Shown here: positions 1-64,000 of the stretch, one piece after another
How positions within the stretch are numbered: the stretch's first letter is position 1
Layout: the number at the start of each line of letters is the position of its first letter
NCBI RefSeq assembly: GCF_003574135.1
Contig: NZ_AP018341.1
Span: forward strand, 558,001 to 622,000
Source: a cyanobacterium endosymbiont of Rhopalodia gibberula
Lineage (GTDB): Bacteria > Cyanobacteriota > Cyanobacteriia > Cyanobacteriales > Microcystaceae
Reading direction: 5' to 3'
Length of the DNA stretch: 64,000 nt
The notes under the pieces: generated by a model
Databases searched by the model: none
What the model was told of the DNA's origin: nothing
Seen by the model: only the letters and a program-made list of their open reading frames with translations
Translations under genes and position numbers: made by a program

Positions 1-696
1 ATAAATCAGAGTATCAGTCTAAATCCTGAACAACGGCATTATTTAAAGCGAGTTTTGAGATTAAATGACGGTGATCACTTTGTGGCAATGAACGGACAAG
101 GTCAATCCTACCTAGCACAATTGGTAGAAAATTCGGCTCAAATTTTAGAGATTTTTAAAGAGTTAACAGAACTCCCTATTGCGGTTACTTTAATAATTGC
201 TCTTCCTAAAGGCAATGGCTTTAACGAAATTGTTCGTTGTTGTACTGAATTAGGAGTAACGACCCTAATTCCAACCATTAGTCGGCGCACTTTGCTTAAA
301 CCCAGTTCTTACAAACTTGAAAGATGGCGTAAAATTGCTACTGAAGCGGCCGAACAGTCGGAACGTCAAATTGTTCCTACAATCATCGAACCTATACCGT
401 TTGAAAAACTTTTAACAAATGTAAACGGAACCGCTGTTGATCATTATATTTGTGTCCCCCGTAAGGAAGCAAAACATTTATTAACTTACTTGCCTAATTC
501 TTCTCGAAGGTCCATAGTGATTGCCACAGGATGTGAAGGAGGTTGGACACATGAAGAAGTAGAAAAAGCTGTCACCTCTGGATTTCAACCCGTTACTCTA
601 GGTCGTCGTATTCTCCGCGCTATAACCGCTCCCATTGTCGCTTTATCCTTAGTAACTTCTGTTATTGAACGAGAGCTTATGACAATTGAAATGTAG
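1..696 (+). CDS. rsmE: RsmE, 16S rRNA m3U1498 methyltransferase (5' end cut by window edge)
   Basis: RsmE methylates N3 of U1498 in 16S rRNA on the 30S subunit. The reading frame is open from base 1, where it encodes NPEQRHYLKRVLRLNDGD, the family's N-terminal signature. The TTG at base 55 is therefore internal and the true start lies left of the window. The central part (LPKGNGFNEIVRCCTELGV) and the C-terminal SPOUT knot are present. Two conserved knot motifs are altered: the usual GPEGG reads GCEGG, and the usual R-T/A-E-T-A reads RAITA. The gene is still fully open, so it is either functional with drift or at an early stage of decay. The family assignment is firm; activity is uncertain. 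Confidence 0.88.
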   Translation: MNQSISLNPEQRHYLKRVLRLNDGDHFVAMNGQGQSYLAQLVENSAQILEIFKELTELPIAVTLIIALPKGNGFNEIVRCCTELGVTTLIPTISRRTLLKPSSYKLERWRKIATEAAEQSERQIVPTIIEPIPFEKLLTNVNGTAVDHYICVPRKEAKHLLTYLPNSSRRSIVIATGCEGGWTHEEVEKAVTSGFQPVTLGRRILRAITAPIVALSLVTSVIERELMTIEM

Positions 697-938
697 TTTA
701 GAAAATCCTTAAAATTTATTAAAAGACTAATTTAACCTGAAATTTATTGTCAAGAGTTTTAATGTTAATCACTCTCTTCATACTTATCCCGCTCTGTTTT
801 TTCTGCTACATATCCTATGTTTCTATGCTCGAGCTGATCACTGAAGCTATTTTAAGGTAATGTCCTGAGAATAAATTACTCGATTCAATGCTATGATAGG
901 TTGAATTGTGACAGTGACTTAAAATTATTTCCTGGTCT
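697..938. other. Intergenic, nothing recognised
   Basis: AT-rich sequence after the rsmE stop. I see no open frame, no RNA gene and no clear terminator. Confidence 0.4.
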
Positions 939-939
939 T

Positions 940-1117
940 AACACAACTGGCAAAAAACAACTTTGAAACTTGTTAGTGGAAAAACTAGAAATTCTTCGTC
1001 ATTGCTCTGGAAAGACAGCGAAAAGTAGCTGAAAGATACCGATGGCTTATCGGCACATGCCCGTGGACTAGTAAGGAGCCACTTCCTAGGATGAGACGGG
1101 AGTTGAACGGTTTTTTG
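940..1117 (+). ncRNA. Candidate structured RNA upstream of the HEAT-repeat gene (family unknown)
   Basis: This stretch is less AT-rich than ordinary spacer here and folds well by eye. CCGAT at 1039-1043 pairs with ATCGG at 1049-1053. CCCGT at 1060-1064 can pair with ACGGG at 1096-1100. Alternatively, CCGTGGACT (1061-1069) can pair with AGTTGAACGG (1101-1110), directly before a run of six T at 1111-1116, giving a terminator-like end. No open frame crosses it. It lacks the signatures I know for tmRNA, RNase P RNA, SRP RNA and the common riboswitches. It could be a small RNA, a cis-regulatory leader of the next gene, or a decayed gene that folds by chance. Confidence 0.3.
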
Positions 1118-1166
1118 TCTAGTATTGCGTAGGTTTCATGAAGCACAATGGCCTATCCTAACAACT

Positions 1167-1916
1167 ATGCACGACGACGACCTTAGCGTAATTGAAACGG
1201 CAGATCAATTTGGTGAACCATTAGATCTCTTGGACTGTGCTCGTTCTGAACTGCCGCCTCCTAACCCAGAGTTAATATTACCCCTGCTAACCGATCCAGA
1301 ACCATCACAACGGATGTTAGCAGCACGTGTGTTCTGTGAACTGCAAGACCAACGGGCGATTGCTCCTTTAATTGATCTGTTGAACGACATTTGTCCTCTG
1401 GTAAGGGTTAGTGCGGCCTACGCCTTGGGAAAAAATACTAGCCCTGATGCAGTAGAAGCATTGATTGAATTATTAAAACAGGATTGGAATGGGTATGTCC
1501 GTAAAGGTATTGTTTGGGCTTTAGGTAATGGAGGCGATCGCCGTGCATTAAATCCTCTAATTCATGCTGTTAAAACGGATATTTCAGCAGTACGTCTTTG
1601 GGCTGCTAGTAGTTTAGCTCAAATCGCTAAGCTAGAATACGAAGATGTCATAGCGACTATTGCCCCTTTGATTGAAGGGTTAAGACAGGACTGCGTAGCT
1701 GCGGTCCGTGGTAATTGCGCCTGGGCAATTGGTCAATTGTGTCGAGAGATACCCTCTAATATGGTTTATGCAACGGCAATAGATGCCTTGATTGAGGCAT
1801 TAGCCGAAGATGAAGATCTAGGCGTTAAAGATGATGCTAGAAATGCACTACTTAAGGTTGGCGATCCTAGGGGACTGCAAATGATTGAAAAACTTGAACT
1901 TGAAGGACTGATTTAA
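1167..1916 (+). CDS. HEAT-repeat protein (PBS-lyase/CpcE-like repeats)
   Basis: The protein has about 249 residues. After an acidic N-terminus it carries five or six HEAT repeats of the PBS-lyase type, visible as LLTDPEPSQRMLAARVF, LLNDICPLVRVSAAYALG, VRKGIVWALGNGGDRRALNP and VRLWAASSLAQIA. Such repeats form curved scaffolds for protein binding. In cyanobacteria the family includes phycobilin lyase subunits and many conserved proteins of unknown role. This one reads as the conserved stand-alone HEAT protein rather than CpcE or CpcF. An in-frame start exists at 1125, but MHDDDLS at 1167 fits the usual acidic N-terminus better. It lies just downstream of the candidate RNA. Function unknown. Confidence 0.75.
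   Translation: MHDDDLSVIETADQFGEPLDLLDCARSELPPPNPELILPLLTDPEPSQRMLAARVFCELQDQRAIAPLIDLLNDICPLVRVSAAYALGKNTSPDAVEALIELLKQDWNGYVRKGIVWALGNGGDRRALNPLIHAVKTDISAVRLWAASSLAQIAKLEYEDVIATIAPLIEGLRQDCVAAVRGNCAWAIGQLCREIPSNMVYATAIDALIEALAEDEDLGVKDDARNALLKVGDPRGLQMIEKLELEGLI
1534..1541. repeat. HIP1 octamer GCGATCGC
   Basis: A perfect HIP1 palindrome inside the HEAT-repeat gene. HIP1 is over-represented in many cyanobacterial genomes. Confidence 0.8.
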
Positions 1917-2048
1917 TTAATTTAAGCCGTAAAACGTAATCAAACAGTAGTGAGGCTCTCAGATTTATTAATATTTGTTAACATAGAGTTATTGATTATT
2001 TATTTATCCCAAAGTGTAGCAGTAGAGTTTATACTCAGACATTTTGCA

Positions 2049-2657
2049 ATGACAAAACCTTTGATTTTAGGCATTAGTGGCGCATCAGGGTTAATTTATG
2101 CTGTTCGTGCCTTGAAGTTTCTGCTCGAAGCAGATGCTGTGGTTGAAGTAATAGCCTCAAAAGCTACCTATATGGTATGGAAGGCTGAACAAGGAACGAC
2201 AATACCTCCTGAACCTAAAAAACAGGCAAAATTCTGGCGAAATCAAGCAGAAGTACCAGAAAAAGGTAGACTTAACTGTCATCGTTGGGGAGACTTAGGA
2301 GCAACCATTGCTAGTGGTTCTTTCCGGACGTTTGGAATGGTGATTCTACCATGTAGCATGAGTACAGTAGCTAAGTTAGCGATGGGGTTAAGTTCAGAGC
2401 TGCTTGAACGAGCAGCTGATGTTCAAATCAAAGAGGGTCGTCCTTTAGTTATTGTTCCCCGCGAAACCCCTTTAAGTTTGATTCACCTTCGAAATTTGAC
2501 TCACTTAGCCGAAGTTGGGGTTAAGGTGGTTCCTGCTATTCCTGCTTGGTATCATAATCCTCAAACTATTGAAGACTTAGTAGATTTTGTGGTAGCTCGA
2601 ACCTTAGATCAACTAGATATTGATTGTGTTCCTCTTAACCGTTGGCAAGGTCATTAA
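2049..2657 (+). CDS. ubiX: UbiX flavin prenyltransferase
   Basis: UbiX prenylates FMN with dimethylallyl phosphate to make prenylated FMN, the cofactor of UbiD decarboxylases. The N-terminal flavin-binding motif GISGASGLIYAVR is clear, followed by the family's conserved segment PCSMSTVAKLAMGLSSELLERAADV and by VIVPRETPLSLIHLRNL. The length is 202 residues from ATG 2049, normal for the family. The frame is open back to 1950, but residues before MTKPL do not match the family, so 2049 is the start. The partner UbiD is also intact at 41513-43021. Together they are expected to decarboxylate a 4-hydroxybenzoate-derived intermediate in plastoquinone synthesis. Confidence 0.92.
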   Translation: MTKPLILGISGASGLIYAVRALKFLLEADAVVEVIASKATYMVWKAEQGTTIPPEPKKQAKFWRNQAEVPEKGRLNCHRWGDLGATIASGSFRTFGMVILPCSMSTVAKLAMGLSSELLERAADVQIKEGRPLVIVPRETPLSLIHLRNLTHLAEVGVKVVPAIPAWYHNPQTIEDLVDFVVARTLDQLDIDCVPLNRWQGH

Positions 2658-3074
2658 CGAGTTAATGTCTTTATAGACGGAAGTATAGCTAAAAAGCATA
2701 TTTAAAAAGTTTCTATTGAAATACTCAATATTGCCTAAAAAACACATTACAGTTCAGCTTTAAGCTTATTTGTTAGAACTTTCGAAGTTTTTATTTGAGC
2801 GGCTAGCAAGTTCTAGCAGACCTTTGCACGATATTGCTTTTAGGCTTTTATAGTAAATATTTCTATTATTATGTAAGTTCGTATGTCTAGATTTAATATT
2901 TCTGGGTTAAGACCATCCTTGCTCCACTATGAGCCGTTAAAACCGACTGGTTATCCCTCATTCACGGTTTGGTCAAATGTCCTAATTTTTGTAACGAATT
3001 TTTTTTATTTACAATGAAGTGTCTCTGTCACTACTTGATTTTGAGATTGACAATAACAATATCGGAAGCTATTT
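2658..3074. other. Intergenic, nothing recognised
   Basis: 417 bases of AT-rich spacer with stops in all frames. Only a weak hairpin, CATTAA/TTAATG, lies just after the ubiX stop. Confidence 0.4.
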
Positions 3075-3884
3075 ATGACTGATCTAGTCCAACAACTCAA
3101 CATTATTAATGAACTTGCTGATGTTTCAGGAAAAGTCATTTATCAATATTTTAGACAACCTAATATTGAGACTGAAACAAAAAACTTTGAGATCTCTTCT
3201 ATTGTAACTATTGCTGATCGCGCTGCTGAAGAAGCAATGGTCGAAGTTTTACGGCAAAAAGCCTCAAGTGATGGGATAATCCGAGAGGAAGGGGATAATA
3301 TTCTGTCCAGGAATGGTCGTTATTGGGTACTCGATCCCATTGATGGAACCTCATCTTTTGTCAAAGGGTTACCTATTTTTGGGACATTAATAGGGTTAAT
3401 AGATGAGGCTTATAACGTTCCTCTACTTGGTTGTATGAATCAACCTATTTTACAAACAAGATGGTTGGGAATACATGGACAAACACCTACTTTGAATGGA
3501 AGACTAGTCGAAAATTTGTATAAAAAACTAACTGATAGTCACTTAGAAGACGCCTGTCTAGCCTCAACGACTCCCATGATGTTCATCACTAAAAGACAAC
3601 AAATGATTGCGGCTAAATTACAAAATGTTTGTAAACGAATAGCTTTTGGAGGAGACTGTTATAATTATGTATCGTTAGCTAGCGGTTGGAGTTCTATGCC
3701 AATGGTTATTTTAGAATCTGATCTTAAATACTACGATTTCTGTGCCTTAATTCCCATCATTCAAGGAGCTGGATGTATTATAACTGACTGGTCGGGGAAT
3801 CCACTTAATCGTCAATCTACAGAGGTTTTGGCAACTTCTAACCAAACGTTACATCAACAAGCTTTAGCAGTCATAAATAGTTAA
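3075..3884 (+). CDS. hisN: Inositol-monophosphatase family, HisN-type histidinol-phosphatase
   Basis: This is a Mg-dependent phosphatase of the IMPase fold, 269 residues. The metal-site motif WVLDPIDGTSSFVKGLPIFG (about residues 91-110) and the C-terminal DFCALIPIIQGAGCIITDW are intact. The first acidic site reads GIIREEGDN, where the family usually has GEE. The pattern DPIDGTxSFxxGxPxFGTLI is characteristic of HisN, which dephosphorylates histidinol phosphate in histidine synthesis; a SuhB or CysQ-like role is less likely. The stop codon lies in the left arm of a strong palindrome shared with the convergent ggtD gene. Confidence 0.72.
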   Translation: MTDLVQQLNIINELADVSGKVIYQYFRQPNIETETKNFEISSIVTIADRAAEEAMVEVLRQKASSDGIIREEGDNILSRNGRYWVLDPIDGTSSFVKGLPIFGTLIGLIDEAYNVPLLGCMNQPILQTRWLGIHGQTPTLNGRLVENLYKKLTDSHLEDACLASTTPMMFITKRQQMIAAKLQNVCKRIAFGGDCYNYVSLASGWSSMPMVILESDLKYYDFCALIPIIQGAGCIITDWSGNPLNRQSTEVLATSNQTLHQQALAVINS

Positions 3885-3920
3885 TAGTAGGGTCTTTAAT
3901 TAAATTAAAGACCCTACTAT
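3884..3920. terminator. Perfect 17-bp palindromic terminator between convergent hisN and ggtD
   Basis: The left arm at 3884-3900 (ATAGTAGGGTCTTTAAT) and right arm at 3904-3920 are exact reverse complements with a 3-nt centre. The element sits between two convergent genes and can work in both directions. Its core GTCTTTAAT...ATTAAAGAC recurs at 58366-58391. Confidence 0.8.
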
Positions 3921-3942
3921 CTTTCAGATAAAGGCATAATGA

Positions 3943-4812
3943 CTAAGATTTGATAGAACCAGCGAGAATTCCTCGCACAAAATAGTGTTGCAGGGCGAAA
4001 AATACTATTAACGGCACAATCATGCTGATAAATGCTCCTGCTGTGAGTAAATACCAATCCTGACCACGAGAACCTACTATATTAGTCAGTTGAATGGTAA
4101 CAGGGGCAACATCAGGAGTTCCACCAAGATAGACTAAAGCGACTAGTAAATCATTCCAAACCCAAAGGAATTGAAACACGGCAAAAGAGGCTACTGCCGG
4201 CATAGAAAGGGGAACAACAAGTTTAGTGAAAATTTTGAGATGAGATGCCCCATCAACCTTGGCTGCTTCTATAAGATCCTTAGGTAATGCCCCAATATAG
4301 TCGCGTAACAAATAAATACCGAGGGGTAAACCATAACCAGTATGTGCTAACCAAACCCCTAAAAAAGTATTAGATAACCCGAAGTTTCGATACATTTGCA
4401 AAATGGGAATGAGAGTCGTTTGCAGAGGAATCACTAATAAACAGACCACAATAATAAATAAAAATTGTCGTCCAGGGAATTCCATCCAGGCAAAGGCATA
4501 AGCAGCAAAAGTGCTGATCGTAATGGGAATTATTGTTGCAGGAATTGAAATGGTTAAACTATTAAAAAATGCCTGTCCCATCCCATGAGACTGAATTACA
4601 TCTATATAATTTCCTAAGTGATATTGGGTTAATTCAAAGGGATGTTCAAAAACTGACCACCACCCTGTGGCTAACATGGCATCTGGCTGTCGCAAAGAAC
4701 TAATTAAGAGTCCTGCGGTTGGCAATGTCCATATAAAAGCGATTATTAAAATGAAGATATGAATAGGTATTTTCTTCCAGAATTCTGAGTTCTTTACGAA
4801 TTTTTTTCTCAT
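3943..4812 (-). CDS. ggtD: Sugar ABC transporter permease, GgtD/MalG type
   Basis: An inner-membrane permease of 289 residues with about six membrane segments. It carries the EAA loop that docks the ATPase (EAAKVDGASHLKIFTKLVVP, about residues 182-201). It is the last gene of a four-gene minus-strand operon (ggtA-B-C-D) and overlaps ggtC by the 4-base ATGA junction at 4809-4812. By similarity to the Synechocystis Ggt system it should form a heterodimer with GgtC and import glucosylglycerol and related sugars such as sucrose or trehalose. The actual substrate in this organism cannot be read from sequence. Confidence 0.85.
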   Translation of the reverse strand: MRKKFVKNSEFWKKIPIHIFILIIAFIWTLPTAGLLISSLRQPDAMLATGWWSVFEHPFELTQYHLGNYIDVIQSHGMGQAFFNSLTISIPATIIPITISTFAAYAFAWMEFPGRQFLFIIVVCLLVIPLQTTLIPILQMYRNFGLSNTFLGVWLAHTGYGLPLGIYLLRDYIGALPKDLIEAAKVDGASHLKIFTKLVVPLSMPAVASFAVFQFLWVWNDLLVALVYLGGTPDVAPVTIQLTNIVGSRGQDWYLLTAGAFISMIVPLIVFFALQHYFVRGILAGSIKS

Positions 4813-5789
4813 TCTCTTATTTTTTCCTGTGCTCTAAATTGGCGAATATTACTAATCATGATGGGGACTATTAACAATAGTAAAATTACTGCGATCGCAT
4901 TTCCTCGTCCAAAATTACGAAAATTAAATATCTCTTTAATCATGCGACTAGCAATGACTTCCGTTCCCTGATTTCCCCCTGTCATTACGAAGACAATATC
5001 AAATACTTTTAATACTAAAATTATCATCATTGTACTAACAACTAAAATAGTCGAACGAATCATAGGGATAGTAATTCGCCAAAGAATTTGCCAACTGTTA
5101 GCACCATCAATTTTAGCTGCCTCGATCACATCTTCGGGAATGCCTTTAACGGCGGACGATAAAATTATCGTGCAAAAACCCGTATAAAGCCAAATCATAA
5201 TAGCAATCAGGGCAAAATTATTCACTGATCGTTCTACTAACCAACCAATAGGTTCAAAACCTAAATTAACCACAATAGCATTGAGTAAACCAATTTGATC
5301 GTCTTCTACAGGTTTGTAAGCATAGATAAATTTCCAAATAACACTCGCTCCAACAGAAGAGATAGCCATTGGTAAAAAAATCAGGGATTTTACTATCGAT
5401 TCATAAGAAACTTTATCTACTAGAACAGCAATAATTAATCCTAAACTTACGCTAATTCCGGTTACCAAAATTAACCATAATAAATTATTACGAAAAGCAA
5501 CTAACATTGCTTGATTAGTAAAAGCAAAGATATAGTTATTTAAGCCGACAAAATTTTCTGATCGCTCATCAAAAAAGCTCAGATAAATAGTCTGAATTGT
5601 AGGGACAATCAAATAGGTAGATAAAATTACCATCGCCGGGGCAATATATGCCCATGGCAAGAAGTGACGGTCCCATGGTTTGGGAAGGGCATTAATACCA
5701 TAGTTGGCTAAATAAAATAACCCGATCACCCCGCCACAACCAAAGAGAATTGCCAAAGTTACATTTAAAATTCTATAAATAACTTCCAT
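4809..5789 (-). CDS. ggtC: Sugar ABC transporter permease, GgtC/MalF type
   Basis: 326 residues, partner permease of GgtD. An N-terminal membrane segment (about residues 9-29) is followed by a second membrane domain with the EAA loop EAAKIDGANSWQILWRITIP (about residues 223-242). Like other MalF-type subunits it is longer than its MalG-type partner. Its stop overlaps the ggtD start, which indicates translational coupling. A HIP1 octamer lies inside the gene at 4891-4898. No disruption seen. Confidence 0.85.
   Translation of the reverse strand: MEVIYRILNVTLAILFGCGGVIGLFYLANYGINALPKPWDRHFLPWAYIAPAMVILSTYLIVPTIQTIYLSFFDERSENFVGLNNYIFAFTNQAMLVAFRNNLLWLILVTGISVSLGLIIAVLVDKVSYESIVKSLIFLPMAISSVGASVIWKFIYAYKPVEDDQIGLLNAIVVNLGFEPIGWLVERSVNNFALIAIMIWLYTGFCTIILSSAVKGIPEDVIEAAKIDGANSWQILWRITIPMIRSTILVVSTMMIILVLKVFDIVFVMTGGNQGTEVIASRMIKEIFNFRNFGRGNAIAVILLLLIVPIMISNIRQFRAQEKIRE
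4891..4898. repeat. HIP1 octamer GCGATCGC
   Basis: A perfect HIP1 palindrome inside ggtC. Confidence 0.8.
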
Positions 5790-5846
5790 TTCTTTGATAA
5801 ATTACCTCTAAAGATAAACTTATGCCTTAGAGACTTCTACACTCAT

Positions 5847-7136
5847 CTAATCTGGCCAACTATTATCAATATTTTGTAGGACTTTCTCTACATCAGTTCC
5901 CCCAATATAGTCAACAATTCCTGACCAGAATGTACCTGTTCCCACCGCACCGGGCATCATATCAGACCCATCAAAACGGATTACCTCAGCATCGGCAAGA
6001 ATTTTGGCTTGTTTTTGCACTAATTGGTTGGAATAGAGCTCGACAGCGATATTATTTCGAGGAGAAATATGCCCCCCTAAACTTACAGCAATTTCATGGG
6101 GAACTCTACTAGCAATATATTCCATAAGCTTACGGGCTTCTGGTGTGTCGTTAAACATAGCAAATACATCTCCTGCCACCAATACTGAGGAACTATGGTC
6201 ATAATTTATGGGAGGCAATGGGAAAATTGCGACATCTTCAGTTGTGTTCACTTCTTGAGAAAGAAAAGAACTGATAAAAGTAGCCTGACGATGAAGATAA
6301 CAATTGGGGTCATCTCCAAATAACCCTTGGATTGAATCCCCAAAGGGAGTACTAAGAACTCCAACTATGCCTCCATGGACATATTTTTCATTACGGACAA
6401 TTTTGCCAAAGGTTTCAAAGGCATTTTTAACGGAATTGTCGGTAAAGGGGATTCGATGGGTAATCCACTGATCATAGATCTCCTCACCTACAGTTCGTAG
6501 CATTATCTCCTCAACCCAGTCTGTTCCTACCCATCCGGTAGCATCTCCACTTTCTATCCCGATACACCAGGGGGTTTTACCTTCACTTATCAGACTATCG
6601 CTTAAAGCCATCATCTCATCCCAAGTTTTCGGAATTTTGTAACCGTTTTTCTCAAAGACTTTTGGATTGTACCAGACTAAACTTTTTACGGAAGCGCGAT
6701 ACCAAACCCCATAACGAATATTGTCAACGCTACCCAGATCTAACCATGTCTCAGAATAAGCGTCTTGTAGTTGTTCAGGGGTCATGAAGTTTGTCAGGGG
6801 AATCAATTTTCCTTCTCTGGCAAAATCCGACATCAACCCTGGTTGTGGGAACATAGCTAGGTCTGGAGGATTTCCCGAATCAACACGAATGGGTAAGATG
6901 GTTGCAAAAGCATCTGTCCCTTCATACACCACTTCAATACCTGTTTCTTCGGTGAAAGGGGCTAGCGCTTGTTTAAGTTTTTCTTGTTGTTCCCCAATCA
7001 TTACACCAAGGATGGTAACTTGCTTTCTGTCATTTTTATTCGATTGATTAAAAGGTTGACAACCTACCAAAAAAGAAAAACTAATTAATAAGGAAGAAAG
7101 TGTACCTATCTTAAAAGATTGTTTAAAATTTTTCAT
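5847..7136 (-). CDS. ggtB: Sugar-binding lipoprotein of ABC importer, GgtB type
   Basis: A family 1 extracellular solute-binding protein of 429 residues. It starts with a basic, hydrophobic lipoprotein signal (about residues 1-25) ending in the lipobox LVGC, with the lipidated Cys at about residue 26. The mature part resembles sugar-binding proteins (EKLKQALAPFTEETGI, VDSGNPPDLAMFPQPG, ASRVPHEIAVSLGGHISPR). It captures the substrate at the outer face of the plasma membrane and delivers it to GgtCD. It lies 57 bases upstream of ggtC and 6 bases downstream of ggtA. Confidence 0.85.
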   Translation of the reverse strand: MKNFKQSFKIGTLSSLLISFSFLVGCQPFNQSNKNDRKQVTILGVMIGEQQEKLKQALAPFTEETGIEVVYEGTDAFATILPIRVDSGNPPDLAMFPQPGLMSDFAREGKLIPLTNFMTPEQLQDAYSETWLDLGSVDNIRYGVWYRASVKSLVWYNPKVFEKNGYKIPKTWDEMMALSDSLISEGKTPWCIGIESGDATGWVGTDWVEEIMLRTVGEEIYDQWITHRIPFTDNSVKNAFETFGKIVRNEKYVHGGIVGVLSTPFGDSIQGLFGDDPNCYLHRQATFISSFLSQEVNTTEDVAIFPLPPINYDHSSSVLVAGDVFAMFNDTPEARKLMEYIASRVPHEIAVSLGGHISPRNNIAVELYSNQLVQKQAKILADAEVIRFDGSDMMPGAVGTGTFWSGIVDYIGGTDVEKVLQNIDNSWPD

Positions 7137-7142
7137 TAAAAA

Positions 7143-8240
7143 TTAAATAGTTTGCTGATTTTGATCAAACAAATAAATACGTTGCGTATCAAATAATAAA
7201 TCAAGAGATTCCCCTGGACTAACCTTAATACGGGAATCGAGACGGGCTACCAATTCTAAATTATCTTGGGTTTTGAAATAAACGATTAGTTCACTTCCCA
7301 TCATTTCAATCATACTAACTACTAATCTTATTTTGAATCCTTGAATATCTGGAGGGAGGTATCGAGGATGGTAAATATTTTCAGGGCGAATACCTAGAGT
7401 AAAGGAACGATTGCCTGTATCTTGGAGAAATTGAGGAAGATATTGGTTTAGGTTAATTAACTTCTGACCTAATCGTAAATAGGCTTTTTCTCCCTGTTCG
7501 ATCCTTTGTACCGCAAAGAAATTCATAGCCGGACTTCCGATAAATCCTGCGACAAACATATTGGTCGGGTGATTATAAATATTGCTTGGGCTATCCACCT
7601 GTTGCAAAATACCATTCTTCATTACTGCAATGCGATCACCCATGGTCATTGCCTCTACTTGATCATGAGTAACATAAATAAAGGTGGTTTTTAGGGTGGA
7701 ATGGAGTTTACTAATCTCTTTTCTTGCTTTTACCCGCAATTTGGCATCCAAATTGGACAGAGGTTCATCCATCAAAAATACAGCTGGTTCTCGCACAATT
7801 GCCCGACCCACTGCCACCCGTTGCCGCTGACCCCCAGATAATTCTTTAGGTTTGCGATGGAGTAATTTTCCAATTCCTAAGTGTTGGGTAACATTATGGA
7901 CACGTTGCTTAATTTCAGCATGAGATTTTCCCTGCAATTCTAAACTAAATGCCATATTTTTAAAAACGCTCATGTGAGGATAAAGCGCGTAAGATTGGAA
8001 AACCATGGCAATATCTCGATCCTTTGGGGGTAATTCGTTGACTCGGCGACCGCCAATACAAATTTGTCCTCGAGTAATCGATTCCAACCCAGCCAATAGT
8101 CTTAAAGATGTGGTTTTTCCGCACCCTGATGGACCGACAAGGACTAGAAATTCACCATCTTTAATGTCAAGAGTCAAATTATTAACAGCGACATGATCTC
8201 TAAATCGCTTTGTTACTTGTTCAAAGGTTACATCAGCCAT
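7143..8240 (-). CDS. ggtA: Sugar ABC transporter ATPase, GgtA/MalK type
   Basis: A 365-residue ATPase of the MalK/UgpC class. Walker A is GPSGCGKTT (residues 36-44), the signature is LSGGQRQRVAVGRAIV, Walker B is VFLMDEPLSNLD, and the switch His lies in YVTHDQVEAMTMG. A C-terminal OB-fold regulatory domain follows from about residue 235. It is the first gene of the four-gene operon, so the whole importer (ATPase, two permeases, binding protein) is encoded together. In Synechocystis the ATPase gene is separate from ggtBCD. All four parts are intact in a region where many genes are decayed. Confidence 0.88.
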   Translation of the reverse strand: MADVTFEQVTKRFRDHVAVNNLTLDIKDGEFLVLVGPSGCGKTTSLRLLAGLESITRGQICIGGRRVNELPPKDRDIAMVFQSYALYPHMSVFKNMAFSLELQGKSHAEIKQRVHNVTQHLGIGKLLHRKPKELSGGQRQRVAVGRAIVREPAVFLMDEPLSNLDAKLRVKARKEISKLHSTLKTTFIYVTHDQVEAMTMGDRIAVMKNGILQQVDSPSNIYNHPTNMFVAGFIGSPAMNFFAVQRIEQGEKAYLRLGQKLINLNQYLPQFLQDTGNRSFTLGIRPENIYHPRYLPPDIQGFKIRLVVSMIEMMGSELIVYFKTQDNLELVARLDSRIKVSPGESLDLLFDTQRIYLFDQNQQTI

Positions 8241-8465
8241 AGATAATCACTTAATAGAAAGGACTGTTAACCACTGATTGAGAACTTTGTGAGCGTTTGA
8301 GCATCATATCATAATCGCCTTATTATTGAGTTTATAGAAAAACCTATTGACTTCAACTTTAGCCTTAAGATACACACATTTATACCAATCTATCTAGTCT
8401 GTTCAAGACTCTATAAATAGAAGAATAGATGTAATAAAACTTTACGGAGCTGGTTATAAAGTGCA

Positions 8466-8710
8466 TTATGGAGATGACTGGGTTTGAATCTTTCAACCCA
8501 AATTTATATCCTCAAGCGGCACAATTAACAACTTCTCGTCGTTAGGAATTAGCTATAAAAATTTTTAGCGATCACTCTTCGAACACTGAAGCTAAAGTTA
8601 TTGAAAATACTCTGAAAATGCTGATATTTTTTTGCAGTTTAATCTTTGATTAAGATCAAGTAATCTGGTTACAGGAACAAGCGAAAAATATTCCTATTCG
8701 TCTAGTATTT
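8466..8710 (+). pseudogene. Unrecognised gene remnant
   Basis: From ATG 8466 the frame reads MEMTGFESFNPNLYPQAAQ and on to SRR, then a stop. It continues in the same register with protein-like composition (ELAIKIFSDHSSN, WLQEQAKNIPIRLVF) with further stops. That is the pattern of a gene killed by point mutations. I do not recognise the family. Confidence 0.35.
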
Positions 8711-9360
8711 TAGTTAACTTTAAAGTTAATGATTTTGACTCGATTAGGTGAGTTTATTGTTGATAGTAAATCAAAAAAAGAACGAAATCTATTAAACTCA
8801 TAATAAGTAAGTTTTCTGGTATTAAAAAAGAAGATAAGCTTACAGCAATATATTTTAGTTTCCTGAAAACTTAACTCAAAATACTTAGATTTATTCCGAC
8901 TAAAGAAGTTTAAAATATACGTAATTAACTTATTATTTATGGGTATCAGAATACCGATAATAATAAAAATTTTGCTGCTATGTATTGGATAATCACTCAA
9001 AAATACTTAACTTAAGGTTAGAAGTTTGGACAATTTAAGATCATATTCATACACTAGATATAAGTCTACTTAACCTTGAGTATGATAGTTATTTTACATC
9101 GCCTTAGAATTATTTATATAAGTCGTTAATTTCGTTAAAACTAAACTTTCTTAAAAAAAGTTATGGCAGATATTTTTATATAAAAAATATAGCAAACAAC
9201 TAAATACGATAAAAGTAAACCTATTTAAAATAAAAACCTATAAAATTTCTTGAATTGAATTTTAAAAGAGATATAATTTTATTCGGTAATGTTGAATAAA
9301 AACTTGGTTAGAGTATTTTTAATAAAAATTAAGCTAGAATTTAATTTTTAATATTTATAC

Positions 9361-9396
9361 AGTCCTATATCTTCTTTTAAAGAGATATTTAGGACT
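9361..9396. terminator. Imperfect terminator-like hairpin
   Basis: AGTCCTATATCT at 9361-9372 pairs imperfectly with the end of the stretch, AGATATTTAGGACT. No intact gene adjoins it, so it probably outlived a lost gene. Confidence 0.4.
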
Positions 9397-9523
9397 ATAC
9401 ATTTACCTTCCTGCTTTTAACTAAGTTTTTTCTAGTATTAGAGAATAGAACCTTGAATTCTATTTTTAACTGTCTAAAAATAATTAAAGTTTTACCTCCT
9501 AGTTAAATCTTATTTAAATAAAA

Positions 9524-9567
9524 AATCTATAAATTTTAATACTTTTTTATATTAAAATTTATAGATT
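9524..9567. terminator. Perfect 17-bp AT-rich hairpin
   Basis: AATCTATAAATTTTAAT at 9524-9540 is the exact reverse complement of 9551-9567, with a 10-nt loop. A terminator-like relic with no gene next to it. Confidence 0.45.
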
Positions 9568-9602
9568 CAATTTAACATAAAAATTACTTTTATTATATGA
9601 GT

Positions 9603-9618
9603 CACTCCTTGAGGAGTG
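9603..9618. repeat. Short palindrome CACTCCT/AGGAGTG
   Basis: A 7-bp stem with a 2-nt centre. It could be an operator or a hairpin; no gene assignment possible. Confidence 0.3.
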
Positions 9619-10015
9619 TAAATCTTAGTATTTTAATTACTAATTAATAGCTATCAAATTTGTAAAGTTTCCTTTTGATCTAATAAATATAGATATTATG
9701 ATGGATATGTCCGTTGCAAATTCTCCTGAAGAAGAATCATGAAAGCTCTCCACGTCAACAAATTATACATTGTATTTTACCGTCATGATCATATAATGTA
9801 ACCATGATAAACATGATATAAAGCGTAATTCTCTATAGATTTGTAGATTCTACAATTTTATAAAAAAATGTTAAGGTACCTAGTGAACTTCTTTTAAGAT
9901 TCGATTTTAATATTCAGTTAAAATCAATAGGTTGTTCTCAAGTTCTGACTTTGATTCAACCATCCGACAGAAACCGCTACTATTGGTTTATGAACTCAAG
10001 TATTATTAACAGGAT

Positions 10016-11503
10016 ATGACTACTGCAACCCCTTTTCAAACTAAATACGAAGCCGTTATTGGGTTAGAAACCCATTGTCAACTTAACACTAGTAGTAAAA
10101 TTTTCTGCGCCTGTTCAACTAAGTTTGACAGTCCTCCCAACACTAATATATGTCCAATTTGTTTGGGCTATCCGGGGGTTTTACCTGTCCTCAACAAAGA
10201 AGTTTTAGCCTCTGCAGGTAGGTTAGGACTGGCAATCGATGGAAAAATCGCTTTATATAGTAAGTTTGACCGCAAACAATATTTCTATGCTGATCTTCCT
10301 AAGAATTACCAGATTTCTCAATACGATTTCCCCATCGTCGAACACGGTTTCCTCGAAATTGAATTGGTGGATAAAAAAAACAAGGAAGTTACCCGTAAAA
10401 TCATTGGTATAACTCGTTTACACATGGAAGAAGATGCCGGAAAATTAGTTCATGCAGGAAGTGATTCCCTATCAGGATCAACTCACTCCCTAGTAGATTT
10501 TAATCGGACAGGCGTTCCTCTACTCGAAATTGTTTCAGAACCTGACTTGCGCTCAGGACGAGAGGCAGCAGAATACGCCCAAGAGTTACGTCGTTTAGTC
10601 CGTTATTTAGGTATTAGTGATGGTAATATGCAAGAGGGATCATTGCGCTGTGATGTTAATATTTCTGTCCGTCCTGTGGGACAAAAAGAGTTTGGAACCA
10701 AGATAGAAATTAAAAATATGAACTCTTTTAATGCCATCCAAAAAGCTATTGAATACGAAATTAAACGGCAAATTGAGACCTTAGAAAGGGGTGAATCTCT
10801 ATTCCAAGAAACTCGTCTTTGGGAAGAGAAAAGTCAGTGCACCGTTAGTATGAGGAAAAAGGAAGGAGCTAGTGACTATCGTTACTTTCCTGAACCTGAT
10901 ATTCCTCCTTTAGAGATATCTCCCGACCAATTAGAAAATTGGCGGAAAACTATTCCAGAACTTCCTGCAAAAAAGCGGAAACGTTATGAGAAAGAATTAG
11001 GAATTTCTGCTTATGATGCCCGCGTTTTAACCGATGATCGAGATATAGCTAATTTTTATGAAAAAGCTGTAGAGACTGGGGCTGATGCTAAGTTAGTAGC
11101 TAATTGGGTCACTCAAGATATTGCTGCCTATTTAAATAATAGTAAGTTAGACATAACCAAAATTTCTTTGGACCCAGTTAATTTAGGGGAGTTAGTCCAA
11201 CTCATTGAGAAGGGAACCATTAGTGGCAAAATTGCCAAAGAAATCCTTCCAGAACTATTAGAAAAAGGTGGATCACCAGAAAAGTTGGTTGAAGCTAAAG
11301 GAATGACCCAAATTTCGGATACAAAAGAAATTGAAAAAATAGTTGATGAAGTATTGCTTTCTAACCCTAACGAACTTGAAAAATTCCGCAATGGAAAAAC
11401 TAAGCTAAAAGGTTTTTTTGTCGGTCAAGTAATAAAGAAGACAGGTGGACGAGCCGATCCTAAACTGACAAATCAGTTAGTAGAGAAAAAACTGAAAGGC
11501 TAA
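10016..11503 (+). CDS. gatB: GatB, Asp/Glu-tRNA amidotransferase subunit B
   Basis: The tRNA-binding and kinase-like subunit of GatCAB, which converts Glu-tRNA(Gln) and Asp-tRNA(Asn) to the amidated forms. The protein has 495 residues, normal length. The N-terminal cradle signature YEAVIGLETHCQLNTSSKIFC is present, with zinc-type cysteines in FCACSTKF and NICPICLGYPG. The family motifs VDFNRTGVPLLEIVSEPDL and YRYFPEPDIPPL and a C-terminal YqeY-like tail (about residues 350-495) are intact. GatA and GatC are not in the window. A 1.8-kb desert lies upstream and 0.9 kb of spacer downstream, so it is likely a single-gene transcript. Confidence 0.95.
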   Translation: MTTATPFQTKYEAVIGLETHCQLNTSSKIFCACSTKFDSPPNTNICPICLGYPGVLPVLNKEVLASAGRLGLAIDGKIALYSKFDRKQYFYADLPKNYQISQYDFPIVEHGFLEIELVDKKNKEVTRKIIGITRLHMEEDAGKLVHAGSDSLSGSTHSLVDFNRTGVPLLEIVSEPDLRSGREAAEYAQELRRLVRYLGISDGNMQEGSLRCDVNISVRPVGQKEFGTKIEIKNMNSFNAIQKAIEYEIKRQIETLERGESLFQETRLWEEKSQCTVSMRKKEGASDYRYFPEPDIPPLEISPDQLENWRKTIPELPAKKRKRYEKELGISAYDARVLTDDRDIANFYEKAVETGADAKLVANWVTQDIAAYLNNSKLDITKISLDPVNLGELVQLIEKGTISGKIAKEILPELLEKGGSPEKLVEAKGMTQISDTKEIEKIVDEVLLSNPNELEKFRNGKTKLKGFFVGQVIKKTGGRADPKLTNQLVEKKLKG

Positions 11504-11627
11504 GTATTTCAATCTTTACCCGTTTAGGAAATGAGAGGATTATAAAATTACCTTCTTCACTAATTTTACCTATGTTCAGTTCAAATGTATACTAGTTTAG
11601 TGGTTAGCTGGACACGTATCTACGCGA

Positions 11628-11825
11628 ATGACAAACCCATCAGGGTTTACTTTTTCAATCACTGCTAGATGTTGTTACCAAAACAAGCACTCAAACTTTG
11701 ATTGGGAAAGTATCAAAGATAGCTTATATAGTACAGTTAAGATTCTTGCTCTGTTTTTTTATCTCCCTCAAGAATTTATACGGAAGGCCTTTGATTTAAA
11801 TGAAATGTCTCAGATTGACGGTTGA
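11628..11825 (+). CDS. Possible 65-aa protein or surviving 3' end of a lost gene
   Basis: The 65-codon frame MTNPSGFTFSITARCC... ends exactly at a strong hairpin (11824-11866), whose first bases overlap the stop codon. That placement suggests a genuine gene end rather than chance. There is no clear ribosome site before ATG 11628, and I do not recognise the sequence. It contains a hydrophobic stretch (TVKILALFFYLPQ). It may be the tail of a truncated gene or a lineage-specific small protein. Confidence 0.25.
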   Translation: MTNPSGFTFSITARCCYQNKHSNFDWESIKDSLYSTVKILALFFYLPQEFIRKAFDLNEMSQIDG

Positions 11826-11866
11826 GCTATGTTGGTGTAGTCATGCATGCTACATTGACATAGCTC
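11824..11866 (+). terminator. Long terminator hairpin (17-bp stem with three G-U pairs)
   Basis: GAGCTATGT (11824-11832) pairs with ACATAGCTC (11858-11866). TGTAG (11836-11840) pairs with CTACA (11850-11854). The three bases between them form G-U pairs on the plus-strand RNA only. The hairpin is followed by TTTA. Confidence 0.6.
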
Positions 11867-12092
11867 TTTAGTTAATAAACACAAGTTAAAAGGAAAATAG
11901 CTAGACTATATTAATTTATCTTAGATAGGAAAAAAGATTAGTATTTTAAGTTAGTCCATTATCCGTACGATGGGTTTAGGATGATATTAGTAAGGGTTAT
12001 AAACTTTGTTATTTGGCAAAGAGGTGTGTTGTTAACACATAGTGCTGATAATAATCTTGGACTGGTTTTCTAAAATCTTATAATGAGTCTGT

Positions 12093-12133
12093 CTCCGTCT
12101 CTATTTGCCTTGCTAAGGTAAATAGAAACGGAG
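12093..12133 (+). terminator. Interrupted hairpin before metH
   Basis: CTCCGT...CTATTT...CCTT pairs with AAGG...AAATAG...ACGGAG around a 3-nt loop. It could be a relic terminator or part of the metH leader. Confidence 0.4.
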
Positions 12134-12390
12134 CTTCCAAAATTTATCCCAACTGTAGTTTACATACATTGAGAGAAAACTCTGTATATTAGAGTTTATC
12201 ACTGTAACGAGTGTAAATACTTGACCTCACTAAATTTATCAGCCAGTCAAGATATTAAAAATAGAGAAATATCTGCACTAGGGCATAGTGTGCTTAAAAG
12301 TGTCTGTTCACTCAAAGCTCTCGGCTCTGCTGACAGGAGATATGTCAAAATAAAATTTAAGTTCTAACCTGCTATTTTGAGTATAGTTCT

Positions 12391-15300
12391 ATGAATAATT
12401 CCTTCCTTAACCATCTTCAAAGTCCCAAACGCCCTGTTCTTGTCTTTGACGGTGCAACAGGGACTTCATTACAGACTCAAAATTTGACCGCCGAGGATTT
12501 TGGAGGACCTGAATATGAAGGGTGCAACGAGTACCTAGTCCAAACCAAACCAGAAGCAGTTGGGAAGGTACACAGAGAGTTTTTGGAAGTTGGTGCAGAT
12601 GTTATTGAAACTAATTCTTTCGGAGGGACGTCCATTGTTCTTGCTGAGTATAATTTAGCAGACAAAGCATATTATCTCAACAAAAAAGCCGCTGAACTAG
12701 CAAAGAATATTGCAGCTGAATATTCTACTCCTGAAAAACCCCGTTTTGTAGCAGGTTCAATCGGACCAGGAACCAAACTACCCACTTTAGGACATGTTGA
12801 GTTTGATACCCTCAAAAAATCGTATATCGAACAAGTAGAAGGATTATATGATGGTGGGGCAGATTTATTAATTATTGAAACCTGCCAGGATGTACTACAA
12901 ATTAAAGCAGCTTTAAACGCTGTCGAAGAAGTTTTTCGCCAAAAATGTGACCGTTTACCAATTATGGTTTCGCTCACAATGGAAGTAATGGGGACGATGT
13001 TAGTGGGAACAGAAATAGGCGCCGCATTAGCTATTCTAGAACCCTATAAAATTGATATTTTGGGACTCAATTGCGCTACGGGACCTGAACAGATGAAAGA
13101 ACATATTAGATACTTATCTGAACATTCCCCTTTTATAATTTCTTGTATTCCCAATGCTGGGTTACCCGAAAACATTGGTGGACAAGCACATTATCGTCTA
13201 ACTCCAATGGAATTAAAAATGGCGTTAATGCACTTTATTGAAGATTTAGGGGTACAAATTATCGGAGGATGTTGTGGAACTCGTCCAGATCATATCAAAG
13301 CGTTAGCAGAACTTTCCCATAGTTTAAGACCTAAAGAACGCCACCCCAATTATGAAGCTTCTGCTGCTTCAATTTATAGTGCACAACCTTATATTCAAGA
13401 TAATTCATTTCTAATTATAGGAGAAAGATTAAACGCTAGTGGCTCTAAGAAATGTCGTACCTTACTTAATAAAGAAGACTGGGATAGCCTCGTATCTCTA
13501 GCAAAATCTCAAGTGAAAGAAGGAGCACATATACTTGATGTTAACGTAGATTATGTTGGAAGGGATGGGGTACGAGATATGCGCACATTAGTCTCCTGTC
13601 TTATTAAGAATATAACCTTACCTTTAATGCTTGATTCGACAGAATGGCAAAAAATGGAGGCAGGGCTAAAGGTGGCAGGAGGTAAATGTATCCTCAATTC
13701 TACTAACTATGAGGATGGGGAGGGACGCTTTCTAAAAGTATTAGAATTAGCGAAGAATTATGGTGCAGGAGTTGTGATAGGAACTATTGACGAAGACGGA
13801 ATGGGGCGCACCAAAGATAGAAAATTTGAGATTGCAAAACGAGCTTATAATGCAGCAATAGAGTATGGAATACCTGCCCATGAACTTTTTTTTGATACGT
13901 TAGCATTACCTATCTCTACAGGTATAGAAGAAGATAGAAAAAACGGAAAAGCAACTATTGAATCTATTAAGCTTATTCGAGAAGAATTGCCAGGGTGTCA
14001 TATTTTACTGGGGATTTCTAATATTTCCTTTGGCTTAAATCCTGCAGCGCGACAGGTATTAAACTCCATATTTTTATATGAAGCAATGCAAGTAGGATTG
14101 GATGGGGCGATCGTTAGCGCAAACAAAATATTACCCCTCACTAAAATTGAGCCAAAACATCAAAAAATATGTCGAGATCTAATTTACGATCTACGAGAAT
14201 TTAATGAAGATATCTGTACCTATGATCCTCTAACAAAATTGACGGAATTATTTACAGGTAAGACTACGAAAAAAGATCCCACAAAAATAGCTAATGTATC
14301 TATAGAAGAACGACTTAAACAGCATATTATTGATGGAGAAAAACTAGGTTTAGAAGAAGCGTTAAAACTAGCACTAAAACAATATCATCCCCTCGATATT
14401 ATTAATATATTTCTTCTTAATGGAATGAAAGTAGTAGGTGAGTTATTTGGTTCAGGACAAATGCAGTTGCCTTTTGTGTTACAGTCTGCTCAAACTATGA
14501 AAGCTGCGGTAGCTTACCTAGAACCTTTTATGGATAAAGAAGAAAATGGTAATGATAATGGAAAAGGCAAGTTTATTATTGCAACTGTCAAAGGAGATGT
14601 TCATGATATTGGCAAAAACTTGGTTGACATTATCCTTTCCAATAATGGCTACAAAGTAATTAATCTAGGTATTAAACAATCGGTTGAGAATATCATTCAA
14701 GCTTACGAAGAGCATAAACCTGATTGTATTGCAATGAGTGGTCTATTAGTCAAATCAACAGCATTTATGAAAGATAATTTAGAAGTCTTTAATGAGCGTG
14801 GAATTAATGTTCCTGTAATTTTAGGAGGAGCTGCTTTAACCCCAAAATTTGTCTACGAAGACTGTCAAAATACCTATAGAGGTAAAGTCATTTATGGGAA
14901 AGATGCCTTCTCCGATTTAGCATTTATGGATACATTAATGCCAGCGAAATCAGTTGGAAGCTGGAATAATTCACAAGGATTTTTGGGAGAATTTAAAGAA
15001 AAAAATAGCCTATTTCAGAAAGAAAGAGGAGAAAAGACAGCAAAAAAATTTGCTGAGAAAGATGGTAAATCTACTTCCCTGAAAAACTTACAAATCATTG
15101 ATACAAAAAGATCAGAGGCTGTAAAAATAATAGACCCTGTTTCCCCTCCTTTCTGGGGAACTAAGATTTTAAATCCAGAAGACCTAAATCTAAGTGAAAT
15201 ATTCTGGTATTTAGATTTACAGGCGTTAATTGCAGGTCAGTGGCAATTTCGCAAGCCTAAAGAACAATCACGGGAAAAACACCATCAATTTTTAGTCAAG

Positions 15301-15969
15301 AAAGTTTATCCGATTTTAGAAGACTGGAAACAGAAAATTATTACAGAAGATTTATTGCATCCTACAGTGGTTTATGGTTACTTTCCCTGTCAATCTGAAG
15401 GAAATAAATTGTTAGTTTATGATCCCGAAATTATCCAAAACTTAGACGATAAAATCCCTGAAAATATAGAACCTATTTGGATAATTGAATTTCCTCGCCA
15501 AAAATCCGGTCGTCGCTTATGTTTTGCAGACTTCTTCAATTCTAAGGAATTAGGGCTAATTGACGTATTCCCGATGCAAGCAGTGACCGTCGGGCAAATT
15601 GCAACAGAATACGCACATAAACTCTTTGCTGATAATGATTATACAAATTATCTTTATTTTCATGGTATGGCTGTTCAAACTACCGAGGGGTTAGCTGAAT
15701 GGACACACGCTAAAATTCGTCGAGAATTAGGCTTTGGAAAGAAAGATCCTGATAATATTAGAGAAATATTACAACAGCACTATCAAGGTTCTCGTTATAG
15801 CTTTGGGTATCCTGCTTGTCCCAATATTCAAGATCAATATAAACAATTAGAGGTATTAGGATGCAATCGCATCGACATGTACATGGATGAGAGTGAACAA
15901 ATCTATCCTGAACAGTCTACAACAGCAATTATTACCTATCATCCTGTTGCTAAATACTTCAGTGCATAA
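12391..15969 (+). CDS. metH: MetH, cobalamin-dependent methionine synthase
   Basis: MetH transfers a methyl group from methyltetrahydrofolate via cobalamin to homocysteine, making methionine. All four modules are present in 1192 residues. The homocysteine domain (about 1-330) has zinc ligands in GLNCATG and GGCCGT. The folate domain (about 340-620) includes [12 protein letters not shown]. The B12 cap and binding domain (about 640-880) carries the cobalamin-ligand His in GDVHDIGKN, near residue 737. The SAM activation domain (about 935-1190) has [20 protein letters not shown]. Retention implies that cobalamin is made or obtained. A menG pseudogene starts 16 bases downstream. Confidence 0.95.
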
Positions 15970-15984
15970 GTTAACTATTTGCCC

Positions 15985-16702
15985 ATGATCTATTCAAACC
16001 CGCATTCTGCTACAAAAAGTCTAAGGATTTTTAGGCATATTGCCCCAGTTTACGATAGATATAAACAACGTTTTAAGTTTAGAACAACATCTTATATGGA
16101 AGCTAATAGCTATTAAATAGAGTCAACCTCAATTGGGAGATAAAGGATCAGATGTCCGCTGTAGGAGTTGAGATTTAGCCCAATTATTAGCTCGTCAAAA
16201 AGTCGGATAAACGGAACAAGTGGTGTGATTAGATTTTTTTCGGGAACAACTGAAGATCGCCTGTAAACAATCTATTTGTAAATCATTCTTACTATCAATT
16301 GAGTGAACTGAAGAAAATATCCTCAATTTATCGTTTAAGGATTAGAAGTTCAACTGTGTTACTATGATCTATAGTTTATGAAACATAATCGATATTTTCT
16401 GTTGTTTACAGAAGTTACATCGTATCCTAAAACTATACTCGAAAGTATCTTTAATTGACTTTCATCGTTCTCAACAATCTTTAATGCGTTATTTTCAATA
16501 ATAATGTTACTTGCGAACCCTAGTTGTCTCAACAGCTCAAAACTTTGGCTTAACCTAAGAATATACTTACATTAACCCCAGTTAAGAGAAATTGCCCATC
16601 GAAACTCAACAGGTTAAATTAACCTATGACATAGTATTTATCCATAAATTCCATTATTCTAATGTCATAGGAATGATGAGGGTATTAGTTCCTATAAAGT
16701 AA
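15985..16702 (+). pseudogene. menG: menG/ubiE pseudogene (demethylphylloquinone methyltransferase)
   Basis: The intact enzyme methylates 2-phytyl-1,4-naphthoquinone, the last step to phylloquinone of photosystem I. The remnant spans about 239 codons, the normal length. In order, across several frames, I read HIAPVYDRY (16036 on), SLEQHLIWK (about 16076), SQPQLGDKGSDVRC and DLAQLLARQKVG (in place of the GSGDLALxLAR region). Further on come LHRILK (about 16415), DFHRSQQSLMRYFQ (about 16457), STAQNFGLT and finally GMMRVLV for the family's GGMMGVLV. A frameshift lies between 16056 and 16070 and multiple in-frame stops follow. The remnant cannot encode a functional protein. The family call rests on motif order, not on an alignment. 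Confidence 0.85.
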
Positions 16703-17717
16703 AATGATATATAAAAGATAAAAGAAAAAAATTTAATACTTATTTTTTATCTCCTCCTTTATTTTTCAAAAAACTGAATCATCTTGTTAAATGTTTTAAA
16801 CAATTAATTTATACTGAATCTAGTGAACTGTTGTTGAATAACCTATTCTAGGCTTAGAACTGATACACTATTAGTTAAATTCTGTATCAAAGTGTTAACC
16901 TTGTAGGAAAAAGTCAATATCAACTTGTGTAAGAAGTCATTTGGGGACTCAGTAAATTTACGATGATTTGGACTAAACAAGATATGTACGAGCAACTAAG
17001 GTAACTTAAAGGAGTAGCGAAAGAAATTCATTGATTATAAGACACTTAACTTTAAAGGTATGGTATTCCGAAAGTTTATTTTGAGAATAAATAACTTTTA
17101 CTCTCCATTTTATCTCTGAATAATAATAAGTAAAGGTAACAAATAACTACTGTAACAAACTTAAATCTGAAGACTTATTTGGGATTCTAGGAATCCTCTG
17201 ATCTTCTAAATAAGATTGAAATTACCGCCAAGTGGAACGTTAAAAAGTACATTATACTGTTTTGTATCTCTATATTTAGACAATCATAATTAAATTTATA
17301 TTGCTTTAATTGATATTTTTAACGGTAACGAATCCGAACATATTTTTGTTAAAATTAAATTGTCTTGGCTCAATTATTTTCAAATATTTTTCTACAATTT
17401 TATTAGCTTTTTTATTAGCTCGCATAAGATATAACTCTCCTTCTATTATGTTTAGTTCTGAATTATATATCTCTGCATATTCGTATAAAACTTTTCTGTT
17501 TTCTGTTTTTAAACAAAAAATATGAAGTAATTTTTTATTATTACTCTTTTTCAGTTTCTAGCTCCTTTTGATGACTCTAAAGATTTTTTGGAAGTTTATT
17601 TTGCTTTTATCTCTTTTTTAGAACCTTAAATATTAAACACTAAAGAATGGAAAATAGGCCCTTAATCCATTAAAATAAATGTGTAGAATAGTCCCTAACC
17701 ACTTATCTAGACAGACC
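16703..17717. other. AT-rich spacer, nothing recognised
   Basis: About 1 kb with a small hairpin (GGATTC/GAATCC near 17181-17195) and one 71-codon frame at 17310-17525 of no recognisable family. It contains no supported gene. Confidence 0.4.
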
Positions 17718-18938
17718 ATGCAAACCATGGAAACTACCCAGCTTCTAACATCCTCTGCTCCTGAATTTGATACTGCCATTCATCGTCGTAAAACCTGTCC
17801 TGTCCCAGTAGGAGATGTCATCATTGGGGGAGATTATCCTGTGGTGGTGCAATCAATGATTAATGAGGATACCCTAGATATTGAGAGGTCAGTCACCGCT
17901 ATTCGGCGTCTACATGAAATTGGCTGTGAAATTGTACGAGTTACTGTTCCTAGTATGTCCCATGCCAAAGCCCTAGCAGGTATTAATAAAAAACTTACTC
18001 AAGTTTATCAAAAGGTTCCCCTAGTAGCCGATGTACACCATAATGGCATGAGGATTGCTCTAGAAGTCGCTAGGCACGTGGATAAGGTTCGTATTAACCC
18101 TGGATTATATGTCTTCGAGAAACCTAATCCCATCCGTGGTGAATACACCCAAGCTGAATTTAATGAAATTGGCGAAAAAATCGCAAACAAATTGAAGCCC
18201 TTGGTTATTTCTTTAAAAAATCAGGGAAAAGCTATGCGAATTGGAGTTAATCACGGTTCCTTAGCTGAAAGAATGTTATTTACCTATGGGGACACTCCCG
18301 AAGGAATGGTAGAATCGGCTCTAGAATTCATCCGTATTTGTGAATCTCTAGATTTTCATAGAATAGTCGTCTCACTAAAATCATCCCGTGTTCCCGTGAT
18401 GTTATCCGCCTATCGCTTGATGGTTAAACGGATGGATGACCTAGGAATGGACTATCCCCTACATTTGGGGGTCACAGAAGCGGGAGATAGTGAATATGGA
18501 CGAATTAAATCTACTGCCGGAATTGGAACTCTCTTAGCTGAAGGAATTGGGGATACTATCCGCGTTTCCTTAACTGAAGCCCCTGAGAAAGAAATTCCTG
18601 TTTGTTATAACATCCTCCAAGCCTTGGGATTACGTAAGACCATGGTGGAGTACATCGCTTGTCCTTCGTGTGGCCGAACTCTATTTAATTTGGAAAAAGT
18701 CCTTAACGAAGTACGAGAAGCCACTAAACATTTGACAGGGTTAGATATTGCGGTGATGGGTTGTATTGTCAATGGTCCAGGAGAAATGGCCGATGCAGAC
18801 TATGGTTATGTTGGGAAACAGTCCGGATACATTTCTTTATATAGGGGGCGGGAAGAGATTAGAAAAGTTCCTGAGGACCGAGGCGTTCAAGAATTAATTG
18901 AGTTAATAAAAATTGATGGCCGTTGGGTTGACCCTTAA
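17718..18938 (+). CDS. ispG: IspG (GcpE), HMBPP synthase
   Basis: IspG is the [4Fe-4S] enzyme that converts MEcPP to HMBPP in the non-mevalonate isoprenoid pathway. The TIM-barrel part contains [20 protein letters not shown] and [11 protein letters not shown]. The cluster-binding C-terminal part has [12 protein letters not shown] (about residue 314) and [20 protein letters not shown] prefer ATG 17718 over the in-frame 17679 because residues before MQTMETT look like spacer; ATG 17727 is also possible. The length is about 406 residues, normal for cyanobacteria. Isoprenoids are needed for the plastoquinone side chain and lipid carriers even without photosynthesis. Confidence 0.94.
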
Positions 18939-19294
18939 GCTAAACATGAGTACTTGCATAGTTAGTCTGTAGGACGGTCGTTAAGACCCCAAAAGAGATA
19001 GTAGGTCTCAGACAGCAGGTGCTTTGAGGCAAACTTGAGTCGTAAGACTTGGAAGTCGCGCTAAGTTCCTTAACCATTTCAGAGGGTGGTGAAGATGTCA
19101 ATACTTCAAATTGCACTACTGAACAGGGACTTTGGTTAGTCTCTTAGATTAAGAGATTTAGTTTAAGACGATAAGAAAATTAAAATCTATCAGAGTTTTT
19201 ACCTTGTAATTTACATAGAAGAAATGTTATTATGTTCTTCCGTGTTGAAAATTAGCATTGTTAGACATTAAGCAATCTGTTGTAGGAAACGACC
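18939..19294. other. Intergenic before rpsT, fairly GC-rich and possibly structured
   Basis: The stretch 18960-19100 is visibly richer in G and C than other spacers here and contains short pairings such as GAGTCGTAAGACTTGG. I recognise no RNA family in it and no open frame. The last 90 bases look like the rpsT promoter and leader. Confidence 0.35.
19204..19233 (+). promoter_or_regulatory. Possible rpsT promoter
   Basis: TTGTAA (19204-19209) and TATTAT (19228-19233) are 18 bases apart. This would give a leader of about 55 bases before the rpsT GTG. It is a consensus match only. Confidence 0.3.
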
Positions 19295-19588
19295 GTGGCC
19301 AACTCGAAGTCTGCACTTAAGCGTATTGATACTGCCGAACGCAACCGGCTACGCAACAAAGCGTACCGCTCGGCACTGAGAACTTTGATGAAAAAACATT
19401 TTAAAGCTGTAGAAGAATACGCGGCAAACCCAACCTGTGATAACAAAACGGTTGCTGATGAGTCTTTATCGGCAGCCTATAGCAAAATAGACAAAGCCGT
19501 CAAACGAAAAGTTTTACATAAAAACAATGGGTCCAGGAAGAAAGCTCGTTTAGCCAAAGCTCTTAAAGAAGTTGTTATAGTTTCTTAA
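19295..19588 (+). CDS. rpsT: Ribosomal protein S20
   Basis: A basic 97-residue protein of the small subunit. It starts [29 protein letters not shown], the S20 signature, and continues with helical [11 protein letters not shown] and the C-terminal [16 protein letters not shown]. The start is GTG, with AGGA at 19284-19287 seven bases upstream. It heads the conserved cyanobacterial order rpsT-tatD-rpoB. Confidence 0.95.
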
Positions 19589-19755
19589 ATGGACTGGTTT
19601 TTGAGTTGAATAAAGCATATAGAGAATAAGACAAGAGGATTAGGACAAATTAGAACTTGCACTTCCTTGATAAACCGAAAATAAACACAAACAGGTCAGT
19701 ATTAATTTCTCTAGTCTAGGAGACTTAGCTGAGCAGTCGGCTTACGATTAACCAG

Positions 19756-20544
19756 ATGCAACTTATTGATACTCATGTCCACATTAACTTCGACGTTTTT
19801 GAGCAAGACCTCGATTTACTCCAAACCCGTTGGCAGGAAGCCGGAGTGGTTCACCTGGTTCATTCGTGTGTTGAACCTAAAGAATTTAAGGGAATACAAG
19901 CTCTAGCGGATCGTTTTCAAAATCAACTGTCTTTTTGCGTAGGGTTACACCCGTTAGATGCTCACAAATGGACATTGACAACTTATGAAGAGATTTTTGC
20001 AGCAGCCCAGTCAGATCCGAGAGTGGTAGCCATTGGGGAAATGGGGCTAGACTTTTATAAAGCAGATAATCAAGACTGGCAAAAGCAAGTATTAGAAGCT
20101 CAACTAGCTATTGCTTACCAACTCGATAAGCCAGTTATTATTCACTGTCGGAATGCCGCAGCTAAGCTACGAGAAATATTGAAGTCATTTTGTACTCATA
20201 GAGGTCCAGTAAAAGGGGTAATCCATTGTTGGAATGGAACACCCGAGGAAACCCAATGGTTTTTAGATCTAGGATTTTACATCAGTTTCAGTGGCATTGT
20301 TACCTTTAAGAGAGCTGCTCAACTTAAGGAAAGTACGTTGGTTGTACCAGATGATCGCCTCCTCATCGAGACTGATTGTCCCTTCCTCGCCCCCGTTCCC
20401 AAACGGGGTAAACGTAATGAACCATCCTACGTTCGTTATGTTGCTGAATTTCTAGCCCAATGGCGAGGAGTATCCTTAGAAAGTCTGGCTCAAAAAACTA
20501 CCCGAAATGCCTGTCAACTATTCCAATTATCGATAGCTCACTAA
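19756..20544 (+). CDS. tatD: TatD-family metal-dependent DNase/hydrolase
   Basis: 262 residues with the TIM-barrel metal ligands of the family: DTHVHIN (residues 4-10), [23 protein letters not shown] and [20 protein letters not shown]. TatD enzymes have 3'-5' exonuclease activity and are linked to DNA repair and RNA quality control. It lies between rpsT and rpoB, its usual cyanobacterial position, with 38 bases to rpoB. All metal ligands appear intact. Confidence 0.92.
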
Positions 20545-20582
20545 GTGTTGATAATGAACAATTAACTCAGTGATAAAGCGCA

Positions 20583-23500
20583 ATGACTAATCTAATCTAT
20601 AACTATGATTTACTCCCAGACTTGATTGAAATTCAACGCTCAAGTTTTATGTGGTTTTTGGAAGAGGGGTTAATCGAAGAGCTCAATAGCTTCTCCCCCA
20701 TCACAGACTATACTGGGAAATTGGAATTACATTTTTTGGGAGAAAACTATAAACTTAAACAGCCAAAATATGATGTTGATGAAGCAAAACGACGTGATAG
20801 CACTTATTCAGTACAAATGTATGTACCAACCCGTTTAATCAATAAAGAAACTGGAGAAATTAAAGAACAAGAAGTATTTATTGGGGATTTACCCTTAATG
20901 ACTGAACGGGGGACCTTCATTATAAATGGAGCAGAACGGGTAATCGTAAACCAGATTGTACGGTCTCCAGGAGTTTATTACAAAGCAGAAACTGATAAGA
21001 ATGGACGACGCACCTATTCAGCTTCTTTAATCCCTAATCGAGGAGCTTGGTTAAAGTTTGAAACTGATAAAAATGGATTAGTATGGGTTAGGATTGATAA
21101 AACACGCAAATTGTCAGCTCAGGTATTACTTAAAGCTATCGGTTTGAGTGACTCGGAAATTTTAGATTCCCTACGCCACCCTGATTTTTATCAACAAACT
21201 TTAGATAAAGAAGGTAACCCTAGCGAAGAAGAAGCTCTGTTGGAATTGTATCGCAAACTACGTCCAGGGGAACCTCCAACCGTTAGTGGGGGACAGCAAC
21301 TACTCGATTCGCGGTTTTTTGACAGTAAGCGATATGATTTAGGACGTGTGGGGCGTTATAAGCTTAATAAAAAACTGCGTCTCAATACGGCTGATACAAT
21401 TCGTGTCTTGAGATCGGAGGATATTTTGTCCGCGATCGATTACTTAATTAATTTAGAATTCGATATTGGTAGTACTGATGATATCGATCACTTAGGGAAC
21501 CGTCGAGTACGCTCCGTGGGAGAACTGCTTCAAAATCAGGTAAGAGTTGGGTTAAATCGTCTAGAAAGGATTATTCGAGAGCGGATGACCGTCAGTGAGT
21601 CTGATAGTCTCACTCCTGCTTCCTTAGTCAATCCTAAACCCTTAGTAGCCGCTATTAAAGAATTTTTTGGCTCTTCCCAATTGTCCCAATTTATGGATCA
21701 AACTAATCCCCTAGCGGAATTGACTCATAAACGCCGAATCTCTGCTTTAGGTCCCGGAGGATTGACCCGGGAACGAGCAGGCTTTGCCGTCAGAGATATT
21801 CATCCATCCCACCACGGGCGAATCTGTCCTGTAGAAACGCCTGAAGGACCTAATGCTGGGTTGATTGGCTCCTTAGCTACCTATGCTAGAGTTAACTCTT
21901 ATGGATTTATTGAAACTCCCTACTATAAGGTGGAGAATAGCCGGGTGCGGCGGGATTTAAACCCAGTATACTTAACTGCTGATGAGGAAGATGACTTACG
22001 GGTTTGTCCTGGGGATGCAGCCACTGATGAAGAGGGTAATATCTTAGGCGATACAGTTCCCATTCGTTACCGTCAAGAATTTTCCACCACCAATCCGGCT
22101 CAGGTGGATTATGTCGCTGTCTCTCCAGTACAGATTGTCTCAGTAGCGACTTCCATGATTCCCTTCCTCGAACATGACGACGCTAACCGGGCTCTGATGG
22201 GGTCAAATATGCAACGCCAAGCGGTTCCTCTTCTACGTCCAGAACGTCCCCTAGTGGGGACTGGATTAGAAGCACAAGCGGCCCGAGATTCAGGAATGGT
22301 AATCGTCAGCCGCACTGATGGGATTGTGACGTATGTGGATGCTTCAGAAATTCGAGTTCGAGTTACAGGACCGGAAAACCACGACAAATTAGGCGATGAA
22401 ATCGTTTATCTTCTACAAAAGTATCAACGGTCTAACCAGGATACGTGTTTAAATCAACGTCCGTTGGTTTATGTTAATGAAGATGTTGTCCCCGGACAAG
22501 TGTTGGCTGATGGCTCAGCCACAGAAGGAGGAGAATTAGCCCTCGGGCAAAATATTCTTGTTGCTTATATGCCATGGGAAGGCTATAACTACGAAGATGC
22601 CATCTTAATCAGTGAGAGACTGGTATACGACGATGTTTATACCAGTATTCACGTTGAAAAGTACGAGATTGAGGCCCGACAGACCAAATTGGGTCCTGAA
22701 GAGATTACCCGAGAAATTCCTAACGTTGGGGAAGATGCGCTAAGAAATCTTGATGAACAAGGAATCATCCGCGTTGGGGCTTGGACAGAAGCTGGAGATA
22801 TTTTGGTGGGAAAAGTGACCCCCAAAGGAGAATCAGACCAACCACCAGAAGAAAAGCTTCTGCGGGCAATTTTTGGAGAAAAAGCTAGGGATGTGCGGGA
22901 TAACTCCCTACGGGTTCCTAACGGAGAGAAAGGTCGCGTAGTTGATGTACGGGTATTTACCCGTGAACAGGGAGATGAATTGCCCCCAGGAGCCAACATG
23001 GTTGTTAGGGTTTACGTCGCTCAAAAGCGGAAAATTCAAGTAGGGGATAAAATGGCAGGTCGTCACGGAAATAAAGGAATTATTTCCCGAATTATGCCTA
23101 TTGAAGATATGCCTTATCTTCCCGATGGTCGTCCTGTCGATATTGTGCTTAATCCTCTGGGAGTTCCCTCAAGAATGAATGTTGGTCAAGTTTTTGAATG
23201 CCTACTGGGTTGGGCAGGAGAAAATTTAGGAGTTAGGTCTAAGATTACTCCCTTTGACGAAATGTATGGCGCCGAAGCGTCACGAAATACCGTTCATGGT
23301 TTGTTGAAAAAGGCCTCACAAAAACATAAGCGAAGTTGGATTTATCAGCCAGAAAATCCCGGCAAAATACAGGTGTTTGATGGGCGTACGGGAGAACCAT
23401 TCGATCGCCCAGTCACTGTTGGACAGGCCTATATGCTGAAACTGGTTCACTTAGTGGACGATAAGATTCATGCTCGCTCAACTGGTCCTTATTCCTTAGT

Positions 23501-23894
23501 GACCCAACAACCTCTCGGTGGAAAAGCCCAACAAGGGGGACAACGGTTTGGAGAAATGGAGGTATGGGCTTTAGAAGCTTACGGTGCGGCTTATACCCTT
23601 CAGGAATTATTAACCGTTAAGTCTGACGATATGCAAGGACGCAATGAGGCCCTTAATGCAATCGTTAAAGGGAAGCCTATTCCTGAACCGGGAACCCCTG
23701 AATCCTTCAAAGTGTTGATGCGAGAATTACAATCCTTGGGTTTAGATATTGCCGTTCATAAAGTGGAGACTTCAGCTGATGGGACTAGCCGAGACGTGGA
23801 AGTTGACTTGATGGTGGATACTCAGCGTCGGACACCAAATCGTCCTACCTATGAGTCGTTGACTACCGAAGACCTTGAAGAAGAAGAAGCCTGA
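20583..23894 (+). CDS. rpoB: RNA polymerase beta subunit
   Basis: The catalytic beta subunit, 1103 residues, the usual cyanobacterial length and shorter than the E. coli form. Landmarks are [21 protein letters not shown], the fork and rifampicin region [25 protein letters not shown] (about 378-402), the catalytic loop [15 protein letters not shown] (about 821-835), and the C-terminal clamp [21 protein letters not shown]. Only 84 bases separate it from rpoC2. As in Synechocystis, rpoC1 is not between them and must lie elsewhere. Confidence 0.97.
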
Positions 23895-23978
23895 ACGGTA
23901 AATAGTAAGTAAAAATTGGACAACAGGGCAATCTAAAACTTAACTATCAACTATTAACTGTTAACACATCAAAAAAAT

Positions 23979-26900
23979 ATGACATTCTATAATCACATCG
24001 TTGATAAGGGTTGTTTGAAAAAGTTAATTGCTTGGGCTTACCGGAATTATGGGTCTGCGCGAAGCTCTCAAATGGCTGATAATTTAAAAGATTTAGGATT
24101 TTGCTATGCTACGAAAGCTGGGGTGTCGATTAGTATTGATGACTTAACAATTCCCCCCACCAAACGGGGATTACTCGATAGTGCTGAACAATCAATACGT
24201 ATCACCCAGGATCGCTATGCTAAAGGAGAAATTACTGAGGTTGAACGCTTTACCAAGGTAATTGATACTTGGAATAGTACCTCAGAAGAACTAAAAAATG
24301 AAGTAATTCGGAACTTTCAAGAAACCGATCCCCTCAATTCGGTATATATGATGGCATTTTCTGGCGCACGAGGAAATATGAGCCAAGTACGTCAATTAGT
24401 GGGTATGCGAGGCTTGATGGCTGATCCTCAAGGGGAAATTATTGACTTACCCATTAAAACTAACTTCCGAGAAGGGTTAACCGTAACAGAATATGTTATC
24501 TCTTCCTATGGGGCACGTAAAGGCTTAGTAGATACAGCACTACGAACAGCCGACTCAGGCTATTTAACTCGTCGTTTAGTCGATGTTTCCCAAGATGTGA
24601 TTGTGAGGGAGATAGATTGTGGAACTAAGCGGGGACTGAAAGTGGTTGCTATGAAAGATGGTGATCGTGTCAAAATTCCTCTAGTAGACCGTTTATTAGG
24701 ACGGGTGTTAGCCGAAGATGTTGTCGTAGATGGGCAAGTGTTAGTCCAGCGCAATCAAAGCATTGATCCAGAGCTTGCCTCCTTGATCAGCGAACATGTC
24801 GAAGAAGTCATGGTGCGATCTCCTTTAACTTGTGAGGCAGCTCGCTCAGTCTGTCAACAGTGCTATGGTTGGAGTCTAGCTGTTGGTCGTCTCGTGGATT
24901 TAGGGGAAGCAGTAGGCATTATTGCTGCCCAATCCATCGGAGAACCAGGGACACAACTAACTATGCGGACTTTCCACACTGGAGGAGTCTTTACCGGAGA
25001 AGTAGCTAGGGTGATAAAAGCCCCCAATAACGGAACCGTAACTTGGGGAAAAGGATTGAGCACTCGTAAGGTACGGACTCGTCATGGAGATGAAGCCTTC
25101 CAAGTAGAAATTGCAGGGGATATCATTTGGACTCCAAACGGCTCAGGAAAAAAAGTATCCAACTCTGTTACCCCAGGCTCCTTTATCTTTGTGGCTGATG
25201 GAACAGTAGTTAGCCCAGATCAGCTATTAGCTGAAGTGACTAATGCGCGGGTACAAAAGTCAACTGAACGGGCAACCAAAGATGTAACCACTGATTTAGC
25301 AGGGGAAGTGCTTTTTGCCCAGTTAATGCCAGAAGAAAAAACAGATCGCCAGGGGAATAGCACCCGTATTGCTCAACGGGGGGGATTACTGTGGGTGCTG
25401 TCAGGACAAGTCTATAACTTGCCGCCAGCGGCGGAACCAGTCGTCGCTAACGGAGATAAGGTTAAACCAGGGACAATTTTAGCGGAAACGAAATTGGTCT
25501 CAACGAGTGGAGGTGTAGTGCGCACCGCTACCGGTAGTCGTGAAATTGAGATTATTACGGCCTCAGTTTTATTAGATCAAGCTGAAGTCAAAATGGAAGG
25601 TACCGGAGGTCGAGAACAATATATTATTCATACGGCTGATGGACAGCAATTTTTATTGTTAGCAGCTCCTCAAACTAAAGTACAAAATCATGCCATCATT
25701 GCTGAATTAATTGATGATCGCTATCAGACTAATACTGGCGGAATTTTACGCTATGGTGGCATTGAGGTATCCAAAGGAAGTCGTAAGACAGGGTATGAAG
25801 TAACTAAAGGAGGAAGTTTGTTATGGATTCCTGAAGAAACTCATGAAGTTAATAAAGATATTTCATTACTCTTATCCGAAGATGGACAGTTTGTTGAAGC
25901 AGGAACTGAAGTCGTCAAAGATATTTTCTGTGGCAGCAGTGGAGTGGTCGAAGTAGTTCAAAAAAATGATATTCTTCGAGAAATTATTATTAAACCGGGA
26001 GACTTTTACTTTGATGTTGACCCAGACAAGGTTGGCATTGAGGACGGCGCGTTAATTCCTCCGGGAACTCAAGTTTTACCTGATGTTACTACTGGAAGTC
26101 TGTGTCAAGGAGAATGGATTGAAAGTCCCGATGGATTGGGCTTGCTACTGCGTCCAGTTGAAGAATATCTTGTTTCAGACGAACCATTAGCTCCTTCTCA
26201 AGGCTCCATTAATGATGCTCGGGGACGGACCATTGAGTTACTTCCTTGTCAGAAACTATTTTTTAAAGACGGGGAACGGGTTAAGTCAGTCGATGGTACC
26301 CAGTTGTTAAGTACCCAGCTAGTCTTAGAAATTGATCAAAAAGAATCGGAGCATGGAACGAATCTCGTAGCTGATATTGAATTAAAAACTGATGAAGACG
26401 CTGACTGTCAACGATTACAGTTAGTTATTTTGGAATCTTTGGTGTTGCGTCGAGATCTTGATAGTGATCCTCACGGAGGCAAGATCCAAACTAATGTGCT
26501 GGTATCTAATGGGGAGCAGATTCCTCCTGGGGCTGTAGTGGCTAAGACAGAAATTCAGTGTACTTCCGTCGGTGAAGTACGAGGGATCAAGCAGGGAATT
26601 GAAGCAATTCGCCGAATTCTAGTAGTACGTGATGACGATTTAGAAACCATTACCGTTGATGAAAAACCCATCGTTGGTCCAGAAGACCTGATGGTAGCTG
26701 ATGCTGAGTTAGCCGCCGGCATCAAAGTACGGTCGTCGGGGCGGGTGGTAGCCGTTTCCCAAACTCAGGATAATTCAAGGTTCGAAGTTGTTTTACGTAG
26801 AGCTCGGCCTTATCGGGTCTCTCCTGGAGCTATTTTGCATATTGACGATGGAGATTTAGTGCAACGGGGGGATAATTTAGTTCTATTGGTGTTTGAACGT

Positions 26901-27920
26901 TCGAAAACTGGGGATATTATCCAAGGGCTGCCTCGAATTGAGGAATTGTTAGAAGCTCGTAAACCGAAGGAGGGTTGTGTATTAGCCCGGAAACCAGGGA
27001 TTACTCAAGTTGAGTATTCAGATGATGAAATGGTGGATGTTAAGATTATTGAAGATGACGGAACGGTGAGTGAATATCCCATTCTCCCTTCCCAAAATGT
27101 GATGGTGTCTGATGGAACTCGTGTGGAAGTCGGTGATCAGTTGACTGATGGACCTGCGAATCCCCATGAAATCCTAGAAGTATTTTTTAATTATTATGTG
27201 GACTTGCTAGGGGTTTATGAAGCAGCTCTTAAAGGATTACGAGCTGCCCAAAAATTCTTGGTAAATCAAGTGCAAATGGTTTATCAGTCCCAAGGAATTG
27301 ATATTTCTGATAAGCATATTGAAGTCATTGTTCGCCAGATGACCGCTAAGGTTCGGGTAGATGATGGAGGAGATACCACCATGTTACCGGGAGAATTAGT
27401 TGAGTTGCGCCAAATTGAACAGGTCAATGAGGCGATGGCTATCACAGGAGGTGCACCCGCCCGATATACCCCAATCCTTTTGGGAATTACCAAAGCTTCG
27501 TTAAATACAGACTCGTTTATTAGTGCAGCTTCTTTCCAAGAGACGACTAGGGTTTTGACCGAGGCAGCGATTGAAGGTAAATCCGACTGGTTACGAGGTC
27601 TCAAAGAAAATGTGATTATCGGTCGTTTAATCCCAGCTGGAACTGGTTTTCATACCCATGAGGACTTCTCCATGGGGGATGTAGAAATCGACTCAGAACG
27701 GCTATTCCGTTCTACTTCACATAATAATAGTGAATTGGAAAAATCTTGCTCATGGGAGTCTTTAGCTTCCTCCTCAGACTCTAACCCATCAGGACATTTA
27801 TTAAATTCCAATTTAAATGAAGTAGACGAGCATATGGTTCTTGATGATAATATTGCCCGTGCTTACACTAAATCTGATATTCCTTGGGAACTTGATTCTG
27901 ATATTTCTGATACTCTTTGA
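23979..27920 (+). CDS. rpoC2: RNA polymerase beta'' subunit (cyanobacterial RpoC2)
   Basis: The C-terminal half of beta', a separate chain in cyanobacteria and plastids. The 1313 residues start [11 protein letters not shown], the typical N-terminus. Landmarks are [20 protein letters not shown] (about 129-148), the trigger-loop region [20 protein letters not shown] (about 311-330), the long cyanobacterial insertion that follows, and the C-terminal [14 protein letters not shown] and [20 protein letters not shown]. The gene is intact and ends in a strong terminator. It must pair with rpoC1 encoded elsewhere. Confidence 0.97.
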
Positions 27921-28271
27921 GAATTTGATTCTAATACTCACGGAGTAAGATGACATTGGATTAGCGTGAGTTCAACTTAGAGGGTTTATTAAACCCTCAA
28001 ACCAGGCCTTCAGTAAAACCGAAGGACTAGTTTGAGGGAAATTTTTTTATAAAAACCAGGTCAATAAATAAAGTCTTATTAGACTTTTTTGAAGTGGGAG
28101 AATTACCAGCTTTTAGCCAATGACTGGCGTTTAGATAAAGCGATATAAAATTAAATAAATCGTCAATATAACCTCAGTTAGATACTAGAAGTTAGGTTAA
28201 AATATAGGAAAATAACAGTTAAGTGTCATTAACATAAATACTTGATTGTTATTAAACAAGCGAGAGAACTT
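27921..28271. other. Intergenic with the rpoC2 terminator
   Basis: Besides the terminator at 27994-28048, the spacer before the response regulator shows no clear feature. Confidence 0.5.
27994..28048 (+). terminator. Rho-independent terminator of rpoB-rpoC2
   Basis: The outer stem CCCTCAAAC (27994-28002) pairs with GTTTGAGGG (28030-28038). The inner stem CCTTC pairs with GAAGG. A run of seven T follows at 28042-28048. An AGGGTTTATTAAACCCT palindrome overlaps the left arm. Confidence 0.85.
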
Positions 28272-28967
28272 ATGTCAAATCCTGGGAAGATATTGTTAGT
28301 AGATGATGAACCTGGAATCCGTGAATCTACACAAGCTTACTTAGAATATAGTGGAGATTTTGAAGTTGAAGTTGCCAGTAGTGCTAATCAAGCCTGGGAA
28401 CTTATTGAGAAAACCATCCCTGATTTAGTTATTTCTGATATTATGATGCCACAGATAGATGGCTACCAATTTTTACAAAAACTTCGAGAAGATGCCAGAT
28501 ATAAAGCCCTTCCCGTTGTTTTTTTAACCGCTAGGGGAATGACTCCAGATCGCATTCGCGGATATCAGTCCGGTTGTGATGCTTACTTATCTAAACCCTT
28601 TGATCCCGAAGAATTAGAAGCTATCATTAAAAGTCTACTTGAACGCCGACAAGTCAGTATTCAGTCAAGTGGTGAAACAACAAAATTAGAAGAAATTGCC
28701 CAGGAGATTCGAGAACTTAAAGCGCAAATTGTTCAACAGCCTCATTTAATAACTACTCCTCCCCCCCTTAAAATTGAATTAACGCCGCGAGAACAAAGTG
28801 TTTTAGATCTGGTAGCAGAAGGGCTGATGAATAAGGAGATTGCCGTGCGTTTGAATACCAGTGTGAGGAATGTAGAAAAATATGTTAGTCGTTTGTTTGG
28901 TAAAACAGAAACTAATAGTCGAACAGAACTAGTCCGTTTTGCCCTCAAACACGGACTAACCAATTGA
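28272..28967 (+). CDS. NarL-type response regulator, probably Rre1/Ycf29-like
   Basis: 231 residues from ATG 28272; an in-frame upstream start at 28242 lacks family residues. The receiver domain (about 5-125) has DDE near the N-terminus, the phospho-acceptor Asp in VISDIMMP, the switch Thr in FLTARG and Lys in LSKPFDPEE. After a short coiled linker (about 140-165), a LuxR/NarL helix-turn-helix follows (LTPREQSVLDLVAEGL, NKEIAVRLNTSVRNVEKYV). The domain set and the N-terminus MSNPGKILLVDDEPGIRES fit the Ycf29/Rre1 group, a conserved cyanobacterial and plastid stress regulator. That subgroup call is from memory of family features. No kinase is adjacent. Confidence 0.8.
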   Translation: MSNPGKILLVDDEPGIRESTQAYLEYSGDFEVEVASSANQAWELIEKTIPDLVISDIMMPQIDGYQFLQKLREDARYKALPVVFLTARGMTPDRIRGYQSGCDAYLSKPFDPEELEAIIKSLLERRQVSIQSSGETTKLEEIAQEIRELKAQIVQQPHLITTPPPLKIELTPREQSVLDLVAEGLMNKEIAVRLNTSVRNVEKYVSRLFGKTETNSRTELVRFALKHGLTN

Positions 28968-29507
28968 AATATAATCATTAATTAATGGGTAGAAACATCA
29001 ATACTGAGAGAATTTTAGGGGTTTCTTGTATAAGGGTTTAATTAAACTTTGTTAGTTATTTTACTACCGAAATTTATTTCTTTACACTGAGAACATACTT
29101 ATGCTAGGACAGTAACTTTAACGAATGTAAAGTAATAATTTAGAATCAATTTTTTAATTCTAGTTTTTTAGAATATTTTATGTTCTCTGTATATTTAGCA
29201 AAATTATGTTGATCTATTTGATTTAATTGTGCTGTTTTTATCGATGTGCTTGTTCGTGTATCTAAAAATTGAAATTAGTTTTATAGCTGATTGACTTTAT
29301 TATTTATCCTAATAGGTCAACATAAGTTCAAGGAAAAGTTAGGAAGAAAAAGGGAAGTGGAACTTATTAAAAAAAGGGGACTCTTCCTGCAATAGTTATG
29401 AATGATTTTATCATTATTTCTATTGCAATTGCCTCTTATTACTCGGAACATCGGATTCTAAAAGAACTTTATATACTACAAAGTACAAAGTCTCCCTAAC
29501 GCAAAAA
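28968..29507. other. AT-rich spacer, nothing recognised
   Basis: There is a weak hairpin, ATTCTA/TAGAAT, near 29157-29173 with T-rich sequence, and no open frame of note. Confidence 0.4.
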
Positions 29508-29580
29508 TGCCAGGAGGCGGATTTGAACCGCCGACACGAGGATTTTCAGTCCACTGCTCTACCAACTGAGCTATCCCGGC
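29508..29580 (-). tRNA. trnF: tRNA-Phe (GAA)
   Basis: On the minus strand a 73-base cloverleaf begins GCCGGGATAGCTCAGTTGG. It has the anticodon loop CTGAAAA (anticodon GAA), a T arm GGCGGTTCAAATCCGCC and discriminator A. The acceptor stem pairs fully, with one G-U. CCA is not encoded. Confidence 0.96.
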
Positions 29581-31240
29581 AACTAACTTTTTTAATCATT
29601 TATAAGCCTAGCAAAAATTTAAGTTAATTGCAAGAAGAAAAATAAAATTTTCTGCAATTTCCTTTTGGAGGCTATCTTAGCCTAATTAAGTTTTACGTTC
29701 GACGTGCTTGGAGAGATCAATAATATAGGAATTATCCGTCTATAAATTACGTACAATGTATTTTATCTACAAAAGATGAAGCGGCAATCATGACATTAAG
29801 ATTAAATCAAAATTATTCAATAATTACCAATTATATTAAAAAATAAGAAAACTAAATTTTAGTATAAATACTCTCAAGCAAAATAAAAATTAACTTCAAT
29901 AGATAATTCACTTTGATATTAATCATCAATTAACTTTTTAAATTTTATTAATTCTAACCTGATAAAACAGTAGCGATATTCAACGATTGAATAAATTATC
30001 TTTAATTGAATGGATAAACTTTTATTAACTCCAAAGACTTAATTTTAGTCTTTAAATACAAAGCATAGAGATCTAAAAAAATAGATACTTATTCTTGGTA
30101 AGAGTTTAGATAAATAAACTCCTATTTTTAAAAATATCTTTATACTGTCAGTTTTTTTTTCCTTATTTTTATTGATTACATTATTTTTTGAGATAAATTA
30201 TATTTGGGTTTATACATTAATGCATGATTTCTATAAAACTATCATTTTTACATAGATTAATTAATAACCAATAAATACAACTATTAAAAATGTGTATGAT
30301 CAGCAATTCATTAGATAGTATTTTACTTAATAAAATTTTGATAAAATAGCTAATTTATAAGTAAAGTCTATCAAAAATTAACTTATAAATTAATAATTAT
30401 TTACCGTTAAGATAATTGTTAATATCACAATGCCTTGTAAAATTAAATTCGAATAGAGAATATTTATTAGATAACTAAAAAAATAAATGAAGAAGTATAT
30501 ACAGAAAATTGTCTTAGAAAAGTTTTAAGCTAAAAAGGAGAGGTTTTTAAAAAAAGTTCGAATACTATTGTCATCATCTGAGATTAAAATATAGAATAGG
30601 GGTAGTTTCTTAAAAAAGAATATTTTTAAAAGTTAAAAAATAGAAAACCTATATATAGGAACTGAAGTAAATATATAGTTTTTTACAAAAAAAGAGTTGA
30701 ATTATAGTAAAAAAAATAAAAAATTTTTCGAGAGTTACTATCAAATATTTGATGGTTTTCCTTCCAAAAAATATTATAAAAAAGTTAAAATATTCCGTAA
30801 TAAATACTATTACATGATTTTATCAGTATTATATAGTGTAGGATATAATATTCTTATTTTCGTAATCTATAGCCTATTTAAATCCTAAATATAACAAACT
30901 ATTAGGTTTTAGTGTACCCTGGATTAGGAAACAATTATTCATTGCAAGCAATGAATGACTTAGCGAATAATTTTCTGTAATATTTTTACTTAAAAAACTT
31001 TTATTTTTCTTCAAATTAATTTGATTGATTCTATATTAACATCTTGATTTTAGAAAAATAAAAGTTAAAAAAGGTCAGTTAAAAGTTATTTAATTAACAA
31101 ATATTAAATATTTGTTAATTAAACTTAAATGAGTTAGAATATTGGACATCATAGTCTAAATTTAGAGTAACAGCAAAAAGAATTTTATGTTTGCAGAAAG
31201 AGTGTAAACAAAGGTTAACTAGTTTGACTTAAAAATTAAA
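29581..31240. other. 1.7-kb very AT-rich desert
   Basis: Long A and T runs with stops in all frames. The 63-codon frame at 30697-30888 starts with TTG, is almost all K, Y, F, I and N, and is not credible. The only structured element is the palindrome at 31089-31123. Confidence 0.45.
31089..31123. repeat. 35-bp near-perfect palindrome upstream of the dam-like gene
   Basis: TTTAATTAACAAATATT (31089-31105) is the exact reverse complement of 31107-31123 around a single base. It ends 117 bases before the methylase start, so it could be an operator, a relic terminator or a cruciform-forming site. Confidence 0.5.
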
Positions 31241-32236
31241 ATGAAATATAAAAAAAAAATTTGTCAAATCAAACAATTACAATCTTTTTATAATCTAGAA
31301 AATTCCAAAAGACTTAAAGCTTATCCTGTGCTAAAATGGGCAGGAGGAAAGATGAAATTACTACCACAAATCCAAAAGCAATATCCCTCAAAACTACAAC
31401 AAGGTTCTCTAAAAACGTACATAGAACCTTTTGTTGGAGGAGCTTCTGTCTTTTTTGATGTTTACTATCATTTTAATATTGAAAAAGCTTATTTTTTTGA
31501 TAAAAATACTGAGTTAATTATTCTATACAAAGTTATTAAAAATAACGCCGAGTTACTAATTGATAGATTATCTAAAATAAAAGAAAAGTATCTAAATTTA
31601 ACTGAAGAGAAAAGAAAAAATTTTTACTATCAATCTAGAAACGATTACAATACTTTTGATAAGAAAGTTGATACTGATATTCATCAGAGAAATTGGGTAG
31701 AACGTGCTGCTCTAACAATCTTTCTTAACCGTACTTGTTTTAATGGCTTGTATCGAGTAAATCGAAAGGGTTTGTTCAATGTCCCTATGGGTAAATATAA
31801 AAACCCAGCCATACTCAACAGCAGCAATATTAGGGCTGTTAGTCAAGCATTAAAAATTGTAGAAATTAAACAATGTGATTTTTCCGAAGTCCTAAAATAT
31901 GCAAATAAAAATACTTTTATTTATTATGATCCTCCTTATCGTTCTATTAGTAAAACTGCTACTTTTAATGCTTATAGTTCTTTAGATTTTAAAGATAATG
32001 AACAACGACGGTTAAGAGATCTTTTTATCGAAGTATCTAAGAAAGGATCTTATCAAATGTTAAGTAATTCTGATCCAACCAATTATATTGAAGATTTTTT
32101 TTTCGATGAATTATATTGTGAGTTTAATATTAAACGCATTCTTGCTTCACGGATGATTAACTCTAAGGGGAATAGTCGTGGTAAAATCAGAGAGATTCTC
32201 GTAACAAATTATTCAGACTATATCAATAAAATTTAA
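31241..32236 (+). CDS. D12-class adenine-N6 DNA methyltransferase (Dam-like)
   Basis: 331 residues with the D12-class motifs in Dam order. The SAM-site entry PVLKWAGGKMKLLP and motif I EPFVGGASVFFD are followed by the recognition segment with FLNRTCFNGLYRVNRKGLFNVPMG (about 164-187), then the catalytic DPPY motif IYYDPPYRS (about 226-234). The class methylates adenine in GATC. Synechocystis has an orphan Dam-like enzyme of this type. No restriction endonuclease gene adjoins it, so it looks like an orphan methylase. The lysine-rich N-terminal 25 residues may be an extension; a later start is possible. Codon use is as AT-rich as its surroundings. Confidence 0.85.
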   Translation: MKYKKKICQIKQLQSFYNLENSKRLKAYPVLKWAGGKMKLLPQIQKQYPSKLQQGSLKTYIEPFVGGASVFFDVYYHFNIEKAYFFDKNTELIILYKVIKNNAELLIDRLSKIKEKYLNLTEEKRKNFYYQSRNDYNTFDKKVDTDIHQRNWVERAALTIFLNRTCFNGLYRVNRKGLFNVPMGKYKNPAILNSSNIRAVSQALKIVEIKQCDFSEVLKYANKNTFIYYDPPYRSISKTATFNAYSSLDFKDNEQRRLRDLFIEVSKKGSYQMLSNSDPTNYIEDFFFDELYCEFNIKRILASRMINSKGNSRGKIREILVTNYSDYINKI

Positions 32237-32756
32237 TCCTCATTAATTTTAAATATAAAAAATATAGACAAGTTATTTTAAATAAATTAAGTATAAAAGT
32301 AGCCAATCACTGGATAAATCAGCTAAAAAGTTAGTTCTGGGGAAAATTTGTTAGACAAAATAATTTATAATTTTCCTTGTTTTAGTTCTTACTTTGCAAT
32401 AAAAGTTGGTAGAATAAAGATTCACAAATAACTTCCTTTAGTTTTTTAAAAAACTCCCATATTACTTGAACAAAAAATATCTAATATGTAACTTATTTCT
32501 TTTGTTTTTGACTGAATTAATTACCATTAACAGCCTTTTTTAAGTAAATACTGTGTGAATAGAGGTATTTTTATTTATTAGTATTGTAGTAAATTACTTA
32601 GACTTATAAGTAACTAGGCGCCATACCAATGATGCGAAGAATATTAGTTATAGAATAAATCACTAAACTAGAAAAATTAAATAGTAAACCAATATAGGTA
32701 ACCATATCATGTTGTTTAACTTACAAGTTAAGCAACATGGTCTCCATAATGTCAAT

Positions 32757-33284
32757 TAAATTGTACTATTTCTATAGTAAGTTATAAATTTATCTATTTT
32801 TAGATCTAAAATAAAAATGCCAAAAGAAATTGGGGTGTTCATTATAAGTATTCCTGTTGGATAGAAGTATTGCTGGAAAACTTCTAATTCTGCTTCTCCG
32901 AAGCTATTGAAAATATAAAGACAGAGTCCGTCAAAGCTCGATCTATTCATATCGGTATAACTTTGCGAATAATACGATAAGATAATGGCACTCCTAAATA
33001 ATTTTCTAAATCAGTCGCCAGTTTATTGACTGAGTGAATGCACTCATGCTCTCAAATTTAATTTATAATAGTTCAACTATCTGAAATTTAGATACAATGC
33101 GTAATTGAAAATTTAAATTATCTTTTTCTGATAAACAATCCATAATAAAAAAATTCTTTTCATAAAAGAGGCAGTACGAACGATGGTTACTATTTGTTAG
33201 TCTCAGGCAATCCATAGGGTTAATCTTAGTTAGCTCGACAGCAAACACACTTTTTCTTTTAATAGCTATTATGAACTTAATCAT
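32757..33284 (-). pseudogene. Unrecognised gene remnant(s)
   Basis: On the minus strand, protein-like pieces occur in successive frames: LRIVSKFQIVELL, then LGVPLSYRIIRKVIPI, then FGEAELEVFQQYFYPTG and MNTPISFGIFILDLKID. Stops and frame changes separate them. The continuity suggests one decayed gene of about 170 codons. I do not recognise it; chance is possible at this AT content. Confidence 0.3.
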
Positions 33285-33641
33285 ACTAAAGTTTGGTCAT
33301 TTACAGATGATTAATGAAGATCAGGTTGAACCAACCAAATAATTTGACTCTCATGACTACTCTTTTGAAAGGTGCATTAGAAAATAAAGATAGTATTGAG
33401 AGCAGTTCAGTAATTAGTCTATAGAATATAGAATAAGTGTTGAGTCGGACAGAAATTATTTACAGCGAGTTTAATACTTCATATTACAAGGTTAGTTCGT
33501 TTTCTGTAAATTGAGCTTACTCCTAATACAAAAGAACTCAAGCTAAGCTTTTGACAAAAACACTTTTCTCGGTCCACAAAACAAAAAACATTAAAATTGA
33601 CAACCTACCCCAATGATAAAATCTATCAAGATGTTAATTTC

Positions 33642-33824
33642 TATGTTGCTATCTTATAATGGGGATGACTATGTTAGCCACAACAGTGATAACAATCGCT
33701 CATTATGGCTTTGAGTTGCTAACGGTTTTCTAGAGAACCATGACCAAATCTTAAATACTGGCGATGGTGCTCTTTTCTCTCAAGAACCTAATATTGAACC
33801 TGCTGCTATTAGCTATGATACCTA
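33642..33824 (+). pseudogene. Unrecognised gene remnant
   Basis: One frame reads MLLSYNGDDYVSHNSDNN and RSLWL, a TGA, then VANGFLENHDQILNTGDG and PNIEPAAISYDT. The residue mix is protein-like and interrupted by a single internal stop. Family unknown. Confidence 0.35.
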
Positions 33825-33936
33825 GGTCTTACTTTTTAAATCAATCTAACCAGTAAGAATAGACAATAACTTATTTCAACTCTATTGTAAAATTTATTTT
33901 TTCAACTGTTTTACTTATTACAGGTATTTTTACTTT

Positions 33937-34560
33937 ATGAAAACTTTAGAAGCAATTTATCAACGTCGCTCTGTCAAAGGTTACGATCCTAACCACAAAA
34001 TAACTCCTGAAGAAGAACAAAAGCTTCTTGAAGCAACGATTCAGTCTCCCACCAGTTTTAATATTCAACATTGGCGTTTCGTCATTCTCCGAGATACAGA
34101 ATTACGACAAAAAATTCGCAAGGAATTTGGTAATGATCAAGTTCAAATGACGGATGCTTCTTTACTAATTCTATTTACGGCAGATATGAAAGCTTGGCAG
34201 AAAAAACCTCAACGTTATTGGCGTAATGCTCCTCAAAAAATTGCGGATTTATTAGTTAATTGGATGAGTAAATTTTATGAAGGACGGGAATGGTTACAGC
34301 GAGATGAAGCTCAACGTTCAATTGGTATGGCAATGCAGACTCTAATGTTGACAGCTAAAGCGATGGGTTACGATTCTTGTCCAATGATTGGTTTTGATAT
34401 CGATAAAGTAGCAAAGCTGATTGACTTACCAGATGATTATGTCATGGGTCCAATGGTAGCAATTGGCAAAAAAGTCAAAGAGCCTTGGACTAAACCTGGA
34501 CAATTGCCGCTAGATGAGTTAGTGGTTGAAAATAAATTTTCAACTACGGATTTCATCTAA
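33937..34560 (+). CDS. Nitroreductase-family FMN oxidoreductase
   Basis: 207 residues of the NfsB/Frm2-like fold. The N-terminal FMN-phosphate motif is IYQRRSVKGYDP, then SPTSFNIQHWRFVIL (about 37-51). The C-terminal half has AMQTLMLTAKAMGYDSCPMIGFD and MGPMVAIGKKVKEPW. Members use NAD(P)H to reduce quinones, nitroaromatics or other electrophiles; the physiological substrate cannot be told. The gene is intact and stands alone between two deserts. Confidence 0.85.
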   Translation: MKTLEAIYQRRSVKGYDPNHKITPEEEQKLLEATIQSPTSFNIQHWRFVILRDTELRQKIRKEFGNDQVQMTDASLLILFTADMKAWQKKPQRYWRNAPQKIADLLVNWMSKFYEGREWLQRDEAQRSIGMAMQTLMLTAKAMGYDSCPMIGFDIDKVAKLIDLPDDYVMGPMVAIGKKVKEPWTKPGQLPLDELVVENKFSTTDFI

Positions 34561-34849
34561 AAAAATATCAAATCTTATTAGAAGTTTTAAACCATAATTT
34601 ACGGTTTTTTCAAAAAAAAATAGGATAATAAATCATCGCTTACAGTATAACTAATGCAGTTGTCTCAGTGAGAGGTTCTAATCATGATATTAATCAAGCT
34701 CTTTAAAATTTTTAATTAAATATAGATTAGCTAAATTTTCAAACAAGCCGGCATCTACATGATCGTTCTTTTTTGAAAACTTTTCTATTTTAGACTTACT
34801 TTAGCTTACTTACTCGTTACTCAATTTTCAAAAGAATTGGTCAACAAGG

Positions 34850-34958
34850 AAGCAGAGTTATAAGTGTGTATACTGTTTTTATCGTTACTAAGTATATGAG
34901 TAGTGCGGCGATTACTAAACAGATTGGGAATGCTTATCAAAGCTTTGCTAAAATGTAG
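34850..34958 (+). pseudogene. 3' end of an unrecognised decayed gene
   Basis: The reading GQQGSRVISVYTVFIVTKYM followed by SSAAITKQIGNAYQSFAKM and a stop has protein-like composition. It is followed 40 bases later by a terminator hairpin, as expected of a real gene end. Upstream the frame breaks up. Family unknown. Confidence 0.35.
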
Positions 34959-34998
34959 GTAGTATAAGCTAATCTATCTAAAAGTTAAGATCATTGAA

Positions 34999-35031
34999 CA
35001 TTGCTGATTTTAATGTTCGGCAATGCTTTTT
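34999..35031 (+). terminator. Terminator hairpin after the remnant at 34850-34958
   Basis: CATTGC (34999-35004) pairs with GCAATG (35020-35025) and is followed by CTTTTTATT. GAACATT/AATGTTC offers an alternative pairing. Confidence 0.45.
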
Positions 35032-35799
35032 ATTAAACATTCTTAATATAAAAATTTTATCATGACGCGAGTTCGATAATATTTTAGGTCTAAAATACTA
35101 AACCTCAAGCAATACATACTACTCTCTTCTTTCTTGAGAATTTTTTATTAAACTCATGTTTTTAATAAATTTTTATGTTTAATTCTATTAAGAATAAGTA
35201 AATTATTTTCTAATTCAGTATTTTATTTTTTTGTATTTCTTTACATAGTATATAGATGGACTAAAACAAAACTAAGTTTGTAGTCAGTTTTAAAAAGTTT
35301 GAAAACCTAATTATATTAATTTTTAATTTGTAACTAAAAACCTGTATATTTTATATTTGATGATAAAGAATCAATATTATTTAATAATCTCTGAAATTGA
35401 CATTTAAATTCGATTTATTAAAATAATTTACTAATACATAAATTATGTACACAAAAATATAACTATATTTTCAATGTTAGAAATAGCGTCACTTATAGAG
35501 TTAAAAAATCTAATTTTTTAGAACTCTCTAAATAAATACTTTTTTCTCTAAAAATGCTTCAATGTTTCTAGTAAAAATCGAAATTAAAATCTCAAGATAT
35601 AATTTACTTTGATAAATATAATATTTAGTAATTTAAATATAACTTAATATAGACTTGATTCAGAAAAAATCAGATTATTAAAAACGATTATTTCTAGCTA
35701 ATGATTATTTAACTATAAATGTTTCTAAAATTTTTTGTTAAAAAATTGCCTAGTCAAATCAAGATTATATAAGAATATAATTTTAAAAAAAAGGAGAAT

Positions 35800-36420
35800 A
35801 TGGTGTCTACTCAGTCGACCTTTTAAAGTTAACTGATAATAAACTTAAGGAAACTGTTCAACTTCATCTCTATCAACCTCAACGTTGGAAACAAAAAAGA
35901 ACACCAGTTGTTCCTTTGCTAATATTTTAAATTTTTACCTCGATAATTTCAGTATGTTAGAAAAACAATTAGTCTCTTACGGTTTTTTAACCTTCATTCC
36001 TCATTATGTTAGTCCTGATACAAAAAAAATGAGAGAAGATAATTAATAGTTATTTTCTTAAATTGTATGACTTGTAATAATTTATTAACTGACTGTTAAA
36101 TATTAGTTATCTTTTAGATAGGTCAGAAAATAGAAGAAATAAAACAGAACTTATGATAGGTTAAAATTAGATAAAGTTGAAGTCTTAGAGTATTTTTTAG
36201 GTTGCACTTGCTGAGTACGGGAAGCCAACATATCTATATCGCTCCAATGTCGGACTTTAAACTTACCTATTCAAGACTATGATTTTCGAACTCCAATAGT
36301 AACAGTGATCAGAATTACGAATACTATTAATAGTATCATTGTTGAATAACAAAGATTAAGTAAAGTTAATCTTTTCATTATTTCGGTGTCAGAACAATTT
36401 TATTAACTTGATTGATTGGT
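35800..36420 (+). pseudogene. Decayed alpha/beta-hydrolase (DUF1400-like) gene
   Basis: AAGGAG at 35791-35796 stands before ATG 35800, which meets a stop after seven codons. Further on, fragments in shifted frames read VQLHLYQPQRWKQKRTPVV, NFSMLEKQLVSYGFLTFIPH and, near 36330, RLSKVNL followed by IISVSEQFY. These match the order of conserved stretches in cyanobacterial alpha/beta-hydrolases: the strand before SHG, 'LASYGFxVxxPEH', and 'LSKIxVPxxIVSGSxD'. The nucleophile region is lost. The identification is tentative. Confidence 0.45.
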
Positions 36421-36617
36421 CATTAAGACAATGATTACTATCTGTCTGCATTTCTTTAACTCTTTTACTGTTTTCACTAAGTCAGAACTTTCTAAATTAA
36501 TGGCTATCGTGTCTGCAAATTATCTTTAATCGTAGCAAAGTATTCTAATTGTTTATCCAATTTGCAGTGAAAATTTTTAATCTTTTGCTTAATTTCTTCT
36601 TGCTACTCTTTATTCAT
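36400..36617 (-). pseudogene. Decayed small gene with intact ribosome site
   Basis: Reading minus from 36617, TTAGGAGAG precedes ATG at a normal distance. The frame gives MNKE, a stop, then QEEIKQKIKNFHCKLDK and QLEYFATIKDNLQTR before more stops. The product would be a short helical, charged protein. Family not recognised. The ribosome site plus coherent sequence makes decay more likely than chance. Confidence 0.45.
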
Positions 36618-37720
36618 TTTTATACTCTCCTAAAAAATTACAGAAATTTTATTAATTGTCATTTTATTGGTTAAATTTATGTGATTGTTCTCCTATCTTA
36701 TCAATTTTTTTAGCATATTTATAAACTTAAAGCTCATATATTAATTAATATCTATAATTTTTCTGTTGACTCTGACTCTGGAGAGAAAGCTACTGAATAT
36801 TTTCCAGTAATTACTGAAATAATTTTTACTTTTTTACTAAAAAAAGATCCGTCATTACCTTCTATGAATAAGATTTTTTTATATATCCCCACATCTTTAG
36901 CTAAATGCTCATGAACTAAATTCAATCATTTTGTATTTATTTATGGAATTTAATTCCATAATTTGTATCCTGTTCAGTTGTTTGATAAATCTATAGAAAC
37001 ATGACCACTCATAGTCTTTATTTACAAAAACAATAAGTCCTCTTGAAAGAGAATCTAAACTGTTATTCTGATTAACCTCAATTCTACTCTAAATTTATCA
37101 AACAAACATATTTCTTCTTGAATTTATAAAAATTTTTAGTTCTTTAAATTCTGTTTTAAAAGCAGTTTATCCATGAACATTTATTGTCCAATAAGCTCTT
37201 TTATTGTATGTTTTGATCTTAGATGTTAATAACAATATCTTAGCTTTTTTTAGTCATTCCATCCTCTTTATTTCCAAACTTTTTTAATACAATTTTTTAG
37301 TCTATTTAACGAGTGATTTTTGGTCTCATTGAGATTTATCCATCTGTTGCTCTCAATTTTAATTGAGGGGCTAATTGTTTAAGTTGTTTATTTGGTTAAT
37401 AAATGCTTTTTTTACTTAAAACTATTATTATTAAATGTTTTAACTCCTTCTCCTTCTAATTAATTATTTTTTAAAAATCTCTTCATGGCAATCATAATCT
37501 ATTCTTACAGCAAGCACTCTATTTTTGAGAGCTCATCCTCAAGATGCTTACAAAAATAAATTCTATTTTCTTAACTAGATAAAGTCTCAACTTTTTATGG
37601 GATTACATCTTAGTCCAAGTTTGTTTTTACAAACGGATTTAGTATAATCACTTTTTTCAAAATTAAATGTAAACTCACACGTACTTAGTACAGTTAATTT
37701 TTATTTTTTATAGGTTCTCC

Positions 37721-39634
37721 TTAATCAGAAATTACTGCAGAATGATGCTCTTTTTTCTGTGAACACAATTCCAAATACACCAACAAAGCGTTAATATCAG
37801 CAGGGTTAACTCCCCCAATACGGGACGCTTGACCTAGGGTTAAAGGGTTAACTTTAGTTAATTTTTCCCTAGATTCCATTGACAATGTCTCAATTTTCAT
37901 GTAGTCCATTCCGTTTGGTAATTGACGATTACTATGACGACTAATTTGGTCAATTTGATTTTGTTGGCGTTTCAAATAACCTGAGTATTTGATATCGATT
38001 TCTGCCCTTTGTTTTTCTAGTAAACTAATTTGAGAATTTCCTAACCCATAGCGATCTAAGTCAACATAATGAAACCCAGGACGGCGTAACAAATCCGCTA
38101 AAGTAATTGATCCCTTGATCTTTTGTTGAGTTTCTGTTGCAATAGTAATTCCTACTTTATCCGTTTCTTTAATTCTAGTTTCGTTGAGACGTTTTTTTTC
38201 TACAGAAATAGAATCTTGTTTTGTTTTAAAAAGCTGCCAACGACGATCATCAATTAACCCAATTTTTCGACCTAACGGTGTTAATCGTTGATCGGCATTG
38301 TCTGACCTTAAAATTAAACGATATTCCGATCGAGAGGTTAACATTCGATAAGGTTCTCGTAAATCTTTGGTACACAAATCATCAATTAAAGTCCCCAGAT
38401 AACTTTCCTCTCGTGAAAAGATAATCATTTCTTTATTTTTAACTAACTGAACCGCATTAATTCCTGCCACAATGCCTTGGGCGGCTGCTTCTTCATATCC
38501 TGTCGTTCCATTGACTTGACCAGCGCAAAATAACCCTTCAATTTTCTTAGTCATCAAGGTCGGATAACATTGGGTGGCGGGAAGATAATCATATTCCACC
38601 GCGTAAGCGGGCCGTAACATTTCGCATTTTTCTAACCCTGGAAGGGTTCTTAACATTGCCAATTGAATATTTTCAGGAAGTCCAGTAGAAAATCCTTGGA
38701 TATAAAGTTCAGGAATATCTCGTCCTTCGGGTTCAATGAAAATTTGATGACTCTCTTTATCTGCAAACCGAACAATTTTATCTTCAATAGAAGGACAGTA
38801 ACGAGGACCTTTAGCTTCGATAAACCCGCCGTAGATTGGAGATAGGTGTAAATTATTACTAATGATCTGATGAGTTTCGACTGTAGTTCTGGTCAAATAA
38901 CAGTTCATTTGTTCTCGTTCAATCCAAACTTCAGGATCAAAACTAAACCAGCGTACTTCATCGTCAGGGGGCTGAAGTTCTAGATGACGATAATCCACTG
39001 ATCGTTTATCTACTCTAGCGGGGGTTCCAGTTTTAAGTCTTCCAGTTTCAAACCCTAATTTATTCAAAGTTTCGGTCAATCCTACTGCCGCAAATTCTCC
39101 GGCTCTTCCCGCTTCCATCGATTTACTACCAATCCAAATGCGACCTCCTAAAAAGGTTCCAGTAGTTAAAATAACTGCTTGTGCACCGAAGCAGGTCCCA
39201 AAGTAGGTTTCGACGCCGATCACTTGGTCATTTTTTCCTAGGATTAAATCCGTCACCATCCCTTCACGAATTGTTAAATTATCTTGATTATCGATAATTT
39301 TTTTCATTACTGCTGAATATTCCCGTTTATCAGTTTGAGCGCGTAATGCCCACACTGCAGGTCCTCTTGAGCTGTTAAGAACTCGTTTTTGCAGATAGGT
39401 ACGGTCTGCCATTTTGCCGATTTCTCCCCCTAATGCATCTACCTCATGGGTAAGTTGAGACTTCGCTAGTCCCCCCACTGCAGGATTACAAGGTTGCCAA
39501 GCAATTTTATCTAGATTGATAGTTAACATTAGGATACGACATCCACGACGTGCACCAGCTAAAGCTGCTTCACATCCTGCATGGCCTGCGCCAACGACGA
39601 TGATATCAAAGGTGTCTTGGAAATCGATAGTCAT
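37721..39634 (-). CDS. mnmG: MnmG (GidA), tRNA uridine-34 modification enzyme
   Basis: The FAD protein that, with MnmE, installs the carboxymethylaminomethyl group at U34 of certain tRNAs. 637 residues. The N-terminal FAD motif is [19 protein letters not shown] (about 14-32), followed by [20 protein letters not shown], the catalytic region [28 protein letters not shown], and the C-terminal helical MnmE-binding part with [16 protein letters not shown]. All are intact. MnmE is not in the window. Two long hairpins lie upstream of its start. Confidence 0.96.
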
Positions 39635-39686
39635 TTATATCTACGAAAAAATACAGCCGCTCTGATTTATAGGATAACAAATTTTG

Positions 39687-39736
39687 AAATTGATCTTATC
39701 GATGAGTAATTAACTACTCATCGATAAGATCAATTT
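39687..39736. repeat. Perfect 22-bp inverted repeat (6-nt loop)
   Basis: The left arm at 39687-39708 (it begins AAATTGATCTTATCGATGAG) and right arm at 39715-39736 are exact reverse complements around ATTAAC. It is the longest perfect hairpin I found in the window. It lies 53 bases upstream of the mnmG start, so it is not that gene's terminator. Confidence 0.75.
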
Positions 39737-39782
39737 AAGAAACATAATTAAATCTATTAAAGATAGTTTAGTTATGTTTCTT
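39737..39782. repeat. Second hairpin directly abutting the first
   Basis: AAGAAACATAA (39737-39747) pairs with TTATGTTTCTT (39772-39782). Partial pairing continues inside (TAAA/TTTA, CTAT/ATAG). Confidence 0.65.
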
Positions 39783-40020
39783 ATGATTTATTTGTCCTCG
39801 AGTCAAATAAATCTACAAGTTAAGTCTCAAGATATTTTTCTATTTAATTAACTTTTAAGTATCACTTATTGAATTTGTAATAATTTTTTTATGACCACAG
39901 AAACTAGTATTTTTTGTTCTTCATATTGAATGATGAGACTTGGCAAAATTTGTATCTCAGGTTAAGCTCTAAGCGGAATCATAATCTGATCTAATTTTCT
40001 CGTGTGGTGTTGAGAAGTTA

Positions 40021-40248
40021 ATGAAAGTACAGACCCCCCAACTTCGAACTCTTCCCTGGGGTTTACTCTGGGAGTTTTTATTGCTAACTAGTGCATTAGG
40101 CACTTCCGCTGGACTAGGTTTTGGAGCTGCCATAACGTTAAACCGCCCTGTTGAGCCTGGAGGGACTGTTTTACATTCGGAACAGTCCTTTCCTCCTCGT
40201 CAGGACTGGCCAATTGGCCCAACCGTAGAGACTATTTCGCAGCGTTAA
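40021..40248 (+). CDS. Small single-span membrane protein, unknown function
   Basis: 75 residues: a short cytoplasmic-like start with PWGLLWEFLL, a hydrophobic span about residues 12-38 (LLLTSALGTSAGLGFGAAI), and a proline-rich tail ending SFPPRQDWPIGPTVE. Base use is clearly coding-like, with much higher GC than the flanks. The sequence is intact while its surroundings are decayed, which suggests selection. I do not recognise a named family. Confidence 0.6.
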   Translation: MKVQTPQLRTLPWGLLWEFLLLTSALGTSAGLGFGAAITLNRPVEPGGTVLHSEQSFPPRQDWPIGPTVETISQR

Positions 40249-41512
40249 GTTAATAGGGGTCGACAGTCGTTTACCCCTACACTGTGTAAATAATTTAGAT
40301 TTTCGTCATACATGAATTAATCAATGGAGAAAAAATCTAAAAATCCGCTAAATTTTGATAATTGATGAGGTATTCTAATTCTCGAACCTTAAAAGTTTTT
40401 TTGACAAGCCTAAGGTAATTGAAAAGCTCTAAGATAAAAAGCAGTAATCACATCCCGACCCACTTGTTCTTCAATGATATCTCCTTGAGCAAAAATAAGT
40501 TGTTTATTCCCAGATTGTTTCATTAACATACAGGGCTGAACTATACTACTCTTCAGTCTACTGTGACCCACCCCACCTTTTCATTGCCGTTTCCCGATCA
40601 AATATCGAGTTGATAATTTATTCTGGTAATAGTAAATTCTTTGTATAAATTGAGGACAAACTGACCTGGGAGGGTACATCTGTGGTAATAATTAATATGA
40701 ATTGAGAGATATGAGTTTGACTAAAATAGGATTTAATAGGTGTGTTAACTAATGTTGACAACACAATATAGACGCATTTTTTCACAGAAAAAATAAATTG
40801 TTTTATTTTCCTATAAAAGTTAAAATTTTCAATACAATCTTTTTTTTGAAAAAAGTGCAATGTTTATAATTTAGAATTTGATTAAATCAAAAATTATAAA
40901 TTGCCTTTAACAGAGAAATTTGCGCCTCGCTCTTAATTTCTAATTAAGTCAGAATACTAGTCTTTTCTAGGCTAGCTATCATAGAAGAATGATGAATAAA
41001 AGTTATTCTTTTTACCTTACAGATACTTATTAATAATAGTTTTAGAAATCATAATTCGTTGATTTGGCGTACTTAGTCTATGAGAATTAAATATTTTTGA
41101 ATATTTTTTTTAATCATTAATACTGAGCTGATAAATTTGTTAGTTATTATTTTTTGTGATTTTTGATTTAAGGTTTACTAAAAATTGGAATAGTTAACCT
41201 TGCTAAGGGAAAACATAATAATCTTAATAGTTTGTCGTATTTGATTTTAATTACTTTTTAAATAGTAAATTGTTTAGACATTAGTTACAAGTTTATTCAG
41301 GTTTATTCTCAATATCTTAATCTGTAAAGCTGGCAAATTAACATGATAAATCTTAAGGGTAAATAATTAGACTTTTATTCACCCTACGTGATAATTTATT
41401 TTATGCTTTGTAGTCCCACAATAGACTGGTTTTTATCAAAATTTGTCGCTGGAATATTATTTCACCACAATAAGTCATAATTAAAATATAAAAATTTGTA
41501 ACCAGTTGCACT
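40249..41512. other. 1.3-kb desert with a minus-strand remnant
   Basis: Besides the remnant at 40410-40610, I see only AT-rich sequence. The 80-codon minus frame 40618-40860 lies where the same decayed gene might continue but is not convincing. Confidence 0.4.
40410..40610 (-). pseudogene. 3' remnant of an unrecognised gene
   Basis: On the minus strand one frame reads LMKQSGNKQLIFAQGD and then IIEEQVGRDVITAFYLRAFQ before a stop. Upstream the frame is broken by stops, although the sequence stays GC-richer than spacer. Family not recognised. Confidence 0.4.
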
Positions 41513-43021
41513 ATGGCTAGAGATCTACGGGAATTTATCAATCAACTTGAACAACGGGGACAATTACGCAGGATTAAGGCATTAGTTGATCCTGATTTAG
41601 AGATTGCAGAAATATCTAACCGAATACTACAAGCAGGAGGACCTGGACTCTTATTCGAGAATGTCAAAGGCTCAGATTTCCCTTTGGCTATCAACTTAAT
41701 GGGAACCTTGGAACGCATTTGTTGGGCGATGAAGATGAAAGAACCTCAAGATTTAGAAACTCTAGGTAGAAAATTAGCCATGTTGCAACAGCCAAAACCA
41801 CCAAAAAAAATCTCCCAAACAATTGATTTTGGTAAGATTCTTTTTGATGTGATTAAAGCAAAACCAAGTAAAAGTTTTTTTCCTCCATGTCAACAAATAG
41901 TAATTGAAGAGGAAAATTTAGATCTGAACACTTTACCTCTAATTCGTCCTTATCATGGGGATGCGGGGAAAATTATTACGTTGGGACTAGTTGTTACTAA
42001 AGACTGTGAGACTGGAACCCCAAATGTGGGAGTTTATCGTTTACAGTTGCAATCCAAAACTACTATGACAGTGCATTGGTTGTCTGTCAGAGGTGGGGCT
42101 AGACATCTACGAAAAGCAGCAGAGAATGGTAAAAAGTTAGAAATTGCTATCGTTCTAGGAGTCGCTCCCCTAATTATAATGGCTGCGGCTACTCCTATTC
42201 CTATAGACCTCTCAGAATGGCTATTTGCAGGACTATATGGAGGGTCAGGGGTGGCATTGACTAAATGTAAAACCCTAGATTTAGAAGTCCCAGCAGATGC
42301 GGAATTTATCCTAGAGGGAACTATTACTCCAGGCGAATTTTTACCTGATGGGCCTTTTGGGGATCATATGGGATATTACGGAGGAGTAGAAGATTCGCCA
42401 TTGATTCGCTTTCACACCATGACCCATCGCAAAAATCCCATTTATTTAACAACATTTAGTGGTCGTCCCCCCAAAGAAGAGGCGATTATGGCAATCGCAT
42501 TAAACCGTATTTATACTCCGATTTTGCGACAACAAATCCCAGAAATTACAGACTTTTTCCTACCTATGGAGTCCTTAAGTTATAAAGCAGCAATTATATC
42601 TATTGATAAAGCTTATCCAGGACAAGCAAGACGAGCAGCTTTGGCTTTTTGGAGTGCGTTGCCTCAGTTTATATACACTAAGTTTGTGATTATTGTAGAC
42701 AAAGATATTAATATCCGAGATCCTCGACAAGTAGTTTGGGCAATTAGTTCTAAAGTTGACCCCTCAAGGGATGTTTTTATTCTTTCAGAAACACCTTTTG
42801 ACACTTTAGATTTCGCGAGTCAAAAATTAGGGTTAGGAGGTAGAATGGGAATTGACGCCACTACAAAGATGTATCCTGAAATCGACCACAAATGGGGAGA
42901 ACCTTTAGAATCTAATACAGATATATTTACAATGGTTAATCGCCGTTGGGTCGAGTACGGTTTAGAAGATATTATCCTAGATAAAGTTAATGATAATCTA
43001 TTTGGTTATGACATCAAGTAA
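41513..43021 (+). CDS. ubiD: UbiD-family prenyl-FMN-dependent decarboxylase
   Basis: 502 residues beginning MARDLREFINQLEQRGQLRRI, the family start. The prFMN/metal-binding core is present (VGVYRLQLQSKTTMTVHW, about 167-184), as are EFLPDGPFGDHMGYYGG and FSGRPPKEEAIMAIALNRIY (about 318-337), which carry the conserved active-site residues. UbiD enzymes use prenylated FMN from UbiX (intact at 2049-2657). In cyanobacteria this pair is expected in plastoquinone synthesis from 4-hydroxybenzoate. It is flanked by deserts and intact, so it is presumably under selection. Confidence 0.92.
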   Translation: MARDLREFINQLEQRGQLRRIKALVDPDLEIAEISNRILQAGGPGLLFENVKGSDFPLAINLMGTLERICWAMKMKEPQDLETLGRKLAMLQQPKPPKKISQTIDFGKILFDVIKAKPSKSFFPPCQQIVIEEENLDLNTLPLIRPYHGDAGKIITLGLVVTKDCETGTPNVGVYRLQLQSKTTMTVHWLSVRGGARHLRKAAENGKKLEIAIVLGVAPLIIMAAATPIPIDLSEWLFAGLYGGSGVALTKCKTLDLEVPADAEFILEGTITPGEFLPDGPFGDHMGYYGGVEDSPLIRFHTMTHRKNPIYLTTFSGRPPKEEAIMAIALNRIYTPILRQQIPEITDFFLPMESLSYKAAIISIDKAYPGQARRAALAFWSALPQFIYTKFVIIVDKDINIRDPRQVVWAISSKVDPSRDVFILSETPFDTLDFASQKLGLGGRMGIDATTKMYPEIDHKWGEPLESNTDIFTMVNRRWVEYGLEDIILDKVNDNLFGYDIK

Positions 43022-43842
43022 ATAGGTAGCTCTAAGTAAATATTAAGAATGTAAACTTTTTTTATATTTTTTCTTAATAAGTCAAGGCAATATAAGTCTT
43101 ACCTTGATTAATATCTCATATGGCAACTGTTCCGTATAAAACTTTGCTAAACTTTTTTAGCTTAAGTCATATTAATTTCTAAATATATTCCAGACAACTT
43201 TATCGGTTTTCAGTTAATGCAATCTTCCTTCTGTTATATTTGTTTATATATTAGAAGTTGGTATAAAAAATAAATATGACCATTTTCTTTTTCATTTTCT
43301 TAATTTAACTTTAAACTAAATTACTTATGTGCGTTAAGTAATTATTACAAATAATTATATATTTATTCTTTTATATTACAAGGTATTTATTTGTTTTTTT
43401 GATATATTTAAGAGATTTTATGTATTATCAATACTCTTTTTTAAAAAATCTAACTGAACCAAAAATTATTTTTTTAATTAAACTTAATAGTTGACTTGTA
43501 CTATTTAGTATCTCTTTAATTTTTTATTATTCTGTCTTTAAATATAAAATTATTACTTTTATTTTCATTTTGGTGAATATTTTATGGCGAAAGTTAACTT
43601 CTATATTAATTATTAATAATTAATATTCAAATCTCTTTTATAAAAAATAGGCAATCTTTTAAACCCAACTAATAAAATTTAAAAAGTTAATAAAAAATAT
43701 TGTTAGTTGATAAGTAAACTTTAATATTTGCCATAATTAATGCTTAAATTTTAGAAAAGTAATTTCTATTTTTTATTTTTTAGTAAATTTATAAATTTGT
43801 TATAATAATGTCTATTAATATAGAGTAATTTTTAAGTTTACA
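43022..43842. other. AT-rich spacer, nothing recognised
   Basis: About 0.8 kb of very AT-rich sequence with no coding or RNA signal. Confidence 0.45.
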
Positions 43843-45290
43843 ATGACTTTAGACTATGATTTTATTGTAATTTAAAATACCCTAGAAACATTGTATCCTC
43901 TGTTGGGAGCAGCTAAACTTAAGATGTGTGTCGCCTAGGTTATGGGAAACAAAGATAATAATTATTATACAGAGATTGAGCGCTATACTCTTAGTTATTT
44001 TACTGATCTTGAACAACAATAAAAAATAACAACTTAATAGGAGCTCGCTTCTAACTTTTCTCTATCTAAATTTTAACCCGACTCATATCAAGACTTAGAC
44101 GCAACAAGTTAAAGCTAATTTAAAAGAACAACATTCCCTGTAATACTAGTGGCAATAGGGGTAGATGTAATTATTGAATCTTGAGAGTTTTTTCGTTTTC
44201 CACAACAAGCTTTCATCTTACCTAGTAGAAAATTACGCTCACGCACTTATCTTATTGCTACTGGTTCTATTCCTCTAATTTTTCCTATTATTGTCCTTTC
44301 AGAAGTAGGTTTTTTAACCATAGAAACTCTTTCTTTAGATAATCTTTCTCATTAAATAATTATTTTCAGCAACCCTCATTGGAATTTAATTAGCTTAAAA
44401 TTTAGTCCGTTTAGGTTGTTCAACAACCAAAGTGATTGTTGAACAACCTAATATTTTACCTGAAAAAGATATTTCAGTTATTCAATCACTTCAAGGACAA
44501 TTAGAAGCTTAAAGTATACAAATATTAACCCAAAGTCCTATAACTAAAGTTAAACGAATTAATCAAAGAAAATGGGAAAAAGCTGGAAATAAAGAAATTG
44601 AAGCTGATGAAATTATTATAGCTATGGAAAATCAACCGAATATCAAAGGTTTTAATTTAGAAGGAGTAAAAGTTAAATTAACTTATCAGAAGATTAAAGT
44701 TAATCAAAAACTACAAATAACTAACACTAAAATTTATACTTGTGGCATTACTATTGGTGGTGGTTATAAACCTTCTAATTTTGCTAAATATGAAGCTAGC
44801 ATTGCCATAAAAATATATTATTTTTTCCTTGCTTTAAGGTAAACTACGGTCATCTTTCTTATGTTATTTTCACCAATCCTATTTTAAGCACTGTTAGATT
44901 AACAGAGACAGAAACAAGACAACAGCATAAAACGAATATTATTGTAATTGAAGAATTTTTTAAAACCTCATATAAAGCCAAAATTATGGGATAGATAACG
45001 GGTATTTGTAAACTTATTACTCGGTAGAATGGAGAGATTTTAAGTTTTTATTGTCTGGGGTTTAAATCAGAATAATTAATCGGAATAACTGTATTAGCTA
45101 TAAATAAAAAAATTCTTATCTAGAATTTAGCACATCTATTTCCTCCTTCCCCAAGTATTTATGTGATCTTATCCGGAATAGTCTATGAGTGGAAAGATAA
45201 AAAATTTCAAAAAAATAAATTTTTAAGCAAGTTGTCAGAACAATTATCATGTTTTTTTAGCCTAATTGTTATTCTTTTAGCAAAGAAAAT
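43843..45290 (+). pseudogene. Pseudogene of a mercuric-reductase/Lpd-like FAD oxidoreductase
   Basis: The remnant starts MTLDYDFIVI, then meets a stop where GxGxxG should be. Further pieces in order are VDVIIES (stop) EFFRFPQQAF, KLRSRTYLIATGSIP (about 44230-44273), VVEQPNILPEKDISVIQ with broken frames, and ADEIIIAMENQPNIKGFNLE. Then come NTKIYTCGITIGGGY, AKYEASIAIK and a C-terminal piece FPPSPSIYVILSG with W and K-rich tail. This is the full layout of a pyridine-nucleotide disulfide oxidoreductase: FAD, NAD, FAD and dimerisation regions. The longest open piece is 44624-44842. Multiple stops and frameshifts make it non-functional. The C-terminal end runs into the convergent TolB-like gene. 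Confidence 0.8.
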
Positions 45291-45315
45291 AGAGTTAACA
45301 TCTGCTAAAAAAACA

Positions 45316-45822
45316 TTAATCAGTAGGGTTTCCTGCACGGTTATAAACCATAATATCCCATTGACCATCTTGAGCAATCTCAAAAACAACACGATCACCA
45401 TCTGCATTAATCATGGGGTTACGAACCTCTGCTTGCAGATTTTCAGTGAGGCTACGTTTTTGTTGAGTTTGACGATCATAAAGATAAATATTTGATTTTC
45501 CTTGACGACTCGTTGCAAAAACAATGTAGCGGCCATCCTCAGAAATTGAAGGGTGAGAGGCTACTTCATCAAGAGAATTTAATCCCGGTAAATCAATCAA
45601 CTGTCGTTTTTGTGCATTAAATAAATAAACATCTTGAGATCCATTGCGATCAGACACAAAAACGATATATGAAGAGGTTACTTGAGGGGTTAATTCTGAA
45701 GACCGACTATTCAATCCTCGTCCTCCCGGATCAAACGGAAACGTCAGGAGACGGGGATAACCGCCACAACTATTTAAAAGAGTGGTCAAAATCGCCATTA
45801 AAATGAGGACAAAATACTTCAC
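45316..45822 (-). CDS. TolB-like (PD40 repeat) lipoprotein
   Basis: 168 residues. The N-terminus MKYFVLILMAILTTLLNSC is a lipoprotein signal with lipidation Cys at 19. Three PD40/WD40-like blades follow: SSYIVFVSDRNGSQDVYLFN, HPSISEDGRYIVFATSRQG and NPMINADGDRVVFEIAQDG. It is too short to close a full TolB propeller. It is the second of two tandem paralogues, with 3 bases between them. Role unknown; such proteins sit at the cell envelope. Confidence 0.8.
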   Translation of the reverse strand: MKYFVLILMAILTTLLNSCGGYPRLLTFPFDPGGRGLNSRSSELTPQVTSSYIVFVSDRNGSQDVYLFNAQKRQLIDLPGLNSLDEVASHPSISEDGRYIVFATSRQGKSNIYLYDRQTQQKRSLTENLQAEVRNPMINADGDRVVFEIAQDGQWDIMVYNRAGNPTD

Positions 45823-45825
45823 TAT

Positions 45826-46425
45826 TTAAGGGTTAACGACTAAAGCACCATCAGGAATATCTAACTCTATTAAAGGACCGCGATCAAAGACTTCAACATC
45901 CCACTGACCCCGTTTTGCTGTTTCAAAGACAATATAGCGTCCCTCGGGGCTAATCTGGGGATTTCTCACCCAACTCCGATACCCCTGGGTTAACAATTCG
46001 GACTGTCGGGTAGCACGATCATATAAAGCAACATCTGGCCTTCCTCGAATACTAGAAACATACACCAGATAGCGCCCCGTTCGGCTTAAACTAGGACTGT
46101 CGAGAACAACATTATTCTGATTTAGTCCAGGTACATTGACTAACTGTTTTCCCCGCAAATCATAAAGTAGTATCTGACTAGTGCCATTACGATTGGAGAC
46201 TAAAGCCAACCAGCGTCCATCACCACTTAGAGCCGGTTGACCATCATTATAGCGACTATTAAGTCCACCTAAAGCTTGAGAATGGTCAATAAAATCACAA
46301 GAATTCAGTAAACTCATTAAAATCAATAGAACCAAGTAATGCAATGGAAAATATAGACCAAATCTTTTACTAAAAAGAAGTTTAGAAAAATTTCTTGGGG
46401 TTACTTTTATTGATCTAGTTTGCAC
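45826..46425 (-). CDS. TolB-like (PD40 repeat) lipoprotein, tandem paralogue
   Basis: 199 residues with a longer N-terminus, then a hydrophobic stretch ending in LLNSC, a likely lipobox with Cys near residue 43. PD40 blades read PALSGDGRWLALVSNRNG, SPSLSRTGRYLVYVSSIRG and NPQISPEGRYIVFETAKRG. The first blade is introduced by GGLNSRYNDGQ, much like RGLNSRSSELT in its neighbour, so the two arose by duplication. The annotated start is uncertain, because a shorter signal from a downstream codon would look more typical. It is probably cotranscribed with the following paralogue and with ycf66 upstream (15 bases). Confidence 0.78.
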   Translation of the reverse strand: MQTRSIKVTPRNFSKLLFSKRFGLYFPLHYLVLLILMSLLNSCDFIDHSQALGGLNSRYNDGQPALSGDGRWLALVSNRNGTSQILLYDLRGKQLVNVPGLNQNNVVLDSPSLSRTGRYLVYVSSIRGRPDVALYDRATRQSELLTQGYRSWVRNPQISPEGRYIVFETAKRGQWDVEVFDRGPLIELDIPDGALVVNP

Positions 46426-46440
46426 TTGAATTAATCGAGA

Positions 46441-47277
46441 TTAATAATCGAAACGGGTAGGATTCGAATCATCATCATAGTGATCAATCTTTGACTCTTG
46501 ATCAGTACTAGATAGATTTGTTTTCTTTCCTAGCTTACGTTGTGGTTGATCAATGGGTTGATAATCGACATAATCGTCTGGTGTAGCTTCTTCAGATGGA
46601 GAATTAGGATAATAGTTTTGCTCAGATGAAGCATGGAGAGGGTGTTTTCTAGAAGATCTAGGAGTGGTTTCTGAAGCTTGACTATCTGGACGGGGACGAC
46701 GAGGAGTAGGACGTTCTTCCCACATATCAGAGGAATCATTCCAGGCATCATACGATTGAGAGGAAGGCGAACTAGGGCGACGAGGACGACGTTGACGAGT
46801 AGATTCACGATCGCTATAAGATTGAGTCGAACGACGAATACTCCTAGAACTACGAGGTTCTTCATACCCTCTCAACCTGCGGCGATTGTTAGTATATTCT
46901 GCCTCTTCTTCGTAGGGTTCGAGTCGATCCAATTCAGCTTCTGTATAGACACGAGTTTTACTTACCCGACGCTCATCATCCACGACAGGAAAATTTCGTC
47001 TCGCTTGCTCTGTTGTCGCACCTCGTAGTCGAACAGTTTCCACGGCAAAAAATATAGCTGAACCAGTCAGGAGAAACTGCCCAAATTGCAAAATAGGATC
47101 AAGTCGCCATCCTTGAAACAATAGAATTAAGCCACACAATAAACCTACTGCCGCAAAAAAGATATCATGGTCTCTCGATAATTCAGGGCGGACAGATCTT
47201 AAAAAATATAAGCCAGCTCCCGCCACTGCCAGAAATATACCAAGAATGCTGGCCGAATTCAACCCAAAATTTACCAT
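46441..47277 (-). CDS. ycf66: Ycf66 family membrane protein
   Basis: 278 residues. Three hydrophobic spans occupy about residues 8-84: LGIFLAVAGAGLYFLRSVRPE, the family signature, then AAVGLLCGLILLFQGWRLDP and FLLTGSAIFFAVETVRLRG. The rest is a long Arg/Ser/Pro/Tyr-rich disordered tail. Ycf66 is a cyanobacterial and plastid protein of unknown function. Its presence supports the cyanobacterial assignment. It heads the apparent ycf66-TolB-like-TolB-like cluster. Confidence 0.88.
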   Translation of the reverse strand: MVNFGLNSASILGIFLAVAGAGLYFLRSVRPELSRDHDIFFAAVGLLCGLILLFQGWRLDPILQFGQFLLTGSAIFFAVETVRLRGATTEQARRNFPVVDDERRVSKTRVYTEAELDRLEPYEEEAEYTNNRRRLRGYEEPRSSRSIRRSTQSYSDRESTRQRRPRRPSSPSSQSYDAWNDSSDMWEERPTPRRPRPDSQASETTPRSSRKHPLHASSEQNYYPNSPSEEATPDDYVDYQPIDQPQRKLGKKTNLSSTDQESKIDHYDDDSNPTRFDY

Positions 47278-47686
47278 TACCCCTCTCCATTCTCCATTTC
47301 TATAGTAGCGAGTTTTGACAAGGGATTTCCACCTTTTACTTTTAGGATATCTAGGGAATATCTCTGTCTTTAAAAATATTCAGTATTCTGACTGGGACAA
47401 ACGTTTCTACTATAGAACGTTTGATCGTGCCACTTTAACTAATAAAAATTGAATCAACTGTGATAGGGAGAATAACAATAACATTCCTCAAAACTATACC
47501 CCACAAGAAGTTCGCTAAACAAGGTATCATACAATTCTACACTTTTTGCTAGTTTCGATGCGTTTGTCTACTTATCTTAAAGGGTGTTCAAGCAATTACA
47601 TCAAGGAATTTACTGGCTAGAGATAACTTAAATTAGAGGAATACCCGAAATCACTACAAGTTTTTCAGAGACAATCGTTGATTAGA
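47278..47686. other. Intergenic, one small hairpin
   Basis: CAAACGTT (47398-47405) pairs with AACGTTTG (47416-47423). It could be a terminator or operator. No other feature seen. Confidence 0.4.
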
Positions 47687-48805
47687 TTATCTCTCTATGA
47701 TAGGAGACCATTTTTGTTCGCTTGGTCCGGTGTATATAGATTTAGGGCGAATAATGCGATCATGCTCGAGTTGTTCAAAACAATGAGCTAACCAGCCTAC
47801 CACTCGACTAATTGTAAATGTACTAGTAAATAGAGGTGTAGGAATATCCAGTCCATGCAAAACTAACGCAGTGTGGTATTCAACGTTTGTTTTAATACTT
47901 CGGTGAGGTTTGTATTCTTTGAGTAGCCTTAAAGCGATTCTCTCTACATCAATTGCAAGAGTCCAGAACTTAGAGGACCCTTTGTGGTGCCAAATATCCT
48001 CAGCTACTTCTGAAAGAAGTGTCGCCCGTGGATCTTTGACCCGATAAATGCGATGACCAAAACCCATTAAACGCTCTCTACTTTCAAACTTATGCCGTAA
48101 GTAAGGCTCTATCTCCGAAGACTCTTTAATCTCTAACAACATGTCAATAACTGGACCTGGTGCACCCCCGTGAAGAACCCCCTTCAAAGCACCAATAGCT
48201 GCAGTTATAGCAGAGACAAAATCCGAGCGGGTTGACATCACTACTCGTGCAGCAAAAGTGGATGCGTTTAGTCCATGTTCTACAACTGTGTTGAGATAGG
48301 TTTCTAGTCCTCGAACATGCTCGGGAGAAGAATCTTTTCCCGTAAGCATATAGAGGTAATTAGCTGCATGACTTAATTCTGGATGGGGAGCAATTATAGT
48401 TTTTTCGTTGATTAATCTCCAATAAGTCGCAGTAATTACAGGAATTGATGCGATTATCTTAAGTGCACCATTAATTCCTTCTTTATCCATACGATGTGAA
48501 CGCATATCCATTGACAGACAACTCACTCCAATCCGCAAAGCTTCTGTTGGCTCAATTTGATTTTCAGCTACACTTTTTAGGACGTCTAATATTTTGGGAT
48601 CAAGATCTCGATAACCTAATAACTTCTCAGTGAGTTGCTCCAATTCACCTTGGGTAGGGAGATGGCTGTGCAGCAATAAAAAAACAATCTCTTCAAAAGA
48701 AGCATTAATGGCAAGTTCTTCAAACGGAAACCCCAATATAGTCAATTTACCTAACTGCCCATTGATCTTACTGAGGTGATTGGGAATATTGTCCATATAC
48801 TTCAA
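47687..48805 (-). CDS. gltA: Citrate synthase family protein
   Basis: 372 residues of the type II citrate synthase fold. Catalytic histidines are in VLHGGAPGPVIDMLLEI (about 213-229) and GFGHRIYRVKDPRA (about 255-268). The substrate loop EHGLNASTFAARV (about 180-192) is present. The third catalytic position, usually Asp in NVDFYS, reads NVEYHTA, and the N-terminal YRG-containing segment is replaced by LGKLTILGFPFEEL. Glu at that place occurs in some citrate synthase-like groups. It could be the housekeeping enzyme or a related 2-methylcitrate or second synthase. It lies on the minus strand about 240 bases downstream of lepA. Confidence 0.8.
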   Translation of the reverse strand: MKYMDNIPNHLSKINGQLGKLTILGFPFEELAINASFEEIVFLLLHSHLPTQGELEQLTEKLLGYRDLDPKILDVLKSVAENQIEPTEALRIGVSCLSMDMRSHRMDKEGINGALKIIASIPVITATYWRLINEKTIIAPHPELSHAANYLYMLTGKDSSPEHVRGLETYLNTVVEHGLNASTFAARVVMSTRSDFVSAITAAIGALKGVLHGGAPGPVIDMLLEIKESSEIEPYLRHKFESRERLMGFGHRIYRVKDPRATLLSEVAEDIWHHKGSSKFWTLAIDVERIALRLLKEYKPHRSIKTNVEYHTALVLHGLDIPTPLFTSTFTISRVVGWLAHCFEQLEHDRIIRPKSIYTGPSEQKWSPIIER

Positions 48806-49004
48806 AAATCTGACTGACTGAGATGGATATCATACCGTAAATTATCACGTATTGTAGCATAGTCAGATTATATATTTACCACTGAAGTCAAAAGCTTTAA
48901 AAGCTTACATATCGCGCATTATATCTCCATTCTAGTTAGTTAGAGTGCTCTATTAGAAAGACTTTATACATCCTAAAAAAAATCATCTTCTAAGGTTAAA
49001 TAAC

Positions 49005-49034
49005 AGTTAACCCTTTTATTAGGAGTTAACTATT
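49005..49034 (-). terminator. Likely lepA terminator
   Basis: AGTTAACCCT and AGGAGTTAACT form a hairpin with a TTTATT loop just downstream of the lepA stop on the minus strand. Confidence 0.4.
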
Positions 49035-49044
49035 ATCTAGCTAG

Positions 49045-50856
49045 TTACTGTGGATCTAATTTTAAGACAGCCATAAACGCTTCTTGGGGAACATCAACAG
49101 TTCCAATAGACTTCATTCGTTTTTTTCCTTTAGCTTGTTTTTGTAGTAATTTCTTTTTGCGAGAAATATCTCCTCCATAACATTTGGCTAACACATCTTT
49201 CCGCAGTGCAGGAATATGCTCACTGGCAATCACTTTTGTTCCGATCGCCGCTTGAATAGGAACTTTAAACTGATGACGGGGAATCAACTCTTTGAGTTTT
49301 TCTGTCAAAGCGCGACCTATGAAATAGGCTTTATCTCGATGGACAATCATAGCCAAAGCATCTATCCCATCTCCATTCACAAAGATATCTAATTTAACTA
49401 GGGGATTTTCTCGATAGCCGACTAAATGATATTCCATACTTGCATAACCTCGTGATCGTGACTTCAATTGATCAAAAAAGTCAGTGACTACTTCGGACAA
49501 AGGTAACTCATAAATCAAAGCAGTTCTTGATAGGGTGAAGTAACGCATATCCTTAAATACTCCACGGCGACTTTGACATAATTCCATCAATGTCCCCACA
49601 TACGTTTCAGGGGTAATCATTTCTACTTGGATATAAGGTTCTTCAATTTTCTCTTGTTTTTGAGGTGGAGGAAGTAAACTAGGATTGTCAATTTCAATAA
49701 CTTCTCCATCGACAGTGGTAACGCGATAAATTACTGATGGTGCAGTAGTAATTAAATCAAGATTATATTCTCTTTCGAGTCTTTCTTGGACAATTTCCAT
49801 GTGAAGCAATCCTAAGAAACCACAACGGAAACCGAACCCCATTGCGCTGGAGGTTTCAGGTTCATAGGACAAAGCTGCATCATTAAGTTTAAGCTTATCC
49901 AAGGCTTCGCGTAGGTCTTCATATTGATCTGCATCGGTAGGAAATAGTCCACAAAAGACCATCGGTTTGGCCTCAGTATAGCCTGGTAGAGGTTTCTTTG
50001 CTATTTCTTTGGCTAGAGTAATCGTATCTCCGACCCGGGCATCTTCTACTGTTTTGATTGCTGCGGACAAATAGCCGACCTCCCCTGCGTGTAGACTATT
50101 TACTTGGACTTGGGTAGGAGAAAGAACCCCCAACTCATCAATATTGAACTCTTTGCCAGAGGCCATTAACCGAATGCGATCGCCATTATTAACAGTTCCA
50201 TCCATAACGCGGAAATAAACAACAACCCCCCGATAAGGATCATAATAGCTATCAAAAATCAAAGCCCTCAAAGGTTTATCCACCCTATCTTCTGGTGGGG
50301 GAATTAGATGAACAATAGACTCTAAAATTTCATCAACTCCGACGCCACTTTTAGCGGAGGCCTTGATAATATTGTTGCAATCAAGACCGACTACTTCCTC
50401 AATTTCATTAGCCACCCGTTCAGGCTCAGATCCTGGCAGGTCAATTTTGTTTAAAATGGGAATAATCTCTAAGTTATTTTCCAAAGCCAAATAAACATTA
50501 GCCAATGTTTGAGCTTCTACTCCTTGGGACGAGTCTACTATCAACAAAGCCCCTTCACAAGCTGCTAAAGAACGAGACACCTCATAAGAAAAGTCTACAT
50601 GTCCAGGAGTATCAATAAGGTTCAGAACATATTTTTCGCCATCTTTAGCAAGATAGTTCATTCGCGCTGTCTGTAGTTTGATTGTAATTCCTCGTTCCCG
50701 TTCTAAATCCATATTGTCAAGGAATTGCTCTTTCATCTGTCTTTGTTCTACCGTTCCAGTATCTTGCAACATACGGTCAGCCAGGGTAGACTTACCGTGG
50801 TCGATGTGGGCAATGATAGAGAAGTTACGAATATGAGAAACAGGAACGTCGGTCAT
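49045..50856 (-). CDS. lepA: LepA (EF4), ribosome-associated GTPase
   Basis: A translation GTPase that acts on stalled or initiating ribosomes. 603 residues. G1 is AHIDHGKST (residues 16-24), G2 lies in [10 protein letters not shown]3 is DTPGH, G4 is NKID and G5 is SAKSG. The LepA-specific C-terminal domain includes [49 protein letters not shown] (split here only for description) and KRMKSIG. All are intact. A HIP1 octamer lies inside at 50176-50183. Confidence 0.96.
50176..50183. repeat. HIP1 octamer GCGATCGC
   Basis: A perfect HIP1 palindrome inside lepA. Confidence 0.8.
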
Positions 50857-52817
50857 ATAGTTTCTAATGAGAATAGGTTCAGTCTAATTTAGAGCTTCTT
50901 TATTATTTATTGTAATGGTGATTTTGCTAAATACTGCTACGCCCTTGGATACAATTTTAAGTTAGTGAACTAAGAGTCCTTCTTTTGCCTTCTAGATAAT
51001 TGTTGTCCTCTAAATCTAAAATTTTTAATTAATTATAAATGTTAATCGGTTAAGTCTAACACTCTAAGCTATTGAGAATATTCTGATTGCTTAATTTATC
51101 GGAGAAGTTAAGCAAAAGCAATTTCACCCTCACTATCCTGTCTTTCTGAATAGGTTTTATGTTTATGTTCTGAAGGAATAAAGAACTTATTAGTCTGTTT
51201 TTTTGTTCAATAGCCGCAACATCATTTTACATGCTTGCTTATCTTAAAAAACCCCAGAATTATTAGAAAAGGAATATAAATTTTAGTTTTAGAAAATTGA
51301 GTATACCCAGAAGAGGAAATCTCAATAATCGAGACAAGTATAACGAAATCATAACAACAGACACTATCAAAGTTTACTTACAACTTAAAAATTATCTCTA
51401 AAAAGAGAATAACAATAGAAAAATTTTAAAGAAAATAAAAAGCTATGTGACCGTAAGATTAGCAAAGTCGTTCTAATTATAATTAGATATCAAATAATAA
51501 AAATATCTTCTAAAATTATTCGTATCTTTTTAGATGTTAAAAACAGGCATAATAATTGTCTATTTCCTAAATTAAAGATAATTTAGGAAATACTACATAT
51601 TAAATGTGTACAATACATAAATTAAAATAGTTAAAAGTATAAATTTTAGTAAAAAGTAGGTACTTAATACATAAATTAAAAAAATAAAAAATTTTAAAAG
51701 ATAAAATAGAAAAGATACTAAATAATATAGAAATATAAAGAGTTATAGAAATATATGGATAAAGTCAAAACACTTCTATCTTATTAAAGAAATAAATTTG
51801 ACGTTATTAACAAATAACAATCAAGCGTGCACAAACAATCTATTTAATCAGAGAATACAATGACATAATTAAAATAATTATATTTAATTTCTTAAAAAAT
51901 TATAGCTTGAAATCAAGTTTTAAAAGAAAGAACAGTATTGAATAAAAAAATATTTAAATATAAATACAACTGAAATGGTTTAACAAAAACTTTATTTAAG
52001 ACATATTAATTAAGTCAACAGTAATTTTAATTAAGTTATTAAATCTAGAGAGATATGGAAACAATTTATTTCTTTGACTTTTATTTTAAGCCACTTAGTA
52101 GTTTAAGTATTGATTAAATGACGATTTATAAAAATATCTGATACAACAAGAGGAATAAATTAATTACGATGGCAAAAAGACAGTAATAAAGCTTTAGTTA
52201 AGTTAGAAGATAGTTAGAGAAAAGTAACGGTTTTCAACGTCACGGCAACTGAATTAGAAGTTGAAGAAATAGAAGTAGATTTAGATTTGGTAGATAAGGT
52301 TGTTGAAGACTTTAGGAAGAAAAACTATTTAAGAATTTGTGCTAGATTTTACCTTTTGGCAAAGGTTAAGTTTTTTGGGTACAATACAAACACTTAAGTA
52401 TTCAAGCTAATGTTTCTCAATGTTGAATGAAGACTTTATGAGAATCCTCTGGCACATAGAATGACCCCACAACTATTGAGCGATGATTGTCAGCCGGCTT
52501 TATATTGGTATGCTAAATTCACCACTTTTTTCTTAAAATTGTCTGAATAGCTATGGCAAGAACTAGTGAAGCTTTAATAAGTTAGTCTAGCTAGTAACAT
52601 ATGCTTCAAGAAGATCTTGAGACATATTTTTGGGCGGAACTAGAGCATTATCGTAATTACGAGTCATTTTCCCAGATAAGTTAGAAAAAGTTGATGAAGT
52701 AATAGTCATTCTAAATAATTTTATAAAAGGGTAGGTAACTTTAGGATGATTATTTTGTCGTTAAGCGTCACAACAAATCATAATTGAAACAAGACCAGTA
52801 TATAAGGATGAAGTTTA
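50857..52817. other. 2-kb AT-rich desert with decayed coding near its right end
   Basis: 50.9-52.1 kb is featureless AT-rich sequence. Coding-like remnants appear from about 52160. Confidence 0.45.
52160..52720 (+). pseudogene. One or two unrecognised decayed genes
   Basis: AGAGGAATAAATTAATTACG precedes ATG 52170, where the frame stops after five codons. Downstream pieces in shifting frames read NVTATELEVEEIEVDLDLVD, RMTPQLLSDDCQPALYWYAK followed by FTTFFLKLSE, and MLQEDLETYFWAELEHYRN. The residue composition is protein-like and GC is higher than in the desert. Families not recognised. Confidence 0.45.
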
Positions 52818-53381
52818 ATGGCTTTTAATTCCCTCAATCATTTAATAGCTGCTTTAACCAAACAACCTGGATGGGTGCGATATCAACGATATTACCGTCT
52901 ATGCCAATATTGGAATGAGGTGATTGATCCTAAAATTGTTTCTCATACTCGACCCCTATATATTCAAAAAAATATACTCTGGGTAGCTACATCAAGTTCA
53001 GTTTGGGCTCAACATTTATCGTTACAACGCTACCTTTTCCTCAAAAACATTAATGCTCGATTTCCTGAAGAACCTCTTGTTGATATTCGTTTTTCGTCAG
53101 CTAAGTGGCATAATTCTCAACTCGTTGCAGACACCTTTGTCGAATCATCTCATCCGAGTAAGATTGATTTTCCAACTTCTTTACCTCAGACTACTTCTGA
53201 TAGCTTTACGACTCCAGCAATCGCTTTCCAACGCTGGACTGACTTAATCAAAGCGAGATCACAAGGTATGCCATTATGTCCTCAATGTCATTGTCCAACA
53301 CCCCCTGGTGAACTCAAACGTTGGTCACTGTGTATGCATTGTGCTACCCAACAATGGCAGACTAATTTTCCTCCTTCTTAG
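52818..53381 (+). CDS. DciA-like (DUF721) protein with C-terminal zinc ribbon
   Basis: 187 residues. The N-terminal 90 residues fit DUF721/DciA: LNHLIAALTKQPGWVRYQRY, WNEVIDPKIVSHTRPLYI, then the strand-rich LWVATSSSVWAQHLSLQRYLFL. A C-terminal zinc-ribbon-like motif has CPQC (154-157) and CMHC (172-175). DciA proteins act with the replicative helicase DnaB in bacteria lacking DnaC. The start is ATG 52818, with AGGATG about 11 bases upstream. It is intact in a decayed neighbourhood. The family call is by fold pattern; the zinc ribbon matches cyanobacterial members as I know them. Confidence 0.7.
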   Translation: MAFNSLNHLIAALTKQPGWVRYQRYYRLCQYWNEVIDPKIVSHTRPLYIQKNILWVATSSSVWAQHLSLQRYLFLKNINARFPEEPLVDIRFSSAKWHNSQLVADTFVESSHPSKIDFPTSLPQTTSDSFTTPAIAFQRWTDLIKARSQGMPLCPQCHCPTPPGELKRWSLCMHCATQQWQTNFPPS

Positions 53382-54044
53382 AAACTTTATTTAAGTTAAA
53401 GAATTATTTTTGAAGAGTTTATTGAAAAAAACATAAGGATGGTATTGTTAGTTACTCTTTTTTACCTTTTTTATATTTGATATTTACAGGTTTATATAAA
53501 TAAAAGCATACATTTTAACTCTCAACTATCAATATATTTTTTATATTTTAGTTATTTCTAAAACTATTAGATGTACATTAAGATAATAATTTAGATTCAC
53601 AGATTAAACTTCCTCATTTATAAGATAACTTTTTATACTAAAAAATGATAGAAGCTGCTAATTTTCTAGTATCTTCTTATCGTTTTTATCGTCATTATTA
53701 AACGGAAGGATTTAGGATAAGAATCTGCCAACAGTTAAATGTGACAGTTAGAGCTGAATAGAAAGCTTACACCTTAGCAATTTGACTTTTTGCTACTAAT
53801 TTAGACAATTTATTCAATTTTAAAAAACTTTAACAACAAAATATTTAGTCAATTCAATAAAAGTTTTTATCTCTGAACCTGAAAATCATTCCGGTGCGAG
53901 AATAACGTCTGTTTAAATGAAAAATTCATCTTAACGTTAATAACTTTGATTTCTTAAAGAGCTCGTATTGGCTTTGTCTGAACGCAATTTTGAGTTAAAT
54001 TAAGAACCAAAGGTTGAACATCGACTTAGGAAATAGGACATAAC
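53382..54044. other. Intergenic, possible decayed coding
   Basis: Around 53645-53830 some protein-like pieces occur (MIEAANFLVSSYRFYRHY, QQLNVTVRAE) with stops. This is too little to define a gene. Confidence 0.3.
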
Positions 54045-54722
54045 ATGACTTTTATTTTGACCAATGATGATGGAATAGATTCCCCTGGAATTCGTGCCTT
54101 ACACAATGCCTTGGGAGGACAAGGAGTTATTGTCGCTCCTAAAGAGCAACACTCAGGCTGTGGTCACCGCGTCACGACGAATAAACCTATTCATCTAAAA
54201 AAGCGGTCTGATAGTGAATATGTTGTGGATGGAACCCCTGTAGACTGTACTCGTCTAGCTTTAACTCAAGTGGCTAAAGAAACAAAATGGGTGCTGTCGG
54301 GAATCAATGCTGGAGGAAATCTAGGAGTGGATATCTACATTTCAGGGACGGTAGCTGCCGTTAGAGAAGCGGCTATGCATGGAGTTCCAGGAATTGCCAT
54401 TTCTCATTGGATTAAGCGACCTTTAGTCATCGATTGGGACCTAGCAACAACATGGACGGCTAAAGTATTAGAGAAACTGTGGACTTATCCTTTATCTTCT
54501 GGAAGTTTTTGGAATGTCAATTTGCCTCATTTAGAGGTTGGTTCCCCAGAGCCAGAAATTGTATTTTGTGAAAGGAGTACTCATCCCTTACCGGTAGACT
54601 ATTGGGCTCAAGGAGAATTTTATTATTATCAAGGGGAATATGCTAAACGACAGCGATCACAAGGAACAGATGTAGATATTTGTTTTTCTGGCAATATTAC
54701 AGTAACACTGATTGACATCTAG
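54045..54722 (+). CDS. surE: SurE, 5'/3'-nucleotidase
   Basis: 225 residues. Metal and phosphate ligands are present: NDDG (Asp8, Asp9), Ser37 in KEQHSGCGH, and Asn88 in SGINAGGNLGVDIYISGTVA. SurE dephosphorylates nucleoside monophosphates and is linked to stationary-phase survival. The length is slightly short but within range for cyanobacteria. It stands alone between spacers. Confidence 0.94.
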   Translation: MTFILTNDDGIDSPGIRALHNALGGQGVIVAPKEQHSGCGHRVTTNKPIHLKKRSDSEYVVDGTPVDCTRLALTQVAKETKWVLSGINAGGNLGVDIYISGTVAAVREAAMHGVPGIAISHWIKRPLVIDWDLATTWTAKVLEKLWTYPLSSGSFWNVNLPHLEVGSPEPEIVFCERSTHPLPVDYWAQGEFYYYQGEYAKRQRSQGTDVDICFSGNITVTLIDI

Positions 54723-56739
54723 TAAAAACTACCAGTGTTATCAACAATTAATTTTAAGGTCAATTGTCGCAAAAAACCCTTTATCCTATCAGCATTATTG
54801 ACACTATCAATTTTTCCTGACTGCTTTGCGGCAAAAAATTTTTGAAATTGTGGCTAATAATCACAGGCTGTTAGTCATTGCTCATTTTATCTTTTCAGAT
54901 TCTATGTTAGACAAAACAGAAATTTTTGAAATATCACTAGTAACTATAGAAATTCTGTTTTAATGACTATATGTAAGGACTAGCATTAGCAGTAGTAATT
55001 GTGAGATCATGATTGGTAGCAACTAGAAGAATTGTAGCTGCAACAGTGGTAGCTGTAAGGTTCATTCCCTTGTCCATTATGTTATTACGTCACGGCTTAC
55101 AACAAAGAACTAGCGATATGAGTAATTGCTACATCAAAAACCTTAGAGAAATTAATTGTTTTCAGTGTAGTCTTAGTAGTTCTTGCCGATTAAGTAAGAA
55201 TACCGGCAATAAATAAATTTATTGGTTATATTATTCATGGTCTTATGATGATGAAGGCGTTTTTTAAAAATTATTATTGCAGCTTTTTTTAAAAAAATTT
55301 AACGAGTGATGTTACTGCCATTGCTATTATTTCTATTGGTATTATAAACTATCTTTTTTGGTACTTTATTCCCTAAAAGCATAGATATTTAGAGAATTAG
55401 AAGCTACTATGTTAGCAGTATTTGACAGTCGATTAAGTTGAGTTTATTTTAAAAAAGTATGTGATGTGCTCCTAGGAGTTGCAATTATAATAATTTTTAT
55501 TTGAATTATTCTTATTTACTTTCTAAAATTCGCTTTTATTACTATTCATAGTCTTAAACTGATTGCCAGAATATCAGGCTTATATTTAATGTGGCATGAA
55601 GTGATCATAGTAACTAATTTACAGACCTATTTTTGGGGTTTTATTTTCTCTTATTTAAGAGTAGGTGTCTTACTAAAAACAAAAACAAAAGAAGTCATCA
55701 CATCGTGAAGCAATTACTTTTAATTTATTTTAAGTATTGATCCTAATTTTAATTATTATTTTGTTTTAATTAGTTCATTTTTTATAATTTTTAAATTATT
55801 TATAGTTTTAATAAGTTAAAATAGATGATTGTTTAGATACACTAGAAAATATTCCATATACAGTAGTTATATTTATTCGATAACGGATCAGCATGTTAGT
55901 TTTAATAACTAATGGTTTTATTACTTCAAAGTTGGCAATACTTTTGTTCCTACAATACAAGTAACTAGTATAAAATTTATAATAAAAAAAATTTTCAAAA
56001 AAATATATAAATTATTAGAACTATTAGAAGTTTTCAAAACAAGAAAAATTTTTAATTTTAAAAAATTGACTTAAATAACGAATTAATACAATTTATAGAT
56101 ACTCAGAAAATTTAGTATAATTTATATTGATTAAATCAAGCTATTTAGAAAAGTATACAGGAATAACGAATAATACAGAAATAGACTATGTTGTATTATT
56201 GTTTAATAGCTACTTTGTAGAAGCAATTATAAAATTTAACAGAGGATTATTTAGCTTTGTATTTGAATAGTGGCTAATCAACTATTATATTTTATAACGC
56301 GAAATTAGTTTTTTTATTCTTCTAGGTTGACTTATTTTACTCTTGAAGTACTTACTGATAATTATTTGAGTCTCTATTTATTAATAGAACAAGTAAAAAA
56401 AATGTTATTATCGACAATATAATTTTAAATTATCAAGTTTAATTCTTAAAAACCTTAAAAAATATCAACGGAGTTGGATTCAAAAAGTTTTACTATAGCA
56501 AAATCATAGATTTTCTTTTTATCCCCTATAAGGTGCTGAATATACACAAAATATTTAGACTTTATTATTGTCTTACTTAAACTTTAAATATATAAAACAT
56601 AATGTTTTGATGTCTTATATATTTGACACAGTTGAAAATTTTATAAAGTAAATAAAACAGGAAATAATAAACAAAAAATAGTATATTTATTTAATCTTTT
56701 TGTGTAGAAAATAAGGTGGGCATAGCCCACCTTATAAAG
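54723..56739. other. 2-kb desert with faint coding traces
   Basis: Between about 54970 and 55720 there are hydrophobic, protein-like pieces (TSDVTAIAIISIGIINYLFW, FWGFIFSYLRVGVLLKTKTK) and an open 67-codon stretch at 55013-55216, all out of register. A decayed membrane-protein gene is possible but I cannot name it. From 55.75 to 56.7 kb there is only AT-rich sequence. Confidence 0.35.
56711..56735 (-). terminator. lpdA terminator
   Basis: On the minus strand ATAAGGTGGG pairs with CCCACCTTAT around a 5-nt loop (10-bp stem) and is followed by TTTTC. It sits 5 bases past the lpdA stop. Confidence 0.85.
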
Positions 56740-58170
56740 TTAAATCGCTGAACTAGCTCGTTTAAATGCTTCGTCAATAACTTCCGATAAAGTAGGATGA
56801 GTATGAATATTAAACGCCAAGTTTTGTACAGACTGATGTTGAGCAATCGCATTAGCTGCTTCTTGAATTAAGTCTGAGGCATGAATACCAATAATGTGGA
56901 CTCCCAATATCTCCCCTGTACCCTGATGATAAATCACTTTAGCAATACCATCGGTTTCTCCTTCTGCTAAGGCTTTAGAATTACTCTTAAAATGAGTTTT
57001 AATCGAGGCTATTGTAAACCCTTCTTTTTCCCCTAATTCTCTCGCTGCCGGTTCAGTTAACCCAACGTAACTAATTTCGGGATGGGTAAAAGCAGCAGCC
57101 GGAATGCTACGATAATTAATCGTTCTATCTTGTCCACAAATATTTTCTACTGCGATCACTCCTTGTCCTGAAGCAGCATGAGCTAACATCATTTTGCCTG
57201 TTGCATCTCCTACAGCCCACAAATGAGGGACAGCTTTCCCGTCTGATAAGACTTCTAAGCGATCATTAACGGGAATAAATCCTCGTTGAGTTTCAATACC
57301 AATGTTTTCTAATCCCAAGTTTTGCGTTGCAGGAATACGTCCAGTTGCTACTAAACAAGCATCCACTTCTAGAAAATTTACAACTTCTTTTGTCTTTGCA
57401 TCAGTTAATTCAATGGTAACAGGAGAACCTGGGATAACTTTGGTAGCAAATACACCAGAATATGTCTCGATATCACGGGGTTTAATTAATACTCGTTCAG
57501 CAATTTTTGAAATTTCTGGATCAAACCCTGGCATCAGAGTGTCTAATGCTTCAATTATGGTTACTTCACATCCAAGGGCTGTATAGATATCTGAAAATTC
57601 TAACCCAATATATCCACTACCAATAATTGCTATCCACTGGGGCAAAATTTTTAATTTAACTGCCTCATCACTAGTGAAAACAGTTTTATGATCAATTTCA
57701 ATACCATGAGGTATGAAGGGAACTGACCCAGGACACAAGATAATGTCTTTTGTGGTGATAAATTTTTCCTCGTCATCAGTCAATACACTAATTTTTTGGT
57801 TGTCAACAATTTTTCCCCATCCTTTGATGGTGTCAACTTTGAGACGTTTTAAGCTCTTGGTAAGATCACCCCGAATTTTATTAACTAAATTAGTAGCATG
57901 ATTCGCGATTGCCTCTCGTTGAAAAACCACTCCATCGACTTGAATCCCTAAACTATTAAGGTGATGAGTATTTTGTAATTCTCTTACCCTTCCTGATGCA
58001 GCGAGGAGAGCTTTAGATGGAATACACCCTCGATTAACACAGGTTCCTCCCATTTCTTTTGCTTCAATAATAACGGTTTTGAGTCCACGGTTAACGGCAT
58101 GAATAGCTGCACCATGACCTCCGACTCCCGCGCCAATAATAACTAGATCATAATCAAACTGATCACTCAT
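56740..58170 (-). CDS. lpdA: Dihydrolipoamide dehydrogenase (E3)
   Basis: The FAD flavoprotein of the pyruvate dehydrogenase and glycine cleavage complexes. 476 residues. The FAD motif is [10 protein letters not shown] (13-22), the redox disulfide [13 protein letters not shown] (Cys44 and Cys49), the NAD motif GSGYIGLEF, and the second FAD motif [18 protein letters not shown]. The C-terminal catalytic His-Glu lies in [14 protein letters not shown]. All are intact. This contrasts with the related FAD oxidoreductase pseudogene at 43843-45290. It ends in a strong terminator. Confidence 0.95.
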
Positions 58171-58844
58171 ATACGGTTTCCTTGAAATACTATTAATTTT
58201 TAGTCTAGAGTAGTTCAGGTAAGAGTAACACGAATATAACTATTCGACTATTGGAACTAAATTTAAAAACCTGTTCATAAATAAAAACTTGAATAAGAAG
58301 CCTTAGACAAATTATAGTTTCCTTGAAGCTTACTTTATGACTATATTTTAGAACAGAATAATAACAGTGTCTTTAATCTATTAAAGACACTATTGTATGG
58401 AAAATAAGCTTGGAAAAATAGTCAGAAAAAGCAGATTATACCTCCATAAAACCATATTTTAGTTGTCAAAATTAATTTTCTGTTGCTTACTTAATTTAAA
58501 TGAATCAATAATTTAGATCTAATTTTTTTAGTTTAAAACTCAGCATTTTACCAAATAAATATAATTAATTAGTTAAAGAAAATAAATATATGTTAACCTA
58601 TACCTAGGTTTATTTATGTTTTATTCTTACTTAGCTTTTTATGTTTAAATTAATTTGTTTAATATGGAGTATAAGCCAAAATACTTCAAAACAGGTAAAT
58701 ATAATATATCAGATTTTGTGTGATACTTGTCAATATTTCATTAGCAATTATTTTCTAAAAAAATCAATAAATTTATTAAAACCTGGCAAAAAACAAGTTA
58801 TTATATCGTATTGATTATAGTTGTTCAGTATTAAGTATTAATTT
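58171..58844. other. Intergenic between divergent lpdA and tyrA
   Basis: AT-rich; only the hairpin at 58366-58391 stands out. Confidence 0.45.
58366..58391. terminator. 12-bp perfect hairpin, core shared with 3884-3920
   Basis: AGTGTCTTTAAT (58366-58377) pairs exactly with ATTAAAGACACT (58380-58391). Both flanking genes point away from it, so it terminates no intact gene and may be a relic. Confidence 0.5.
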
Positions 58845-59681
58845 ATGAAAATAGGAATTATTGGACTGGGTTTAATTGGGGGGTCATTAGGGTTGGATCT
58901 ACGAGATCACGGCCATACTATCCTAGGAGTTTCGCGTAAAGAAAGTACCTGTAAACGTGCCATAGAAAGAGGAGTTGTTGATGAAGCTAGTATTGATTTA
59001 CACTCATTAAGTAATGCGGACATCATTTTTATTTGTACTCCCATTGGATTAATTATTCCTACGTTAGAACAGTTAATTTATCATTTAAAAGCAAAAACAA
59101 TTGTCACTGATGTGGGTTCAGTTAAAACGTCAATTGTAAAACAAGGTTCTAGGTTATGGGATAAATTTATTGGAGGACACCCTATGGCTGGAACTACAGA
59201 ACAGGGAATAGACGCAGCACAAAAAGAATTATTTAAAGATGCTCCTTATGTTATTACACCAACTCAAAATAATCTCTCTAAAGACGTTGAAATACTTGAA
59301 ACTATAGCAAATGAATTAGGATCTAAAGTTTACACTTGTACCTCAGAGAATCATGATTATGCAGTTGCTTGGATTTCCCATTTACCAGTTATGATCAGTG
59401 CTAGCTTGATTAGTGCTTGTTTAGCAGAAAAAGAAGATTTAATTTTTCAACTAGCTCAAAACTTAGCCAGTTCAGGATTTAGGGATACCAGTAGAGTTGG
59501 TGGAGGAAACCCTGAGTTAGGAGTAATGATGGCAGAATATAATCAAAAAGCATTGTTGCAGTCACTCTTAGAATATCGTCAACACTTAGACCAGATTATT
59601 GCTTTAATTGAACATAAAGATTGGCAGAGGTTAAAGAATTTTTTAAAAGAAACTAAGCAAGGAAGAACTAACTTTTTGTAG
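58845..59681 (+). CDS. tyrA: TyrA, arogenate/prephenate dehydrogenase
   Basis: A 278-residue NADP-dependent enzyme of tyrosine synthesis. Cyanobacterial TyrA normally uses arogenate. The dinucleotide motif is GLGLIGGS (7-14). The catalytic-region His112 lies in GGHPMAGTTEQGID. The C-terminal helical domain has WISHLPVMISASLI and GGGNPELGVMMAEYN. The length and motifs are intact. The family is certain; cofactor and substrate preference are inferred from cyanobacterial relatives. Confidence 0.92.
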   Translation: MKIGIIGLGLIGGSLGLDLRDHGHTILGVSRKESTCKRAIERGVVDEASIDLHSLSNADIIFICTPIGLIIPTLEQLIYHLKAKTIVTDVGSVKTSIVKQGSRLWDKFIGGHPMAGTTEQGIDAAQKELFKDAPYVITPTQNNLSKDVEILETIANELGSKVYTCTSENHDYAVAWISHLPVMISASLISACLAEKEDLIFQLAQNLASSGFRDTSRVGGGNPELGVMMAEYNQKALLQSLLEYRQHLDQIIALIEHKDWQRLKNFLKETKQGRTNFL

Positions 59682-60065
59682 AAAGAAATAGTATAAAGTC
59701 ACATAAAAATAATACAAAATCCGAATTTGATTATTACCTTATTGATCGATGTTTACTAGTTTCTATTAATTTCAAGGACGTTTCATTAATTAGTGTTGTT
59801 GATAATTAGTTATATATTTTATCTTATAGATATGACCTAGCTTAACTCCACTTGAAAAAAGTTAAATAGTCATTTATTGAAATTGCTAAATATTGTTAAA
59901 TGTAGAAATACACCTAAGCTAATATCCGTTCTTTAGTAAAAATTAATGATAATTATAGCCCTCAAACCGACTAATCGTTATGGTATCCTGCAAAAATTGA
60001 CATAGTAAAGTAGTTTTAAAAAAAAAATCGGAGATCTTTCAAAGAAACCTGTACAGTAGATCAAA
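59682..60065. other. Intergenic, nothing recognised
   Basis: 384 bases of AT-rich spacer before the antiporter gene. Confidence 0.4.
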
Positions 60066-61496
60066 GTGATTTTTGCCGATACCATAGCTGACATAAAGAT
60101 TTGGATGAGTACACTAACTTCGACATTATCTCTACTTGATTTAGTCTATAAGCTACCTCTGTTGGCTACAGTAACCAAAGGTGAGGCTGATGGCGCATTA
60201 GTTTTAGCCAGTGTCCTTTTGAGTTTAGTGGTTATTTATTTTGCCAGTAAACTCGGAGGAGAGATCTGTTTTCGGATTAATCTTCCCCCCGTGTTAGGGG
60301 AGCTCGTTGGAGGTGTGGCTGTCGGAGTTTCAGCCCTAGGATTATTAGTCTTTCCCGAAGGAGGGGCAACTGCTTACGATTCAGCCCTCATGCAATTTTT
60401 GCAACTAACTGCAGATTTAACCCCTGAAGGCATACAAGCTATATTTTCAGCTCAAGAAGAATTTATTTCTGTTTTGTCGGAATTAGGGGTCATAATTCTA
60501 TTATTTGAAATTGGCTTAGAATCAGATCTAAAAGAATTAATTCGCGTTGGACCCCAGGCAGTGGTTATCGCCATTGTCGGTGTTGTTACCCCTTTTATTC
60601 TGGGGACATTAGGTTTAGTCTATTTATTCAACATTCCCGTTATTCCTTCTGTGTTTGCAGGGGCTGCTTTAACTGCTACCAGTATTGGGATTACCGCTAA
60701 GGTGTTAGCTGAAATTGGTCGTCTAAGTTCTTCAGAAGGACAAATCATTATCGGTGCGGCTGTCTTAGACGACATCCTAGGAATTATTATTCTGGCAGTT
60801 GTAGGTAGTTTAGTTAAAACTGGTGAGATTCAACTAGTCAATCTTGTTTATCTTGTTATTAGTGCTGCAGCCTTTTTAATTGGGGCGATTCTAATTGGCC
60901 GACTGTTAAGTCCTCTCTACGTTAAATTAGTTAATGAGATGAAGACTAGAGGACAACTTCTGTTAGTTTCTTTAAGTTTTGCTTTTGTTTTATCTTACAT
61001 TGCTCAGGTGATTCAATTAGAGGGGATTCTTGGTTCTTTTACAGCTGGTTTAATTCTTGCAGAAACTGAGAAACGGAAAGAACTTGAAGAGCAAATTGTC
61101 GCCGTCTCTGATATTTTTGTCCCGATTTTCTTTGTTTGTGTGGGAGCAAAAACAAATTTAAGCGTCTTGAATCCAACTATTCCCAGTAATCGAGAAGGGC
61201 TAATTATCGCAGCTTTCCTAGTTACTGTAGCAATCATCGGTAAGGTGGTTACTGGATTTACCATTTTTGGGCAACCTCACCTCAATAAACTCGCCATTGG
61301 CGTTGGCATGATTCCACGAGGCGAGGTGGGATTGGTGTTTGCTGGAGTGGGGGCTGCAAGTGGGGCTTTAACACAGTCTACCGAAGCAGCCATTATTATG
61401 ATGGTTATTCTGACAACTTTTATTGCTCCCCCTTGGTTGCGAATTGTCTTTGAAGAGCTAGTTCCCACGGCCCAAGAAAAAGAACCCAGTTCCTAA
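60066..61496 (+). CDS. nhaS3: CPA2-family Na+/H+ antiporter, NhaS3/NapA type
   Basis: 476 residues with about 12 membrane segments. The ion-binding Asp pair is in GAAVLDDILGII (about 230-241). Other conserved parts are NLPPVLGELVGG near the N-terminus, ILLFEIGLESDLKEL, and MIPRGEVGLVFAGVG (about 418-432). The start is GTG 60066; ATG 60105 is also possible. In Synechocystis the related NhaS3 is an essential antiporter of internal membranes, so retention is expected for ion homeostasis. No second subunit is needed. A hairpin follows the stop. Confidence 0.82.
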   Translation: MIFADTIADIKIWMSTLTSTLSLLDLVYKLPLLATVTKGEADGALVLASVLLSLVVIYFASKLGGEICFRINLPPVLGELVGGVAVGVSALGLLVFPEGGATAYDSALMQFLQLTADLTPEGIQAIFSAQEEFISVLSELGVIILLFEIGLESDLKELIRVGPQAVVIAIVGVVTPFILGTLGLVYLFNIPVIPSVFAGAALTATSIGITAKVLAEIGRLSSSEGQIIIGAAVLDDILGIIILAVVGSLVKTGEIQLVNLVYLVISAAAFLIGAILIGRLLSPLYVKLVNEMKTRGQLLLVSLSFAFVLSYIAQVIQLEGILGSFTAGLILAETEKRKELEEQIVAVSDIFVPIFFVCVGAKTNLSVLNPTIPSNREGLIIAAFLVTVAIIGKVVTGFTIFGQPHLNKLAIGVGMIPRGEVGLVFAGVGAASGALTQSTEAAIIMMVILTTFIAPPWLRIVFEELVPTAQEKEPSS

Positions 61497-61887
61497 CAAG
61501 AGCTATCAAGGTTTGTTGACAACAGACTAAAGTTATCCGAAACCTGAACAAAAGATTTTTCGTCTTTCGGGTTTAGTGGAGCAGGCCTTTACAACAATAA
61601 ATAGCACCTTTGATCATTAATGGGACAGCTTGAACGGTTGACTGGAGGAAGTGGGCAAAATCCCCTTTCTTTGTCACTGGAATCTATGTGGTGTGTGTCG
61701 TCGGTATTAACAAATTAAGTAAGGCAAGGTTAAATAGCTAAAGCTAAAACTTTTACTTAATAAGGTTTTCAATTTTATAAAATCCCTTTTGCCGACGTGC
61801 AGTACCAACCCCCAAACTCAACGAGAGAATCGCTATAATTTCTTAAACCTGTCCAACAGCCACCTTTGTGTCACAGGAGCGATCATT
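61497..61887. other. Intergenic with a hairpin after the antiporter gene
   Basis: AACCTGAA (61541-61548) pairs with TTCGGGTT (61566-61573) with one G-U; the T run is weak. The frame of the next gene is open back to 61789, but that part is probably leader. Confidence 0.45.
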
Positions 61888-63726
61888 GTGAGATTTCACT
61901 GGCTATTACTGAGTATCTTAAGTACATTACTGTTCACCCTCCCAGCACAAGCAGGAAGGCTTTTATATTGGCGTTTTGAGTCAAACGATAATCGCTTAGT
62001 TTTTACCACTGACTCTCGAGTTCAACCTAGAGCCCAATTGATTCCTAATCCAACCCGTGTTGTCCTTGACTTACCTGGAATTATTTTAGAGCGTCCTAGT
62101 GTTAATCAAGCAATTGGAGGAACAATTAAAAGTGTCCGAATAGGACAGTTCAATGCTCAAACCACCCGATTGGTGATCGAATTAGCCCCAGGATATACTC
62201 TCGATCCTCAGAAAGTTACAGTTAAAGGGATTTCTCCTACTCAATGGAGTGTAGACCTTCCCACTCCCCAGCGAATTGCTCGTCCATCAACCTCTCCTTC
62301 TCTACCTCCGCGTTCTACCCCTGCGCCTCTTCGTCCCCTCTCTAAACCTCCGGCTCGGACTTCTAATGACTTTCAAGTAACTCGTAGTGGTCTTTTTATT
62401 AAATTAGAACGCAACGGAAGTAACAGTCAAATTCAGGTAAACCGTAGTGACGATAAAAAAACTATTGAGTTTATTTTGCCAGAGGCATCTCTTCCCCAGT
62501 CACTACTTAACCAAGCCCAATCGGTAAATAAGTATGGGGTCAGTGAAATTCGATTTGAGCAAACCCGAACTTCACCCCTAGAAGCTCGTATTACGATGCG
62601 GGTAGCTAAAGATAGCCCTAACTGGCAAGGCTATTATTCCAGGTTAGGAGGACTAGTTCTCCTGCCAAAAGGAGGTATTTCTCAAGTCAGAGATTTAACT
62701 CCCCCTAAACCATTGGCTAACAATAATCCTAGTAATTCGGTTTCCCAGAACCAACTACCGACCATTTCTGCCATTCAACTAATTAACAACAATACTCAAC
62801 TGTTAATTCAGTCCGATCAACCTATCAGAGGGCATGGCAATTTTGACCGACTGACGGGAGTGTATACCATTAATATTCCCAATGCTCAACTAGCTGAACC
62901 GGTAGTAGGCCCGCAATTAAAGAAAAATAGTCCTATTAACGAGTTGAAGGTTCGTCAACTCAACCCTGAATCGGTGGAAATTTTAGTCAAACCCTCTTCA
63001 GGGATTCATTTTGGGGAGCTCACTCAGCCCAATCAACAGGTCTTAGCTTTAGATGTTCATTCTTCACAAACTTTGACTCTTAGTCCTGATCATAAGCCGA
63101 TTAACATTCTTCTACCTCCGGCAAATGCTTCTGTACCTCCAATTACCTCTTGTCCCACTGTCTCCTCTTCTGGAGCTCCTAAAGGACGGGTACTTGTCAT
63201 TATTGACCCCGGACATGGAGGTAAAGATCCAGGAGCAGTGGGTCTCAGAGGATTACAGGAAAAAGATGTTATTCTTCCTATTTCTTTAGATGTTTCTCGC
63301 TTATTACAAGAACAAGGGGTTCAAGTTAAGTTGACACGTAACGCAGATTATTTTGTAAGTTTACAAGGACGGGCTGATTTGGCCAATCGAGTGGGAGCCG
63401 ATATTTTTGTAAGTATCCATGCTAATGCGGTTGGGGGAAGTCGTTCCAACATCAATGGGATGGAAGTTTTTTATTATGGACATCAAGATTTATCAGAAGC
63501 TATCCACCGCAGCATTGTCTGTAGCATTAATGTGGATGATCGTGGGGTAAAAAAAGGACGGTTTTATGTCTTGAGAAAGTCAGGGATGCCGGCTTCTTTG
63601 GTGGAAGTTGGTTTTGTCACGGGAACTGAAGACAATCGTAAATTGAGTGATCCTGCTTATCGTCTTCAAATGGCTCAGGCAATTGCTCAAGGAATTTTAG
63701 ATTATATTCAACAAAAAAGACTTTAA
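61888..63726 (+). CDS. amiC: AmiC-type N-acetylmuramoyl-L-alanine amidase with AMIN domain
   Basis: A periplasmic zinc amidase that cleaves septal peptidoglycan. I place the start at GTG 61888. AGGAG at 61875-61879 is 8 bases upstream, and the product then begins with a clean signal peptide ([21 protein letters not shown]). The earlier in-frame codon at 61789 would bury that signal. Two AMIN-like regions and a Pro-rich linker (about residues 130-155) are followed by Amidase_3: [34 protein letters not shown] and the catalytic Glu in LVEVGFVTG. It is 91 bases from murI, the known cyanobacterial neighbour. Confidence 0.93.
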
Positions 63727-63817
63727 GATATATTTATCTTCCCAAGATATATTTACTTCTCTGAAGATTCTGTGTTTCAATTATGAACAACTTAAAGTGT
63801 GGTGTGTTAAATTGTTT

Positions 63818-64000
63818 ATGAACAACGTTCAAAATAGTCCCATTGGCGTTTTCGACAGTGGCGTGGGGGGACTAACAGTTTTACGGGAACTTTACCAACA
63901 GTTGCCCCAGGAATCGATTATTTATTTTGCGGACACAGCTCGTCTACCTTATGGAAATCGTTCTGAGGCGGAGATCTTGCGGTTTGTTCGAGAAATTCTT
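63818..64000 (+). CDS. murI: MurI, glutamate racemase (3' end cut by window edge)
   Basis: The first 61 codons from ATG 63818 read [18 protein letters not shown], then [16 protein letters not shown]. They contain the catalytic-site motif FDSGVGG and the YGxRS motif of glutamate racemases, which supply D-glutamate for peptidoglycan. The rest lies outside the window. Its position after amiC matches the usual cyanobacterial order. Confidence 0.95.

Follow-up and report, generated by a model that had tools for sequence, protein, structure and literature searches.

The endosymbiont of Rhopalodia gibberula (RgSB) carries a full-length menG pseudogene together with intact ubiX and ubiD genes in the analysed window, a stretch of 64,000 nucleotides that spans positions 558001–622000 of its single-contig chromosome of 3,020,309 bp. 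The reading that we favour, with a probability of roughly 0.94, is that photosystem I (PSI) is gone from RgSB, that phylloquinone would thereby have become purposeless, so that selection on menG, menA, menB and menD would have ceased and these genes would have decayed, and that ubiX, ubiD and ubiA would have been kept because plastoquinone is also used in respiration. MenG performs the last step of phylloquinone synthesis, while plastoquinone is needed for both photosynthesis and respiration (PMC7133116), and diazoplasts are reported to retain a complete respiratory electron transport (PMC11070190). The order of the losses, PSI first or phylloquinone first, is one that we infer, and plastoquinone is presumably present in the RgSB cell. 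We compared RgSB (G000) with the diazoplasts EcSB (G001; 3,072,807 bp, NZ_CP123991.1), EtSB (G003; 2,794,318 bp) and EpSB (G004; 2,483,960 bp); a size of 2.48 Mb has been published for the genome of the Epithemia pelagica endosymbiont (PMC11167328). The men genes examined were menA, menB, menD and menG.

Table 1. Features of the RgSB window (position 1 is the first letter of the window)
Feature	Position	Strand	Remarks
ubiX, flavin prenyltransferase, intact, 202 aa	2049..2657	+	family match; dN/dS 0.16–0.25 (4 of 6 diazoplast pairs)
metH, intact	12391..15969	+	adjoins the menG remnant on its upstream side in each of the four diazoplasts
menG (demethylphylloquinone methyltransferase) pseudogene	15985..16702	+	full length; +1 frameshift at ~16061; 11 in-frame stops
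inserted base, frame-shifting	16061..16061 (placement uncertain by a few bases)	+	from DNA alignment; common to EcSB and EtSB, missing in EpSB
ispG/gcpE, open	17679..18938	+	downstream neighbour in all four diazoplasts; also downstream of the intact menG of free-living G002
ubiD family decarboxylase, intact, 502 aa	41513..43021	+	family match; dN/dS 0.08–0.12 (4 of 6 diazoplast pairs)

The menG remnant opens with an ATG at 15985 and closes with a TAA at 16700–16702. A profile built from the alignment of 14 intact cyanobacterial MenG proteins matches it at C1:574058-574699 (E 2.3e-71) over model positions 25–236 of 237, and the Pfam family PF01209 matches it at C1:574061-574621 (window 16061–16621) with an E-value of 5.2e-20 in a search of its own genome; both matches run through 11 stops. 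By BLASTX, the closest intact MenG is that of the free-living relative G002 (213 residues aligned, 57% identity). The initial 32–34 residues align in another frame than the rest, a shift that the DNA alignment locates to a single inserted base. The preliminary description of this DNA, which had drawn exactly these limits and reported a remnant of full length with a frameshift near 16060 and many stops, is thus confirmed: the locus is a full-length menG pseudogene. Searches of the RgSB genome with PF01209 and the MenG profile revealed no second menG. Besides the remnant, PF01209 has two further matches, one of them an intact methyltransferase. The other (G000:C1:1876608-1876790) is a weak match to the UbiE family with two stops, and is probably a further broken methyltransferase.

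That the remnant derives from another UbiE-type methyltransferase is extremely improbable. PF01209 is indeed a large family, matched in all 39 genomes searched and at least twice in 38 of them, and the NCBIfam models passed by the intact relatives bear the broad names UbiE and MenG_MenH_UbiE; against this, the best match of the remnant extends over nearly the full length of the single high-scoring MenG of same-genus relatives, at the identity given above, the MenG copies of G006 and G021 pass the curated cut-offs of NF001244 and TIGR01934, and the neighbour ispG is common to the remnant and to the menG of G002. The remnant is flanked by metH and ispG in each of the four diazoplasts, and in G006 metH also adjoins menG, on the opposite strand. 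A synteny search for menG beside metH in the first locus set, in which the remnant was compared with open reading frames of at least 80 residues from 89 loci, was negative, with a best E-value of 0.68 for the remnant, so that the MenG references come from the PF01209 search of the 39 genomes. Behind the menG remnant, positions 16936–17031 (with an opposite-strand shadow to 16826) hold a short remnant of the gene that lies 3' of menG in free-living relatives: it is 53–56% identical over 32 residues to the end part of their gene of 153–160 aa, which is dead in RgSB as well.

The selection pattern agrees with loss of function. Nei–Gojobori counts over 4 of the 6 diazoplast pairs gave a dN/dS of 0.46–0.67 for the menG remnants, a rough figure because stop codons were dropped from the underlying DNA alignment, versus 0.13 between two intact free-living copies; the same pairs gave 0.09–0.16 for the adjacent metH. 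Compared with the intact copy of G002, the remnants have a dN/dS of 0.31–0.38, a value that mixes selected and unselected periods. The menG remnants are under relaxed selection, whereas ubiX and ubiD are under purifying selection. The RgSB assembly was produced from short reads after amplification (PMC5638926), and errors may occur in any single genome, so that the stops and the frameshift could in principle be sequencing or assembly artefacts in a functional menG. The probability of this is practically negligible: the same insertion and the same stops at codons 62 and 189 occur at the same syntenic place in three genomes, 11 stops are far above the level of error, and the dN/dS of menG is raised.

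The losses extend to the other phylloquinone genes and to PSI itself. In RgSB, the top match for menA is the chlG gene (33 bits versus a cut-off of 225), menB persists as a remnant with nine stops and one short overlapping match, and menD is represented only by two open frames of ~70 bits (cut-off 244), which we take as paralogues. Across the ten genomes searched, menA and menD each exceed the cut-off in six and menB in five, and none of these is a diazoplast; menB remnants are found in RgSB, EcSB and EtSB, and no menB match was obtained in EpSB or in the UCYN-A-like G013. For psaA/psaB, RgSB has three short matches, two of them with stops; in the 11 genomes searched, the diazoplast matches are broken fragments confined to RgSB and EcSB, with no match in EtSB and EpSB. 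Full-length open frames for both genes occur in G002, G006, G007, G013, G021 and G029, and G005 has one of them full length and the other divided between contigs. Intact menG and intact psaA/psaB are thus each found in none of the four diazoplasts, while menG, menA, menB, menD and psaA/psaB are all found in the free-living G002, G005 and G006 and in the UCYN-A-like G021. Neither a second intact menG with men and psa genes elsewhere in RgSB nor a different identity of the remnant has emerged. In line with these results, PMC5638926 reports that RgSB has no functional PSI or PSII genes, and Table 1 of PMC12903740 gives seven phylloquinone-biosynthesis and 11 PSI proteins of the core set as absent from all rhopalodiacean endosymbionts.

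The plastoquinone genes are preserved. Both ubiX and ubiD of RgSB, given as intact in the preliminary description, have open frames uninterrupted by stops and match their families, and they are present in all nine genomes searched, including the four diazoplasts. Stops were listed inside four ubiX matches, those of EcSB, EtSB, EpSB and G013; in the three that were re-read, EcSB, EtSB and EpSB, they lie upstream of the ATG (2049) of a 202-residue gene free of stops. RgSB also has three UbiA-family genes, all open, which bear the NCBIfam names heme o synthase, 4-hydroxybenzoate polyprenyltransferase (ubiA) and chlorophyll synthase ChlG, so that UbiA, UbiX and UbiD are all intact. The Synechocystis gene sll0936 presumably encodes the UbiD homologue. 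Deletion of this putative decarboxylase gene lowers plastoquinone, and the activities of Synechocystis UbiC, UbiA and UbiX have been demonstrated in E. coli (PMC7133116).

The intact methyltransferase gene matched by PF01209 (L002:1219-2217, about 416186-417184 of G000:C1) is open in all four diazoplasts and occurs in two UCYN-A-like genomes. Its open frame has 336 aa, or 332 aa when counted from a GTG, and its dN/dS is 0.10–0.19 in 4 of the 6 diazoplast pairs. The protein falls below the cut-off of the best 25 of 35 matched NCBIfam models; we take it to be of the MPBQ/MSBQ type, and it may be the plastoquinone methyltransferase. Could such a paralogue, or an enzyme supplied by the host, complete phylloquinone and leave the route unbroken? 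Protein import from the host is discussed for symbionts of this kind (PMC12176269), and the 332-aa enzyme is available in each diazoplast, yet we consider this very unlikely, as the lack of intact menA and menD and the death of menB should leave MenG without its substrate, psaA/psaB are dead in RgSB, and chlP, whose product makes the phytyl tail, has been described as a pseudogene (PMC12903740). The 332-aa enzyme is kept although the same source counts the proteins for tocopherol and phylloquinone among the losses.

From the dead menG and the kept ubiX and ubiD, the preliminary description had predicted a loss of PSI with a retained respiratory quinone pool. This prediction is partly supported: the state that it describes, no PSI and a kept plastoquinone route, is right at gene level, but menG alone does not suffice to predict it. 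Loss of menG by itself is weak evidence, and the step to PSI loss becomes sound only with the losses of the other men and of the psa genes. Synechocystis menG mutants reportedly retain PSI activity with an unmethylated quinone. The 99% complete genome G029 (L129, L136, L142, L148) keeps psaA/psaB, menA, menB and menD, and the MenG profile gave only weak matches in it, which suggests that PSI does not strictly depend on the presence of menG; a real loss of menG and a gap in the assembly are equally likely here, and a family search around this genome returned G029 alone. In G007, which is 78% complete, PSI is present and the profile search found no MenG. A third candidate, G013, has PSI, menA and menD, and its menG match (L126) covers only the last 87 residues; it was dropped as a counterexample, as the preceding stretch reads N and the match begins where the N run ends. 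PSI of Gloeobacter has been assigned menaquinone-4, another naphthoquinone (PMC9000952).

Disabling changes held in common date the death of menG and menB relative to the splits among diazoplasts. In the DNA alignment, the menG remnants of RgSB, EcSB and EtSB share the one-base insertion at ~16061 and are interrupted at two common sites, MenG codons 62 and 189, by stops. All three also have a stop at codon 45, spelled TAG, TAG and TGA, respectively, which perhaps does not go back to one event. In menB, a gene that EpSB lacks and for which the comparison is that of RgSB, EcSB and EtSB, codons 31 and 185 are stops in all three genomes, which also have two deletions in common. A tree of UbiX and UbiD from eight genomes groups RgSB, EcSB and EtSB with a support of 97 (protein) or 99 (DNA), places EpSB next to them with a node support of 100, and has the free-living G002 as the next branch outside the diazoplasts. 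The shared lesions demonstrate that menG and menB were dead before RgSB, EcSB and EtSB split.

EpSB follows another pattern. Its menG has neither the ~16061 insertion nor the stops at codons 45, 62 and 189, its top BLASTX match stays in a single frame across the insertion site (residues 19–101, E 4e-10), and the DNA alignment of the four remnants contains no lesion common to all of them. Codon 66 is a stop in both EpSB and EtSB, which also have a one-base deletion in common; codons 71, 170, 175 and 183 are stops in both EpSB and EcSB, which have a four-base insertion in common as well. These pairwise coincidences are probably due to chance, because they contradict each other and the tree, and most of them fall in regions that align poorly. 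In EpSB, menG may then have died separately. The EpSB copy is strongly decayed, with 53% DNA identity to the intact gene of G002, so that the traces of an earlier lesion common to all could have disappeared. Within the syntenic 60 kb, compared with six 20-kb stretches from two free-living relatives as references, no usable pseudogene kept by EpSB was found beyond menG, and the argument from EpSB therefore depends on one locus. As a tentative scenario, to which we assign somewhat less than even odds, the last common ancestor of the diazoplasts, EpSB included, would still have possessed a functional menG and therefore probably PSI, with phylloquinone and photosynthesis lost later and independently in the freshwater RgSB, EcSB and EtSB and in the marine EpSB, either within an early photosynthetic symbiont or after separate acquisitions. 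Dating by shared lesions thus bears on whether diatoms acquired their symbionts once or several times, a point that PMC12903740 leaves open.

The loss of PSI, PSII and phylloquinone biosynthesis in RgSB and its relatives is already published and mostly known: the work on rhopalodiacean spheroid bodies describes the same losses in the same genome (PMC5638926) and in a comparison of six (PMC12903740). Our results confirm gene by gene that an N2-fixing endosymbiont sheds the quinone genes of PSI and keeps those of respiration, and they add, as a small novelty, the dating of menG and menB death by shared lesions. In the main text of PMC5638926, and likewise in those of PMC11070190, PMC11131595 and PMC12903740, the terms menG, ubiD and plastoquinone are absent; their supplements may list menG. 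Like RgSB, UCYN-A (the nitroplast) is a diazotrophic endosymbiont of cyanobacterial origin with a reduced genome and no PSII (PMC11070190), and the UCYN-A-like G013 and G021 belong to the same family as RgSB; unlike RgSB, UCYN-A has kept PSI, and menA, menB, menD and menG are intact in G021. The parasitic plant Phelipanche aegyptiaca has lost photosynthesis, as diazoplasts have, but keeps phylloquinone synthesis, with a role at the plasma membrane (PMC8133638), whereas diazoplasts lack intact menA, menB, menD and menG. Finally, the chlorophyll synthase gene chlG (L089:1360-2346, about 2562058-2563044 of G000:C1) is open although RgSB has no photosystems, as previously reported (PMC5638926).
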